Assembly (NCBI GenBank): GCA_012522795.1
Contig: JAAYJT010000041.1
Span: 1 to 55,350 of the forward strand
Source: Bacteroidales bacterium
GTDB taxonomy: Bacteria; Bacteroidota; Bacteroidia; Bacteroidales; JAAYJT01
Length of the DNA: 55,350 nucleotides
Direction: 5' to 3'
Shown: one piece after another, positions 1 through 55,350 of the stretch
Numbering within the stretch: the stretch's first letter is position 1
Layout of the letters: every line of letters starts with the position of its first letter
Position numbers and translations under genes: made by a program
Notes under the pieces: generated by a model
Database searches by the model: none
What the model saw: the letters and a program-made list of their open reading frames with translations, nothing else
What the model was told of the DNA's origin: nothing

Positions 1-564
1 AGATTTCTCTGTTTCGGCAGGAGTTTCACTCTGTTCTGCCTGTTCTTCTTCTGCAAGTGCTGCTTCAGCTTCTTCCTGCAATTTAGCAGCTTCCTTTTCT
101 GCTTGTTTAGCAAGTTTTTTCGCAATTTCAGCAGAACGGGCTTCATTAAGTTTGCTTTCCTGTTCTTTAATTTTCTTCAGTTCTTCTCTTTCCTGTAGTT
201 CACGATCACTGATAATTCTTCTAATCTTAGATTCTTTCTCTTCAAGCCATGTCGAAAATCTTTCTTCAACCTGTTCAGGAGTCAAAGCACCTTTTTTTAC
301 TCCATTAAGTAAGTGTAATTTGTAAAGTACTCCTTTGTGCGAAAAAATGGTACGAACGGTATCAGTAGGTTGTGCGCCTGTTTGCAACCAGTACAATGCG
401 CGGTCGAAATCCAGGTCAATGTCAGCAGGTTTTGTCAGAGGATTGTAAACGCCAATCTTCTCAATAAATCTTCCATCACGTGGTGCCCGACCATCCGCAA
501 TTACAATATGGTAAAACGGACGACCTTTTCTACCATGACGCTGTAATCTAATCTTTGTTGGCAT
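1..564 (-). CDS. rpsP: 30S ribosomal protein S16, C-terminus beyond window
   Basis: Structural protein of the small ribosomal subunit. The minus-strand frame from the ATG at 564 gives the S16 N-terminus ([20 protein letters not shown], then VADGR-like [17 protein letters not shown] and an YNPL turn), and the frame is open for 188 codons up to the window edge, so the stop lies outside. The S16 fold takes about the first 85-90 residues. It is followed by a long tail rich in Glu, Lys and Ala (from roughly residue 105), predicted to be helical or coiled, which is a known feature of Bacteroidetes S16 proteins. The gene is preceded by a good lineage-type promoter about 44 nt upstream. The call is certain; only the true C-terminus is unseen. 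Confidence 0.97.
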
Positions 565-607
565 AAAAATAAAAATGTTTAATTATAAATTTTTGAAAAT
601 AAGCCTG

Positions 608-637
608 CAAAGAAACAACTTTTTTCCGAATCTGCAA
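608..637 (-). promoter_or_regulatory. Bacteroidetes-type promoter for rpsP
   Basis: On the minus strand a TTG (635-637) is followed after exactly 19 nt by TTTCTTTG (608-615), one base off the TAnnTTTG box of the primary sigma factor of this phylum. It would give a leader of roughly 35-40 nt before the rpsP ATG. Inferred from consensus only. Confidence 0.5.
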
Positions 638-794
638 TACCCGAACTTACTATTACTGATATTTAAACATGCATTTATAGAGCAAGACTAAATTTTTTCA
701 TAAAAATATTTAAAAACGAAAATAAATAGAGCTTTTAGAAGCTTTGAAAGCCAATTGTTATTGTCAATAAAAAGCTATTTGTTAATTTAGCCGC

Positions 795-2228
795 ATGAAA
801 ATTAGAGAATCATTTTTACGTATTCTGATTATAATGCTGGGCTTTTTGATCATCCAGGATGTTCAAAGCCAGCAAAATGAAAAATTTATTCTTAATGGTA
901 TAATATCAGGACTGATAGAGAAAAATATTGTTTTCATACGGCTTAATGGACATAAGGAGATCAAGATTAAAGAGTTACAAACTGACAAATATGGTTCGTT
1001 TACAATTTCCCTTGATGAAATGCTGCCAATCGGGCAATACCGCCTTAGAATAGATCCGGGCAAACAAAGCAAACTTCTCGATTTTCTCGTTACTGACAAT
1101 AACTTAAGTTTTACTACTGATATTGATTTCCTTATAGATAGCATCCATTTTGAAAATTCAGAGATCAATGCAGCATGGTATAATTATTTCAGGACCAAAG
1201 AAAATTTTGAAAGCAGACTTTCAATTCTTGAACATCTTATGGGTATTTATCCAAAAGACGAGCGTTTTTATCCTGAAATAATAAAGGAATTCAATTTGTT
1301 ACAGGGAGAGCGTGATATTGTCATCAATAAAATTAGTTCAGAGTTTTCAGGAACTTTGCTTGAAACATACATCAATGCAGATCAACCTCCGCATGTAAAC
1401 CCTTTCATTTCACCAGAAGAGCGCGGAGACCTTTTCAGGAGGAATTTCTTTAAAAACATTGATTTCACTGATACTATGCTGTTGAGAACAGATATTTTTC
1501 CCGGCAAAGTTCTGTCATATATCATGCTTTACAGGAATCCACAGCTTAATCAGGAACAGCAGGCACTTGAGTTTATTCGTGCTACCGATAATTTCTTGCC
1601 ATTGGCTATGGTGCAACCTGTGGTTTATAATTATCTGCTTGAATACACCATTAGCGGATTTGAGCAGATTGGGCTTGAAAAGGTCCTTCAGCATATTGCC
1701 GAACATTATCAGGTGGACGAAACCTGCGTCTCAGATCAGGGGGCGGGTGAGCTGCAGCGAAGAATTGAAGGTTATCGGAAACTTGCTCCTGGCAATAAAG
1801 CACCTGATATAAATACAAAGGATATAAATGATAAAGATTTTAAGCTTGATAAATCTAAAGCTGAGCACATCCTTATAGTTTTCTGGGCGAGCTGGTGTCC
1901 GCATTGTAATGTCATTCTTCCCGAAATTAAAAAATTAGCTGATCAGTTAAATGTCGGATATAGTAATAATCCCAAGCTACAGGTAGTTTCAGTTTCTATT
2001 GATCATGAAGAAGAGGATTATCAGGAAATCTTAAAGAAAAACAGGATGGATGACAAAGCGCTTAAGAATTACTGGACAAATATTTGTGATTATAAGGCAT
2101 GGGATGGCAAAATCGCAAATGATTATTACCTGTATGCTACTCCTACAATGGTTCTGTTAGGGAAGGATGGGATAATTATAGCTAAACCTTCAAATATTCA
2201 GGAACTTAAAAAGAATCTTGGATTATAG
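795..2228 (+). CDS. TlpA-family thiol-disulfide oxidoreductase, secreted
   Basis: Envelope thioredoxin-fold protein of 477 residues. A signal peptide (residues 1-25, ending near VQSQ) is followed by a beta-rich region resembling the DUF4369-type N-terminal domain of Bacteroidetes thioredoxin proteins (about 30-130), a helical middle region, and a C-terminal TlpA/AhpC-TSA thioredoxin domain (about 335-477). The active site reads WASWCPHCN, with the CxxC pair intact, and a cis-proline segment YATPTMVLL lies near the C-terminus. It probably reduces or isomerises disulfides of periplasmic or outer-membrane proteins; the partner cannot be told. It stands alone, convergent with the FKBP gene. Confidence 0.88.
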   Translation: MKIRESFLRILIIMLGFLIIQDVQSQQNEKFILNGIISGLIEKNIVFIRLNGHKEIKIKELQTDKYGSFTISLDEMLPIGQYRLRIDPGKQSKLLDFLVTDNNLSFTTDIDFLIDSIHFENSEINAAWYNYFRTKENFESRLSILEHLMGIYPKDERFYPEIIKEFNLLQGERDIVINKISSEFSGTLLETYINADQPPHVNPFISPEERGDLFRRNFFKNIDFTDTMLLRTDIFPGKVLSYIMLYRNPQLNQEQQALEFIRATDNFLPLAMVQPVVYNYLLEYTISGFEQIGLEKVLQHIAEHYQVDETCVSDQGAGELQRRIEGYRKLAPGNKAPDINTKDINDKDFKLDKSKAEHILIVFWASWCPHCNVILPEIKKLADQLNVGYSNNPKLQVVSVSIDHEEEDYQEILKKNRMDDKALKNYWTNICDYKAWDGKIANDYYLYATPTMVLLGKDGIIIAKPSNIQELKKNLGL

Positions 2229-2269
2229 TAATCCGCTACTATAATGACAGAATATCTTTCAGCGGATTA
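2229..2269. terminator. Inverted repeat between convergent genes
   Basis: A 9-bp perfect inverted repeat (TAATCCGCT at 2229-2237, AGCGGATTA at 2261-2269) starts right after the stop of the thioredoxin gene and faces the end of the FKBP gene. The 23-nt loop and weak T-tract make it a modest bidirectional terminator candidate. Confidence 0.45.
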
Positions 2270-2322
2270 GATATTATCATTATGTGAAATCTAAGTTACA
2301 AAGAAGGCAGAATTTCTGCGAT

Positions 2323-3048
2323 TTATTCAATTCCTAACAATTCAACTTCAAATATCAGTGCCGAATGTGGAGGAATTGTGCCAGCTTCCCTGCTGCCATA
2401 TCCAAGCTCAGAAGGAATGAAAAACTTGAATTTGCTTCCCATTGGCATTAGCTGTATGCCTTCAGTCCATCCGGGAATAAGACGTGAGAGTTCAAACGTT
2501 GCCGGCTTGCCTCTGTCGTACGATGAGTCGAAAACAGTACCGTTCAATAGTGTGCCTTTGTAGTGAACTGTTACCTTATTTGATACCAGGGGTTTATCGC
2601 CGTCTCCCAATTCCAATATCTGATATTGCAGCCCACTTTCGGTAGTTATCACACCTTCAGCAGATTTGTTTTCTTCAAGAAACTTTTTTCCTGCTTCCAT
2701 ATTTTCAGAATATCGTGCAGCATTTTGTTCTTCTCTTTTAGCCTGCATTTCAGAACCATATTTCATCATGATGGCTTCAGCCTGTTCGCGTGTAAAAATA
2801 GTGTCATGTCCATTCCAGGCATCAGTAAAACCCTGATTAAATATTTCAGCATTTAAATCCATGTCATTATTTTTCAAAGTAAAGGCAACATCAGTTCCTA
2901 TTATATAACTGATGCTGTCGAGTTTGGTTTTTAATTCAAATGCTGGTTTTGTGGGTTCATTATCTTGTTTTTTGCCGGGCTTTTGCGCAAATACATTTAA
3001 ATTAATTGATAAAGAAGCTATCAGACTAATAATGATGATCTTTTTCAT
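2323..3048 (-). CDS. FKBP-type peptidyl-prolyl cis-trans isomerase, secreted
   Basis: Prolyl isomerase/chaperone of the periplasm, 241 residues. A signal peptide (1-21, ending at VFAQ) leads into a helical FKBP_N dimerisation region (about 38-125, beginning KLDSISYIIGTDVA), then the catalytic FKBP domain (about 130-241). Typical FKBP residues are present: VTVHYKGTLLNGTVFDSSYDRG, then ELSRLIPGWTEGIQLMPMGSK and the C-terminal IPPHSALIFEVELL strand. Layout and length match the FkpA/FklB/Mip type. It helps fold exported proteins. No operon partner; the upstream neighbour tcdA is divergent. Confidence 0.93.
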   Translation of the reverse strand: MKKIIIISLIASLSINLNVFAQKPGKKQDNEPTKPAFELKTKLDSISYIIGTDVAFTLKNNDMDLNAEIFNQGFTDAWNGHDTIFTREQAEAIMMKYGSEMQAKREEQNAARYSENMEAGKKFLEENKSAEGVITTESGLQYQILELGDGDKPLVSNKVTVHYKGTLLNGTVFDSSYDRGKPATFELSRLIPGWTEGIQLMPMGSKFKFFIPSELGYGSREAGTIPPHSALIFEVELLGIE

Positions 3049-3275
3049 AATTTTTCTTTTTTGATTTTAAAATGGAAGTGCAAAGGTGCAAATAAAAATC
3101 ATACCTGCGTAATTAAAAATGATGTTCTGAGCCTTTGCTATGGAAAGTTCCTGCTATGAGAGCTGACAATCATAATATCATGGCTATTTTTATATTTTTG
3201 CGTTTTGTGCTTTTTTAAGAAGACCAAAAAAGATTATATCGTATTTTTACAACATAATTCAGAAATATTATTTTT

Positions 3276-4016
3276 ATGCAATCGAACTGGCAGGAACGAA
3301 CGCAATTAATGCTTGGTGATGCCGCATTGACAAGACTGAATAATGCCCATGTACTTATTGCCGGGCTTGGAGGAGTGGGTGCCATGGTTGCTGAGATGCT
3401 TTGCAGGGCAGGTATTGGCACACTCACCATTGCCGATGCTGATAAAATTCAGTCCAGTAATCGGAACAGACAAATACTTGCATTAAGTAGCAGTGAAGGA
3501 ATTGCCAAAACCAGGGTTATGGCTGACCGACTGCTGGATATTAATCCGGATATAGATATTAATGTTTTTAATCATTATCTTAAAGATCAGATTATTATAG
3601 ATTTACTTTCCCAACCTTTTGATTATGTGGTAGATGCTATTGATACTCTTTCGCCAAAATTGTATTTTGTTTATTATGCACTTATGAATAAACATAAACT
3701 GGTTAGCAGCATGGGAGCAGGTGGTAAGCTGGAACCATCATTGGTGAAAATTGGCGATATATCGGAGAGTTATCAGTGTAAACTGGCTTTCGATCTGCGA
3801 AAACGTTTAAGACGGAAAGGAATTACCAGTGGGTTTAAAGTTGTTTTTTCGTCAGAACCTGTTCCTGGTCATACAATAATAATAGATGAGTCTGAAAAAA
3901 ATAAAAAATCAAACGTTGGAACTATTTCATACATGCCTGCCATTTTTGGCTGTTATTGTGCATCGGTTGTTATAAGAGATTTGATAAACGGCGACAATAG
4001 CGTTTCAAATTCATAA
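3276..4016 (+). CDS. tcdA: tRNA threonylcarbamoyladenosine dehydratase
   Basis: ThiF/E1-like enzyme that uses ATP to cyclise t6A37 to ct6A37 in ANN-decoding tRNAs. The protein of 246 residues carries the nucleotide-binding glycine motif GLGGVGAMVAEML (about 30-42), the adenylation motif DADKIQSSNRNRQ, and the family-specific C-terminal part (SMGAGGKLEPSLVKIGDI and RKRLRRKGI). Length and motif order match TcdA (CsdL/YgdL) rather than MoeB or ThiF, which carry zinc-binding cysteine pairs not seen here. A single-gene transcription unit, divergent from the FKBP gene. Confidence 0.92.
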   Translation: MQSNWQERTQLMLGDAALTRLNNAHVLIAGLGGVGAMVAEMLCRAGIGTLTIADADKIQSSNRNRQILALSSSEGIAKTRVMADRLLDINPDIDINVFNHYLKDQIIIDLLSQPFDYVVDAIDTLSPKLYFVYYALMNKHKLVSSMGAGGKLEPSLVKIGDISESYQCKLAFDLRKRLRRKGITSGFKVVFSSEPVPGHTIIIDESEKNKKSNVGTISYMPAIFGCYCASVVIRDLINGDNSVSNS

Positions 4017-4081
4017 AAAAGAATGTTTTTCAGGCTTTTCAATCAAAAAAAGATTAAAATATTAACAGAAAGTGAAAAAAA

Positions 4082-4093
4082 ATGACATGTCAT
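4082..4093. promoter_or_regulatory. Perfect 12-bp palindrome at sigma-factor promoter
   Basis: ATGACATGTCAT is a perfect palindrome ending 2 nt upstream of the TTG of the sigma-gene promoter. Its position suggests an operator or activator site for a dimeric regulator. No such regulator is encoded next to it, so function is inference. Confidence 0.35.
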
Positions 4094-4095
4094 TG

Positions 4096-4125
4096 TTGTT
4101 TTTATAAAATTCAGTTGTATATTTG
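4096..4125 (+). promoter_or_regulatory. Promoter of the ECF sigma factor gene
   Basis: TTG (4096-4098), a 19-nt spacer, then TATATTTG (4118-4125) is a textbook Bacteroidetes housekeeping promoter. Transcription would start near 4130 and give a leader of about 95 nt. The leader holds two purine-rich Shine-Dalgarno-like tracts, at 4163-4168 and 4215-4220. Confidence 0.7.
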
Positions 4126-4214
4126 CGCCCTGAAATTAAAAATTGATCACCATTAAAATAATAGGAGGAATTCTATAGACACATTTCTACGCTTCTTTAA
4201 CTAACATAAAAAAA

Positions 4215-4220
4215 GGAGGG
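4215..4220 (+). promoter_or_regulatory. Strong Shine-Dalgarno for the sigma factor
   Basis: GGAGGG lies 5 nt before the ATG at 4226. Strong SD sites are uncommon in this phylum, so this fixes the start and suggests efficient translation. A second AGGAGG at 4163-4168 is not followed by a usable start codon. Confidence 0.7.
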
Positions 4221-4225
4221 TTTAT

Positions 4226-4813
4226 ATGAATACCCAGCATGTTAGCGATCAGGAGCTAATAAGCAGTTATCTGGATGGTGATCATTCCAGCATTGAACAC
4301 TTGATCAGCAGGCATCAGAGCCGCGTGTTTGCATACATACTTATGGTTGTAAAAGACAAACACCTGGCTGATGATATTTTTCAGGATGCCTTTATAAAAG
4401 TGATTAATACTCTAAGATCAGGTTCTTACAAGGAGGAAGGTAAGTTCATTCAGTGGGTGATGCGTATCGCCCATAATCTGATAATTGACCATTATCGTAA
4501 AGCAAAACGTATGCCCGTTGTTGAAAACAAAAATGAAGATTTTGATATTTTTAGCACTTTAAGGCTTACTGATGACTCAATTGAAGATAGGATGATTATT
4601 GATCAGATTCATGAAGATGTCCGCAAGCTGATTGAGCATCTGCCACCCGAACAAAAAGAAGTTCTTATCATGCGGCATTATTCAGGTATGAGTTTTAAGG
4701 ATATTGCTGAGCATACTGACGTTAGTATCAACACCGCTCTGGGTCGTATGCGTTATGCACTTATCAATCTGCGTAAGCTGATTGATAAAAAAGATATTGT
4801 TCTTACTTTGTGA
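4226..4813 (+). CDS. RNA polymerase sigma-70 family ECF sigma factor
   Basis: Alternative sigma factor of 195 residues. Region 2 (about 20-90) includes the core-binding and -10 recognition helices around LADDIFQDAFIKVINTL and IQWVMRIAHNLIIDHYRK. Region 4 (about 130-190) holds the helix-turn-helix LPPEQKEVLIMRHYSGMSFKDIA. The linker between them is acidic and longer than in minimal ECFs. No anti-sigma factor of the FecR or zinc-binding type lies beside it. The next gene is instead a 65-residue ORF in the same direction 78 nt downstream. Homologous sigma factors of this shape are widespread in Bacteroidales; regulation by the palindrome at 4082-4093 is possible. The regulon cannot be told. Confidence 0.93.
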   Translation: MNTQHVSDQELISSYLDGDHSSIEHLISRHQSRVFAYILMVVKDKHLADDIFQDAFIKVINTLRSGSYKEEGKFIQWVMRIAHNLIIDHYRKAKRMPVVENKNEDFDIFSTLRLTDDSIEDRMIIDQIHEDVRKLIEHLPPEQKEVLIMRHYSGMSFKDIAEHTDVSINTALGRMRYALINLRKLIDKKDIVLTL

Positions 4814-4891
4814 AGAATTTTTTTCAGATTAGATGTAATAATTAGAGGTTTGTTTCCGTTTGCTGATTATTATTAAATTAATCAGTGTTGC

Positions 4892-5089
4892 ATGAAGCAA
4901 ACTTTTACTCTTTATCCAACTTTTTCTGAAATTTTCTCAACAAAAAATGCCTCTGAAGCCAGTGCACAGCAAGGCGAGAATGAAAACAATGCCCCTTGCT
5001 GGGTGTTGAATAATATTCTCGCATATTCAGCAGCGTTGTTTGTTGTTAAGACTAAGAATATTGGCAATTATTATTTGATCCTGAATTAA
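4892..5089 (+). CDS. Small protein downstream of ECF sigma factor
   Basis: Product of 65 residues with no recognised domain and no membrane segment or signal peptide. A polar, low-complexity N-terminal half (with Gln/Glu/Asn) leads to a C-terminal segment reading NNILAYSAALFVVKTKNIGN and a hydrophobic ending. From memory, short proteins with a similar I-L-x-Y-S-x-A-L core and an I/L-L-N terminus follow ECF sigma genes in other Bacteroidetes, which favours a real gene; I could not check this. The start codon has no clear Shine-Dalgarno. A role tied to the sigma factor is inference from position only. Confidence 0.6.
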   Translation: MKQTFTLYPTFSEIFSTKNASEASAQQGENENNAPCWVLNNILAYSAALFVVKTKNIGNYYLILN

Positions 5090-5175
5090 TAGAATACAGG
5101 AATCAATACCCTGTTAAAAATTATAACCGGAACATAATTGCTGAATTTTATTATTAGCTCAAACCGCAAAGAATA

Positions 5176-5868
5176 ATGAGCAAACTTACCAGGAAAGAAC
5201 GCTTTCATTTGGTTCTTGACTATTTTCAAAAAAATCAGCCTATTGCTGAAACGGAGCTACATTATGTAAATCCTTATGAACTCATTGTGGCTGTTATCCT
5301 TTCAGCTCAATGTACTGATAAGAGGGTCAATATCATTACTCCTGAATTTTTTAAATTGTTTCCCGATACTGAAGCTTTGAGTAAAGCTTCGCAGGAAGAG
5401 GTTTTTGAAGTAATAAAAAGCTGTTCGTATCCAAACAATAAAGCAAAAAACCTTATAGGTATGGCAAAAATGTTGCTTGAACATTTTAATGGCATTGTAC
5501 CTGATGATGTTGATGAATTACAAAAACTTCCTGGTGTAGGCAGGAAAACAGCTAATGTAATAGCTTCTGTAATTTATAATAAACCTGCCCTAGCTGTTGA
5601 TACTCACGTTTTCAGAGTTGCTGCGCGCCTTGGTCTGACATCTAATGCAAAGACTCCGTTAGAAGCTGAAAAACAACTGGTGAAATATATTCCCGAACAC
5701 CTTATATCTATTGCGCATCATTGGCTGATTTTGCATGGTAGATATATTTGTGTTGCGCGGAAACCAAAATGCGAAATCTGCCCACTGGCTGATTTTTGCC
5801 TATATTATGAAAAGAACAATAGATCAGGAAAAGATACTGAGAAACAAAAAGGTAAGAAGAGTGTTTAA
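5176..5868 (+). CDS. nth: Endonuclease III, DNA glycosylase/AP lyase
   Basis: Base-excision repair enzyme that removes oxidised pyrimidines and nicks at the abasic site. The 230-residue protein has the helix-hairpin-helix LPGVGRKTANVIASV (about 118-132) containing the catalytic lysine, the aspartate in the following VDTHVFRVAARLGL segment, and the C-terminal [4Fe-4S] cluster cysteines with spacing C-x6-C-x2-C-x5-C (CVARKPKCEICPLADFC). A short Lys-rich tail follows. It sits 30 nt before bcp in the same direction, so the two repair/oxidative-stress genes may be co-transcribed. Confidence 0.96.
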   Translation: MSKLTRKERFHLVLDYFQKNQPIAETELHYVNPYELIVAVILSAQCTDKRVNIITPEFFKLFPDTEALSKASQEEVFEVIKSCSYPNNKAKNLIGMAKMLLEHFNGIVPDDVDELQKLPGVGRKTANVIASVIYNKPALAVDTHVFRVAARLGLTSNAKTPLEAEKQLVKYIPEHLISIAHHWLILHGRYICVARKPKCEICPLADFCLYYEKNNRSGKDTEKQKGKKSV

Positions 5869-5898
5869 TCATTATTAATAAAACATAAACAAAATTTT

Positions 5899-6354
5899 AT
5901 GATAACACTTAAACCCGGCGATAAAGCTCCGGCATTTGAAGCCACTGATCAATTTGGAAATATTGTAAATCTGAATGATTTTGAAGGTTCAAAATTGGTT
6001 CTTTATTTCTATCCAAAGGACAATACACCCGGATGTACAGCTCAGGCATGTAATCTGCGTGACAATTACAGCGAATTGCTTCAGAAAGGATACAAAATAG
6101 TAGGCGTAAGCACGGATAGTTTAAAATCTCACGAAAAGTTTTCTGAGAAATATAACCTTCCGTTTCCGTTATTGCCAGATACAGAAAGAAAGATCGTAAC
6201 TGCATATGGCGTATGGGGACCTAAAAAAATGATGGGAAGGGTATATGATGGAACTCATCGTACAACATTCCTGATTGATGAGAATGGTGTGATTGAGAAA
6301 ATATTTACTAAGGTTGATGCTAAAAACCATACAGAGCAAATATTTTCAACGTAG
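5899..6354 (+). CDS. bcp: Thioredoxin-dependent thiol peroxidase (BCP type)
   Basis: Peroxiredoxin that reduces hydrogen peroxide and organic hydroperoxides. It has 151 residues, the normal length. The active site is in YPKDNTPGCTAQACNLRD, with the peroxidatic Cys and a second Cys five residues on, as in the two-Cys (BCP/PrxQ) subgroup. The later segments LPDTERKIVTAYGVW and HRTTFLIDENGVIE are typical of the family. Cytoplasmic; follows nth by 30 nt. Confidence 0.95.
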   Translation: MITLKPGDKAPAFEATDQFGNIVNLNDFEGSKLVLYFYPKDNTPGCTAQACNLRDNYSELLQKGYKIVGVSTDSLKSHEKFSEKYNLPFPLLPDTERKIVTAYGVWGPKKMMGRVYDGTHRTTFLIDENGVIEKIFTKVDAKNHTEQIFST

Positions 6355-6494
6355 TATTCTGCTATTAGGATTTGGAAAAATAATTCAGAGGAGTTTTTTC
6401 ATTGTGTTCTGAGATCAATTTGTTTATCCGGCGTTACTGAAGATCCCATTAACCTGGTGTTTTGATAAAATAATCTTTATTTAATTTGAACTGA

Positions 6495-7340
6495 ATGGAA
6501 ACAGTCAGAACTATATCAGAAACAAAAGCCATACTTGAGAAAATAAAAGCTGACGGAAAAACCATAGGTTTTGTTCCTACAATGGGAGCTTTGCATGCCG
6601 GGCATATTTCATTGCAGGAGTGTTCGTACAAGGAAAATGATTTTACTGTTTGCAGTATTTTTGTTAATCCTATTCAGTTTAACAATGCTGAAGATCTTGA
6701 AAAATATCCACGAACTGAGGAGCGGGATATTGAAATGCTTGAAAAAGCTGGTTGTCACCTGGTTTTTATCCCTTCAGTGAATGAAATGTATGGTGAAAAA
6801 GAAGAAACGGTTTATGATTTTGGTCATCTTGATAAGATTCTTGAAGGTGAATTCAGACCGGGGCATTTCAACGGAGTGGCAATTGTTGTAAAAAAATTGT
6901 TTGATATTGTTACTCCACACAGGGCTTATTTTGGAGAGAAAGATTATCAGCAACTGGCTATTGTTAAGCAATTGGTAAGAATGCATGATATTCCGGTTGA
7001 GATCGTGCCATGTCCAACAATGCGTGAACTTTCCGGTCTGGCAATGAGTTCAAGAAACGAAAGGCTGAGCCTGGAAGAAAAAGAAATTGCTACGGTTTTA
7101 TACCGGACTTTGAAACAGACAGCAGAAAAAGCTTCTGAATTAGCTCCTAAGGAATGTGAAAATTGGGCTATTCAGCAAATTAATGCTGCTCCGGGAATGA
7201 GTGTTGAATACTTCAGTATTGTTGACGCTGAAACTATGCTTCCTGTTAAAAAATGGCATGAAGGTCAGCAGGTAATTGCATGTGTGGCTGCATTTATTGT
7301 AGGAGTTCGTTTGATAGATAATATGATGATATTTTCATAA
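6495..7340 (+). CDS. panC: Pantothenate synthetase
   Basis: Joins pantoate and beta-alanine with ATP to make pantothenate (vitamin B5, coenzyme A precursor). The protein of 281 residues carries the nucleotidyltransferase motif PTMGALHAGHISL (about 28-40), FVNPIQFN, the FGEKDYQQLAIVKQLV signature and the KMSKS-like region LAMSSRNERLS. All family landmarks are intact. It is followed 9 nt later by panD, which makes its substrate beta-alanine, so the pair forms a compact vitamin operon. Confidence 0.97.
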   Translation: METVRTISETKAILEKIKADGKTIGFVPTMGALHAGHISLQECSYKENDFTVCSIFVNPIQFNNAEDLEKYPRTEERDIEMLEKAGCHLVFIPSVNEMYGEKEETVYDFGHLDKILEGEFRPGHFNGVAIVVKKLFDIVTPHRAYFGEKDYQQLAIVKQLVRMHDIPVEIVPCPTMRELSGLAMSSRNERLSLEEKEIATVLYRTLKQTAEKASELAPKECENWAIQQINAAPGMSVEYFSIVDAETMLPVKKWHEGQQVIACVAAFIVGVRLIDNMMIFS

Positions 7341-7349
7341 TTTTGCACC

Positions 7350-7700
7350 ATGATTCAAATTGAGATTTTAAAATCGAAAATACATCGCGCAACAGTTACC
7401 GATTCTAATTTGCAATATATTGGTAGCTTAACCATTGATGAAGATTTGATGGATGCTGCTGATCTCATTGAATATGAAAAGGTTAATGTGCTCAACACCA
7501 ATAATGGTGAACGTTTTGAGACTTATGTCATCAAAGGCAGGCGAGGATCAGGTGATATTATTGTAAATGGTGCTGCTGCACGTAAAGTACAACCTCGCGA
7601 CATAATTATAATTGTTGCTTACGCTATAGTTCCTGCTTCCGAAGCTCCCAAATTAAAACCTGTTATTGTTTTTCCAGATGACAGGAATAAACTTCACTAG
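7350..7700 (+). CDS. panD: Aspartate 1-decarboxylase (pyruvoyl enzyme)
   Basis: Makes beta-alanine from aspartate for the PanC reaction. At 116 residues it has the standard length. The self-cleavage site is Gly25-Ser26 in the segment [14 protein letters not shown], which yields the pyruvoyl group on the alpha chain; the conserved [15 protein letters not shown] and [12 protein letters not shown] segments follow. No PanZ maturation factor is visible here. A TAATTTTG sequence overlaps the panC stop and ends 4 nt before the panD ATG. Confidence 0.97.
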
Positions 7701-7703
7701 GCT

Positions 7704-8753
7704 TTGAAAAAGAAGGTCCTGGCAGTTTTAAAGTATATGCTTTTCCTATCAGTAGGATTAGTTTTATTATATCTTGCTCTTAGAGGACTTGATCTTAATC
7801 TTATTGTCGAAGAATTTAAGAACGCAAAATATACATGGATCCTGTTATCGCTTATTCCTGGGTTTATAGCTCTTGTAAGTCGTTCAATTCGCTGGGGTAT
7901 TCTTATAAGTGAACTTGGTTATAGTAGTAAACCCTCCGCAACGTTTCATGCAACCATTATGGGATATTTTGCAAATATAATTTTCCCCAGGCTTGGCGAG
8001 GTAGCACGCTGCACTGCATTGAACCGTAGTCAGAACATACCTTTCAACAGCCTTTTTGGAACCGTTATTGCCGAAAGGATCTTTGATCTTTTATGTCTGG
8101 CAATTATTGCTTTTGTGGTTATCATAGCACAGTTTGGTTTTTTGCGTGAGTTTCTTGAAACACTGATCTGGATTCCCTTAACTTCAAAAATCCCTTCAAA
8201 CACTTGGCTAATCGCAGTTCTTGGATTAGGTATTTTACTTGCTATAATCCTTTTTTATATTCTGCTTAGGTTCAGTATGGTATATATCAGGAAATTAACC
8301 TTTTATCGCAAGATTAAAGACCTATTTATTGGTTTTTTGGCAGGAATAACAAGCATTATGAAGCTGAGGCGAAAAAAAGCATTTCTGGCTCATACACTGA
8401 TTATATGGGGGATGTATTTTTTGATGTCGTATATTCCATTCAGGGCATTACAGGCAACCGAGCATCTTACACTTATTGACGGAACCACTCTGCTGATGAT
8501 GGGTACTCTTGGATTTGTTATACCTGTGCCGGCTGGAATTGGAGCTTATCATTATATTGTTACTAAAACATTAACCGAACTTTTCGGTATAGTATCAGAA
8601 TCAGCAGCGTCGTTTGCAGTGCTGGTGCATGCAAGTCAGCTGGTTTTAATCATTTTTATTGCAATATTTTCGTTTGCATATTTTTTAACCAGAAAAAACA
8701 AACCATTTAATGTTAAAATTAGAAATCATTCAGAAAAAAATATTGAATCCTGA
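7704..8753 (+). CDS. Flippase-like LPG synthase transmembrane-domain protein
   Basis: Integral inner-membrane protein of 349 residues with about eight hydrophobic segments, of the UPF0104/YbhN (lysylphosphatidylglycerol synthase TM region) family. Landmarks are RSIRWGILISELG, then FANIIFPRLGEVARCTALNR and the glycine-rich VIPVPAGIGAYHYIV. It lacks the soluble aminoacyl-transferase half of MprF, so lipid handling rather than aminoacylation is likely; the substrate is unknown. The frame opens with TTG 3 nt after the panD stop; the next in-frame ATG is at codon 12 (7737). Its 3' end overlaps the rfaE2 gene by 44 nt, implying coupled expression. Confidence 0.85.
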   Translation: MKKKVLAVLKYMLFLSVGLVLLYLALRGLDLNLIVEEFKNAKYTWILLSLIPGFIALVSRSIRWGILISELGYSSKPSATFHATIMGYFANIIFPRLGEVARCTALNRSQNIPFNSLFGTVIAERIFDLLCLAIIAFVVIIAQFGFLREFLETLIWIPLTSKIPSNTWLIAVLGLGILLAIILFYILLRFSMVYIRKLTFYRKIKDLFIGFLAGITSIMKLRRKKAFLAHTLIIWGMYFLMSYIPFRALQATEHLTLIDGTTLLMMGTLGFVIPVPAGIGAYHYIVTKTLTELFGIVSESAASFAVLVHASQLVLIIFIAIFSFAYFLTRKNKPFNVKIRNHSEKNIES

Positions 8754-9207
8754 GCAGCTTGAAAGATATCTCGCTTTTTGGAGATTTAAAGCAAAAAAGA
8801 TTGTTTTTACTAATGGCTGTTTTGACTTCATTCATCTAGGACATATTGATTATTTGATAAAAGCTGCTGACCTTGGCGATATACTTCTCATTGGTTTGAA
8901 TAGTGATGATTCGGTTCGCAGGCTTAAAGGAAAAGACAGACCTGTGAATAATGAACATGCAAGAGCTATGATACTGGCATCATTATCATTTGTTACAGGA
9001 GTGATAGTTTTTGGTGAGGATACGCCCTATGAACTTATTCGTACTATAAAACCTGACGTTCTTGTTAAAGGAAATGATTATAAGATTGAAGAGATAGCAG
9101 GGCATGATATTGTACTTGAAAATGGCGGACAGGTAATCACTGTGGACCTGCTGCCAGGATATAGTACAACAGCTTTTATTGAGAAATTGAAAAAAATAGA
9201 AAGATAA
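8710..9207 (+). CDS. rfaE2: D-glycero-beta-D-manno-heptose 1-phosphate adenylyltransferase
   Basis: Cytidylyltransferase-fold enzyme (165 residues) of the ADP-heptose pathway for lipopolysaccharide inner core. It shows the HxGH nucleotide-binding motif in FTNGCFDFIHLGHIDYL (about 32-48), the GLNSDDSVRRLKGKDRPVN segment, and a TVDLLPGYSTTAFIEKL ending. It corresponds to the C-terminal half of E. coli HldE; here the domain is a separate gene and the kinase half (RfaE1/HldA) is not in the window. The start overlaps the upstream membrane-protein gene by 44 nt. Confidence 0.92.
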   Translation: MLKLEIIQKKILNPEQLERYLAFWRFKAKKIVFTNGCFDFIHLGHIDYLIKAADLGDILLIGLNSDDSVRRLKGKDRPVNNEHARAMILASLSFVTGVIVFGEDTPYELIRTIKPDVLVKGNDYKIEEIAGHDIVLENGGQVITVDLLPGYSTTAFIEKLKKIER

Positions 9208-9278
9208 AAGTTCTATTTTTACAGCCTGAAATGAATTTGAAAGGTTAAAACGAAACTTTCAAATCATAAACTAAATTC

Positions 9279-10646
9279 ATGTCCAAAACACGAACAGCTT
9301 TTTTTTGTCAGAATTGTGGCGCCCAGTCATCTAAATGGATGGGGCGTTGTAATTCGTGTGGCGAATGGAATACCTACGTAGAAGAGGTAATTCAGCGTGA
9401 TGATAATCAGCCAGCCTGGCAAAAGAGAGATGAAATAAAAGCGGCAGGAAAACCAGTATCAATTGTTGAAATTCAACCTGAAGCACAAAATAGAATTAAC
9501 ACCCAAAATGCTGAATTCAATCGTGTTCTGGGTGGAGGTATGGTTCCGGGTTCACTTGTTCTGGTAGGAGGGGAGCCCGGAATTGGAAAGTCAACACTGA
9601 TGTTGCAGGTAGCACTAAATATGGATAATACAAAAGTGTTGTATGTGTCAGGAGAGGAAAGTCAGCAGCAAATCATGATGAGAGCTCAACGCATTGGAAT
9701 GAATAATCCGCTTTGCTATGTATACAATGAAACTTCGGTACAAAATCTGGCAGTTTATCTTTCTGAATTTCAGCCTCAGTTATTGATCGTTGATTCAATT
9801 CAAACCCTTGTTACAGATCTTATCTCTTCCGGTGCAGGCAGTATATCACAGGTTCGCGAATGTACTGTATATTTGCAGAAATATGCAAAGCTGACCAATA
9901 CACCCGTAGTGCTCATAGGCCATATTACCAAAGATGGAATGCTTGCTGGTCCTAAAGTATTGGAGCATATTGTTGATACAGTGTTGCAGTTTGAAGGCGA
10001 TCGGCATTATGGGTACAGAATACTCCGCTCGATGAAGAACCGGTTTGGATCTACCTCAGAACTTGGTATTTACGAAATGACAAATAAAGGTTTGCGTGAA
10101 GTAAATAATCCGTCAGAAATATTATTATCGCAACGCGATGAATCAATCAGCGGTATTGCAATTGCTGCTACAATTGAAGGAATGAGGCAAATGCTTGTAG
10201 AGATCCAGGCTCTGGTGAGTACAGCAGTTTATGGAACACCTCAGCGATCAACTACAGGCTTTGATCAGAGGCGGCTAAATATGTTGCTGGCAGTTCTGGA
10301 AAAAAGACTTGGATTTCATCTTGGTTCGAAAGATGTTTTCCTTAATATTGCCGGAGGTCTACGTGTGGATGATCCTGCAATTGATCTTGCTGTCATAGCT
10401 TCAGTATTATCATCGGTTTATGATAAACCTTTGAACCAGAAGATGTGTTTTGCGGGAGAAGTAGGCCTTTCAGGCGAAATACGCTCAGTTAACAGACTAG
10501 AACAACGTATAGCTGAAGCTGAAAAACTTGGATTTGAGAAAATATTTATTTCAAGATATAACCTCAAAGGCATTGATATTAAAAAACTGAAAATTGAAAT
10601 TGTGCCGGTGGCAAAAGTGAGTGAACTGAGAAGTTTTCTTTTTTAA
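9279..10646 (+). CDS. radA: DNA repair protein RadA (Sms)
   Basis: RecA-like DnaB-type helicase/branch-migration factor of recombinational repair, 455 residues. In order: a zinc finger CQNCGAQSSKWMGRCNSCGEW (four Cys), a Walker A motif GGEPGIGKSTLML, Walker B LLIVDSIQTL, the RadA-specific KNRFG motif (MKNRFGSTSELGIYEM), and a C-terminal Lon-protease-like domain (about 290-455). The full set of motifs and typical length make this certain. The next gene starts 14 nt downstream in the same direction but has an unrelated, secreted product. Confidence 0.97.
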   Translation: MSKTRTAFFCQNCGAQSSKWMGRCNSCGEWNTYVEEVIQRDDNQPAWQKRDEIKAAGKPVSIVEIQPEAQNRINTQNAEFNRVLGGGMVPGSLVLVGGEPGIGKSTLMLQVALNMDNTKVLYVSGEESQQQIMMRAQRIGMNNPLCYVYNETSVQNLAVYLSEFQPQLLIVDSIQTLVTDLISSGAGSISQVRECTVYLQKYAKLTNTPVVLIGHITKDGMLAGPKVLEHIVDTVLQFEGDRHYGYRILRSMKNRFGSTSELGIYEMTNKGLREVNNPSEILLSQRDESISGIAIAATIEGMRQMLVEIQALVSTAVYGTPQRSTTGFDQRRLNMLLAVLEKRLGFHLGSKDVFLNIAGGLRVDDPAIDLAVIASVLSSVYDKPLNQKMCFAGEVGLSGEIRSVNRLEQRIAEAEKLGFEKIFISRYNLKGIDIKKLKIEIVPVAKVSELRSFLF

Positions 10647-10660
10647 TCTAATATTGAATA

Positions 10661-11938
10661 ATGCTTAAAAAGCTTATTATAACACTGTTTACTGTTTTTA
10701 TCTGGCTTCATTCGGTTTCACAGGACACTATACGTGTCATGGTAAGCAATCTGTTATATTATGGGCAGCATACTGGTTTCTGTAACGAACACAATAATCA
10801 CCCTGATGATAAGGATTTATATCTACGCACAATATTACAACATGATCTTCCGGATATATTTGTTGTGAATGAAATGAGCAGAAACTCCTATTATCATCAG
10901 CGGATCATAGATTCGGTTTTTGCCAGGATTAGCAACAGGGTTTATGCCCGGGCTTCGAGTGAGTATATTTCAAACTCTAACATCATGAATATGATGTATT
11001 ATAATACTTCAAGACTGGCATTATATTCCCAGCATATTATAGCTTCGATAGTCAGAGATATCAATCTTTATACTTTATATTATAATTCACCTGATCTTTT
11101 AAATGGAGATACTGCTTTTATAAATTGTATTGCTGTTCATCTGAAGGCCGGCAGTTCAGCCAGCGATCAACAAACCAGGCGAAATCAGATCAATGATGTT
11201 ACAGCCTGGTTGAAAATTAACAGCCGTCCAGGAAATTTTCTAATTCTGGGTGATTTTAATTTTTATACTGTCAATGAACTTGCAATGCAGGCATTATTGT
11301 TCAACTCCGATTTTGATTTTCGGTTCTATGACCCTGTTGATCAATTAGGTAACTGGCATGAAAATCCATTTTTTGCGTCTTATCATACGCAATCCACACA
11401 TCGTAACAGTGGATGTCATGTAGGCGGCGGACTTGATGACAGATTTGATTTAATTCTTGCCTCAATAGATATTCTAGAGGGTAATAATAAGGTGCAATAT
11501 GTTGAAGATAGCTACAGAACAATGGGTCAGGATGGATTGCATTTTAATAAAGCCCTTACCGATCCTCCTGAAAATACAACAGTTCCGCCGGATGTATTAT
11601 TGGCACTCTATAATAATTCTGATCATTTGCCGGTATTGCTTAGCCTGGCTATTGATCAAACACCGGTTGAAAGTGGAATACTTGAAATTGCTGATGCCGG
11701 GTTTATTTTCAATAATCCTGTAAAAGATGAATTGAAAATTCGTTTCAAAAATCCTAACATAAATACACCCTATATCCTGAATATATATTCTTTACACGGA
11801 AAATTGCTTATTTCAGAAAATGGAGTTGCCAATGGACAGCCACTGAGTATTAATCTAAATCATTTGCCTGCAGGATATTACCTGGCTGAACTGTATACGC
11901 ATCCATACAGAAAAAGCATGAAAATAATAAAGTATTAA
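10661..11938 (+). CDS. Secreted endonuclease/exonuclease/phosphatase-fold protein, T9SS sorted
   Basis: Protein of 425 residues with a signal peptide (1-20, ending SVSQ), an EEP (DNase I-like) catalytic domain (about 24-335) and a T9SS type A C-terminal sorting domain (about 345-425). Catalytic landmarks are FVVNEMS (metal-binding Glu), the VHLKAG strand, LILGDFNFYT (Asp/Asn) and NNSDHLPVLL (terminal Asp-His). The tail shows the sorting pattern NP-x(n)-LNIYSLHGKLL and ends KIIKY. It probably acts on extracellular nucleic acid or phosphoesters after export across the outer membrane; the substrate is inferred from the fold only. It follows radA closely but probably has its own function. Confidence 0.85.
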   Translation: MLKKLIITLFTVFIWLHSVSQDTIRVMVSNLLYYGQHTGFCNEHNNHPDDKDLYLRTILQHDLPDIFVVNEMSRNSYYHQRIIDSVFARISNRVYARASSEYISNSNIMNMMYYNTSRLALYSQHIIASIVRDINLYTLYYNSPDLLNGDTAFINCIAVHLKAGSSASDQQTRRNQINDVTAWLKINSRPGNFLILGDFNFYTVNELAMQALLFNSDFDFRFYDPVDQLGNWHENPFFASYHTQSTHRNSGCHVGGGLDDRFDLILASIDILEGNNKVQYVEDSYRTMGQDGLHFNKALTDPPENTTVPPDVLLALYNNSDHLPVLLSLAIDQTPVESGILEIADAGFIFNNPVKDELKIRFKNPNINTPYILNIYSLHGKLLISENGVANGQPLSINLNHLPAGYYLAELYTHPYRKSMKIIKY

Positions 11939-11975
11939 AGCCTTTATTGTTACGGATTCTTAATAACAGGGCTTT
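11937..11975. terminator. Bidirectional terminator between convergent genes
   Basis: AAAGCC (11937-11942) pairs with GGCTTT (11970-11975), with further pairing of TATTGTTA and TAATAACA inside. It overlaps the end of the T9SS nuclease gene and faces the end of the acyl-CoA synthetase gene. Confidence 0.6.
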
Positions 11976-11980
11976 GCTCT

Positions 11981-14047
11981 TTATACATCTTGTTTACCAA
12001 TACGAATTCTGGCATCCACTGCTGTTACATGTTCAGGAGTTCCAAGCAGGGGGTTTAGATCCATCTCAATAATTTCAGGTGCTGACTCAATTAAAAGTGA
12101 GAGTCTTACGATGATTTCAACAAATATCTCTTCATTTATTCCCGGACGTCCACGCAGACCTTTAAACAGGTTATAGCCTTTTAATTGTTTCATCATATCA
12201 GAGGCTTCATCAAATGAAACCGGAGTAAAGGCTGCATTGATATCGCGCAGTACTTCAATAAATATGCCTCCCAATCCGCACACTATCATATGCCCAAATA
12301 ATGGTTCATGCTTAGATCCAATAAACAGCTCATTTCCATGGATCATTGGTTGTAGCAACACACCTGTAGCACCCTCGATATTCATGAGTTTGTCGTAATG
12401 TTCTTCAACTGAAGCAATGGTTTTAACATTCAATACCACACCACCCATGTCCGATTTATGAATAGGCCCTACTACTTTCATTACCAATGGAAAACCAATA
12501 TCATTTGCAGCTTTTACTGCATCAGCTTTTGTGTTGATCACAGCTTCTTTAACTCTTGGAATTCCGGCTGCATCAAGCAATGCCTGTACTTTGTCAGGTT
12601 CCAGATAGCCTTCAGGTGCTGAATCAATTATATTTCGTATAACCTCTTTGTTTATATTAAGATTGCGCTGACCGACAGAAGCAGGAGCCGGCGTTTTATA
12701 CACTCTTGAAAGAGCATTTCCTAAAACTACTTCATCCGGAAAAAAAACATAGCCATTGCTGATGAATTCTTTAATTTCTTCAGCAGCAGTAAGCACAGAT
12801 GGAAGCACCGGATAAATCGGTTTTTTACAGGATTGCATTTTTTCATTCAAAACTTTATATACATCGAATAACCTCGTCAATCCCGGAGTTCCAAAAATTA
12901 CTACCATTGCATCTATGTCATCAAATTTCTGATCAACATAATCCATAATGATACCAAGTTGTTCAGCAGTACCAGTTGCAAGGAAGTCAATTGGGTTGGC
13001 AACAGAAGAGCCCGGAAATAATTTTGTTAAGAGTTCTTTGCTTGCCGGATTGTCAATATGCGGAACTTTAAGTCCTCCGTCTGAAAGAGCATCAGTAAGC
13101 ATAACAGCAGGACCACCGGCATGTGTAATTATAGCAATATTCTCACCTTTAAGCGGCTTGAGTGTGAATACCGAGGCTACGGCAATAAGGTCTTCACGAC
13201 CATAGCATCTGATAATTCCGGCTTTTTTAAATAAAGTATCAACAGCAAAATCGGGAGTAGCCATAGCACCAGTATGAGAAGATGCAGCACGGCTGCCGGC
13301 TTCTGAGGCGCCTGCTTTTACCGCAGCAATTTTACATCCTTTCTTTATCAGTGAAGTTGCATGCTTTAAAAGTTTCTGAGGTTTTGAGATGTTTTCTATG
13401 TAAAGTAATTTAATACGGGAGCTTTTATCCGGATCGAAATTGACATCAAGATATTCCAGTACTTCCTCAACACCGGTTTGTGCACTGTTGCCAACTGAAA
13501 AGACGCTTGAAAAAGCAAGACCATTAGGAATACCTGCTTCCATTATAAAACATGCCGTAGCTCCTGAACCAGAAATGAAATCAGCACCATGAGGCTCAAG
13601 TTTTGGTATAGGAAGTGTGAAAACACTCTGATGATGTGGTGTCATTACTCCTATACAATTTGGTCCTATCAGCACACCATCAACCTTGTTAATAACCTCA
13701 ACAATTTGTTTTTCGAGCATGGCTCCTTCTTTGCTTTCTTCGCTGAAGCCGGCAGATAAAATAATAAAAGCCTTAGTGTTTTTTGTATTTGCCAGTATTT
13801 CAACCGTTTGAAGGCAATATTTGGCAGCAATAGCCAATATTGCGAGATCAACTTCCGGCAGGTCATCAGCTTTTAAATAACTTTTAATTCCCTGAACTTC
13901 AGTTTCTTTTGGATTCACTACATAAAGAGCTCCTTTAAAAGAACCATCAATAATGTTTTTCAGCACCTTGCCACCGGGCTTTGTAATGTCGTTTGAACCA
14001 CCTACAACAACAATGCTTTTGGGTTCAATAAGTTTATCATTAATCAT
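11981..14047 (-). CDS. ADP-forming acetate/acyl-CoA ligase, fused alpha-beta
   Basis: Interconverts acyl-CoA plus ADP and phosphate with acid, CoA and ATP, giving substrate-level phosphorylation. The 688-residue protein has a CoA-binding Rossmann domain (about 7-130), a succinyl-CoA-ligase-like domain with the phosphorylated-His segment SHTGAMATPDFA (about 255-270), and a C-terminal ATP-grasp domain (about 470-685; KADAVKAANDIGFPLVMKVVGP and IHKSDMGGVVLNV). Alpha and beta parts are in one chain, as in many anaerobes and archaeal-type Acd enzymes. Substrate (acetyl-, propionyl- or aryl-CoA) cannot be told. It fits fermentative or amino-acid-degrading metabolism. Confidence 0.92.
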   Translation of the reverse strand: MINDKLIEPKSIVVVGGSNDITKPGGKVLKNIIDGSFKGALYVVNPKETEVQGIKSYLKADDLPEVDLAILAIAAKYCLQTVEILANTKNTKAFIILSAGFSEESKEGAMLEKQIVEVINKVDGVLIGPNCIGVMTPHHQSVFTLPIPKLEPHGADFISGSGATACFIMEAGIPNGLAFSSVFSVGNSAQTGVEEVLEYLDVNFDPDKSSRIKLLYIENISKPQKLLKHATSLIKKGCKIAAVKAGASEAGSRAASSHTGAMATPDFAVDTLFKKAGIIRCYGREDLIAVASVFTLKPLKGENIAIITHAGGPAVMLTDALSDGGLKVPHIDNPASKELLTKLFPGSSVANPIDFLATGTAEQLGIIMDYVDQKFDDIDAMVVIFGTPGLTRLFDVYKVLNEKMQSCKKPIYPVLPSVLTAAEEIKEFISNGYVFFPDEVVLGNALSRVYKTPAPASVGQRNLNINKEVIRNIIDSAPEGYLEPDKVQALLDAAGIPRVKEAVINTKADAVKAANDIGFPLVMKVVGPIHKSDMGGVVLNVKTIASVEEHYDKLMNIEGATGVLLQPMIHGNELFIGSKHEPLFGHMIVCGLGGIFIEVLRDINAAFTPVSFDEASDMMKQLKGYNLFKGLRGRPGINEEIFVEIIVRLSLLIESAPEIIEMDLNPLLGTPEHVTAVDARIRIGKQDV

Positions 14048-14218
14048 AGAGTATAGTATTTATGTTTTTTTAGATTGGCTATTGAGATTATTCAGGTTCA
14101 GATAATATGTTTAAGCTTTACTTATAAAAACAGTAGTTAGTATTTATACATTGGACTCAGGCGCAAATATAGGAAAAAGCCTTTTGTATGGATGATTTTT
14201 ACGGAAATGCTTTGTTTT

Positions 14219-14250
14219 TTGAATCGAAAAAACAAAACCAGATATTTTTG
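14219..14250 (+). promoter_or_regulatory. Promoter of the dockerin protein gene
   Basis: TTG (14219-14221), a 21-nt spacer and TATTTTTG (14243-14250) match the phylum consensus, 49 nt before the ATG. A second TAACTTTG lies at 14254-14261 without a good upstream element. Confidence 0.55.
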
Positions 14251-14298
14251 CACTAACTTTGCAATCAATAATATTGATAAATCTAAAAATCCAGTCTT

Positions 14299-15576
14299 AT
14301 GAAAAAGATGTTTACCATTAGTGTATTGTTATTTTGCAGTTTGTTTTTAAGAGCACAGATAACTGTAACCAGTGCAGATATGCCATCGGCAGGACAATCG
14401 TTTACGGTGAGTCTTTCCTATGATTTGCAATCATATAATTTTCAGGAAACAGGTAATGATTTTACATGGAATTTTCAGGATATGGAAAGTTTGATGCAGA
14501 TAGAGCCAAATTATATCACTGTGAATCAGACTCCTAATATTTTCTGGCTTTTCTTTCTGGGAAGTGCAAATCTTGTTCTTGAAATTGATGAACTAAGTTT
14601 GATTCCTGGTGTTGAAATTGAAAATGGTTATCAGTTTTTTAATAAAACAACGTCAAAATATTCAGATGTTGGCCTTGGTTTGATAATCAACGGAATACCA
14701 CTTCCTTTGAAATTTGCCAATGCTGATGTGGTTTATGAATTCCCTATGAACCCAGGTTACAATAAGACTTCAAATGCGAATCTTTCACAGACCATTCCAA
14801 GTATTGGACATATAACCGTTCAGCGTGAGCGGGTAACAGTTGTTGATGGATGGGGTACATTAAATACCCCCTATGGCAGTTTTCAGACTTTAAGGCTGAA
14901 ATCAAATGTTACTGAATATGATAGTATTTATGTTGATACTCTCGGACAGGGTTATGCTATCAACAGGGATTATATTGAGTATAAATGGCTTGGTAACGGG
15001 CGTGGGCTTCCGTTACTCACAGTTACCGAAGATCCGGTGCTTGGCTCAAGAATTGAATATCTTGATTCTTTGAGAGTGGCAAATCCTTACGGTTTTACAG
15101 CTAATCCTGTCAGCAGCTCTCAGATTGATCTGGAATGGAACAAAAATTTTAATGGTAATGATGTCCTGCTTGCATGGTCGCCTAATGAAACATTTGGCAC
15201 TCCTGCCGGGAACCTTAGCCCGGGCGATCCCATTTCAGGAGGCGGCACAGTATGTTACACCGGTGCTGATACAACATTCAGCCATACTGGCCTTGATGCC
15301 GGAACAACATATTATTATAAACTGTGGTCGCGAAACAATAATATTTACTCTACAGGAATTACAGCATCAGCAACAACTTTAATATCAGCTGTTTTACCGG
15401 GCGATGCTAATTGTGATGGAATTGTGAGCATACTTGATGTTATTTCTATTATTAATTTCATAATGATGCAGAATCCAAGCCCGTTCTGCCCTGATAATGC
15501 TGATGTAAATGGAGATGGCATTATCAATATTATTGATGCGGTTCTAACAGTAAATATTATCCTTGGAACAGAGTAA
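14299..15576 (+). CDS. Secreted protein with FnIII-like and dockerin domains
   Basis: Exported protein of 425 residues with no catalytic domain recognised. A signal peptide (1-19, ending LRAQ) precedes a beta-rich region (about 20-260), a fibronectin type III-like module (about 262-360; FTANPVSSSQIDLEWN to TTYYYKLWSRN) and a C-terminal type I dockerin (last about 57 residues). The dockerin has two calcium loops, DANCDGIVSILD and DVNGDGIINIID, each with the Asp/Asn ligands in register. It ends seven residues after the second helix, so no T9SS tail is present. Binding or structural role at the cell surface is inferred. Confidence 0.8.
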   Translation: MKKMFTISVLLFCSLFLRAQITVTSADMPSAGQSFTVSLSYDLQSYNFQETGNDFTWNFQDMESLMQIEPNYITVNQTPNIFWLFFLGSANLVLEIDELSLIPGVEIENGYQFFNKTTSKYSDVGLGLIINGIPLPLKFANADVVYEFPMNPGYNKTSNANLSQTIPSIGHITVQRERVTVVDGWGTLNTPYGSFQTLRLKSNVTEYDSIYVDTLGQGYAINRDYIEYKWLGNGRGLPLLTVTEDPVLGSRIEYLDSLRVANPYGFTANPVSSSQIDLEWNKNFNGNDVLLAWSPNETFGTPAGNLSPGDPISGGGTVCYTGADTTFSHTGLDAGTTYYYKLWSRNNNIYSTGITASATTLISAVLPGDANCDGIVSILDVISIINFIMMQNPSPFCPDNADVNGDGIINIIDAVLTVNIILGTE

Positions 15577-15579
15577 AGC

Positions 15580-15609
15580 ACTCACTGAGTTATTTGAAAT
15601 TCAGTGAGT
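15580..15609. terminator. Bidirectional terminator between convergent genes
   Basis: ACTCACTGA (15580-15588) and TCAGTGAGT (15601-15609) form a perfect 9-bp stem with a 12-nt loop, placed between two convergent stops at 15576 and 15619. Confidence 0.6.
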
Positions 15610-15618
15610 TGTGTTATA

Positions 15619-17946
15619 TTAGCCTTCCATTGATTTTTCAAGCTCTCTGGCAGAGGCAAGAAATTCATCAACATCCATTTCCTTGAAAAACAATAAACCA
15701 TGAGTAGTGCGTAGTCGTGGGTCTTCGTTTTGATAGAAGAAAGGTTTTCCAAGTAATAATTGTATGCTTTTTAACTGTTCAACCCATATTTGGATTGAAA
15801 GGTCACTGAATTTTCCGTCAAGCTGATAACTTGGGAATGAGGCATCAACCTGGCTAAGGTAGCTGTTTGTGAATGATTCGCTCATCACACCCATAGCATT
15901 CAACGATACCGGAACTATATGAGTTGCATCAGCCGGATGGAATTTATACCACACATTGCGATAGCCCCAGATTTTCAGATTACTCAGATCTTTTTTCTTG
16001 CGCCATTCCCGAACTGCTTCAGCTATTGCCTGAAGAACTTTATAGTGGGTGTCAGGTCCACTGCCTTCAGGATCAAAAGCAAGACTGATTATGGTTGGTT
16101 GTATTTTTTCAAGTTGTGCTAAGATTGGTGCTACATCACGTTCACGATTGGGTTTTTCAGTAAAGATATCTCCGGTATAAAATCCTAAACGAAGATGATG
16201 TACTTCATTGGTTGTCATTCCAAAATAAGCCCAAACAAGCTCTTCTTCAAACTCCCTTATCATGCCTTTCAGCGTTTGTATCTTAGGCGGCATTTTCTGT
16301 CCGTCATAACTGTTTCGTGTAACAGAGAGGGCATCATTTATCTTATTCCTAAGCTGAGCAACATTTTTAACATTCCATATTTCAACAATATTTCTTACCA
16401 GGCGATGGGCAAACCCGCGACGGCGTTCTTCAGGCTGACCTGAAGCCACCTTCATAAGATAATGATATACATCCTTATCGCGTTTGTATTTATAGCCTTT
16501 TTCAAAAAAGTCGGGGTATTCAACCATTTGGATCAACCCTGAATCAAGGAAATTAAGTGTGTCCTCCAGCGCTTCAATTAAAAATTTATTAGTAACGGCT
16601 GTGAAACCTGAGGTCATAACTGCGAATTCGGAATGATTGCTTGCATTACGTGAGAGTCGGTGAATATGAGGTAGTAAGCCAAGCATGATATCATCATGAT
16701 GAGGTCCGGTATGATAAAACTCCTGATTGCCAAGCGGGTAAGTGCCAAGCTCTATTTTTTTTGTGATAGAATCTATAACACTTTGCACCGTTTGATCGTC
16801 AATGTCAGGGATCATACGGCAATATTCATCTTCTTTAAGATCTTCAATCATTAAATGGTTACCGAACTTGTTGATTTTTCTGCAAAGGTCAATAACTGCT
16901 CTTTCAGTTTTTTCCTGATTCCACGGTGTAGATGTATAATAATGGTGTACATAATCTTTCAGCATACTTGCAGCACCCGCAGTAAGATAAAAACGGGCGT
17001 TTTTAAGTTTGGTAAGTACAGTTGCAGGATAAATATTTGAAGGAGCCTTCTCAAGAGCATCGACAACCATTGGGGCTTTAGCTTCTCCGGCTGCAAAAAT
17101 AATTGCTGTTGCTTCAGGATTATATGTAATGGTTTCAAGCCCAATAGTTATAACAAGTCTGTTCTTTGATATTTCAATACCCCCAAGATCGCCGGCGGCT
17201 ACTGCCTGAGTTTCAAAATTGGTTTGAGTCAGTCGTGTTGTTGAATGATGGTCAGAACCACGGGTATTAAATGCTATATGCCCATCGGGACCTATGCCAC
17301 CAAGAAAAAAACCAATTCCTCCCATTTCCCTGATCTTCTGTTCATAATTAGTACACCAGTCATCAAGCATTAAAATAGAAGTCTGTTGAATTTTTTCTTT
17401 AATAGTTTTTGCTTCTCTGTACCTCAAACTCAGATCAACAATACCCTTAGGAAAAACCTTTGTAAAATGTTTGCCATCAGCTAATGGGATTGCATCGCAG
17501 CTTATGAATAAACCTTTTGATTCATCAAGGCCAAAATCCTTGATGTAATATTTTTTCACATAATGATAAAAACTGTTGTGTTGACTTGAACTTATGGGAT
17601 AAAACTCATCTATCTGAACAAAGCGTAAACCATTGAGAACAGGCTTTTTCTCAATTATCAATCCGTTTTTATGTCTGAGTTTTTTGCCCTCTGAGGTATC
17701 CCAGTTGTCAAGTATTTGTTTTGTCCAGAAAATGAAATATTCAGGAGTTTTTCCGGTAGGAAGGCTGATAACTCCTTCAGGATTTTCGCTTACCCATTCC
17801 AGAAAGCGTAATGCTGTTAATAAACCAAGTTTAGGAAAGTTGGCAACTACTAGATAAGGGATATTAACAGGAAATTGCCTTTCAATATCACAGCAAAATG
17901 TATTTTCAACTGAAGTAAAGTTAGATGTGTACATTGGTTCTTTCAT
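15619..17946 (-). CDS. NagB-like isomerase/deaminase fused to PIG-L-like domain
   Basis: Fusion of 775 residues. The N-terminal half (about 25-345) is a glucosamine-6-phosphate deaminase/6-phosphogluconolactonase fold with FVQIDEFYPIS and the hallmark GGIGPDGHIAFNT. In canonical NagB this last motif continues with Glu (FNEPGS), the base of the Asp-His-Glu triad; here it is Thr (FNTRGS), so ordinary deaminase chemistry is uncertain. The C-terminal half (about 410-775) starts with GPHHDDIMLGLLPHIHRL, resembling the metal-binding HPDDE motif of PIG-L/LmbE N-deacetylases. It lies 69 nt downstream of the GH20 gene, so an amino-sugar role fits. Similar fusions are known in Bacteroidetes; exact activity is open. 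Confidence 0.8.
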   Translation of the reverse strand: MKEPMYTSNFTSVENTFCCDIERQFPVNIPYLVVANFPKLGLLTALRFLEWVSENPEGVISLPTGKTPEYFIFWTKQILDNWDTSEGKKLRHKNGLIIEKKPVLNGLRFVQIDEFYPISSSQHNSFYHYVKKYYIKDFGLDESKGLFISCDAIPLADGKHFTKVFPKGIVDLSLRYREAKTIKEKIQQTSILMLDDWCTNYEQKIREMGGIGFFLGGIGPDGHIAFNTRGSDHHSTTRLTQTNFETQAVAAGDLGGIEISKNRLVITIGLETITYNPEATAIIFAAGEAKAPMVVDALEKAPSNIYPATVLTKLKNARFYLTAGAASMLKDYVHHYYTSTPWNQEKTERAVIDLCRKINKFGNHLMIEDLKEDEYCRMIPDIDDQTVQSVIDSITKKIELGTYPLGNQEFYHTGPHHDDIMLGLLPHIHRLSRNASNHSEFAVMTSGFTAVTNKFLIEALEDTLNFLDSGLIQMVEYPDFFEKGYKYKRDKDVYHYLMKVASGQPEERRRGFAHRLVRNIVEIWNVKNVAQLRNKINDALSVTRNSYDGQKMPPKIQTLKGMIREFEEELVWAYFGMTTNEVHHLRLGFYTGDIFTEKPNRERDVAPILAQLEKIQPTIISLAFDPEGSGPDTHYKVLQAIAEAVREWRKKKDLSNLKIWGYRNVWYKFHPADATHIVPVSLNAMGVMSESFTNSYLSQVDASFPSYQLDGKFSDLSIQIWVEQLKSIQLLLGKPFFYQNEDPRLRTTHGLLFFKEMDVDEFLASARELEKSMEG

Positions 17947-18015
17947 TAATTATGCTTGATTTTGAAAAAGTTAAATTCAGAAAAATATTCTAATTTAAAA
18001 ATGCTTAAAAAAGTT

Positions 18016-20631
18016 TCATTGTTTTATTATGACAGTCTTCCCCGATTTGCCCGATATATCAAATGTTTTCAGCTTTATTTCCTTGTCTGATACAGCGAAA
18101 GGCTCAATCCATGTTTTCGAGCTGAACTCAACTTCTGAACCATCATCGGTATATTTAACAATGAGACCCGGTAATGATGTATTAATAAAGAGATTTCCAT
18201 CAATGATTTTAGCTCCTGGAGGAGGTATCCTGTAATTAAAACCTCCGAAAAGTTTTGAAAGCCTTGGAAGTTCTTTCTGTGCAAGAGTGTTTGCAAAAAC
18301 ATTCCATGAATCTTCAACTTGTTTTTCTCTAAGGCTTGGATTATCAGTATTTTCCCATATTCTTTCCTTCGACCATGCAGATTCAGCAAGTCCTAAAAGT
18401 TTTGGTAAGAGGTAATATTCAAGAATCTTATGATTTAAAATGGTCTCAGCCCAGTGCTGAGCCTGTATTCCCATGATGTTTTTCCGGGCTTCAGGCTTAA
18501 GCCTTTCCATATTTTTATATTCAACTTCAGTATCAATTTTATTACCCATCTGATCCTGTAAGGTAGTTGAAAAAACATTGAACGGACTGTAATGCCAGGC
18601 GTTGTATGTGTCAACGAAACCACCCCAGTAAAGCCCTGACTCTTCAGGATCTTTATTATAAGCCATATCAAAATAAAAGTTTGCAACATGGCACAAAACA
18701 ACCGGAAAATCACTGTTTGCAAGCCGATAAGCAAGGTCCTGCGACCCCCACAGATTGTTCCATACGTAAGGAATTACAGCTCCACCAGAAAATTTTTTAT
18801 TTGGTATGAATTTGCCGTTAATGTCTTTTATCAGTCCAACTTCTTCCCATCCTGACATTTGCAGACCATATTCAGCAAAAATCTCAAGTACTTTAGCTGT
18901 GAATTCTGCATGAAGGTTTGCTGTTCCGCGTTCTATTACCGATTTGTCAATTTTTTCTTTTACTATGGGTGAGCCGAGCCACGCACCATTAGCCACTTCA
19001 TCTCCGCCAATATGTAATGTTTTAAGTGGCAGCTCAGCCTCTATATACATATTTGCAATTCCACCTATTACTTTATCAATAAAATTATAAACCGATTCCA
19101 GGGCAATGTTTACAACGTTGTCGTCAAAAAGCTGAGCAGATATGTATTTTGAAGTATCATCAGGATCAATGAGCCTGAACTCATTGGCAGCCACTTCATC
19201 ACCGGATTTTAAATATTTCTGATATCTTGTTTCCATAGCTTTGATAGCTGCCCTTGCATGTCCCGGAAAATTGACTTCAGGAATAATACGAATATGATGT
19301 TTAGCAGCATATTTTAGAATTTCCAGGAATTCACCTCTTGTGTAAAAACCACTTCCTGATTTACCCTGGCTATGTGCAAAAGGTCCTGAACCATATGAAG
19401 GATGAACAGCGTTGGCATCTTTTTCAGTGTGAACCCGAAAACTACCAACTTCAGTAAGTTCCGGTAATCCGGGAATTTCCAGACGCCATCCTTCATCATC
19501 CGTTAAATGTATATGAAGCGTATTGATTTTATAAAAAGCCAGTATATCAATGATCTTAAAAACCATTTCCTTTGACTGGAAGTTTCTGGCAACATCAATA
19601 TGAACACCACGATAACCGAAACGTGGTTTGTCATTAATTGTAAGAACCTCAAGTTGAAAATTATCTGAAGGATTCAAGAATAACTCAACAGGAAGTAAAC
19701 CAAGAAGACTTTGAACTCCATAAAAGAGCCCTTTGTTTGTTGATGCTGTAATTCTTATATTGGCGTTTTTATCAACAACCAATTTGTAGGCTTCATCGTA
19801 AGCAATTGAATTATCAGAAAAATCCAGAACAAGGTCTACTGCATTTGTTTCGTTTGATTGTCCCTGCATTATTATAATATCTCCCTTGAGAATGTTTTCA
19901 AGCATATTTTTAAGATGTACTGCTTCACTTTCTGTTTTAGGGTCATAATAAATATTTAGCGGAGTTGAAAAATAAACTATGTTGCCGGTTTTGGAAATTG
20001 AAACAGGAGACGGAACAAATGGAAGAAGCTTGTCAGGCGTTAGTAAACTTAGCTTTTTGTTTTCCTCATATAAGAATGAGGGAGTTGGCAGGGGAGTATG
20101 ATCATTGTTGTGTCTGTTAACTTGCTCTAAACGTTCAAAAGGCTTAATAATGCAGTTGGTTTCAAGAATATGATCATCTTTTTTAGGTTGATGAAAAACA
20201 AAGTATAGCCCGACTGGTGCATCGGATTTTTTGATAAACCAATGACTGCATTCATAAATAATGCTTGTTTTATCTCCTGGGTCTAATATAAAATCCTTTC
20301 CCGGAACTACTCTGTACCAATCACCCGAAATTCGTTCAACTTTTGCCGTTTCATTGTCAGTTTTGTATAGTGTTCTTGCTGCCTGATTAAAGTATAGTTC
20401 CCAGTTTTTGTCGTTTAAAGTCATTTTGCTGTTGTTTTCAATTTCAAAAGCCACTTTTACAGCAGGCTTTTCAAGATAGTCATTACTTATTACCTCCCAG
20501 CTAACAATTATTTCTCCCTGTTTTGGCAGAATAGTGCGATTGCATGAAGCAAACAACATTATTAATAAAAGTAGAAAAATAAAATTTACATTGTTTGAAG
20601 TTTTTCGGTAAATGGGGCGTATTTTGTACAT
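18016..20631 (-). CDS. Beta-N-acetylhexosaminidase, GH20, lipoprotein
   Basis: Removes terminal GlcNAc or GalNAc from glycans or chitooligosaccharides. The 871-residue protein has a hydrophobic segment and lipobox-like FASC near residue 30, a chitobiase N-terminal CHB_HEX-like domain (about 40-165), a GH20b domain (about 205-335), the GH20 catalytic barrel (about 340-770) and a C-terminal CHB_HEX_C-like domain. The catalytic Asp-Glu pair sits in LHIGGDEVANGAW. Other landmarks are HIHLTDDEGWRLEIP and PEVNFPGHARA. The start has a good Shine-Dalgarno (AAAGGAG, 20640-20646 on the complement). Probably the first gene of a two-gene operon with the NagB-like fusion. Confidence 0.93.
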   Translation of the reverse strand: MYKIRPIYRKTSNNVNFIFLLLLIMLFASCNRTILPKQGEIIVSWEVISNDYLEKPAVKVAFEIENNSKMTLNDKNWELYFNQAARTLYKTDNETAKVERISGDWYRVVPGKDFILDPGDKTSIIYECSHWFIKKSDAPVGLYFVFHQPKKDDHILETNCIIKPFERLEQVNRHNNDHTPLPTPSFLYEENKKLSLLTPDKLLPFVPSPVSISKTGNIVYFSTPLNIYYDPKTESEAVHLKNMLENILKGDIIIMQGQSNETNAVDLVLDFSDNSIAYDEAYKLVVDKNANIRITASTNKGLFYGVQSLLGLLPVELFLNPSDNFQLEVLTINDKPRFGYRGVHIDVARNFQSKEMVFKIIDILAFYKINTLHIHLTDDEGWRLEIPGLPELTEVGSFRVHTEKDANAVHPSYGSGPFAHSQGKSGSGFYTRGEFLEILKYAAKHHIRIIPEVNFPGHARAAIKAMETRYQKYLKSGDEVAANEFRLIDPDDTSKYISAQLFDDNVVNIALESVYNFIDKVIGGIANMYIEAELPLKTLHIGGDEVANGAWLGSPIVKEKIDKSVIERGTANLHAEFTAKVLEIFAEYGLQMSGWEEVGLIKDINGKFIPNKKFSGGAVIPYVWNNLWGSQDLAYRLANSDFPVVLCHVANFYFDMAYNKDPEESGLYWGGFVDTYNAWHYSPFNVFSTTLQDQMGNKIDTEVEYKNMERLKPEARKNIMGIQAQHWAETILNHKILEYYLLPKLLGLAESAWSKERIWENTDNPSLREKQVEDSWNVFANTLAQKELPRLSKLFGGFNYRIPPPGAKIIDGNLFINTSLPGLIVKYTDDGSEVEFSSKTWIEPFAVSDKEIKLKTFDISGKSGKTVIIKQ

Positions 20632-20705
20632 GAATCAAACTCCTTTGTTAATTTTGCAGATGTTTTCTTGAGAACACAAAGTAAGTAGTTTTCATAATAA
20701 TTGAA

Positions 20706-23228
20706 TTGAAAATCATGAAAAAAAGTATTCTCCGACCATTGTTTTTTATACTATGTGTTTCTGTACTAATTCCATTACAGCTTTCAGCACAAAGAGCCGG
20801 TAATATTGTTGAAATATTTGGTAAGGAAAAAGCTGAGGAAACTAACAAAGGTATTATACTTCATAAGTTTACAGAGGCTCTTTTACTACAGGACGCAATT
20901 ATCCCTGGAATGCTGACAGCCGGACAGGACATCCTTTTCTGGCAAATCGCCACAGGTCGTCTTGAAAAACCGGCTGCAGGCCTGACATTAAGAGATAAAT
21001 ATAAAGATCAGACTAAACCTCTGAAGTGGAAATATATTGAGGCTGATTCAACCGGTATGTTCCGGGAGGAACTCAACCGCGGCTATCTATATACTGAGTT
21101 TGATTCGCCTGAGGACGTTATTGCTTTACTGGATGCCACGGGACATACCCGTGTATATATAAATGGAGTACCCCACGAGGGTGATCATTATGACTATGCC
21201 TGGACTTTAATCCCCTTTCATCTGAAAAAGGGTTTGAATCAGTTCATTTACACATATGGCAGGTTTCCAAGGATCAGTTCAATGATCTTATCTCCAGCAA
21301 AAGAAGTTCATTTTTTGGATTACGATTTGACGTTGCCATCAGTTATAATAGGCGAGAAAGATGTGAAGTGGGGAGCTGTAAGGGTGATGAATGCCACTAA
21401 AAATGCAATAAAAGGACTTAACATTTCCTGTACACTTGAAACCGGTGAAAATATTGTTTATCAAACTGATGATGTAATGGCATTAGGAGTTCGGAAAATA
21501 AAATTCATGATCCCTGCTCCTGCAAAACGAATTACTGCTGACAGTCTCATGGCTACTTTGGTGCTTAGTGATAAATCAGGTGCTGAAATAGATCGTATGG
21601 TCATAAAATTGAATGTGAAAGATACTAACCGCCATTATGAGAGAACTTTCCTCAGTAAAATTGATGGAAGTGTTCAGTATTACAGTGTTGCTCCGTCATT
21701 GTCAACCGATGCAAATCAGGCTTTCGTACTTTCTGTTCATGGGGCTTCAGTAGAGGCTACAAATCAGAGCAGAGCCTATCGTCAAAAGGACTGGGCTTAT
21801 ATTGTAGCTCCCACAAACCGTCGTCCTTTTGGTTTTAACTGGGAAGAATGGGGCAGGATGGATGCTCTGGAAGTATTGGAAAATGCTCGTCAGATCTATA
21901 AAACCGATCCATCTCGTACTTATCTTGTCGGACATTCCATGGGTGGACATGGTAGCTGGTATCTTGGAGCGACTTATCCTGATAAATGGGCTGCTATTGC
22001 TCCCGCAGCCGGATACCCGGATGTTATTGCTTACAGGAGAACTGGTTCTGACTCATTAATCAGAAATAATCCGCATTTTGAAATGATGTACCGGGGCGCA
22101 CTTTCAGGCAGAACAATGGATCTGGCTTTGAATTATCTACAATCAGGAGTATATATATTGCATGGCGATGCCGATGCTGTTGTGCCGGTTGAGCAGGCAA
22201 GAAGAATGAGAGGAGTTTTGGGCGATTTTCATAATAATTTTTGTTACTACGAATATCCAGGAGGTTCACATTGGTACGGTGATCATAGTGTTGACTGGCC
22301 CCCGCTTTTCGATTTTCTGAAACAAAATACTATCCCTGCGTTGACTGAAGTTGACAGCCTTGAATTTATAACAGCTTCACCGGGCGTATCATCAACTAAC
22401 TACTGGATTCAGATAAATCAGCAGATAACACCATATCAGCATTCAAAAATTAAAGCCGTTAAGCATAATGATACTATTAACATAAAGGTTGATAATATAA
22501 ATGGATTATCAGTTTTTGCATCCAGGCTAAATATTGAAGAACAGCCTGTTATCATCATAGATGAGCAGATCATTACCGGAGTAAAAGGTGAGGATATTAT
22601 TCTGAAACTTGAAAATGATGAATGGACCAGGATTGACAAGATTGATGTAAAAGAGAAATATCCACAGCGTTATGGCGGATTTAAACTTGCATTTGATAAT
22701 AATGTGGTGTTTGTTTATGCAACTAATGGTAGTAAAGCCGCTAACGAATGGTACTATCAAAAGGCTTTGTATGATGCTGAAACATTTCTGTATCGTGGTA
22801 ACAGTTCAGTTGATGTTATTTCTGACAGAGAATTTTCGCCTGAGAAATATAAGGACAGGAATGTAATCATATACGGAAATGCTGACAATCACATTGCCTG
22901 GAACATGCTTTTGGGTATGTGCCCGGTGAAGGTTAACAATGATGGGATTAAATTTGGAAAACAATTTTATAAAGGTGATGACCTCGGTGCCCTGTTTGTT
23001 TATCCTCGTGCTGACAGCGAAGTAGCAAGTGTTGGAGTGGTCGCAGGAACAGGTGAAAAGGGCATGATGGCAGCATATACAAACGAATATTTTTCAGGTA
23101 TTACCGGATTCCCTGATTTGATGATCTTCAATACTGACTGGATAAAAGATGGACTGGACGGAGCTAAGATTTCAGGATTTTTTGGTTATGACTGGAGTAT
23201 TGAAAAAGGACAATGGCGGGGAAGGTAG
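20706..23228 (+). CDS. Secreted alpha/beta hydrolase (prolyl oligopeptidase/esterase type)
   Basis: Exported serine hydrolase of 840 residues. A signal peptide (1-26, ending LSAQ) precedes a beta-rich N-terminal half (about 30-330) and an alpha/beta-hydrolase domain (about 335-550). The nucleophile elbow is GHSMGGHGSW, the acid is in LHGDADAVVPVEQAR, and the His is in YPGGSHWYGDHS. The remaining about 290 residues form a further domain I do not recognise (NVIIYGNADNHIAWNMLL). Substrate could be a peptide, a sugar ester or another ester. It is divergent from the GH20 operon, and a TAATTTTG box (20649-20656) with TTTG 22 nt upstream may be its promoter. Confidence 0.82.
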   Translation: MKIMKKSILRPLFFILCVSVLIPLQLSAQRAGNIVEIFGKEKAEETNKGIILHKFTEALLLQDAIIPGMLTAGQDILFWQIATGRLEKPAAGLTLRDKYKDQTKPLKWKYIEADSTGMFREELNRGYLYTEFDSPEDVIALLDATGHTRVYINGVPHEGDHYDYAWTLIPFHLKKGLNQFIYTYGRFPRISSMILSPAKEVHFLDYDLTLPSVIIGEKDVKWGAVRVMNATKNAIKGLNISCTLETGENIVYQTDDVMALGVRKIKFMIPAPAKRITADSLMATLVLSDKSGAEIDRMVIKLNVKDTNRHYERTFLSKIDGSVQYYSVAPSLSTDANQAFVLSVHGASVEATNQSRAYRQKDWAYIVAPTNRRPFGFNWEEWGRMDALEVLENARQIYKTDPSRTYLVGHSMGGHGSWYLGATYPDKWAAIAPAAGYPDVIAYRRTGSDSLIRNNPHFEMMYRGALSGRTMDLALNYLQSGVYILHGDADAVVPVEQARRMRGVLGDFHNNFCYYEYPGGSHWYGDHSVDWPPLFDFLKQNTIPALTEVDSLEFITASPGVSSTNYWIQINQQITPYQHSKIKAVKHNDTINIKVDNINGLSVFASRLNIEEQPVIIIDEQIITGVKGEDIILKLENDEWTRIDKIDVKEKYPQRYGGFKLAFDNNVVFVYATNGSKAANEWYYQKALYDAETFLYRGNSSVDVISDREFSPEKYKDRNVIIYGNADNHIAWNMLLGMCPVKVNNDGIKFGKQFYKGDDLGALFVYPRADSEVASVGVVAGTGEKGMMAAYTNEYFSGITGFPDLMIFNTDWIKDGLDGAKISGFFGYDWSIEKGQWRGR

Positions 23229-23389
23229 AGCTATTCTTGTTTTTTATGAACCTGTGTCCGGTATTTTCATTTGTTTTTTTAAGGTTTTTTAAGAGTATTA
23301 CGAACAATTAACAAAGCTCTTTTTACGTTTAATATTTAGACTTTTTGAGTTCTGTAAACCTTTTGTTTCATCCTTAAATCCATATAGTC

Positions 23390-23578
23390 ATGCTGGAGTA
23401 CACCAAAACAATATTACAGAAGGTAAGTTTTAGCAAAGAACTTTTTTCAAGGGAATTACGCAAATCTTTTAAATGGCTGCAGAAAGATGAGCTGATCATG
23501 CTGTATGCCTGGTGTCTTTTAAATTTTAACGAATCATATCAGGATATAATTCGTGAGGTTTTTGAAAATTTAGGCTAA
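23390..23578 (+). CDS. Small hypothetical helical protein
   Basis: Product of 62 residues, no signal peptide or membrane segment. The sequence is predicted to be mostly helical, charged and aromatic (FSRELRKSFKWLQKDELIML, then FNESYQDIIREVFEN). From memory a short protein of this pattern (MLEYTK start, FxKEL, WLxxxE) recurs in Bacteroidales, but I could not check. A convincing terminator follows the stop by 25 nt, which supports a real transcription unit. Function unknown. Confidence 0.6.
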   Translation: MLEYTKTILQKVSFSKELFSRELRKSFKWLQKDELIMLYAWCLLNFNESYQDIIREVFENLG

Positions 23579-23603
23579 TTAAAATTAATCAAGATTTAAC
23601 CTG

Positions 23604-23638
23604 CCCCGCATGAATAAACATTGCGGGGTTTATTTTTG
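23604..23638 (+). terminator. Rho-independent terminator
   Basis: CCCCGCA (23604-23610) and TGCGGGG (23622-23628) form a 7-bp GC-rich stem followed by TTTATTTTTG, just after the 62-residue gene. Confidence 0.75.
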
Positions 23639-23667
23639 CCTGAACCTCAATTCTTTATCATAATTTA

Positions 23668-23697
23668 TTGTCAATATTAATTAAGGATGTATTTTTG
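23668..23697 (+). promoter_or_regulatory. Promoter upstream of purB
   Basis: TTG (23668-23670), 19 nt, TATTTTTG (23690-23697): an exact match to the phylum consensus. It would give purB a leader of about 130 nt (23704-23833), in which I see no recognisable riboswitch. Confidence 0.65.
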
Positions 23698-23833
23698 CAA
23701 TAACACGGGGTTGTGATTTTGTAATAATCCGGTGGAACTTTTTAATCTGTTAAAGAATATTTTGAATACGTATCTTCAATAAAAATTGAATTTATAAACC
23801 TGTTTGTCGTAAGCCCTTAAACTTCAATAGCAT

Positions 23834-25174
23834 ATGGAATCAAATCTTTACTCAATTTCGCCTATAGATGGTCGTTATCGCAATCAAACCGGAATACTTG
23901 CTTCTTATTTTTCTGAAGCAGCTCTGATTCGTTATCGGGTCATGGTTGAGATTGAATATTTTATTGCACTTTGTAAAGTTGGAATTCCACAGCTTTCAGG
24001 GTTCAAACATGAGGATTTTGAAATTTTGAGAAATGTTTTTTACTCGTTTACAACTGAAGATGCGCTAAAAGTGAAAGAAATAGAACAGATAACCAATCAT
24101 GATGTCAAAGCCGTTGAGTATTTTCTTAAGGAAATATTTGATAAAAACGGCTGGCAGGATTATCGCGAATTCATTCATTTCGGGCTTACTTCACAGGATC
24201 TGAACAATACATCACAACCCTATGCTGTGAAGACTGCTCATGAATTGGTTTTGCAGCCGCTATTAAAGGATGTTTATAAAGCTGTTTTAAAAAAAGCTGA
24301 AGAATATAATGATGTTCCTATGTTAGCCCGCACACATGGTCAGCCGGCTTCACCAACCCGCTTGGGCAAAGAATTTATGGTTTTTGCCGAGAGGATTAAA
24401 AATCAGTTGGAAATGCTTGAAAAGATCCCTTTTACCGCAAAATTTGGAGGAGCTACAGGAAACTTTAATGCTCATTTTGCTGCTTATCCTGAAATTGACT
24501 GGAAAGAATTTGCAAATAGTTTTATTTCCAGGTCATTTGGACTTCAGCGCCAGCAAACTACAACCCAGGTTGAGCACTATGATTATCTGGCTGCTTATTT
24601 TGATAATCTAAAACGTATCAATACCATTTTAATTGATATATGTCGTGATATATGGACTTATGTTTCAATGGATTATTTCAGTCAGAAGATCAAAGCAAAT
24701 GAAGTGGGCTCATCAGCAATGCCGCATAAAGTTAATCCGATTGATTTTGAGAATGCCGAAGGTAATCTGGGTATTGCCAATGCCTTATTTGAATTTTTTT
24801 CTACGAAATTGCCAATTTCACGACTGCAACGCGATTTAACTGACAGTACAGTAATGCGCAATATAGGTGTTTCCATTGCACATACTGTTATTGCATTGCG
24901 TTCGATACTAAAAGGACTAGATAAGTTAATGCTTAACAATGAAGTAATCACCAATGATTTGGAAAATAACTGGGCTGTGATTGCTGAAGGAATTCAAAGT
25001 ATTCTGCGGCGCGAAAACTATCCTAATCCATACGAAGCTCTTAAAGAACTGACACGTACTAACGAAGTCATAAATAAAGAAACGTTACATCGTTTTATTG
25101 AAACATTGGCTGTTACTGAAAAAGTGAAATCAGAATTAAAATCTCTTACACCATTGAACTACCTTGGTATTTAA
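23834..25174 (+). CDS. purB: Adenylosuccinate lyase
   Basis: Acts twice in purine synthesis: SAICAR to AICAR plus fumarate, and adenylosuccinate to AMP plus fumarate. The 446-residue protein begins with the PurB signature NLYSISPIDGRYRNQT, has the HFGLTSQDLNNTS segment, the ARTHGQPASPTRLGKE segment with the catalytic His, and the flexible signature loop GSSAMPHKVNPIDFENAEGN (about 295-315). The longer E. coli-like subgroup fits by start and length. Monocistronic. Confidence 0.97.
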   Translation: MESNLYSISPIDGRYRNQTGILASYFSEAALIRYRVMVEIEYFIALCKVGIPQLSGFKHEDFEILRNVFYSFTTEDALKVKEIEQITNHDVKAVEYFLKEIFDKNGWQDYREFIHFGLTSQDLNNTSQPYAVKTAHELVLQPLLKDVYKAVLKKAEEYNDVPMLARTHGQPASPTRLGKEFMVFAERIKNQLEMLEKIPFTAKFGGATGNFNAHFAAYPEIDWKEFANSFISRSFGLQRQQTTTQVEHYDYLAAYFDNLKRINTILIDICRDIWTYVSMDYFSQKIKANEVGSSAMPHKVNPIDFENAEGNLGIANALFEFFSTKLPISRLQRDLTDSTVMRNIGVSIAHTVIALRSILKGLDKLMLNNEVITNDLENNWAVIAEGIQSILRRENYPNPYEALKELTRTNEVINKETLHRFIETLAVTEKVKSELKSLTPLNYLGI

Positions 25175-25529
25175 ATGTTTAGTACAGTCAGGCTGAGAAA
25201 GGGATACTGTTAAAAGCTTCTGCTTTGTTTTGAGATTTATTTAACGGTTATTGAGTGAAAGAGGATACTTAATGAATATTGAGCTTGAGTAATAAAAATA
25301 GGGTTTAACTCAGCCTGTAAGTTGATAATTTGTTTATGGTTCGAAGAAATACATTGCTCTTTTAAAAACCTGTAAAAGTATGTCCGAGTGTTAATTATCA
25401 CATAATAAGTGTTTTATGGTAGTTGTAGGTTCAACAACATATTCAGTTCTTTAAATAAATAATTTTTATTTTTGCCGTTTTAATTTTTGGCGCAGAAAGC
25501 GCCTGTTTTTAACCAAATTATTTTAATTT
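25175..25529 (+). promoter_or_regulatory. Intergenic region with probable ompP1 promoter and 5'-UTR hairpin
   Basis: This 355-nt gap has no convincing ORF. Near its end TATTTTTG (25467-25474) is a -7-type box, though no good TTG lies 19-21 nt upstream. It is followed by a small hairpin, GGCGC (25489-25493) and GCGCC (25499-25503), in the expected leader of the porin gene, about 26 nt before its ATG. The first 290 nt hold nothing I recognise. Confidence 0.45.
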
Positions 25530-27125
25530 ATGAAAAAAGCAGTTTTCACCCTTAGTGCACTGGCAATGACAATTTCGTTAATTGCTGGTGGCATTGTTCA
25601 CAACACCAACCAGAGTGCATCATTTATCAGGATACCTGTTCGTGATGCAGCTTTTGGTATCGATGCCGTATATTATAATCCGGCAGGTTTGTTCCGGCTG
25701 AATGATGGTTTTCATTTATCGCTCAGCAATCAATACATCTCCCAGAACCGGAATATAAAAAGTACTTTTCCGGGTATGAATCTCAATGAATTTGAAGGAA
25801 GTGTCACAGCCCCTGTTTTCCCTACTGCATATGCAGTTTACAAAAAAAACAGATTTGCATTTTCTCTGGGATTTAACCCTATTGGTGGAGGTGGCAGTGC
25901 ATTATTTGAAAAAGGTTTGCCTTCTTTTGAAATGCAGCCATCCATGATACCTGCATCGCTTACAGCAGCAGGTATTCCCACATCACAATACAGTCTTGAT
26001 ACCGAGTTTGAAGGCAAATCAATTTATTATGGTTTTCAGGGAGGTGTGTCATATAAGGTTAGAGACGAAATATCATTTAGTGTGGGATTAAGATATGTGT
26101 CATTGTCAAACTCCTATACGGGTTTTTTAAAGAATATTATGATTAACCCGAATTATCCTGTTATTGGCTATTCAGGCTCAATGGTTCCGGCTACAACATT
26201 TTTCAATGACTTATCAACTTACTTAATAGGTGTTTCAAACGCCCTGGATAATACCGGAAATAGTTTGCAAAAAATCATTGATAACGGATATGGCAATACA
26301 CCGTTGGCAAATGGAACTATGATAGGAATGAGCCCTGAGCAGATTGCAGCTCTTCAGGGCGGAATTACGCAAGTTGGTGGGGATCCGACAGGAATGACCA
26401 TTGCTCAGGCTCAGCAGTTTTATTACGGTGCATCTGCACAATTTGATGCAAATTCTAAAACAATGGCTAATAACGCTATTGCAACAAGCGATAAAGGAGT
26501 TGACGCCACACAAAAAGGATCAGCCCTTATACCTATTATCGGTATGAACCTCCAGTTTACTGAGAACTTCAATATGTCAGTAAAATATGAATTCAAGGCT
26601 AAAGTTGATGTAGAAAACGACACTAAGAAAGATGATGTGGGAATGTTTCCTGATAAGGCTAAGGTTCCCAGCGATATTCCTGGTATGATTTCAGTAGGTC
26701 TGCAGTATGCTCCTATTGAAAGGCTGAAAATTCATGCCGGTTTCCATCAGTACTTCGATCGTAAAGTACAGTATGGAAAACAAATCAACAATCAATATGT
26801 TGACAATTACGATGTTATGAGCGATGACTATAAGGAATACGGATTAGGCCTTGAGTTTGCCATTACTAAAAAGTTGCTCGTAAGTGCAGGATATTTAAGA
26901 ACCCAAACCGGCGTAAAAGAAATCTATCAGTCCGATCTTGACCATAGCCTCTCAACTAATAGTTTTGCCGGCGGTTTCAGATATAATTTCACTGAAAAGA
27001 TTGGCGTTGACCTTGGTATTATGAATACAAAATACAACGAAGATACCAGGGATTTTGGCTTGTATAAAGAAACATATAATCGCAAAAATTTTGTTGCGGC
27101 ATTGGGAATTGATATTAGCTTCTAA
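25530..27125 (+). CDS. OmpP1/FadL/TodX family outer-membrane protein
   Basis: Beta-barrel transporter for hydrophobic compounds such as fatty acids, 531 residues. The signal peptide (1-19) is followed by the lineage-typical plug region (QSASFIRIPVRDAAFGIDAVYYNPAG, split here: the NPAG motif is the FadL hallmark), a series of amphipathic strands with alternating aromatic residues, and a C-terminal Phe (GIDISF) as expected of a BAM substrate. A Gly/Ala/Gln-rich insertion at about 230-330 lies between strands and is probably an extracellular loop. Cargo is not deducible. A strong terminator follows. Confidence 0.9.
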   Translation: MKKAVFTLSALAMTISLIAGGIVHNTNQSASFIRIPVRDAAFGIDAVYYNPAGLFRLNDGFHLSLSNQYISQNRNIKSTFPGMNLNEFEGSVTAPVFPTAYAVYKKNRFAFSLGFNPIGGGGSALFEKGLPSFEMQPSMIPASLTAAGIPTSQYSLDTEFEGKSIYYGFQGGVSYKVRDEISFSVGLRYVSLSNSYTGFLKNIMINPNYPVIGYSGSMVPATTFFNDLSTYLIGVSNALDNTGNSLQKIIDNGYGNTPLANGTMIGMSPEQIAALQGGITQVGGDPTGMTIAQAQQFYYGASAQFDANSKTMANNAIATSDKGVDATQKGSALIPIIGMNLQFTENFNMSVKYEFKAKVDVENDTKKDDVGMFPDKAKVPSDIPGMISVGLQYAPIERLKIHAGFHQYFDRKVQYGKQINNQYVDNYDVMSDDYKEYGLGLEFAITKKLLVSAGYLRTQTGVKEIYQSDLDHSLSTNSFAGGFRYNFTEKIGVDLGIMNTKYNEDTRDFGLYKETYNRKNFVAALGIDISF

Positions 27126-27148
27126 AGTTTTTAGTGATAATTCATTAC

Positions 27149-27178
27149 AAAGAAGCCGGCATTTTTGCCGGCTTCTTT
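27149..27178. terminator. Strong bidirectional terminator
   Basis: A perfect 12-bp stem, AAAGAAGCCGGC (27149-27160) and GCCGGCTTCTTT (27167-27178), with a 6-nt ATTTTT loop. It serves the porin gene on the plus strand and the GH13 gene on the minus strand. Confidence 0.88.
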
Positions 27179-27190
27179 GCTTTAATGACT

Positions 27191-29035
27191 TTATTTGAGT
27201 TTTAGCACCATTGAGGTTTTGGCAGGGAGAACCCAGTCCTTTGCAATTTCAAACACTTGTTCTGAAAATAATTCAATTCCTGTTTCAAAGCCGTTTGTGG
27301 CTTCTGCGAACCTTTTTGTATTAAGTACCCTGGGTTCATCATTACTGTTTAATACTACCATTATTGTGGAATTATCATCATATCTGAAATACACATATAC
27401 ATTGTCGTGAGGAATAAATTGTTTCAAATTTCCATAATGCAGGGCAGCATTTGCTTTTCTGAAACCCAGTAAAGTACGTATATGATTAACGATCTTATTC
27501 TGATCTTCTGTTCTGCCACTTGTTGCAAAGGCATTAATTTTATCATCATTCCAGCCTCCGGGAAAAGGCAGGCGTATTTTACCATGACCCTCTTGGTCGT
27601 TGCCATCCATGAGCAATTCAGTGCCATAATACATCATAGGAATACCACGGGTTGTAAAAACAAATGTCAACAACAGTTTCAGTTTATCAACGTCTTTACT
27701 GATAGTGCCTGAGATACGTGAAACGTCATGATTGTCGGGAAAAACGACAAGATTATATGGATCAGCATACAGGAAATCCTGGCTTAACATATTGTAAAGC
27801 CTCAGAAGCCCCTCGTTCCATCCGGGTTTTTCATTAAAGGCTCCGCGTATGGCATCATAAAGCGGGAAATCAAAAAGACTTGGTATGTTTGAATTATAAC
27901 CATCGTGATTAGATTTTCCTCCCTGATAATAACTGACCATAGCCGGAATACCCATCCAGGCTTCACCTACTGTTCGAAAATAAGTATACTCTTTAGCAAT
28001 ATGCTGCCCCCAATCAGAGATAAATTCTCTCTTAGCAAAAGGCTGGGTGTCAATACGAACACCTTGAATCCCGGCATATTCTATCCACCATATGCTGTTC
28101 TGGATCAGATAAGTTGAAAGAAGATGATTATTCTGGTTAAGATCAGGCATGTTAACATCAAACCATCCTTTTACCATGATGTTATAATCGGTCTTAGCTG
28201 AATGAGGATCAACAATTGGTTCCATCCTGTACGAAGTACGCGTAAATTCATCCCATTGATTAATCCAGTCAGATGTGGGTAAATCGTTCAACCACCAGTG
28301 TTTATGCCCACAATGATTAAAAATCATATCCTGGATTATTTTTAAACCTTTATTTTGTGCAATCTGAACCAGTTTGCGGTAGTCTTCGTTCGAACCAAAC
28401 CGGGGATCAATCTTGTAAAAGTTAGTGATAGCGTACCCATGATATGAATATTGGGGCTGATTGTTCTCAAGAAGGGGAGTTATCCATATAGCCGTAAAGC
28501 CAAGCTCTTTTATATAATCAAGATGATCAATGATGCCCTTTATATCACCGCCATGTCTTCCGTCAGGATTTGAACGGTCAGCTAATTCAAGTGCTCCGGG
28601 CATATTGTCATTTGTAGCATCGCCATTTGAGAATCTATCAGGCATTAATAGATAAATAGCATCGGAAGCATCGAAGCTCATACGGTTTTTTGAGTTTTCA
28701 ACCCTTTTCATGAGTTCGTACTTATAAACATATTTTACTTTTTTGCCATCCAGAAATTCAATCTTAAATGTGCATGGCAGAGCTTCTGAAATATCAAGAT
28801 AAATGAAAAGATAATTGGGGTTTTGATCTGAAACTACCTGATTGACAATGATTCCCGGCTGCTCGATTCTCACCCTGGCAGTGCTTATGCCGGGTTCATG
28901 TACCATTATTTGCAACTCGTTGTGAACCATCCCTGACCACCAAAACGGAGGTTCGACATGTTGTGGCACTTTTTGGGAAAATAATTGCAGAGAATAACAA
29001 ATAATCAATGCTTTAAGCAAAAATATTTTTTTCAT
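27191..29035 (-). CDS. GH13 neopullulanase/cyclomaltodextrinase-like alpha-amylase, exported
   Basis: Hydrolyses alpha-1,4 (and possibly alpha-1,6) bonds in maltodextrins, resembling SusA. The 614-residue protein has a signal peptide (1-20), an N-terminal cyclomaltodextrinase-type immunoglobulin-like domain (about 24-110), the GH13 barrel (about 120-530) and a C-terminal beta domain. GH13 motifs are IQDMIFNHCGH (region I), GVRIDTQPF (nucleophile Asp), RTVGEAWM (acid/base Glu) and FPDNHDVSRI (His-Asp). Probably periplasmic. It lies next to, but separated by a tRNA from, the intracellular glucan operon. Confidence 0.92.
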   Translation of the reverse strand: MKKIFLLKALIICYSLQLFSQKVPQHVEPPFWWSGMVHNELQIMVHEPGISTARVRIEQPGIIVNQVVSDQNPNYLFIYLDISEALPCTFKIEFLDGKKVKYVYKYELMKRVENSKNRMSFDASDAIYLLMPDRFSNGDATNDNMPGALELADRSNPDGRHGGDIKGIIDHLDYIKELGFTAIWITPLLENNQPQYSYHGYAITNFYKIDPRFGSNEDYRKLVQIAQNKGLKIIQDMIFNHCGHKHWWLNDLPTSDWINQWDEFTRTSYRMEPIVDPHSAKTDYNIMVKGWFDVNMPDLNQNNHLLSTYLIQNSIWWIEYAGIQGVRIDTQPFAKREFISDWGQHIAKEYTYFRTVGEAWMGIPAMVSYYQGGKSNHDGYNSNIPSLFDFPLYDAIRGAFNEKPGWNEGLLRLYNMLSQDFLYADPYNLVVFPDNHDVSRISGTISKDVDKLKLLLTFVFTTRGIPMMYYGTELLMDGNDQEGHGKIRLPFPGGWNDDKINAFATSGRTEDQNKIVNHIRTLLGFRKANAALHYGNLKQFIPHDNVYVYFRYDDNSTIMVVLNSNDEPRVLNTKRFAEATNGFETGIELFSEQVFEIAKDWVLPAKTSMVLKLK

Positions 29036-29139
29036 GAAGGCAGATGGAAAAGGTAAGAAGTTATAAAAACGTATATATAGTAACTGAGATCCTTATGTGG
29101 ATTTCAGGATTTAAAATACTGTAAATGTGTCATATGTAG

Positions 29140-29213
29140 TGATCCGGGCGGGATTCGAACCCACGACCCGCAGCTTAGAAGGCTGCTGCTCTATCCAGCT
29201 GAGCTACCGGACC
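29140..29213 (-). tRNA. tRNA-Arg, anticodon TCT
   Basis: A 74-nt cloverleaf on the minus strand. The acceptor stem GGTCCGG (5') pairs with CCGGATC (3', one G-U pair), with discriminator A at 29140. The D arm is AGCTCAGCTGGATAGAGC, the anticodon stem-loop is GCAGC-CTTCTAA-GCTGC giving anticodon TCT, and the T arm holds GGTTCGAATCC. CCA is not encoded, so it is added after transcription. It decodes AGA codons. Confidence 0.96.
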
Positions 29214-29246
29214 TGTTTGGAATAATCTGCTTTGATTATTGGCGTG

Positions 29247-29274
29247 CAAAAGTACAAAAATCAATTTTATACAA
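29247..29274 (-). promoter_or_regulatory. Probable promoter of tRNA-Arg
   Basis: On the minus strand TTG (29272-29274), a 17-nt spacer and TACTTTTG (29247-29254) lie about 34 nt upstream of the mature 5' end. The spacer is 2 nt shorter than usual. Confidence 0.45.
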
Positions 29275-29361
29275 GCACGCATTTAATACCAATATGCTGT
29301 TAATTATAGAAAATAATGATTTTATTAGCTTCAATTCCGAAATTATTCCAAAAAATAAACT

Positions 29362-30699
29362 TTATTTTTTCTTTTCTTTGGTTTTAGGAGCTGTCTTTTT
29401 GGTTTCTGTTTTTTTAGTTGATAAATGTTTTTCTGCTTTTTTCGCTTTTGCCGGTTTCTTTGATTCAGCTTCTGCCGCTACTTCAGGTGTGTTAATTACA
29501 TTACCTGGTTTTCCACCTGTTCTTTCAATCCTGAGTTTAAAATCGGATAACACATTCATATAGTTTATATACGCTTCGTAAGGAGAAGGGTAAGGGTTGA
29601 AATATTTATGAACTTCGCCATCGGCAAGCCATTTTGTTGACATGTAATAAAAATGATCACTTGTTTGCAGATAATTCCAATCGCGCAACAAATCAGGGTC
29701 AGAACAATCTTTTAACAAAGGTAACAGCGAATATAAATTATCAAATGCATCTTCCTGCAAATCATTTCCAAGCCATGCGGTAAGATCACGTTCAGTATCA
29801 GCCCATGAAATCGGATATGGAACTTTTACTGCTGATACTGGCTGCAATTTGGCAGCAAGTTCTGATGGGGTTCTGAAACTGTATTTGGTTTTCTTTAATA
29901 TCGTTGCAGGCAGCGAGCGTATAAAATCAAAGATGCCGGTGTCAGCCCATTGATGCTCACCGAGAGTTTCGTAATCCATGAACAGATTGATTACTTCAAA
30001 TTTGGGATCCAGAGCATTAACCCATCCGGCAAATTTATCGGCAGTCAATGGCCATTCTGACCAGCCTTTGTTTGAAAAGCGGAAAGCAATATCATCACTC
30101 ATCTGGAAATTACGCATGAGCACTTTAAGCTTTGGATTCACGTCGTTACAATACATAAAGTTAGGGCTTTTCCACCCGAGCACATGTTTTGCGCCTTCAG
30201 TTAAAATTACATTGTAACCCATATCAGCCACCATAGTTCCGATCTTATCAGAATAAAGCAACTCTGAATTACGGAAGGCAGTGGGCTTTACATTAAATAA
30301 CTGTTTGATTTTATCGCTATGTAATTTTACCTGCCGTTCAAACTCTTCTTTTGAACGCAATGAAGCAAGGCTATGTGAATAAGTTCCTGCCAGAAACTCA
30401 ATATTCCCGGTTTTGGCAAGTGTTTTAAAACTCTCAATGACTTCAGGTGCGTACATTTCAAGCTGTTCAATAACACTTCCCGACATGCTGAAGCTTACTC
30501 TGAATTGTTTTCCATGGCGTTCAATCAGTTCAAGCAATACCTGATTTGCCGGAAGATAACTTCTGGTAGCAACTCTTTTTATAATTGAACGGTTCTGGAA
30601 CTCATCGTAGTAATAATGGTTATCCCCAATATCGAAAAAACGATAGGTTCTTAGCCTGAAAGGCTGGTGCAGGTGAAAAGATAGGCAAATTGCGTTCAT
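29362..30699 (-). CDS. GH57 family glycoside hydrolase with basic tail
   Basis: Alpha-amylase/alpha-glucanotransferase-type enzyme, 445 residues, no signal peptide, hence cytoplasmic. The (beta/alpha)7 domain starts with the GH57 region I motif ICLSFHLHQP and includes a FLAGTYSHSLASL segment and the DYETLGEHQW motif with the catalytic Asp region. A WADTERDLTAWLGND motif typical of this subgroup follows. After residue about 400 the protein ends in a Lys/Ala/Thr/Glu-rich, histone-like tail (last about 40 residues, ending KEKKK), which is not part of the fold. It is the last gene of the debranching enzyme-GT4-GH57 operon and probably acts on stored alpha-glucan. Confidence 0.9.
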   Translation of the reverse strand: MNAICLSFHLHQPFRLRTYRFFDIGDNHYYYDEFQNRSIIKRVATRSYLPANQVLLELIERHGKQFRVSFSMSGSVIEQLEMYAPEVIESFKTLAKTGNIEFLAGTYSHSLASLRSKEEFERQVKLHSDKIKQLFNVKPTAFRNSELLYSDKIGTMVADMGYNVILTEGAKHVLGWKSPNFMYCNDVNPKLKVLMRNFQMSDDIAFRFSNKGWSEWPLTADKFAGWVNALDPKFEVINLFMDYETLGEHQWADTGIFDFIRSLPATILKKTKYSFRTPSELAAKLQPVSAVKVPYPISWADTERDLTAWLGNDLQEDAFDNLYSLLPLLKDCSDPDLLRDWNYLQTSDHFYYMSTKWLADGEVHKYFNPYPSPYEAYINYMNVLSDFKLRIERTGGKPGNVINTPEVAAEAESKKPAKAKKAEKHLSTKKTETKKTAPKTKEKKK

Positions 30700-30794
30700 A
30701 TGATCAAATGATTAATATTGTTCTGAGTTATAAAATTTATTTGTTGAATATTTTAATTTGTTTTTTTAACTGACTTGTTGGCAATAAAATTTTA

Positions 30795-32081
30795 TCAGCC
30801 ATAAACTGCTTTGTTATATACATCAATTACCTTTAAGGCAGCATTTTCCCATTTCAGGTTGTCAACCTCAGCTTTTCCATAACGATGGAACATTTTGTTC
30901 AATCCTTTGTAATTCAATAAGGCATAAATGCTGTCAGCAAGTGCTTCGGTATCCCAGAAGTCAACCTTAAGAGCGTGAACCAGTATTTCTGAAACCCCTG
31001 ACTGTTTACTAATTACAACAGGTACATTGGTGCGTATTGCTTCAAGAGGTGCAATACCAAATGGTTCTGATACTGAGGGCATAACATATACATCGCTCAT
31101 GGCATACATCCTGTCAACATTATCGCCTCTCAGGAATCCTGTAAAATGAAACCGGCTGCCTAAGCGGCGTCGTGCCACCTGATGTATCATTTTGTTCAGC
31201 ATATCACCTGAACCTGCCATTACAAATCTGACATTTGGATCGCGCTCAAGTATTTTATGAGCAGCTTCAACAAAATATTCCGGACCTTTCTGATAGGTTA
31301 TACGACCCAAAAAAGTAACAATCTTTTCATCAACAGCAGCTCTCACATGATGCCAGTCCGATTTGTCCGCCGGTTCAACTGCATTATGTACTGCAAAAAC
31401 CTTTTTGGCATCAATTCCATATCGTTCAATAACGGTATTCCGTGTAAGATTACTTACTGCAATAACATAATCGGCCTCACGCATACCCATTTGTTCAATC
31501 TGGAAAACTTCATGATTTATGTTTTCGCCTGAACGGTCAAATTCAGTAGCATGCATATGCACCACCAGTGGCTTGCCTGTGGCGTGTTTGGCAGCCACTC
31601 CTGCCGAGTAAGTGAGCCAGTCGTGAGCATGAATAACGTCAAACTCATTCTTTGAAGCCAATACAGCACCTACCAGAGCATAGCGTGCTACTTCTTCCAT
31701 AAGGTTAGTTCCGTATTTTCCGGAAAACTCAAAACGCATACCCGGAAGTATCTCCGACCTTGTTTCAGTTTTACTACTTTCTTTGCTGCTAAGTTTTTCG
31801 AATTCTTCCGGACCAACATAAGGGACCAGGTTCGAACCAACTTCAAGAAGCGTGATCTTATCCCAGAATTGCTGCACTACTTTATTTGTGATTTCAATTG
31901 GTACATCGCTGGCGTTCAGAATTCTGACAGCCTCTTCGCTTTCGTCGCCATAGGCTTTAGGCACAACAAAAAGAACTTCTGTATTATATTTTGCCAGACC
32001 TTTGGTAAGTCCGAAGCAAGCAGTTCCCAAGCCTCCTGAAATATGTGGAGGAAATTCCCAGCCAAACATTAGAACTTTCAT
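30795..32081 (-). CDS. GT4-type glycosyltransferase (glycogen-synthase-like)
   Basis: Retaining GT-B transferase of 428 residues. The N-terminus MKVLMFGWEFPPHISGGLGTA contains the glycine-rich acceptor/nucleotide loop of GT4/GT5 enzymes. The C-terminal Rossmann half has VTFLGRITYQKGPEYFVEAA and the E-x7-E motif SEPFGIAPLEAI. Between a debranching enzyme and GH57, it probably elongates a cytoplasmic alpha-glucan; this gene trio is found together in other Bacteroidetes (recalled, not checked). The ATG overlaps the stop of the upstream gene by one base (TAATG at 32079-32083), so translation is coupled. Confidence 0.9.
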   Translation of the reverse strand: MKVLMFGWEFPPHISGGLGTACFGLTKGLAKYNTEVLFVVPKAYGDESEEAVRILNASDVPIEITNKVVQQFWDKITLLEVGSNLVPYVGPEEFEKLSSKESSKTETRSEILPGMRFEFSGKYGTNLMEEVARYALVGAVLASKNEFDVIHAHDWLTYSAGVAAKHATGKPLVVHMHATEFDRSGENINHEVFQIEQMGMREADYVIAVSNLTRNTVIERYGIDAKKVFAVHNAVEPADKSDWHHVRAAVDEKIVTFLGRITYQKGPEYFVEAAHKILERDPNVRFVMAGSGDMLNKMIHQVARRRLGSRFHFTGFLRGDNVDRMYAMSDVYVMPSVSEPFGIAPLEAIRTNVPVVISKQSGVSEILVHALKVDFWDTEALADSIYALLNYKGLNKMFHRYGKAEVDNLKWENAALKVIDVYNKAVYG

Positions 32082-34051
32082 TATTTCCCCTCCTTTGCTT
32101 TATTGCTATCCATGTAAGAATTTAAAATCTGATCCATGCGTAATATTTCGGCAACACTCCATGCCATTGATATTGATCCGCCCGGTTTGTGAGGAGGATC
32201 ACCGTCAAACAATTCTGAAATAGATCCTATTGCATGTTCGGTAAGAGTTTCTTCAAGTCCTTTATAAATTCTTGAGATGGTTCGAATACCACTCTTTCCA
32301 TGAATTTTCAGATAACCTTCGGCAAAGTGACCAAGCAACCAGGGCCATGCTGTACCCTGATAACAGGCTCTGTCGCGTTGAGCCTGATTGCCGGCATAAA
32401 CACTATGATAGTTGACATCGTTTGGTGATAATGTTCGTAAACCTCTTGTTGTAAGTAACTCTGATTTCACAACATTAAGAACTGAATTTCTTATTTCTTC
32501 AGGTATCGGGCTGTATTCAAGCGAGGTAGCAATGACCATATTAGGACGTACTGACCAGTCTTTATAATCGCCCTGTACATAATCAGCAAGATGTTTTTTC
32601 TTTTTATCCCAGAATGTTTCTGTAAACGCAGCAGGAATTTTGTCAGCCAGAGGTTTCCACTCATTGATGAAGCTCTTGTCATTAGCATTCTGAGCACATT
32701 CCAGAGCAAACATTATTGCATTATACCATAAAGCATTAACCTCTACCGCAAGTCCTGTACGCGGATGTAAAGGTTGCTTATTTACAAAAGCATCCATCCA
32801 GGTAACAGCACAACCTTTTTCACCGGCATAAAGTAAACCATTGTCGGTGACATGAATATTGAAATCGGTTCCTTGTTTATAACCCTCAAGAATCTTCTTC
32901 ATTACCTTGCCGTACTCTTTCCACACTGTTTGTGTGCTTTTTGTGTGACGGGCATATTGCTGTAAAGCCCAGAAAAACCATAAAGGAGCATCCACTGAGT
33001 TATATAAAGTCTTTGAACCATGACCAACATTTGGAAAAAGACAACCATGCATTTCTGAAATCATGGTATCTATTACATTCAGAAATGTTTTGGTGTTATT
33101 TGTTGTAAGTGTAAGTCCGGGTAATGCAATAAAAGTGTCTCTTCCGCGTCTGCCAAACCATGAGAAACCAGCCAGAACATGAACATTATCGCCTTTTTGC
33201 ACAATGAATTGCTGAGCTGAATTTATCAGGCAATGTTTGTAGCTGTTTCGTGGAATACGGGATTTTACTTCATCATCAAACAATTTTTTTAGTCTGGCAG
33301 GTTTAAGTTCATTCAAACCGGCAGAAAAATAAATACTTTCACCTTTCTCAATTCCTACTTCAAAATATCCGGGTACAAATAAATCTTCAAGATAATCATA
33401 TCCACGGGCGCGTTCGCGTATGTATTCAAAATTATAATACCAGTCAGGAACATGAGTATAAACGGCTTTCTTTGAAAATTGCATAATCAAAGGTGTGTAG
33501 CCGGTATACATACGAACTTTAATACCATTCTGAACCTCTTCATATTTATCGTCAACGTCCATGTTTGCCTTGCTGAGCGCATGGATATTTCTGAAAGCAA
33601 GGAAAGGTTTGAACCTTAGTGTAGTAGGTGAATGGGCATCCTGTAGTGTGTATTTTATTATTATACGGTCGTCGTTACGCACCAGAAGTACTTCTTTTGT
33701 AAGAACAACTCCTCCTACTCTGTAGGTAAGTATGGGAATAGGTTCTGTGTCGAAATTGCGGATATACCTGTGACCTTTGGGATTAAATACTTCGCCGTCA
33801 AATTTATGTATGGCCAGGTTAAATTCTGCATCATGTTGTATAACAGTTTCATCAAACGATGAAAGTAAAACATGGTTGTCTTCATCAAGTCCGGGCTGAG
33901 GAGTTACAAGTAAACCATGATATTTACGGGTATTACTGTAAATAATGGTAGTGTTTGCGTACGATCCCGCCCTGTTCGACCTGAGTAATTCTTTAGGTAG
34001 TGAATATTCAAGGTTGACCAACTGTTCTTTATCAAACTGGATATAGCTCAT
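32081..34051 (-). CDS. Amylo-alpha-1,6-glucosidase / glycogen debranching enzyme
   Basis: Removes alpha-1,6 branches from glycogen-like polymers. The 656-residue protein has an N-terminal beta-sandwich GDE_N domain (about 10-250; GSYANTTIIYSNTRKYHGLL) and the (alpha/alpha)6 catalytic domain (about 270-640) of the GH133 bacterial debranching family. Landmarks are AGFSWFGRRGRDTFIALPGL (catalytic Asp region), YNSVDAPLWFFWAL and the QGTAWPWLLGHFAEGYL segment. No signal peptide, so cytoplasmic. It is the first gene of the operon and has its own -7-type box upstream. Confidence 0.95.
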   Translation of the reverse strand: MSYIQFDKEQLVNLEYSLPKELLRSNRAGSYANTTIIYSNTRKYHGLLVTPQPGLDEDNHVLLSSFDETVIQHDAEFNLAIHKFDGEVFNPKGHRYIRNFDTEPIPILTYRVGGVVLTKEVLLVRNDDRIIIKYTLQDAHSPTTLRFKPFLAFRNIHALSKANMDVDDKYEEVQNGIKVRMYTGYTPLIMQFSKKAVYTHVPDWYYNFEYIRERARGYDYLEDLFVPGYFEVGIEKGESIYFSAGLNELKPARLKKLFDDEVKSRIPRNSYKHCLINSAQQFIVQKGDNVHVLAGFSWFGRRGRDTFIALPGLTLTTNNTKTFLNVIDTMISEMHGCLFPNVGHGSKTLYNSVDAPLWFFWALQQYARHTKSTQTVWKEYGKVMKKILEGYKQGTDFNIHVTDNGLLYAGEKGCAVTWMDAFVNKQPLHPRTGLAVEVNALWYNAIMFALECAQNANDKSFINEWKPLADKIPAAFTETFWDKKKKHLADYVQGDYKDWSVRPNMVIATSLEYSPIPEEIRNSVLNVVKSELLTTRGLRTLSPNDVNYHSVYAGNQAQRDRACYQGTAWPWLLGHFAEGYLKIHGKSGIRTISRIYKGLEETLTEHAIGSISELFDGDPPHKPGGSISMAWSVAEILRMDQILNSYMDSNKAKEGK

Positions 34052-34095
34052 AAAACCAGTAAATTATTTGAAATATTATTTTATAAAAATTTGTG

Positions 34096-34103
34096 CAAAA
34101 ATA
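34096..34103 (-). promoter_or_regulatory. -7 box of the alpha-glucan operon
   Basis: TATTTTTG on the minus strand, 45 nt upstream of the debranching enzyme ATG. The nearest TTG is 23 nt upstream, longer than usual, so the call is moderate. Confidence 0.4.
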
Positions 34104-34286
34104 CATGAATTAACTGTATTAAGTATCAATCGTTGAAACTTTTAGAAAATTTAACAACCTCAAACTTCCATGGACTTTATAGAAGCATGGAAATGTTTTT
34201 AAAAGGGGGGGAGGAGAAGTTTTTTCACAAATTGTAAAAACTGTTTGGTAAATCAAAAACAGTTTAAATACATAATGAACCGGTAA

Positions 34287-35459
34287 TCACTGTTTGATCC
34301 AGAACCTGCTGGAGTGAGTGTTGTCATTCAGAAGCGACAGTATATAAAAACCGTTACTTAATCCGGAGATATTTATTGTTTTTCCGTTTTCGAGTGTGGA
34401 TATATAATGGAACTGACCTGAAATATCTGAAATTAATATCTGACTGTCATCAGGTTTAGCAGTGTCAATAGTGATATAATCAATTGCAGGATTGGGAAAT
34501 ACCCGAAAAACGGGAGGTTCATGCTTAATATGATTTTCACCTGTGATATCAAAAACAATTTCAAATAATTTACCCGGTTGTGTACCTGAACCTTCGCTTG
34601 ACATATACAATTTATTGGGTGTTACAAAGGCTATTCCTTCAACCTGCCCGGGTAACGATGTGAAGTTATAATCAATCCTGTTGCCTTTAAAAAAATCATT
34701 TCCGGGATAATTTCTGAATGAAACTATTTTTGTAGATGTAAGTAATACTAGTTCACCTGAGCTCCGGTTAATATCGGCTGAGGTAACCCTTCCGGTTTGA
34801 GCATCAGAGCCAATGTAAACTGAATCAATTAATTGTGCAATGTGATTTCCCGGCAACGCAGGCAGTTTGTAGAGCTTGCAAAATCCATTGAAAGGGTTGG
34901 TGCGGTTTTTTGTAAACAGGAATAATGAATCCTCATGCCAGATAATAGCTTCACAATCGAAATTCCTCAGCGGTTTGGGAGGAGGAAATTCGGTTTGATC
35001 TTCGTAGGAAAATTCAATTTTCTCAGCAGTAACAGAACCAGAAGCAATATCATCAGGGTTTGGAATACGGTATATTACCAGATCAGTCCTTTTATTATTG
35101 TTATTACCTGCATCCGAAATATAAAATCGTCCTTGTGAATCAACTGTCAGATCTTCCCAATCAACATTTGTTGCATTTGTGATTTTTAAAATCCTTTTTA
35201 ATTGTCCGGTAGTATCAATACAATAAATCTCATTAGTATTTCCTGAATCTTCATGTGTCCATATTTCATTTGGGTTTTGAACTGCAAGTCCGGAACTTTC
35301 AACAATAGCTGACGGTAGTTCAGTTATAATTCGATAATCCAGATCAATTTCGGTTTTTATTATAGAACCCGGGTTATAATTGAGTTTTTTTTGTGATTGT
35401 GCGGAAACAATGGCTGAAATAAGCATTATGGCAAGAAAAGCACCAGATTTTGTTTTCAT
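34287..35459 (-). CDS. Secreted beta-propeller-like protein with T9SS tail
   Basis: Protein of 390 residues with a signal peptide (1-20, ending VSAQ) and a C-terminal T9SS type A sorting domain (about 315-390; VFPNPAIDYITI, then a GKTINISGLSNGFYILSL strand pair). The middle shows repeated blade-like segments, such as ESSGLAVQNPNEIWTHEDSG and DWEDLTVDSQGRFYISDAGN, similar to SdiA-regulated/NHL-like propellers. The repeated Asp/Glu may bind metal. No catalytic motif is recognised. Its start is 5 nt downstream of the stop of the unrecognised membrane protein gene, so the two may be co-transcribed. Confidence 0.75.
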   Translation of the reverse strand: MKTKSGAFLAIMLISAIVSAQSQKKLNYNPGSIIKTEIDLDYRIITELPSAIVESSGLAVQNPNEIWTHEDSGNTNEIYCIDTTGQLKRILKITNATNVDWEDLTVDSQGRFYISDAGNNNNKRTDLVIYRIPNPDDIASGSVTAEKIEFSYEDQTEFPPPKPLRNFDCEAIIWHEDSLFLFTKNRTNPFNGFCKLYKLPALPGNHIAQLIDSVYIGSDAQTGRVTSADINRSSGELVLLTSTKIVSFRNYPGNDFFKGNRIDYNFTSLPGQVEGIAFVTPNKLYMSSEGSGTQPGKLFEIVFDITGENHIKHEPPVFRVFPNPAIDYITIDTAKPDDSQILISDISGQFHYISTLENGKTINISGLSNGFYILSLLNDNTHSSRFWIKQ

Positions 35460-35464
35460 AAATG

Positions 35465-36973
35465 TTAAGAGTTGATTTTTTCAAAAGTTTCTATGTCTCT
35501 TATTCCCTTGCGACTCAGTATTATGCAGTAACGCTTATATTTAATCTGTTCATCACTTTTGAGCTGCATTATAAGGTTAATGTAATATATTTTTTCTCCG
35601 TTAATGATCTCATATTGCATATCACCTTTTGGTGCATATAATGGAACAAGGGGATCATCCATTTTTGCAATAAAGTTGGAGAAGTTGAAACGTATAATTT
35701 CATTTACTCCTTGTGTTGTAAACTTACTGCTAAGATTAAGATTAGCTCGGTTGATCTGAACTAATTTGCGGAAAAGTATAATCTTCTCCATATTGTTCCG
35801 GTTATTGGCTTCCAGGATTGCTGATCTTTCCCTCAAATTCATTATTTCGGGTGGCACTTTTGATTCAGCAATAAAGTCCATTGCTTCTTTACTCATGCCT
35901 ACATCGTATTCATTCAAAGAAATTTGCGTTTTTTGATCAAAATGTCTTTTTCCAAGTTTATGTGCAAAATAATATCTGCTCAGATCTTTTATGCGGTCTT
36001 TGAGCATATAGCTTATGACTAAAGCAACAAATAATGGCATAGTAAAGTTTCCATAGCGCTGTTGAAAAGAAAAAGCCATAGCAGTAGCAAAAATCATTGA
36101 GATACCGGCAGCAAGGCTAAAATAAACCTGTTCAGCTATTGCGCCATCCCTTTTTTTATCAGTGTTCAGAAATAGTTCATTTTCAGCATATTTGCTTAAT
36201 AAACCTAATCTGAAAACCAATCTCCGGTTATGCTCGCGGTCATTCTTGTCAACATACAGATAGCCTTTTTCTTTCTTATAGGCAATCTCTTTATTAATAA
36301 GTGAAAATAATTGCCCTAATGATTCTTTATTAATATTTGTAGTTTTTTCGAGGCTGCTGATAAGTTTAAAAGTGTGTTCTTCAATAATATGGCTCATAAA
36401 CTCATCGCCAAACAAATAATAATTGAACACTTCTTTTGTAATCGTAGGTACATTGATTATTTTACGAAGGTTCCGGTAATTCTCTGTGATCTTTTGAACA
36501 TTTGAAGAGTATGTGTCTATAAGAAATGCAATATCATCGTGAATTGTGTTTTCAGTGATATGATTGATTTCATCACGTAAGGCACTTCTGAGAATTGAAA
36601 GGAACATTCTTATCTGATACTCATATTCAGCAGTTTTTGAACGCGATGGCTCAGAAGCAAGATTTGTGAACGATTGTTCAAGCAGACTGAATGGAGGTTC
36701 GTTGTTGTTAGCAATGTTTCTTAACAAGAATACCGGTGTAATAAGCCGTATATTGGTTTTTAACATCCGGTAAAAGTCGTTCTTTGTAAAAGTAGTTTGA
36801 TTGATATCGAGGCTGTTAGGGATGAATATCCATGTGTTACAAGCAAAATCGCTGATTTCCTTTCTTTTGCCTGCAATGAAACTTAGTTTGATTTCAATAG
36901 AGAACTTGTCGTGTATTTTAACAACATCTTCAATCATAAATAGATCACAACTATGAATTAAGTATTTCTGCAA
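35465..36973 (-). CDS. Unrecognised protein with two central membrane helices
   Basis: Product of up to 502 residues that I cannot place in a family. A soluble, mostly helical N-terminal part (about 1-280) is followed by two adjacent hydrophobic helices (about 283-303 and 309-326, separated by RYGNF) and a soluble C-terminal part (about 330-502) with mixed charge. No signal peptide. The architecture suggests both ends on the same (cytoplasmic) side. A second in-frame ATG at codon 13 (36937), starting MIEDVVKIHDKF, is a plausible alternative start; no Shine-Dalgarno decides between them. It precedes the T9SS propeller gene by 5 nt. Confidence 0.7.
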   Translation of the reverse strand: MQKYLIHSCDLFMIEDVVKIHDKFSIEIKLSFIAGKRKEISDFACNTWIFIPNSLDINQTTFTKNDFYRMLKTNIRLITPVFLLRNIANNNEPPFSLLEQSFTNLASEPSRSKTAEYEYQIRMFLSILRSALRDEINHITENTIHDDIAFLIDTYSSNVQKITENYRNLRKIINVPTITKEVFNYYLFGDEFMSHIIEEHTFKLISSLEKTTNINKESLGQLFSLINKEIAYKKEKGYLYVDKNDREHNRRLVFRLGLLSKYAENELFLNTDKKRDGAIAEQVYFSLAAGISMIFATAMAFSFQQRYGNFTMPLFVALVISYMLKDRIKDLSRYYFAHKLGKRHFDQKTQISLNEYDVGMSKEAMDFIAESKVPPEIMNLRERSAILEANNRNNMEKIILFRKLVQINRANLNLSSKFTTQGVNEIIRFNFSNFIAKMDDPLVPLYAPKGDMQYEIINGEKIYYINLIMQLKSDEQIKYKRYCIILSRKGIRDIETFEKINS

Positions 36974-36978
36974 AAGTA

Positions 36979-37122
36979 CTAAAATCCAAAAACACCATCA
37001 GGAGTAATACCCAAATACCTGAACCAGGTCTCGCCGGTAATTATATTTAACTTTTGGATTAAATAAGGATGTTGGCGATTGTTAAGATAAACTTGCTTTT
37101 TTATCTTTTCCTCATTGAATCT
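36979..37122 (-). pseudogene. Possible C-terminal coding remnant without a start
   Basis: In the 215-nt gap between two minus-strand genes, one frame stays open for 47 codons and ends in TAG. The peptide looks protein-like (ETWFRYLGITPDGVFGF at its end) but the frame has no ATG, GTG or TTG start before an upstream stop. It may be the tail of a lost gene or chance. The family is not recognised; the LGxxPDGVFG string is reminiscent of peptidoglycan-binding repeats, which is weak evidence. Confidence 0.25.
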
Positions 37123-37188
37123 TTAACATTATTGATACCCTGAAAACCGCAATCATTAATATATGTTTGATGAGTTTTAGTAAGCTGT

Positions 37189-37659
37189 TCATTTCCAGGT
37201 AGTAAAAGGATTTTTGATAAGCATTGAATTATAGTATTTTAAATTGCCGGTAACTTCTTCTCCTAACCATGAAGGCTTTTCAAAATCCTCATCTTCACTG
37301 CTGAGCTCAATCTCAGCTATTACCAGCCCTTTGTTTTCACCATAAAACTCATCCACTTCATAAGTATGCTTGCCAACATTCACCAGATATCTCGTTTTAT
37401 CAATAATACCGGGTTCACAAATTTTCAGAAGTTCTTCAACTTCATCAACCGGTATTTCTTTTTCCCATTCGTAGCGGCTAGTTCCTGAAGCACTTACTAT
37501 ACCTTTAATGGTAATATATCCTTTATCGCCTTTAATACGAACCCTTACAGTATGTTCAGGATTTGATGAAATGTAGCCTTGTGTAATGCGGGTTTGTTCT
37601 TGTGAAAAAGGTTTAAAATTGCCGCTGACCAAAAATTTTCTTTCTATTTCTCTTGCCAT
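37189..37659 (-). CDS. CYTH domain protein (triphosphate tunnel metalloenzyme)
   Basis: Small cytoplasmic enzyme of 156 residues in the CYTH/TTM family, which acts on triphosphates such as inorganic tripolyphosphate or thiamine triphosphate. The hallmark EIERKFLV is at residues 4-11, followed by alternating charged residues of the tunnel strands (TVRVRIKGDKGYITIKG), YEWEKEIP, KTRYLV, EVDEFYGENKGLVIAEIEL and the closing helix. Length matches single-domain bacterial members. True substrate in this organism is unknown. Confidence 0.9.
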   Translation of the reverse strand: MAREIERKFLVSGNFKPFSQEQTRITQGYISSNPEHTVRVRIKGDKGYITIKGIVSASGTSRYEWEKEIPVDEVEELLKICEPGIIDKTRYLVNVGKHTYEVDEFYGENKGLVIAEIELSSEDEDFEKPSWLGEEVTGNLKYYNSMLIKNPFTTWK

Positions 37660-37869
37660 TGCTAAAACATTAAAAAGGTTTTAATTCCCCAAAGGTATAG
37701 ATTTCTTTTTCTTCTCTGAAATAATCATCAGTAAATTATGAGTTGTTATGCAGGCTTAGATGATTTGTTATTTGGATTTTAATATTAATCTGTTTTATTA
37801 CTCAAGTGAGTACACCTCTATCAGCTGCTTTTAATTACTTTTGCATGAAAACATGTAAATTTTTAAAAA

Positions 37870-38637
37870 ATGGCGGATATTTTATTTGAACTGTCTGAAA
37901 TTCATAAGCATGGAAAACCTTTTGTGCTTTGTATTGTAACTGAAACCGTTGGTTCAACACCGCGGAAAGAAGGTGCTCGTATGATAGTTTTTGTTGATGG
38001 CAGTAGCAAAGGTACAATCGGTGGTGGTTCAGTAGAATTTCACGCAATTAATGATGCAATAAAAATTCTTGAAACCCGAAAACCGATCAAGAAAAAATAT
38101 GAACTCGAAGATGAGCTTCAAATGCATTGCGGTGGTAATATGGAGGTTTATTTTGAACCATTTTACCCGGATTTAAAATTGTATGTATTTGGAGCCGGAC
38201 ATGTTGGCAGAGAAGTTGGGAAATATGCTAAAGACTTTGGCTTTCAGGTGGTTTTTGTTGATCATCGTAAGGATATATTCAAGGAATTTGAAAATAGTTA
38301 TGCAACTTGTATTGCTAAGGATTATTTTGAATCGCTTAATGATATTCGATTTGATAAATGTGATTTTGTGGTTATTTCAACCCCAAAACATGAATTTGAT
38401 GAAAACCTGCTTGGCCTGATAGGCAAGGAAAGTCTTGCCTACCTTGGTATGATAGGAAGTAAGCGAAAAGTTAATGAGGCACGTAAAAGATTATTTGAAA
38501 ATAATATTCTTACAGAGGATCAGCTTGATTTTATTGATATGCCTATTGGAATACCATTTAATGCTGAAACGCCGGCAGAAATTGCCATCAGTATAGTTGC
38601 AAAACTTATTGATACCAAAAACAAGCTCAGTTTATGA
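37870..38637 (+). CDS. XdhC family molybdenum-cofactor insertion protein
   Basis: Chaperone that binds and sulfurates molybdenum cofactor for xanthine dehydrogenase-type hydroxylases. The 255-residue protein has the N-terminal XdhC/CoxI domain (VTETVGSTPRKEGARMIVF, then GTIGGGSVE) and the C-terminal Rossmann XdhC_C domain (LYVFGAGHVGREVGKYA, about 105-120, and GMIGSKRKVNEAR near 200). A TACTTTTG box lies upstream. Its stop (TGA) overlaps an ATG that begins the remains of a xanthine dehydrogenase. The client enzyme beside it is therefore lost, and the gene survives intact. Confidence 0.92.
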   Translation: MADILFELSEIHKHGKPFVLCIVTETVGSTPRKEGARMIVFVDGSSKGTIGGGSVEFHAINDAIKILETRKPIKKKYELEDELQMHCGGNMEVYFEPFYPDLKLYVFGAGHVGREVGKYAKDFGFQVVFVDHRKDIFKEFENSYATCIAKDYFESLNDIRFDKCDFVVISTPKHEFDENLLGLIGKESLAYLGMIGSKRKVNEARKRLFENNILTEDQLDFIDMPIGIPFNAETPAEIAISIVAKLIDTKNKLSL

Positions 38638-39289
38638 ACACAATAAGGTCTGTGCAGGATGATCAAATAGTCATAGTTGACTCCAATAAGATTGATTATC
38701 ATTCATTTGATAATAATCAATCGTAAATAAAAAGGATATTTATGGAAACCAAAGAAGAAACAAAAAGTAAAGAAATCCATACTTCTCAGCAGCGATATTT
38801 TCCTCCGCCAGATCCTGAGGATGCTTTGAATTTCTATAGGACTTATCCACAGGAGTATATTGTAAATGAGTCCACTGATACGGCAATACGTCAGAATAAA
38901 AACTATGAGTTTCTCCTTGAGTTAATTGTTCTTTCTTATGTTCGGGAATTAAAGAAAATCAGGATTTATAATAATGGAATTTATGTAAGAACGGGAGTAA
39001 GTCCTGAGTCTCTAAAAAAACTGATAGAAGAGCAATTACTTCAGGTATCTGAGCTTTTTAAAAGTTTTACTTCCTGGCAAATTCGTAACATGGCTACTTT
39101 AGGGGGCAATATGGCAACATCTTCACCAATTGGCGGTCTTATACATTTATTTATAACACTCAGGGAAAGGTTTCAATTAAAGGTGCAGTTTCTGCCGTTG
39201 ATGATTATAACTCTGAACCTTGTTTTGAACTTTATGCATACAACGAGATCATACTGACTTCAATTGAACTATTAAAGAATAAAACGTAA
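38634..39289 (+). pseudogene. Decayed xanthine dehydrogenase (FeS/FAD part)
   Basis: Three pieces in order look like one eroded gene. (1) A 30-codon frame from the ATG overlapping the xdhC stop (38634-38726) resembles the first strand of a 2Fe-2S domain, then stops; no cluster cysteines remain. (2) The frame 38742-39257 matches the FAD-binding domain of XdhA: PEDALNFYRTYPQEYIV, then STDTAIRQNKNYEFL and WQIRNMATLGGNMATSSPIGG. (3) At about 39175-39190 the homology passes to another frame, ending NEIILTSIELLKNKT before TAA at 39287. The 2Fe-2S centre, the rest of the FAD domain and the whole molybdenum subunit are missing. No transposon remnant is seen. Confidence 0.8.
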
Positions 39290-39326
39290 TATATAAAATT
39301 ATTATAAAACTAATTAAATCACTCTT

Positions 39327-40829
39327 ATGCAACGCTTTATCAACTATTTAAATGTGTTTTTATTTATAACAGGAATTCAGGTTTTGTTCTTTTCTGAAGC
39401 TTACTCTTTGAATCCGAACATGAAATACAGCATACAATATGATACCATTTACATTAATGGCGATATTAATATTGACAACAGAGATTCCTTAATTATATCA
39501 CCTGGCACTGTAATGATGTTTACAGGTTATTTCTCCATTAATGTTTCCGGAAAGATCATTGCAGCAGGCACCCCAACTGACAGTATTGTTTTTACTGTTG
39601 CCGATACCACTGGTTTTTCAAATATAAACATTGGAGCCGGAGGCTGGAATGGAATCAGATTCGAAGATACACCTGCACAAAACGACAGTTCATTGTTTTC
39701 ATATTGCCGGTTTGAGTATGGAAAAGCTACCGGCGATTCAGCGAATTGCTTTGGTGGTGTTATCAGAATGGTGAGATATCATAGTGTCAGAATAAGTAAT
39801 TCATCATTTGTCAACAACTATGCATATTTGCGTGGAGGCGCTATTCATGCCTACAAGTCCAATCCCGTTATTGAGCATTCAGTCTTTGAAGATAACTTTG
39901 CCGGAAACGACACACCTGACGTGTTTGGATACGGTGGTGGGGTAAGTTATTATGCGTCAAATCCGACAATTAAATTTTGCACTTTCAGGAACAATTCTTC
40001 GACAGGATTTGGTGGAGGATTAGTGTTTGATTATTCGAATCCGGAAATACTTAATTGTGTTTTTACCGAAAATTTCAGCGGGCTTGGTGGTGCCATAGGC
40101 TTTTTACGATCTGTTACCAACAGGACAATAGCTAATTTATTGATTTATAATAATGCCTCGGAATTTTTTGGAGGTGGTATAGCAATTAGTGATTCTGACC
40201 CGAAATTTAACAATCTTACTATTGTAAATAATCAGTCTTCAATGGGAGGTGGTTATTATTGTAATAATGGTGCAACTCCTGATATTTATAACAGTATTAT
40301 ATGGGGAAATAATAGTGGAAACGCAGGTGGTTACCTTGGATCTCAGGTGTGGATCTGGGATATAATTTCAACTCCGGGATTCTATAATTGTAATGTTCAG
40401 TATGGAACTGAACAATTTGGAGGTAGTACTTTTATTGGAGTTTATGAAAATAATATAGATGGTGACCCGCTTTTTAGTGATCCGGCTATTAAAGATTTCA
40501 AACTGACCATGGATAGCCCATGTATTAATACCGGAACATCTGATACTACCGGATTGTTTATACCGGCGTTCGACTTTGCAATGATGCCCAGGATTAATCA
40601 TGGTGTTATTGATATGGGAGCTTATGAATATTATGGCCCATTTCCGGGTGTTATACCAGGAGATGCAGATTGCGACGGGGTAGTTAACATACTTGATATT
40701 ATTACTATTGCAAATCATATTATTGGTTTGAACCCTGAACCTTTTTGTTTTGAAAATGCAGATCTAAACTTTGATGCGAGCATTGATTTATTGGATTTAA
40801 TTTGTACAACCAGCATAATACTACAATGA
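39327..40829 (+). CDS. Secreted right-handed beta-helix protein with C-terminal dockerin
   Basis: Exported protein of 500 residues. After a signal-peptide-like segment (1-27) and an N-terminal cap (about 40-100), a parallel beta-helix (about 105-420) shows repeated turns such as RGGAIHAYKSNPVIEHSVFE, GGGVSYYASNPTIKFCTF and GGGLVFDYSNPEILNCVF, as in Pmp-like and choice-of-anchor proteins. The last about 57 residues are a type I dockerin: loop one DADCDGVVNILD is canonical; loop two DLNFDASIDLLD keeps the calcium ligands but has Ala for the usual Gly. No catalytic site recognised; adhesion or polysaccharide binding is inferred. Confidence 0.82.
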   Translation: MQRFINYLNVFLFITGIQVLFFSEAYSLNPNMKYSIQYDTIYINGDINIDNRDSLIISPGTVMMFTGYFSINVSGKIIAAGTPTDSIVFTVADTTGFSNINIGAGGWNGIRFEDTPAQNDSSLFSYCRFEYGKATGDSANCFGGVIRMVRYHSVRISNSSFVNNYAYLRGGAIHAYKSNPVIEHSVFEDNFAGNDTPDVFGYGGGVSYYASNPTIKFCTFRNNSSTGFGGGLVFDYSNPEILNCVFTENFSGLGGAIGFLRSVTNRTIANLLIYNNASEFFGGGIAISDSDPKFNNLTIVNNQSSMGGGYYCNNGATPDIYNSIIWGNNSGNAGGYLGSQVWIWDIISTPGFYNCNVQYGTEQFGGSTFIGVYENNIDGDPLFSDPAIKDFKLTMDSPCINTGTSDTTGLFIPAFDFAMMPRINHGVIDMGAYEYYGPFPGVIPGDADCDGVVNILDIITIANHIIGLNPEPFCFENADLNFDASIDLLDLICTTSIILQ

Positions 40830-40865
40830 TCTGGTTTTAAAATATTAAATTATAACCAACATAAA

Positions 40866-42377
40866 ATGAAAACTAATTTCAGAATTCACAGTGTGATATT
40901 TTCACTTATTATTATTTTTAATGGTTCTGAAACTCATTCTCAAACATTTGCATCTGATTCCACAATAGCATATTATACAACAAAAGTTAATCCTGACAGC
41001 ATTCAGTCCTATATGCAGTGTCTTGAAGATTTTGGTACCAGATTTTGTTTGGCTGCGAACCGAAAAACAATTGCTGAATGGATAATGGAAAAATTCCAGT
41101 CAATGGGCTATGAGGATGTTTTTCTTGATTCGTTTGCTTATAACAGAACTTATGCAAATGTTTATTATCAAACATGGCAATATAATGTAATATGCCGGCT
41201 CACTGGATACAGCGGTTCGGATTCGGTTTTTATTCTTGGCGCTCATTACGATGATATTATATCCAGTCCGGGCAACCCTTTCCTGGGTGCACCTGGTGCT
41301 GATGATAATGCCAGCGGTGTAGCTGCAACACTTGAAATAGCCCGGATTATGAAGCAGTATAACTATGAACCGGCTTATAATATTGAATTCATTGCATTTG
41401 CTGCTGAAGAACTTGGATTGAACGGAAGCCGGGACTATGCTCAAAAAAGTAAAAATTCTGGAAAAAATATTATTTGCATGATTAATAATGATATGGTCAG
41501 TTATTGCACATTGCCGGAGGATCAATGGAAGGTAAGTCTTCAGAAATATTCAAACTCAAATTGGTTTACCGCTTTGGCAAATAACATCATTGAGAATTTT
41601 ACTATATTGACTTCTGTGGAAAGTACTCAGTATATTGCACGTTCTGATAGTTATCCGTTTTATCAGCAAGGATATAAAGCCGTGTTTTTTATCGAGCATC
41701 AATTTACTCCTTATTATCATACCCTTAATGATTTGGTTTCAAGTACAAATAAACTTTATGCTGCAGAGATGACCAAGATATCGCTGGGCATGCTCGTTTT
41801 CCTGAATGGGAACGGAGTATCACCATTTACAATTCCTGAAATTTTATGTGTTTCTGATACCATTGTAAGCAGCACTTCCGTAGCATGTTTTAATGCAACC
41901 GTCAGCATATATGTAGCAGGTGGCAACTCTGTTTTTTTAGTTGAGGAGGATGGATTTGCACAATTTATTGCAGGTGAGAAGGTTGTATTGCTGCCCGGAA
42001 CAACTGTTGTTAACGGCGGCGGGCTTTATGTAAGCATTACCACTGATAGTACTTTTTGCACTCCATTTGAATATATGCCTTCCATGCTTGTTTCAAAATC
42101 AGATAATTCAGTGGATTGTGAATTATTTGTTGAATCAGAGAACGTCAGGATTTTCCCTAACCCGACAAAAGGTGAGATTTTGATCGAATTGGTGGATTCA
42201 GCTCAAACAATTGTACAAGTTGAGATTTATAATCTTGAAGGTGTTTGTCTTAAAAAGTCCGATACAACATATGGAGCAACGGTAAACATTGATTTGTATG
42301 ATGTGAGTTCAGGGATTTATATAGTTAAGATTTTGACTGATAGTAATATAGCTTCAGGTAAGGTTATTAAATATTAA
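40866..42377 (+). CDS. M28 family zinc aminopeptidase, T9SS sorted
   Basis: Secreted peptidase of 503 residues with a signal peptide (1-26) and an M28 domain (about 50-320). All five metal-ligand segments of the family are visible: GAHYDDI (His), GADDNASG (bridging Asp), AAEELGLNGS (catalytic Glu and ligand Glu), INNDMV (Asp) and YYHTLNDL (His). The C-terminus carries a T9SS type A sorting domain (about 430-503; RIFPNPTKGEILIEL to SGKVIKY). It probably removes N-terminal amino acids outside the cell. It follows the dockerin gene by 36 nt, so the two surface proteins may be co-expressed. Confidence 0.92.
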   Translation: MKTNFRIHSVIFSLIIIFNGSETHSQTFASDSTIAYYTTKVNPDSIQSYMQCLEDFGTRFCLAANRKTIAEWIMEKFQSMGYEDVFLDSFAYNRTYANVYYQTWQYNVICRLTGYSGSDSVFILGAHYDDIISSPGNPFLGAPGADDNASGVAATLEIARIMKQYNYEPAYNIEFIAFAAEELGLNGSRDYAQKSKNSGKNIICMINNDMVSYCTLPEDQWKVSLQKYSNSNWFTALANNIIENFTILTSVESTQYIARSDSYPFYQQGYKAVFFIEHQFTPYYHTLNDLVSSTNKLYAAEMTKISLGMLVFLNGNGVSPFTIPEILCVSDTIVSSTSVACFNATVSIYVAGGNSVFLVEEDGFAQFIAGEKVVLLPGTTVVNGGGLYVSITTDSTFCTPFEYMPSMLVSKSDNSVDCELFVESENVRIFPNPTKGEILIELVDSAQTIVQVEIYNLEGVCLKKSDTTYGATVNIDLYDVSSGIYIVKILTDSNIASGKVIKY

Positions 42378-42645
42378 GTTAAGCTTTTTGTATTTTTTCT
42401 TTGATTTTGAAATCCCTCGAAGCAAAAAGCAATGGGATTATTAAATCAATGTATTTTTCTTTGTTTTTAAAAACTTGTTTGTTTTTGTTTTAAACAAGAA
42501 CCATAATTTTATTATGGTCAAACATTAATAGCTATTTATCAATAACACTAAGCAAAAATATGTAATTGAATAAGTGCTGAAAATCTGAACAATAAACTAT
42601 GCTAATAAAATTTTAACATTTTTTTAATATAAAAGAACAGAAAAT
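42378..42645. other. AT-rich intergenic region
   Basis: No ORF with coding character. It holds a loose inverted repeat, GCTTTTTG (42383-42390) and CAAAAAGC (42423-42430), soon after the peptidase stop, which could be a weak terminator. The rest is A/T runs leading to the next promoter. Confidence 0.3.
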
Positions 42646-42678
42646 TTTGAGTATATAAATAAATGTTTTGTATATTTG
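42646..42678 (+). promoter_or_regulatory. Promoter of the 129-residue gene
   Basis: TTTG (42646-42649), a 21-nt spacer and TATATTTG (42671-42678), 24 nt before the preferred ATG at 42703. This spacing favours the ATG at 42703 over the upstream in-frame start at 42676, which would lie inside the promoter. Confidence 0.65.
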
Positions 42679-42702
42679 CACGAACTTTTAACAAAAATTC
42701 CC

Positions 42703-43092
42703 ATGAAACTAAAATTTTTAGATGCAAAAGAATTTGAAGCGAATCTGAAATGTACGATTCAAAGCAATGGAAAACTTAACTTTTCAGCTGCAGCAATTAA
42801 CATTTTAGAATTAAGTAATCACAAAAGTGTTAAATTCGCTATGAATGAGGATGCCAAAGTTGGAGATGAACTTTATATTCTTATTCAGGATAACATTACG
42901 AACGATGCTTTTAAGATCAACAAGGCTGGTAATTACTACTATTTAAATGCCAGAGCACTGTTTGACAGCTTTGGAATGGATTATAAAGCTCATTCCATTA
43001 TTTTCGATATCGTTAAAACGGATGAAACCATTGATGGATATCCGCTTTATAAGTTGAATCGTCGTAAAGGGAGAACAAGAAAGGCAAAATAA
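42703..43092 (+). CDS. Conserved-looking small protein, function unknown
   Basis: Product of 129 residues from the ATG at 42703 (an in-frame start at 42676 overlaps the -7 box and is unlikely). No signal peptide or membrane segment. It begins MKLKFLDAKEFEANLKCTI, has a beta-alpha pattern with DDNITNDAFKINKAGNYYYL-like core (here IQDNITNDAFKINKAGNYYY), and ends in a basic RRKGRTRKAK tail. From memory, similar short cytoplasmic proteins occur across Bacteroidetes, without known function. Monocistronic with its own promoter. Confidence 0.72.
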   Translation: MKLKFLDAKEFEANLKCTIQSNGKLNFSAAAINILELSNHKSVKFAMNEDAKVGDELYILIQDNITNDAFKINKAGNYYYLNARALFDSFGMDYKAHSIIFDIVKTDETIDGYPLYKLNRRKGRTRKAK

Positions 43093-43394
43093 AAAGAAAG
43101 TAAGGAAGGGGTATTTTAAGCCTGATTGATGATTGTTTTTAATAAATTCATAACAATATCGGGTTTCATATGTTTTGCAAATAGGAGGGGAGCTGCAGAA
43201 TATATTTTTATACTTCGTCACTTTTTTCAATTATTTTAAGCTGACTTCTGTTAATAATTTAACGCATTCATGTTCTTAAGGGTGTTCTGAAACCACTATT
43301 CTAGGTTACAATAATATCATTAGGAATAGTAGTGATACTATGTGTTTTTTATAACTGAATTACGGTTATAAAAGGGTTATATTCATATGTTAAG
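43093..43394. other. Intergenic region between convergent genes
   Basis: Gap of 302 nt with no coding-like ORF. It contains two weak hairpins: ACTATTC (43295-43301) with GAATAGT (43324-43330), and ATAACTG (43351-43357) with CGGTTAT (43363-43369). Neither has the T-tract of a clear terminator. Confidence 0.3.
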
Positions 43395-44669
43395 TTAAGA
43401 TGGGGTCGCCTGAAATTTATCTCGCACTTTAAAGCCTGATCTTTGAAATTCTTCCCAAAAACCAGGATAAGATTTTGAAACTACCTTAGGGTCTTCTATT
43501 GATATTTCACCAATAACCGAAGCCAAAGGTGCAAAGGCCATTGCCATACGATGATCGTGGTAAGTTCTGAAATGAAGTCTCTTAGTTTTAACAGGAGTTT
43601 TTTGTTTTGGAATAAACAAGTATTCATCATTTATAATATCAATTCCCGGATTTAAAAACGAAAGCTCTTTGTGTAAAGCTTCAAATCGGTTGCTTTCTTT
43701 GATCTTTAGGTTTTTTAAGCCGTTAAGCCGGGCTTCAATATTCAAAGCAGTACAAGTGGCTGCCACTGCCGGAGCCAGATCGGGATAATTCGTAAAATCA
43801 AATTCAAAATCCTGAACAGCCTTATTAATATTTTGGATTACAATGCCGTTATCCGTTTGTCGGGTTTTAACTCCTAATGCATTGAAAATATTTATCAGAA
43901 TAGCATCACCCTGAACACTGTCGCCGGAAAGATCGTCAAGCATAATTTCTGAACCAGGTGTAAGGGCAACAGCTTCATACCAGTAGGAAGCTGCACTCCA
44001 GTCTGGTTCCACATAATAAACACCTGATTTATAAGAACCGCGAGAAATTAAAATATTTCTGCCTTCTGTTTTAATGTCAATTCCTGCTTTAATCATCAGC
44101 GTCTTGGTCATCTCAATATAAGGTTGAGAAGCTATTTCATTTTCAAGCCTGATAGTCAGCCCTTTCTCTAAAATAGGTGCTATCATCATTAAAGCAGTAA
44201 TATACTGGCTGCTTTGTGAAGCATCAATGGTTACAGAATTTCCGGTGAGATTTTTTCCGGAAATTTTAACAGGTGGAAATCCCTGAAGATCATCGTATTC
44301 AATATTAGCTCCTAGAGTCTTTAAAGCTCTTACCAGTGAGCCTACAGGACGTTGTTTCATACGTTCGGAACCGGTAAGTAACCATTTCCCGGATTGTGAA
44401 GAAAGTAAAGCAAGTAAAAACCGAAGTACAGTTCCTGCATTCTCACAGTTAAGTAAGCAAACATTTTCTGAATTACCTGTGTCAATATTAGCTTTTACCT
44501 TTTTTAGCAGGTGTCGCATTAAGACCGTATCGTCTGCTTTTGATAAATTATTGATCCTTATTCTGCTGTTTGACAGATACTGCATAATAAGCAATCTGTT
44601 GCTGATACTTTTTGAAGCAGGAAGATTTATTTTTCCTTTTAAGGGAAGGGCTGGTGGCAGAATATTCAT
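43395..44669 (-). CDS. aroA: 3-phosphoshikimate 1-carboxyvinyltransferase (EPSP synthase)
   Basis: Sixth step of the shikimate pathway: shikimate-3-phosphate plus phosphoenolpyruvate to EPSP. The 424-residue protein shows the start LPASKSISNRLLIM, ENAGTVLRFLLALL (the NAGT motif), LLTGSERMKQRPVGSLV (RP motif binding PEP), ASQSSQYITALMM and the DYHDHRMAMAFAP-type segment (YHDHRMAMAFA). Length is normal. It starts 6 nt after the stop of aroB in the same direction, so both are co-transcribed. Confidence 0.96.
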   Translation of the reverse strand: MNILPPALPLKGKINLPASKSISNRLLIMQYLSNSRIRINNLSKADDTVLMRHLLKKVKANIDTGNSENVCLLNCENAGTVLRFLLALLSSQSGKWLLTGSERMKQRPVGSLVRALKTLGANIEYDDLQGFPPVKISGKNLTGNSVTIDASQSSQYITALMMIAPILEKGLTIRLENEIASQPYIEMTKTLMIKAGIDIKTEGRNILISRGSYKSGVYYVEPDWSAASYWYEAVALTPGSEIMLDDLSGDSVQGDAILINIFNALGVKTRQTDNGIVIQNINKAVQDFEFDFTNYPDLAPAVAATCTALNIEARLNGLKNLKIKESNRFEALHKELSFLNPGIDIINDEYLFIPKQKTPVKTKRLHFRTYHDHRMAMAFAPLASVIGEISIEDPKVVSKSYPGFWEEFQRSGFKVRDKFQATPS

Positions 44670-44675
44670 ACAATA

Positions 44676-45788
44676 TCAGGATTGAAATTTCAGATCATTA
44701 GCTTCATCAGCCAGATCAAGATATTCAAGAAGACTCTTTTCGATCAGCTCTTGCGTGCAAATAACATTGGTGATCAGGTCTCCGGGTTTTTTAAGCAATG
44801 TTAATCTAATCTTACCATCCCTGTTCTTTTTGTCGAAATTCATTATGCCTGTTATTTTGGGAATTTCTTCCTTTTGAAATCTATAATATGGAAAAACAGC
44901 CAAAATATATTTGATGATCTCATTAGACAGCATTTCAGGAAATCTGCACAGCCAGACTGAAAGTTTTAATTCTACAATCAATCCCATTGCTACTGAAAAC
45001 CCGTGTAATAATGGTACAGCATCATTTTCAAGTGAGTAGCTTTCAAAGGCATGTCCTACTGTATGACCCAGATTTAATACTTTACGCAAACCATGTTCGT
45101 AGGGATCGGATTTTACAACATTGCTTTTTATTTTTACCGAACGTTCTACCACATCTGCCCAATTTTCATTAAAACGGACAGCTTCATAGTTCGGGAATTG
45201 TTTGGTGAGATTGTGAAAATATTTATCGTCACTTAACAAGGCATGTTTTACAACTTCAGCATAGCCTGACAACATTTCATTATCGGGGAGGGTTTTCAGA
45301 AAATCTGAAATTATGAATACAGACTTAGGGGGTGAGTAGAATCCAACGTAATTTTTGAGTTTGTCAAGGTTCACGCCCGTTTTGCCGCCTATTGAAGCAT
45401 CCACCTGAGATAGGAGCGTGGTTGGAATATAAACACAATCAATGCCACGCTGATATGCTGAAGCCACAAATCCGCCTATATCGCACAACATACCTCCTCC
45501 TAGACACATCAGTAAAGAATGACGATCTGCACCATGAGCAGCAAGCTCTTTCCAGAGGCGGATACAAGTACTCAGGTTTTTGTTTACTTCTCCGGATTCA
45601 ATCTCCAGTATTATAGAATGTTCCGGTAGCCTGAATTTGCTGCTTAGTATTGACAGGCAATGTTTGTGAGTATTTTGATCGGTGAGGATAAACGTACTGG
45701 AATGACGGCTTGCCGACTTTAAAAGATAATTATTCAATGCTTTTTCGGCTTCTTTTCCTGTAAAAATAGTCTCGTGATGATATATCAT
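44676..45788 (-). CDS. aroB: 3-dehydroquinate synthase
   Basis: Second step of the shikimate pathway: DAHP to 3-dehydroquinate, with NAD and a divalent metal. The 370-residue protein has the NAD-binding LGGGMLCDIGGFVASAYQRG (about 98-117), PTTLLSQVDASIGGKTGVN, the GYAEVVKHALLSD segment with a metal-ligand Glu, and LNLGHTVGHAFES with metal-ligand His residues. First gene of the aroBA pair and divergent from proline dehydrogenase. Confidence 0.96.
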   Translation of the reverse strand: MIYHHETIFTGKEAEKALNNYLLKSASRHSSTFILTDQNTHKHCLSILSSKFRLPEHSIILEIESGEVNKNLSTCIRLWKELAAHGADRHSLLMCLGGGMLCDIGGFVASAYQRGIDCVYIPTTLLSQVDASIGGKTGVNLDKLKNYVGFYSPPKSVFIISDFLKTLPDNEMLSGYAEVVKHALLSDDKYFHNLTKQFPNYEAVRFNENWADVVERSVKIKSNVVKSDPYEHGLRKVLNLGHTVGHAFESYSLENDAVPLLHGFSVAMGLIVELKLSVWLCRFPEMLSNEIIKYILAVFPYYRFQKEEIPKITGIMNFDKKNRDGKIRLTLLKKPGDLITNVICTQELIEKSLLEYLDLADEANDLKFQS

Positions 45789-45860
45789 GATATTACGTGC
45801 TTAAAATTGCAAAAATATAGATAATTTTGCAGATTATTTTATAAAAATAAAACTATACAA

Positions 45861-47036
45861 ATGATTGACTTTAACAATACTCAAATTGCGTTCTCAGGTA
45901 AAAGCAACAATGATCTTTTGCGTGCATCCTTGTTGTTCTCTACCATTGCCAGTCCGATAATAGTAACAATAGGTAATTTTTTTGCTTCTATTGCCATTAA
46001 GCTTCATATTCCAATTAACTGGTTTGCAAAACCAACTCTTTACAAGCAATTTGTTGGAGGAGAAACTATTGAAGAGTGTGTTCCTATTGTCAGGCAACTT
46101 GAAAAATATAATGTTAAAGCCATACTTGATTACTCGGTCGAAGGTGGTGAAAGCGATTCGTATATGGAAGGAGTTTTGCAGGAAACTCTGCGTACAGTTG
46201 ATCTTGCTGCTTCAGACCCTAATGTTCCCATTGCGGTTTTTAAACCTACCGCTTTTGCTCCCGGGTACGTTCTTGAGAAAGCAAGTTCGGGGCTGGCTAT
46301 GAACGCAATGGAACAAATCTCAATTGATAATTTCCGGAGAAGGATTGGAATTCTTTGTGAACATGCTTATAAGCTTAGTGTACCCATAATGATTGATGCT
46401 GAAGATGTCCATTTTCAGCCCATTATTGATGAAGTAACAATGCAGATGATGGAAAAATATAATCATGAAAAAACCATTGTTTTTAATACATATCAAATGT
46501 ATCGTACTGACAGGCTTGATGTTCTGAAGAAAGATCATGCAAGAGCTGTGGAAAAGAATTTCTTTTTAGGTGCAAAATTTGTTCGTGGTGCCTATATGGA
46601 ACGTGAAAGACGGCATGCTGCAAAAATGGGCTACCCTTCACCAATCCATCCTGATAAGCGCTCTACTGATAAAGCTTATAATGATGCTTTGACTTTCTCA
46701 GTGGAACATTTGGATAAAATCAGTATTTTCAACGGTACTCATAACGAAGAAAGTTGCCATCATCTGATGAAACTGATGGATAAACACAAAGTTGCCAAAG
46801 ATGACCCACGAATATGGACTTCGCAGCTTTATGGAATGAGCGATCATATAAGTTTCAACATGGCTCATGGCGGTTATAATGTGGTTAAATACATGCCTTA
46901 TGGTCCTGTAAAATCGGTTTTGCCTTATCTTGTAAGAAGAGCCGAGGAAAATACTTCCATTGCAGGGCAAACTGGCAGAGAGCTGAAATTGATAAAAATG
47001 GAGAGAAAAAGAAGAAAAGCTAAATCCAATTCATAA
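45861..47036 (+). CDS. Proline dehydrogenase family protein
   Basis: FAD enzyme that oxidises proline to pyrroline-5-carboxylate, passing electrons to the quinone pool. The 391-residue protein is the stand-alone PRODH barrel. Family landmarks are AILDYSVEGGESD (about 90-102), FKPTAF, VPIMIDAEDV, FVRGAYMERERRHAAKMGYPSPI, FNGTHNEES and the C-terminal GPVKSVLPYLVRRAEENTS with Arg pair that binds the substrate carboxylate. No pyrroline-5-carboxylate dehydrogenase lies beside it. Confidence 0.92.
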   Translation: MIDFNNTQIAFSGKSNNDLLRASLLFSTIASPIIVTIGNFFASIAIKLHIPINWFAKPTLYKQFVGGETIEECVPIVRQLEKYNVKAILDYSVEGGESDSYMEGVLQETLRTVDLAASDPNVPIAVFKPTAFAPGYVLEKASSGLAMNAMEQISIDNFRRRIGILCEHAYKLSVPIMIDAEDVHFQPIIDEVTMQMMEKYNHEKTIVFNTYQMYRTDRLDVLKKDHARAVEKNFFLGAKFVRGAYMERERRHAAKMGYPSPIHPDKRSTDKAYNDALTFSVEHLDKISIFNGTHNEESCHHLMKLMDKHKVAKDDPRIWTSQLYGMSDHISFNMAHGGYNVVKYMPYGPVKSVLPYLVRRAEENTSIAGQTGRELKLIKMERKRRKAKSNS

Positions 47037-47146
47037 TTGCATCTGACTCTTCCAGGATTTTAGGGATTACCTGAAACCTTATTTTTTTATTTTTATTATT
47101 CAAGAACACGGATCGGGATTGCTTAATCAGAATTTTACTGTTAATT

Positions 47147-47989
47147 ATGGAACCTTTGACACATTCAGAATATCATGATATTGCCGCAATAATAGATTAT
47201 GTTAAAGCTGATTTCAAAGGTTTACCCGGTATCGGAGAACTTGCTTCCTTTTTAAGATCTAACCCTTTGAATATACAGCAATTATTTGAAAAGTGGGCGG
47301 GAACAAGCTACGAGGAGTTCTTTTATTACATAAGTTCTGGAAATACAACAGCCATCCTTAAAAATGAAGCAACTTTATTTAATACGTTATATGATAAGAA
47401 GTTACATGGGACTAATACGTCAAATGACTTGATTTTTGATATCGGGATTTTTACTGATGAAGAATTTTCTAATAAGGATTTTAATATCAATTATAGTGTT
47501 GCTCAAAGTCCTTTCGGTATGCTTATCATAGCTTCCACTTATCGTGGGATTTGTTATATGGCATTTATTGATGATGAAAGCAGGGCTTTTCTAAATCTGA
47601 AAACAAAATTCCCGAACGCTGTACTAAATCATCAAAGTGATATTTTACAAGAAAATGCTTTATCAGTATTTCAAAATGAACAGAGCATTAATAGTAGTAT
47701 AAAACTTCACCTTAAAGGTACGGAGTTTCAATTGAGGGTTTGGAAAAGTTTATTACAAATACCTTGTGGAGAATTAACCACTTATGGAAGAATAGCCAGA
47801 CAGATTGATAATCCAAAAGCTTCCCGTGCCGTTGGAACAGCAATTGGAAGTAATCCGGTGGCTTATTTGATACCTTGTCACAGGGTTATTCAGAATTCCG
47901 GCACAGTGGGAGGATATATGTGGGGATCAACAAGAAAAACTGCTATTATTGGCTGGGAAATGGCAAGAAAACGTTCTGTCAGAATATAA
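47147..47989 (+). CDS. HTH/methylated-DNA--protein-cysteine methyltransferase (Ada-like)
   Basis: Direct repair protein that takes methyl or alkyl groups from O6-guanine onto its own Cys. The 280-residue protein joins an AraC-like helix-turn-helix region (about 1-95) to an Ogt-type domain (about 110-280). The acceptor Cys is in NPVAYLIPCHRVIQNSG, preceded by the DNA-binding helix CGELTTYGRIAR and followed by the GGYMWGSTRKTAIIGWE ending. The N-terminal zinc Cys domain of E. coli Ada (methyl phosphotriester sensor) is absent, so regulation by that route is not expected. Confidence 0.92.
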   Translation: MEPLTHSEYHDIAAIIDYVKADFKGLPGIGELASFLRSNPLNIQQLFEKWAGTSYEEFFYYISSGNTTAILKNEATLFNTLYDKKLHGTNTSNDLIFDIGIFTDEEFSNKDFNINYSVAQSPFGMLIIASTYRGICYMAFIDDESRAFLNLKTKFPNAVLNHQSDILQENALSVFQNEQSINSSIKLHLKGTEFQLRVWKSLLQIPCGELTTYGRIARQIDNPKASRAVGTAIGSNPVAYLIPCHRVIQNSGTVGGYMWGSTRKTAIIGWEMARKRSVRI

Positions 47990-48084
47990 AGTGATTCAGT
48001 TTTTTGTTAATATGTTTGCTTTATAATTGCTTTCCCGCCGTTTATATATTTTGTGGAAGGTTTATTTACAAACGTTTTTATTTA

Positions 48085-48097
48085 TGTGATTATCACA
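48085..48097. promoter_or_regulatory. 13-nt palindrome upstream of ftsK
   Basis: TGTGATTATCACA is a perfect inverted repeat around a central T, about 53 nt before the ftsK ATG. A TACTTTTG box (48118-48125) lies just downstream, so the palindrome sits near the upstream promoter element. Its half-sites resemble CRP sites but the spacing is 3, not 6, so CRP is not claimed. Confidence 0.3.
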
Positions 48098-48149
48098 ATA
48101 AAACCCTTCTCATTTCGTACTTTTGTCATGATTATATTTGTGCCTGATT

Positions 48150-50645
48150 ATGGATATTAAAAAAAACAAATTAAGAACCAATGTATTAAAAGAAACTGCT
48201 CCTGTAAAAAGCAGTAGTAAAACCAAAAAGACTAAGAAGACTCCTAAAAGCAAACCTGCAAAAAAAGTTCAGGCGTTTGGCTTTCTTAAAAACGAAAAAT
48301 ATCATCGCGCAGCAGGAGTTTTTCTTGTGTTATTTTCTGTGTATCTGGCAATTGCATTTACTTCATACCTTATAAATTATTTTACCGGTGGCGTAGGTTC
48401 TGACGATCTGGCTGCAAACGAAAGCTTTCGCAGGATCATGATTGACGATTCAATCCAGGTGAACAACTGGGGCGGGCGACTTGGCGCTCTTCTTGCATGG
48501 CAAATAGTAAAGTTTGGATTTGGCATAGCTTCATATATATTCGTTTTCCTGCTTTTTGTTGCCGGCGTATATCTTACTTTTAAAATTTCATGGATGCCTT
48601 TTTGGCGAACCATACGTTTTTCAATAGTTCTGATTGCATGGTTAAGTACGACCGCTAGTTTTATTTTCCGACAACCCAAACTTTCAATTTTAGGTGGAGT
48701 ATTCGGTAAATACAGTTACGAATGGCTTGAAGGTTTAATGGGAACGGTAGGTACTGGATTACTTTTGTTGTTTGTGATCCTGGTTGTTTTGGTTTTTGCG
48801 ATAAATATAAAATCGCGGACTTTCGCTAGTAAAAAGAAAGTAAAACCGGATAAAAGAGAAAAAACAGAAATTGAAGATACCGATGAAAAACAACATAAAA
48901 AAGTTTATTTGGAAGACAAATATAATACAGTAGAATTTACCGTAACTGAAACTGATGATACATCATGGAAAAAACAAGAGAAAGAGAATTCTGAAAAAGT
49001 GACTGAAACGGTAAATACTATAAAACCTGTGTCTAAGGATAAAGAAGTGGAATTTACGGTAGAAGTTACCGGTGAGTCTGGTACGCCTATTAAAGATAAC
49101 GAGGAGGAACAAAAGCCACATTTTACCATTGATTCTCCATTTGATCCAACTCTGGAATTATCAGACTATAAACTTCCGTTGTTAGATTTACTTGATGATT
49201 ATGGTGAAATCGGAAGTAGAGTGCAAAAGGAAGAACTGGAAGCCAATAAAAATAAAATTGTTCAAACTCTCGGTAATTATTCCATACAAATTGAAAAGAT
49301 CAAGGCTACCATTGGACCTGCCGTAACGCTTTATGAAATAATCCCTGCACCCGGCATACGTATCTCACGTATCAAGAATCTGGAAGATGACATTGCATTA
49401 AGCCTTGCGGCAATGGGGATACGAATTATTGCACCTATTCCCGGTAAAGGAACCATTGGTATTGAGGTTCCAAATCAGAACCCTGAAATAGTATCAATGA
49501 AGTCAATTCTGGCTTCTGAAAAATTTACCAGCTCTAAATATGAGCTGCCCTTCGGTATGGGGAAGACCATAGCCAACGAAGCTTATATTGCCGATCTTAC
49601 ACGTATGCCACATATTCTTATGGCCGGAGCTACCGGTCAGGGTAAATCTGTTGGGCTTAATGCTGTGGTGGCTTCGCTTTTGTATAAGAAGCACCCTTCG
49701 CAGGTCAAATTTGTGATGATTGACCCTAAAAAGGTTGAGCTGACCCTGTTTTCAAAAATTGAACGTCATTTTCTTGCTAAATTACCTGATTCAGAAGAAG
49801 CAATAATAACCGATACCCGAAAAGTAGTCAGAACCCTTAACTCTTTGAACATCGAAATGGATTTGCGTTATGATTTGCTCAAAGACGCACAGGTTAGAAA
49901 TATTAAGGAATATAACAATAAATTCATTTCACGTAAGCTAAACCCGCAGGAAGCCCATCGTTTTCTGCCTTATATTATTGTTGTAATTGATGAGTTTGCT
50001 GATTTGATAATGACTGCCGGCAGAGAAATTGAAATCCCGCTGACCAGGCTTGCACAACTTGCAAGAGCCATTGGAATTCACCTGATTATTGCAACACAGA
50101 GACCATCGGTTAATATAATCACAGGGAGCATCAAAGCAAATTTCCCTGCACGCTTTGCCTTCAGAGTGATCTCAAAAATTGACTCCCGCACCATTCTTGA
50201 TGCTTCAGGAGCCGAACAACTTATAGGACGTGGCGATATGCTGCTTTCAACCGGCAGTGATATGCTTCGTCTGCAATGTGCTTTTATTGACACCCATGAA
50301 ATTGAGAGGATCACAGATTATATCGGCTCGCAAAGAGGATATCCTGATGCTTATTACCTTCCGGAATATTTTGATGAAGAAAAAGATGCCGTTGAGGTTT
50401 TTGATGCAAACGAACGTGATGAATTATTTGAAGATGCCGCACGTCTTATTGTTGCACAACAGCAAGGTTCTACATCGCTGATACAGCGCCGGTTGAAGTT
50501 AGGTTATAATCGTGCTGGACGTATTATTGACCAACTTGAACAAGCTGGTATTGTCGGTCCATTTGAAGGAAGCAAGGCAAGAGAAGTGAAAATTGCAAAT
50601 GAAATAGCTTTGGAACAATATTTGAAAGACCTTTACAGTAAATAA
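48150..50645 (+). CDS. ftsK: DNA translocase FtsK
   Basis: Septal DNA pump that clears chromosome ends at division and activates dimer resolution. The preferred ATG at 48150 gives 831 residues; a TTG four codons upstream is possible but adds an uncharged stub. A Lys-rich cytoplasmic N-terminus precedes four membrane helices (about 45-220), a charged linker (about 225-340), the alpha/beta motor (about 345-750) with Walker A AGATGQGKSVGLNAVV and Walker B IIVVIDEFADLIM, and a gamma winged-helix domain at the end (STSLIQRRLKLGYNRAGRIIDQLE) that reads KOPS-type DNA. Followed 9 nt later by lolA. Confidence 0.97.
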   Translation: MDIKKNKLRTNVLKETAPVKSSSKTKKTKKTPKSKPAKKVQAFGFLKNEKYHRAAGVFLVLFSVYLAIAFTSYLINYFTGGVGSDDLAANESFRRIMIDDSIQVNNWGGRLGALLAWQIVKFGFGIASYIFVFLLFVAGVYLTFKISWMPFWRTIRFSIVLIAWLSTTASFIFRQPKLSILGGVFGKYSYEWLEGLMGTVGTGLLLLFVILVVLVFAINIKSRTFASKKKVKPDKREKTEIEDTDEKQHKKVYLEDKYNTVEFTVTETDDTSWKKQEKENSEKVTETVNTIKPVSKDKEVEFTVEVTGESGTPIKDNEEEQKPHFTIDSPFDPTLELSDYKLPLLDLLDDYGEIGSRVQKEELEANKNKIVQTLGNYSIQIEKIKATIGPAVTLYEIIPAPGIRISRIKNLEDDIALSLAAMGIRIIAPIPGKGTIGIEVPNQNPEIVSMKSILASEKFTSSKYELPFGMGKTIANEAYIADLTRMPHILMAGATGQGKSVGLNAVVASLLYKKHPSQVKFVMIDPKKVELTLFSKIERHFLAKLPDSEEAIITDTRKVVRTLNSLNIEMDLRYDLLKDAQVRNIKEYNNKFISRKLNPQEAHRFLPYIIVVIDEFADLIMTAGREIEIPLTRLAQLARAIGIHLIIATQRPSVNIITGSIKANFPARFAFRVISKIDSRTILDASGAEQLIGRGDMLLSTGSDMLRLQCAFIDTHEIERITDYIGSQRGYPDAYYLPEYFDEEKDAVEVFDANERDELFEDAARLIVAQQQGSTSLIQRRLKLGYNRAGRIIDQLEQAGIVGPFEGSKAREVKIANEIALEQYLKDLYSK

Positions 50646-50654
50646 CAGGAAAAA

Positions 50655-51275
50655 ATGAAAAGAATATTTTTAATCTCATTGATAATCATGACCTCAACAG
50701 CTTTTTCGCAGGATAAAAAAGCTACAGCACTGCTAAACGAGGTAGCGGCAAAAATACAATCGTATGAAAATATTAAAATTGACTTCGAGTATAAGATGAT
50801 TAACAAGTTGCAGGGAATAAATGAAAGCATGGATGGTGTGCTGTTTTCAAAAGGTATAAAATACAAACTAAATGTTGCTGAACAGCAGGTAATAAGCAAT
50901 GGAAAAACCATGTGGACTTTTCTTGAGTCAGTCAATGAAGTGCAGATAAACGATGCTAACGATAACGAAGAAGGGTTCAATCCGAGAACTTTCATGCAAT
51001 CATGGCAAAACAAGTTTAAAGCACGGTTGATTAGCGAAAAGGATAATTTAGCACTGATAGAGCTTTTGCCAAAAGAAGCTTCGGCATATAACAAGGTTCA
51101 TGTAAAGATTGATAAAAGTAAAATGCAGTTGCAGTCGCTGTCAATGTTTGATGCCAATGGCAGTGAGTTTGTTTACCTGATCAGGAAGTTCATTACCAGC
51201 CAAAGTATTGCAGATTCTGAATTTACGTTCGATCCTAAACAATATCCCGGCATTGAAATAATAGATTTACGCTAA
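50655..51275 (+). CDS. LolA-like outer-membrane lipoprotein carrier protein
   Basis: Periplasmic carrier with the LolA beta-barrel fold, 206 residues. A signal peptide (1-19, ending AFSQ) is followed by the family pattern ALLNEVAAKIQSYENIKIDFEY, the MDGVLFSKGIKYKL strand, VISNGKTMWTFL and a C-terminal DSEFTFDPKQYPGIEIIDLR. It probably escorts lipoproteins to the outer membrane. Sitting directly after ftsK is the common order in Bacteroidetes, which supports the assignment. Confidence 0.88.
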   Translation: MKRIFLISLIIMTSTAFSQDKKATALLNEVAAKIQSYENIKIDFEYKMINKLQGINESMDGVLFSKGIKYKLNVAEQQVISNGKTMWTFLESVNEVQINDANDNEEGFNPRTFMQSWQNKFKARLISEKDNLALIELLPKEASAYNKVHVKIDKSKMQLQSLSMFDANGSEFVYLIRKFITSQSIADSEFTFDPKQYPGIEIIDLR

Positions 51276-51321
51276 GTCTGGCATTTAACTCTCTTTATAA
51301 AGATTTCTTAATTTTGCAGGC

Positions 51322-51900
51322 ATGCAGAATCTAGAACCATATAACCTTTGGACGAATTTATACGTGGCTGCTGCTGACAGACGATCGCCTTTTTATGGCA
51401 GAAAATATCATCCATACCTCTGTTCCAACACTATTTATAATTATTATATACACCCTCAGTGGGACGGAATAGGTTCTGAGACTTTATATATAAAAATCCT
51501 TTATTCCTGCTATGAACAAAGATTTTGTGTAATTGAACTGTTGGGAGAATGGAATGATTGTCTGTATAACGATATCATGTACCTGAAAAGGAATATAGTT
51601 GATCAGATGATAGACCAGGGAATAAAAAAGTTTATTCTTATTGGTGAGAATGTGCTGAATTTTCATGCCTCAGAAAATGACTATTATCAGGAATGGTTTG
51701 AAGATATTGAAAATGGCTGGATTGCCATTCTGAATATCCGTAATCATGTGCTTGATGAGTTTCGTACTATATATATTGATCAGTATATTGCTATGGACGG
51801 ACCTCTGAACCATATTTCGTGGAGGGTGTTTACACCTTTGCACCTGCTCAGAGAAGTTGAAAAGGCTATAAAACGAAGATTAGCAAGCCATTTTTATTAG
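51322..51900 (+). CDS. Hypothetical protein, Tyr/Trp-rich
   Basis: Product of 192 residues with no signal peptide, membrane helix or recognised motif. It is rich in Tyr, Trp and Ile (NTIYNYYIHPQWDGIGSETLY) and has alternating helix and strand character, with a basic end (EVEKAIKRRLASHFY). A TAATTTTG sequence (51309-51316) ends 5 nt before the ATG. It is in line with lolA (46 nt upstream) and acylphosphatase (42 nt downstream). A Bacteroidales-specific protein is likely; function unknown. Confidence 0.72.
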   Translation: MQNLEPYNLWTNLYVAAADRRSPFYGRKYHPYLCSNTIYNYYIHPQWDGIGSETLYIKILYSCYEQRFCVIELLGEWNDCLYNDIMYLKRNIVDQMIDQGIKKFILIGENVLNFHASENDYYQEWFEDIENGWIAILNIRNHVLDEFRTIYIDQYIAMDGPLNHISWRVFTPLHLLREVEKAIKRRLASHFY

Positions 51901-51942
51901 ACCCCATTATAACTACTAAACAGACCAACAAATTTTAACACC

Positions 51943-52212
51943 ATGATTTTTCATTATGATATAAAAATTGAAGGGAGAGTGCAAAATGTCGGATTCAGGT
52001 TTTATGCACAGAAAAAAGCGCACGAACTTGAAATAACGGGTTATGTGAAAAATATGATAGATGGCAGTGTGTTTATTGAAGCCGAAGGCGAAGAAATAAA
52101 TCTGAACCAATATGTAAACTGGTGTCATAAAGGACCACCCTGGGCTACCGTAACCGATGTTAAGGTAAATCAGTCGCCCGTGATGAACTACCGCGGATTT
52201 TTGATTAAGTAA
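51943..52212 (+). CDS. Acylphosphatase
   Basis: Small enzyme (89 residues) that hydrolyses acyl phosphates. The signature GRVQNVGFRFYAQ (about 11-23) supplies the phosphate-binding loop and the catalytic Arg, and GYVKNMIDGSVFIEAEG contains the catalytic Asn. GPPWATVTDV is the usual late motif. Residues needed for catalysis are present. Its stop lies 5 nt from the convergent mnmD stop. Confidence 0.95.
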   Translation: MIFHYDIKIEGRVQNVGFRFYAQKKAHELEITGYVKNMIDGSVFIEAEGEEINLNQYVNWCHKGPPWATVTDVKVNQSPVMNYRGFLIK

Positions 52213-52217
52213 GACAA

Positions 52218-52871
52218 TTATTTTAGAGCACGTAACATTTCCCTTTTCCCCGAAGCCCCGGACAGACGTTCTACAGTAAATCCGGCATTTATCATGTTGC
52301 GGCGCACCATTCCCATAGCCGAATAAGTGACCAATACTCCTCCAGCCCTCATAGCTTTGTATATCTTGCTGAATATTGGCTCAGTCCACAGCTCAGGCTG
52401 GATTTTTGGTGCAAACGCATCAAAATAGGCCAGATGAAAATTGTTATCAGGCAAAATGGCAGACTCTATCTTGTTATTAAGCTTCTGAAAATGAAAATTG
52501 TCGTTTATTTCTATAACCGCATCCCATTCACTTTCATGTAATTTAATAAATACTTCTAATGCTTGTGGGTGTTGTATCAATTCAGGATAATTAAGGGTTT
52601 CGTATATATCCTTGCTCAATGGAAATGGTTCATAACACTGATAAAAAATATTCTTACCTGAAAAACCGGCTTCAACAAAAGAAAGCAATGCATTAAGCCC
52701 GGTTCCGAACCCTATTTCAAGGATATTTAAATTTGTAGGCTTTAAAAATTTTAAACCGGCATTGATAAAAACATGAAGAGACTCATTAATTGCACCATTC
52801 ACTGAATGATAATGCTCGTTTAGCGCTGGAACGAATAATGTGTGCGAGCCATCAGAAGTAATAACTTTCAT
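52218..52871 (-). CDS. mnmD: tRNA mnm5s2U34 methyltransferase (MnmD)
   Basis: SAM-dependent enzyme that completes the 5-methylaminomethyl-2-thiouridine modification at the tRNA wobble position. Starting at the ATG at 52871 the protein has 217 residues and opens MKVITSDGSHTLFVPALNEHY, the usual MnmD/MnmC start (SDGSHTLF, HYHS); the frame continues 18 codons upstream but that part is hydrophobic and unrelated. SAM-binding motif NILEIGFGTGLNALLSF, and YFDAFAPKIQPELWT plus LVTYSAMGMVRRNM follow. It lacks the FAD oxidase half of E. coli MnmC. Confidence 0.92.
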   Translation of the reverse strand: MKVITSDGSHTLFVPALNEHYHSVNGAINESLHVFINAGLKFLKPTNLNILEIGFGTGLNALLSFVEAGFSGKNIFYQCYEPFPLSKDIYETLNYPELIQHPQALEVFIKLHESEWDAVIEINDNFHFQKLNNKIESAILPDNNFHLAYFDAFAPKIQPELWTEPIFSKIYKAMRAGGVLVTYSAMGMVRRNMINAGFTVERLSGASGKREMLRALK

Positions 52872-53066
52872 TGAAATTTTTAGTTTCAGCAAAATTATAT
52901 TAAGCAAATGAATAAATACCAACAAAAACTACAGCGTCTGCGTTATGAGAATAGGCAATTGAAATTATAATTATTTTTATGCCTACAAATATTTATGATG
53001 ATATTTGCTTAATTCGTTGGTATATAGTTATCTGTAATAAAATCTGAATTTAAGGAAACTCTGTTT

Positions 53067-55091
53067 ATGAAACTGACTTCGGAATTTACTCCTACCGGCG
53101 ATCAGCCGGAAGCTATACGCCAGCTTGTGGAAGGCTTGCAGCGTGGTGATCCTGCTCAGGTATTACTTGGAGTAACGGGTTCAGGGAAAACATTCACTAT
53201 TGCTAATGTTATTGAGCAGGTTAAACGCCCGACTCTGGTTCTCAGCCATAATAAAACCCTTGCAGCACAGCTTTATGGAGAGTTTAAACAGTTTTTTCCT
53301 GAAAACGCAGTTGAATATTTCGTATCGTATTATGATTACTACCAGCCCGAGGCTTATATCCCCTCGACTAATACTTATATTGAAAAGGATCTTTCAATAA
53401 ATGATGAAATAGAAAAATTAAGGCTCAGAACTACCTCAGCGCTTTTAAGCGGTCGCCGGGATGTTATTGTGGTTGCTTCAGTATCATGTATTTATGGTAT
53501 AGGCAATCCGGATGATTTTTATACTAACACTATAGAGCTTAGCACCGGAGATATAATAAGTCGTGATGTTTTGCTGTTCAGGCTTGTAAATAGCCTGTAT
53601 TCAAGATCGGGTGCTGATTTTCAAAGAGGTACATTCCGCGTTACCGGCGACACTCTAGATATTTTTCCGGCATACGCCGATCATGCATACCGAATAATTT
53701 TATGGGGCGATGAAGTGGAAAGTATTGAAACTTTTGACCCCGTTCATGGGCATAAACTTGACCAGCCTGATATTATGAAGCTTTATCCTGCAAATATTTT
53801 TGTGACTTCGCAGGAAAAAATGAAGGAAGCTTTTGTGAATATTCAAAAAGATCTGCGTAAACAGGCTGATTATTTCTTTCAGGAAGGCAAATCACAGGAG
53901 GCTAAACGACTTGAAGACAGAGTAAGTTATGATCTTGAAATGATGCGTGAGTTAGGTTACTGTCCGGGAATTGAGAATTATTCCAGATATTTTGATGGCA
54001 GACCTCCTGGTGCAAGACCTTTCTGCCTGTTAGACTATTTTCCTGATGATTTTCTTACAGTTATTGACGAAAGTCATGTTACTATTCCTCAGATAAGAGC
54101 AATGTATGGTGGCGACCGTTCACGTAAACAGGTACTTGTGGATTACGGCTTCAGACTTCCCGCCGCCCTTGATAACCGCCCCCTCACTTTTGATGAATTT
54201 GAAAATATTACAGGACAAACTATTTATGTGAGCGCTACACCTGCCGATTTTGAACTTCAAAAAACATTGGGAGTAATGGTTGAACAACTAATTAGACCAA
54301 CCGGACTTCTTGATCCTGAAATTGAAGTTAAACCAAGCCTGAACCAGATTGATGATCTTCTGGAAGAAATCAGGATTCGGATTGAAAAGAATGAAAGAAC
54401 ACTTGTAACAACACTTACCAAACGCATGGCTGAGGAGCTTACTAAATATTTCATCCGTCTGGGCGTTAAATGTATGTATATACACAGCGATGTTGAAACC
54501 CTTGAACGTGTTGAAATTCTTCATAAGTTGAGAACCGGCGATATAGATGTACTTGTGGGTGTGAACCTTCTGCGCGAAGGGCTTGACCTGCCCGAAGTAT
54601 CACTGGTAGCTATTTTGGATGCTGATAAAGAAGGTTTTTTACGATCCGAACGCTCACTTACTCAAACAGCGGGCAGGGCTGCACGTAATCTTAACAGCCT
54701 TGTGATCATGTATGCCGATAAGATCACTGACTCAATGCAGCGGACCATTGATGAAACAAACAGAAAGCGTGAAAAACAGCTTGCATACAATGCTGCCAAT
54801 AATATTACTCCGGCACAGATTGTTAAAAATATTGCTTCAATAATGGGGGAAACTACTGATGGCGGCTTAACTGATAAAAGCGGAAAAAAATATTATACCG
54901 GAAAGGATGAGATTATTATTGCTGCTGACCCGGTGGTTCAGTATATGCGTATTGAGGATATAAATAAAGCTGTGAACCGTACTCGTAAAAACATGGAGAA
55001 AGCTGTTAAGGAACTTGACTTTGTGGAAGCTGCCAGATTAAGGGATGAATTGTTTGCATTACAGAAAGTCCTGAAAGAGAGACAGAAATGA
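53067..55091 (+). CDS. uvrB: Excinuclease ABC subunit B
   Basis: Damage-verifying helicase-like subunit of nucleotide excision repair. The 674-residue protein has the Walker A motif GVTGSGKTFTIANV (about 37-50), the beta-hairpin YFVSYYDYYQPEAYIP that clamps DNA, the DESHVT box, helicase motifs IYVSATPADFE and QTAGRAARN, and a C-terminal UVR domain (about 630-665; MEKAVKELDFVEAARLRDEL) that contacts UvrC. Full length and all motifs intact. Monocistronic; the palindromic repeat array begins 11 nt after the stop. Confidence 0.97.
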   Translation: MKLTSEFTPTGDQPEAIRQLVEGLQRGDPAQVLLGVTGSGKTFTIANVIEQVKRPTLVLSHNKTLAAQLYGEFKQFFPENAVEYFVSYYDYYQPEAYIPSTNTYIEKDLSINDEIEKLRLRTTSALLSGRRDVIVVASVSCIYGIGNPDDFYTNTIELSTGDIISRDVLLFRLVNSLYSRSGADFQRGTFRVTGDTLDIFPAYADHAYRIILWGDEVESIETFDPVHGHKLDQPDIMKLYPANIFVTSQEKMKEAFVNIQKDLRKQADYFFQEGKSQEAKRLEDRVSYDLEMMRELGYCPGIENYSRYFDGRPPGARPFCLLDYFPDDFLTVIDESHVTIPQIRAMYGGDRSRKQVLVDYGFRLPAALDNRPLTFDEFENITGQTIYVSATPADFELQKTLGVMVEQLIRPTGLLDPEIEVKPSLNQIDDLLEEIRIRIEKNERTLVTTLTKRMAEELTKYFIRLGVKCMYIHSDVETLERVEILHKLRTGDIDVLVGVNLLREGLDLPEVSLVAILDADKEGFLRSERSLTQTAGRAARNLNSLVIMYADKITDSMQRTIDETNRKREKQLAYNAANNITPAQIVKNIASIMGETTDGGLTDKSGKKYYTGKDEIIIAADPVVQYMRIEDINKAVNRTRKNMEKAVKELDFVEAARLRDELFALQKVLKERQK

Positions 55092-55102
55092 TTTATAGAC
55101 TA

Positions 55103-55350
55103 CCCCTTCGGGGTTTGGAATCGGTAGAGCGATAGCCGTTTTTTACAAAAATATCATCCCGTAAGTCCCTACGGGATTGAGTAACCTACATAATTTATAC
55201 CCCTGGTGCTGAGGCTCTTGAAGCGCCTTTTGAATTATTTCGCCCCTTCGGGGGCTTGGGGATGCAATTTGTTCTATTTTCTACAAACATGTCGCCCCTA
55301 CGGGGCTTAGAGATTGAATTTTTGCGATTTTCTACCAATATATAGCCCCT
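55103..55350. repeat. Array of GC-rich palindromic repeats, runs off window
   Basis: Short hairpin-forming units in otherwise AT-rich DNA: CCCCTTCGGGG (55103-55113); TCCCGTA/TACGGGA with a 6-nt loop (55157-55176); GGTGCT/AGCGCC (55205-55227); GCCCCTTCGGGGGC-like (55242-55255, 5-bp stem with a TTCG loop); GCCCCTACGGGGC (55294-55306); and the start of another (GCCCCT, 55345-55350). The last three are 51-52 nt apart and share spacer text such as ATTTTCTACAAAC/ATTTTCTACCAAT. This type of GCCCC-TACGGGGC element is abundant between genes in many Bacteroidales (recalled, not checked). Resembles REP sequences mobilised by IS200-like transposases; the first hairpin may also end uvrB transcription. Confidence 0.85.

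Follow-up and report, generated by a model that had tools for sequence, protein, structure and literature searches.

The window, i.e. the whole stretch of 55,350 nt that was analysed, is contig JAAYJT010000041.1 of genome G000, a draft assembly of 100 contigs that is 97.01% complete. The locus begins with an xdhC gene on the forward strand (37870–38637), which encodes a protein of 255 aa. The gene is intact, as an earlier note on this DNA had read it: both Pfam domains exceed the gathering score, XdhC_CoxI (PF02625) with 65.9 vs 24.3 bits and XdhC_C (PF13478) with 108.4 vs 29.7 bits. The NCBIfam cut-offs are missed for TIGR02964 (xanthine_xdhC; 138.4 vs 161.6 bits) and for NF045664 (XdhC_rel_AOR; 199.4 vs 350 bits), so the protein is a member of the XdhC/CoxI family by its domains and belongs to neither equivalog. 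Cys87, kept in the motif MHCGG, is the presumed counterpart of Cys82 of R. capsulatus XdhC, the equivalence being drawn from the motif and its place in the protein (PMC2997495). Rhodobacter XdhC takes up Mo-MPT, keeps it bound while it is sulfurated and passes it to XdhB (PMC2997495). The window XdhC can probably still bind the cofactor and shield it.

Directly behind xdhC lie the relics of two further genes, all on the forward strand. An xdhA stub of 30 codons (38634–38726, stop TAA at 38724–38726) starts with an ATG at 38634 that overlaps the xdhC stop TGA at 38635–38637, as the earlier note had seen; the same four-base overlap occurs in the congener G001. The note also saw a 2Fe-2S-like first strand here. 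The stub does sit in the right position, but its likeness to the XdhA N-terminus is weak (46% over 26 aa; E 0.007 when 740 bases are searched, E 1.6 window-wide), so it is called mainly by position. After the TAA the frame reopens into an xdhA remnant (38727–39169), which matches residues 176–333 of the G001 XdhA at 43% identity (tblastn, E 5.9e-33) and residues 180–337 of the XdhA of a second congener, G002, at 44% (E 5.3e-34). Of the FAD-binding domain it holds the first three quarters, FAD_binding_5 (PF00941) matching with its positions 4–128 of 170 at 38793–39164. Most of this domain thus remains, as claimed, yet it is incomplete, and the flavoprotein C-terminal domain PF03450, present in G001, is gone.

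The end of the locus had been taken for a frameshifted end of XdhA, and this reading has to be replaced. The frame at 39170–39289, which differs from that of the xdhA remnant, matches residues 734–769 of the 773-residue G001 XdhB at 61% over 36 aa (tblastn, E 2.9e-6 window-wide) and the G002 XdhB at 45% over 38 (E 1.2e-4), and its TAA (39287–39289) sits at the expected position of the XdhB stop. It is an xdhB C-terminal tail of 39 codons plus stop, identified by tblastn and alignment. Because the tail behind the break is the XdhB C-terminus, the break near 39170 is a deletion junction rather than a frameshift. The junction falls within 39164–39179, its exact base not being resolvable, and leads from about codon 333 of 485 in xdhA to about codon 734 of 773 in xdhB (G001 numbering). 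An ORF of 171 aa at 38742–39257 is consequently a composite of xdhA codons up to about 39164–39179 and, for its final 26 or so codons, xdhB DNA read out of frame. The gene immediately behind the relic (39327–40829) encodes a protein of 500 aa whose C-terminus matches a type I dockerin, and a 502-aa ORF on the reverse strand (35465–36973) has no Pfam match at E 1e-5.

The presumed original state of the operon is preserved in the two further genomes of the family that were compared, G001 and G002, both of the same genus as the window. The intact relatives that the earlier note had suggested comparing thus exist: both carry the order xdhC–xdhA–xdhB (the G002 xdhC is cut by a contig end), and their XdhC proteins are 71% identical to that of the window. 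The G001 proteins pass the NCBIfam cut-offs for xanthine dehydrogenase (XdhA, TIGR02963, 505.4 vs 467 bits; XdhB, TIGR02965, 984.8 vs 849.5 bits), in agreement with the description of a xanthine dehydrogenase in decay beside an intact xdhC. The window shares with the G001 operon the gene order, the overlap, the FAD domain and the XdhB tail, but from xdhA start to xdhB stop it spans 656 bases (38634–39289) where G001 has 3867 (L005 7878 to 4012). It is therefore about 3.2 kb shorter and is without the cluster cysteines and the molybdenum domains. By comparison with G001, the first loss covers roughly xdhA codons 28–175, which encode the cluster domain. The second runs from about codon 334 of xdhA to about codon 733 of xdhB.

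These losses are not made good elsewhere in the assembly. No Fer2_2 match occurs in genome G000, which bears out the statement that the cluster cysteines are gone, and no MoCoBD_1 match occurs there either. The molybdenum subunit, also said to be gone, has lost its domains in this way, but the tail of about 39 C-terminal codons of xdhB survives. A continuous xdhA, named beforehand as one of two results that would overturn the reading, was not seen in genome G000. With intact orthologues in close relatives, disabling changes and signs of relaxed constraint (the distance test described below is by itself not significant), the locus is a pseudogene of xdhAB. The earlier note dated the loss as recent. 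It is recent only when set against the divergence from the two congeners (XdhC identity as given above), but not young in absolute terms.

The rest of the molybdenum pathway in genome G000 is partly lost and partly kept. Molybdopterin (PF00384) has no match in the genome (2 and 1 in the congeners), the congeners have 2 and 3 matches to Fer2_2, and FAD_binding_5 is found in G000 in the present remnant alone. A mocA-like cytidylyltransferase gene on a separate contig (G000:C16:9373-9942) is likewise broken: it has one TGA and one TAA inside the match, the stretch contains a second short match, and the relic is 39% identical to its G001 homologue, compared with 54% between the congeners. The name MocA is given by similarity, since the G001 protein falls under the TIGR03310 cut-off (99.6 vs 186.45). 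The earlier question of whether XdhC serves another molybdenum hydroxylase thus receives a negative answer within this 97%-complete draft. A search for moa/moe genes, also proposed, succeeded. Contig G000:C62 carries moaC and moeA (Pfam) together with an aldehyde:ferredoxin oxidoreductase (AOR; PF01314, PF02730) and a WtpA-like tungstate-binding protein that passes TIGR03730 (306.5 vs 242.75). The ORF between moaC and moeA, which shares 68% identity over 278 aa with an ORF of G001, is presumably moaA, and the genes after the wtpA-like gene are assumed to encode permease and ATPase. The presence of the AOR and the WtpA transporter protein next to moaC and moeA likely explains why cofactor synthesis is kept. 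The AOR need not be the sole cofactor user, as sulfite-oxidase-type or MOSC proteins may also occur.

In the congener G002, a moaA start is fused to a moaC end (L018 1279-1557, reverse strand, G002:C31) through an internal deletion or a misassembly. Its moeA is fast-evolving, although the genome has an AOR and matches Fer2_2 three times. In G002, then, a different section of this pathway may be breaking down.

In the preferred reading, to which we give a probability of about 0.78, an xdhC–xdhA–xdhB operon has decayed to xdhC plus relics, and XdhC is a chaperone without a client. With an order and a cause that we infer from the remains, at least two internal deletions plus substitution would have reduced the xanthine dehydrogenase operon, one deletion taking the 2Fe-2S part of xdhA and the other the rest of that gene together with almost the whole of xdhB. 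This would be part of a dismantling of the xanthine-oxidase-family branch, in which the mocA-like gene has become a pseudogene too. Synthesis of the pterin cofactor would be retained most likely for the AOR beside moeA, moaA and moaC, a putative tungsten enzyme. Since XdhB and, as far as seen, every other hydroxylase are gone, the hand-over of the cofactor has no target. XdhC is then most likely on its way out, and an idle chaperone whose decay is yet to come would be the simplest account. Against this reading, XdhC is free of clear signs of decay and, by the invariant columns described below, stayed under constraint longer than xdhA. The stop-free xdhA remnant and its low omega, both given below, also count against it, and roughly 3% of the genome may be absent from the assembly.

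The strongest competitor, though an unlikely one, holds that selection maintains XdhC for a job without a molybdenum hydroxylase. The protein might, for instance, protect or handle the pterin on behalf of the tungsten enzyme, or its Rossmann domain might have a role. No genomic link between XdhC and the AOR was noticed in the course of these comparisons, which counts against this view. In its favour, xdhC has no stops where the mocA-like gene does, and it is less eroded than xdhA. Among nine aligned sequences (the window and eight intact relatives), the window breaks 8 of 29 otherwise invariant columns in the xdhA remnant and 4 of 67 in xdhC (Fisher p 0.006); each intact relative, taken in turn, breaks 0–3 of 29–32 and 0–5 of 67–72, respectively. 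The replacements in xdhA include two FAD-domain glycines (G43E and G83R), positions to which we ascribe a role in FAD binding. The xdhB tail, aligned with seven intact relatives, has 3 of 12 such columns broken in the window, against 0–1 of 12–13 in six of the seven, but G320 breaks 8 of 20, so the tail proves little by itself.

Rates point in the same direction with less force. Maximum-likelihood branch lengths (window; G001, G002) are 1.06; 0.33, 0.34 for xdhA, 0.35; 0.17, 0.21 for xdhC and 0.088; 0.051, 0.082 for the AOR gene, the only control gene for rates. MoeA was dropped as a rate control because the G002 protein itself evolves fast. The distance ratios of the window branch to the sister mean rise from AOR (1.42) through xdhC (1.61), xdhA (2.09) and mocA (2.15) to the xdhB tail (2.71), with overlapping intervals. 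In a distance bootstrap with AOR as control, the excess over xdhC agrees in direction with the invariant columns but is not significant for xdhA (P 0.08) or for mocA (P 0.052). On this moderate evidence, xdhC has probably been under constraint for longer than xdhA.

A second case in the order, a similar deletion that also speaks for the preferred reading, bears on the same question. Genomes G286 and G202 belong to one genus and are 91–92% identical on either side of a deletion; G202 has xdhC–xdhA–xdhB, while G286 (L089 5836-6000, reverse strand, vs L244 4469-8325) retains xdhC, a brief beginning of xdhA, a fragment of 56 bases from xdhA, and the end of xdhB including the stop codon. As in the window, xdhC is kept, xdhA is cut to a short start plus a piece and xdhB to a C-terminal tail, but the breaks lie elsewhere, and the deletion of xdhAB in G286 is independent of that in the window. 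Unlike the window protein, the G286 XdhC has lost the signature cysteine, which is replaced by glycine. Pairwise dN/dS between G286 and G202 is 0.144 for xdhC and 0.066–0.125 for six flanking genes. A value far below 1 in a genome without xdhAB would favour a second job and indicates that the G286 xdhC has mostly been conserved after the loss. Against this, it is the highest of the seven, a hint of relaxation, and the comparison of the two genomes spans periods both preceding and following the loss.

For the order at large, 393 genomes sampled evenly out of a larger set were searched: 141 have a match to XdhC and 133 one to MoCoBD_1. Strong XdhC matches (E ≤1e-30) occur in 96 genomes, five of which are without MoCoBD_1: the window genome and four more that also have a whole XdhC-like gene (G011, G064, G286 and G295), again a point for a job of its own. 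Completeness is 88–97% in these five (88% in G011), so some of the missing matches may reflect gaps. The G011 locus, without xdhA/xdhB, is colinear with a 3.8-kb contig of the same-genus G128. A rule that the enzyme always goes first was dropped, since 9 of the 133 MoCoBD_1 genomes have no XdhC match; among genomes with a weak XdhC, 12 of 45 lack MoCoBD_1. The signature cysteine, examined in all 96 proteins, is missing in G064, G286 and G295 only and is kept in the window. It is therefore lost in 3 of 5 enzyme-less genomes vs 0 of 91 others (Fisher 7e-5, uncorrected for kinship), and the whole CGG motif in 3 of 5 vs 2 of 91 (p 0.0007). Its loss in three of the four further lone proteins suggests relaxed constraint on the cofactor job, a point against selection for a second one.

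In public named genomes, at least 558 places encode an XdhC relative, and the best 80 of these, ranging from Bacteroidales to other phyla, were analysed. Within these best 80, an xdhA and/or xdhB homologue is present at 61 (both at 55); 19 loci have neither, 14 of them despite 2.5 kb or more of flank to either side and 5 with a shorter flank. Remains of xdhA/xdhB were sought at 25 lone-XdhC loci, namely all 19 of the best 80 without xdhA/xdhB (including L149 and L153) plus L083, L086 and L088–L091, and were found at one, L089. The combination of xdhC with an xdhB tail is therefore no general pattern. At L179, scanned too, there is a distant whole homologue, and L133 (6001-8277) has xdhC and xdhA, with no xdhB homologue found in the locus. 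The XdhC-like genes at L088 (5514-6269) and L090 (7048-7824) are whole but lack the signature cysteine and sit on long branches; their genomes have no MoCoBD_1 match, and neither locus contains a relic of xdhA/xdhB.

A more far-reaching proposal, and one slightly more doubtful than the competitor above, gives XdhC-like proteins an independent function that outlives all molybdenum hydroxylases: the enzyme genes would be lost first while XdhC remains whole, the cysteine would go later, and the cysteine-less protein would continue. If so, the window would represent the first step, G286 the next, and G064 and G295 the end state.

It is improbable that XdhC serves a xanthine-oxidase-family enzyme in the unassembled part of the genome. 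The incompleteness and fragmentation of the draft leave room for one, and the Fer2_2 counts of the congeners mean that more than one such enzyme is usual in the genus, judging by two genomes; but MoCoBD_1, Fer2_2 and a second FAD_binding_5 would all have to be hidden there, and the mocA-like gene is broken.

The 171-aa ORF is very improbable as a selected stand-alone gene, which the earlier note had offered as a way to refute its reading. Its 171 open codons are more than neutral drift readily leaves after many substitutions. The xdhA remnant has no stop in 141 codons, an outcome to which a neutral simulation gives a probability of 0.20 to 0.05 for 30–60 substitutions and of 0.026 to 0.004 for 80–140, and the branch length of 1.06 would favour the larger numbers, which counts against a relic. 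A codon model also places omega of the remnant on the window branch below 1 (0.065; equality with the background not rejected, 2d 2.4; a value of 1 rejected, 2d 6.1). For xdhC equality is not rejected (2d 0.06), and for the xdhB tail it is rejected (2d 6.0) on 39 codons. The absolute omega values are not relied on, as synonymous sites are saturated, with many branch lengths above 3, and a jump in the xdhC fit at omega ≥0.85 (2d 884.7 vs 11.8 at 0.70) is taken as optimiser failure. Against a selected gene stand the eight replaced positions, invariant in eight relatives, the out-of-frame xdhB codons at its end, and the absence of the cluster domain and PF03450. An assembly error or chimera, conceivable in a draft of this kind, is hardly credible, since Fer2_2 and MoCoBD_1, expected from the missing segments, occur nowhere else in the assembly, the remnant is replaced at otherwise invariant positions, and the mocA-like gene is broken on a separate contig.

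Partial loss of molybdenum functions has parallels. In East Asian Helicobacter pylori, one lineage likewise loses molybdoenzyme function stepwise while relatives keep it; there, bisC is the only molybdoenzyme and the cofactor synthesis genes decay too, whereas the window genome keeps synthesis beside the AOR and loses the xanthine-oxidase branch (PMC3120642). Orphan molybdoproteins without a complete cofactor pathway share the partial molybdenum trait but are the reverse of the window genome, which has cofactor genes and a chaperone and no hydroxylase (PMC6147048). Among the titles and opening lines of abstracts surveyed, there was no description of an XdhC left behind by its enzyme, which is no proof of absence from print.

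The locus shows ordinary gene decay and suggests that an XdhC helper can outlast the enzyme it served. It offers a natural case, plus a second in the same order, of a dedicated cofactor chaperone outlasting its enzyme, and so allows a direct look at whether XdhC depends strictly on its client, as implied by the work on Rhodobacter, or does something else besides. The locus is also an example of how a genome can lose the xanthine-oxidase branch and still make the cofactor, probably for a tungsten enzyme.
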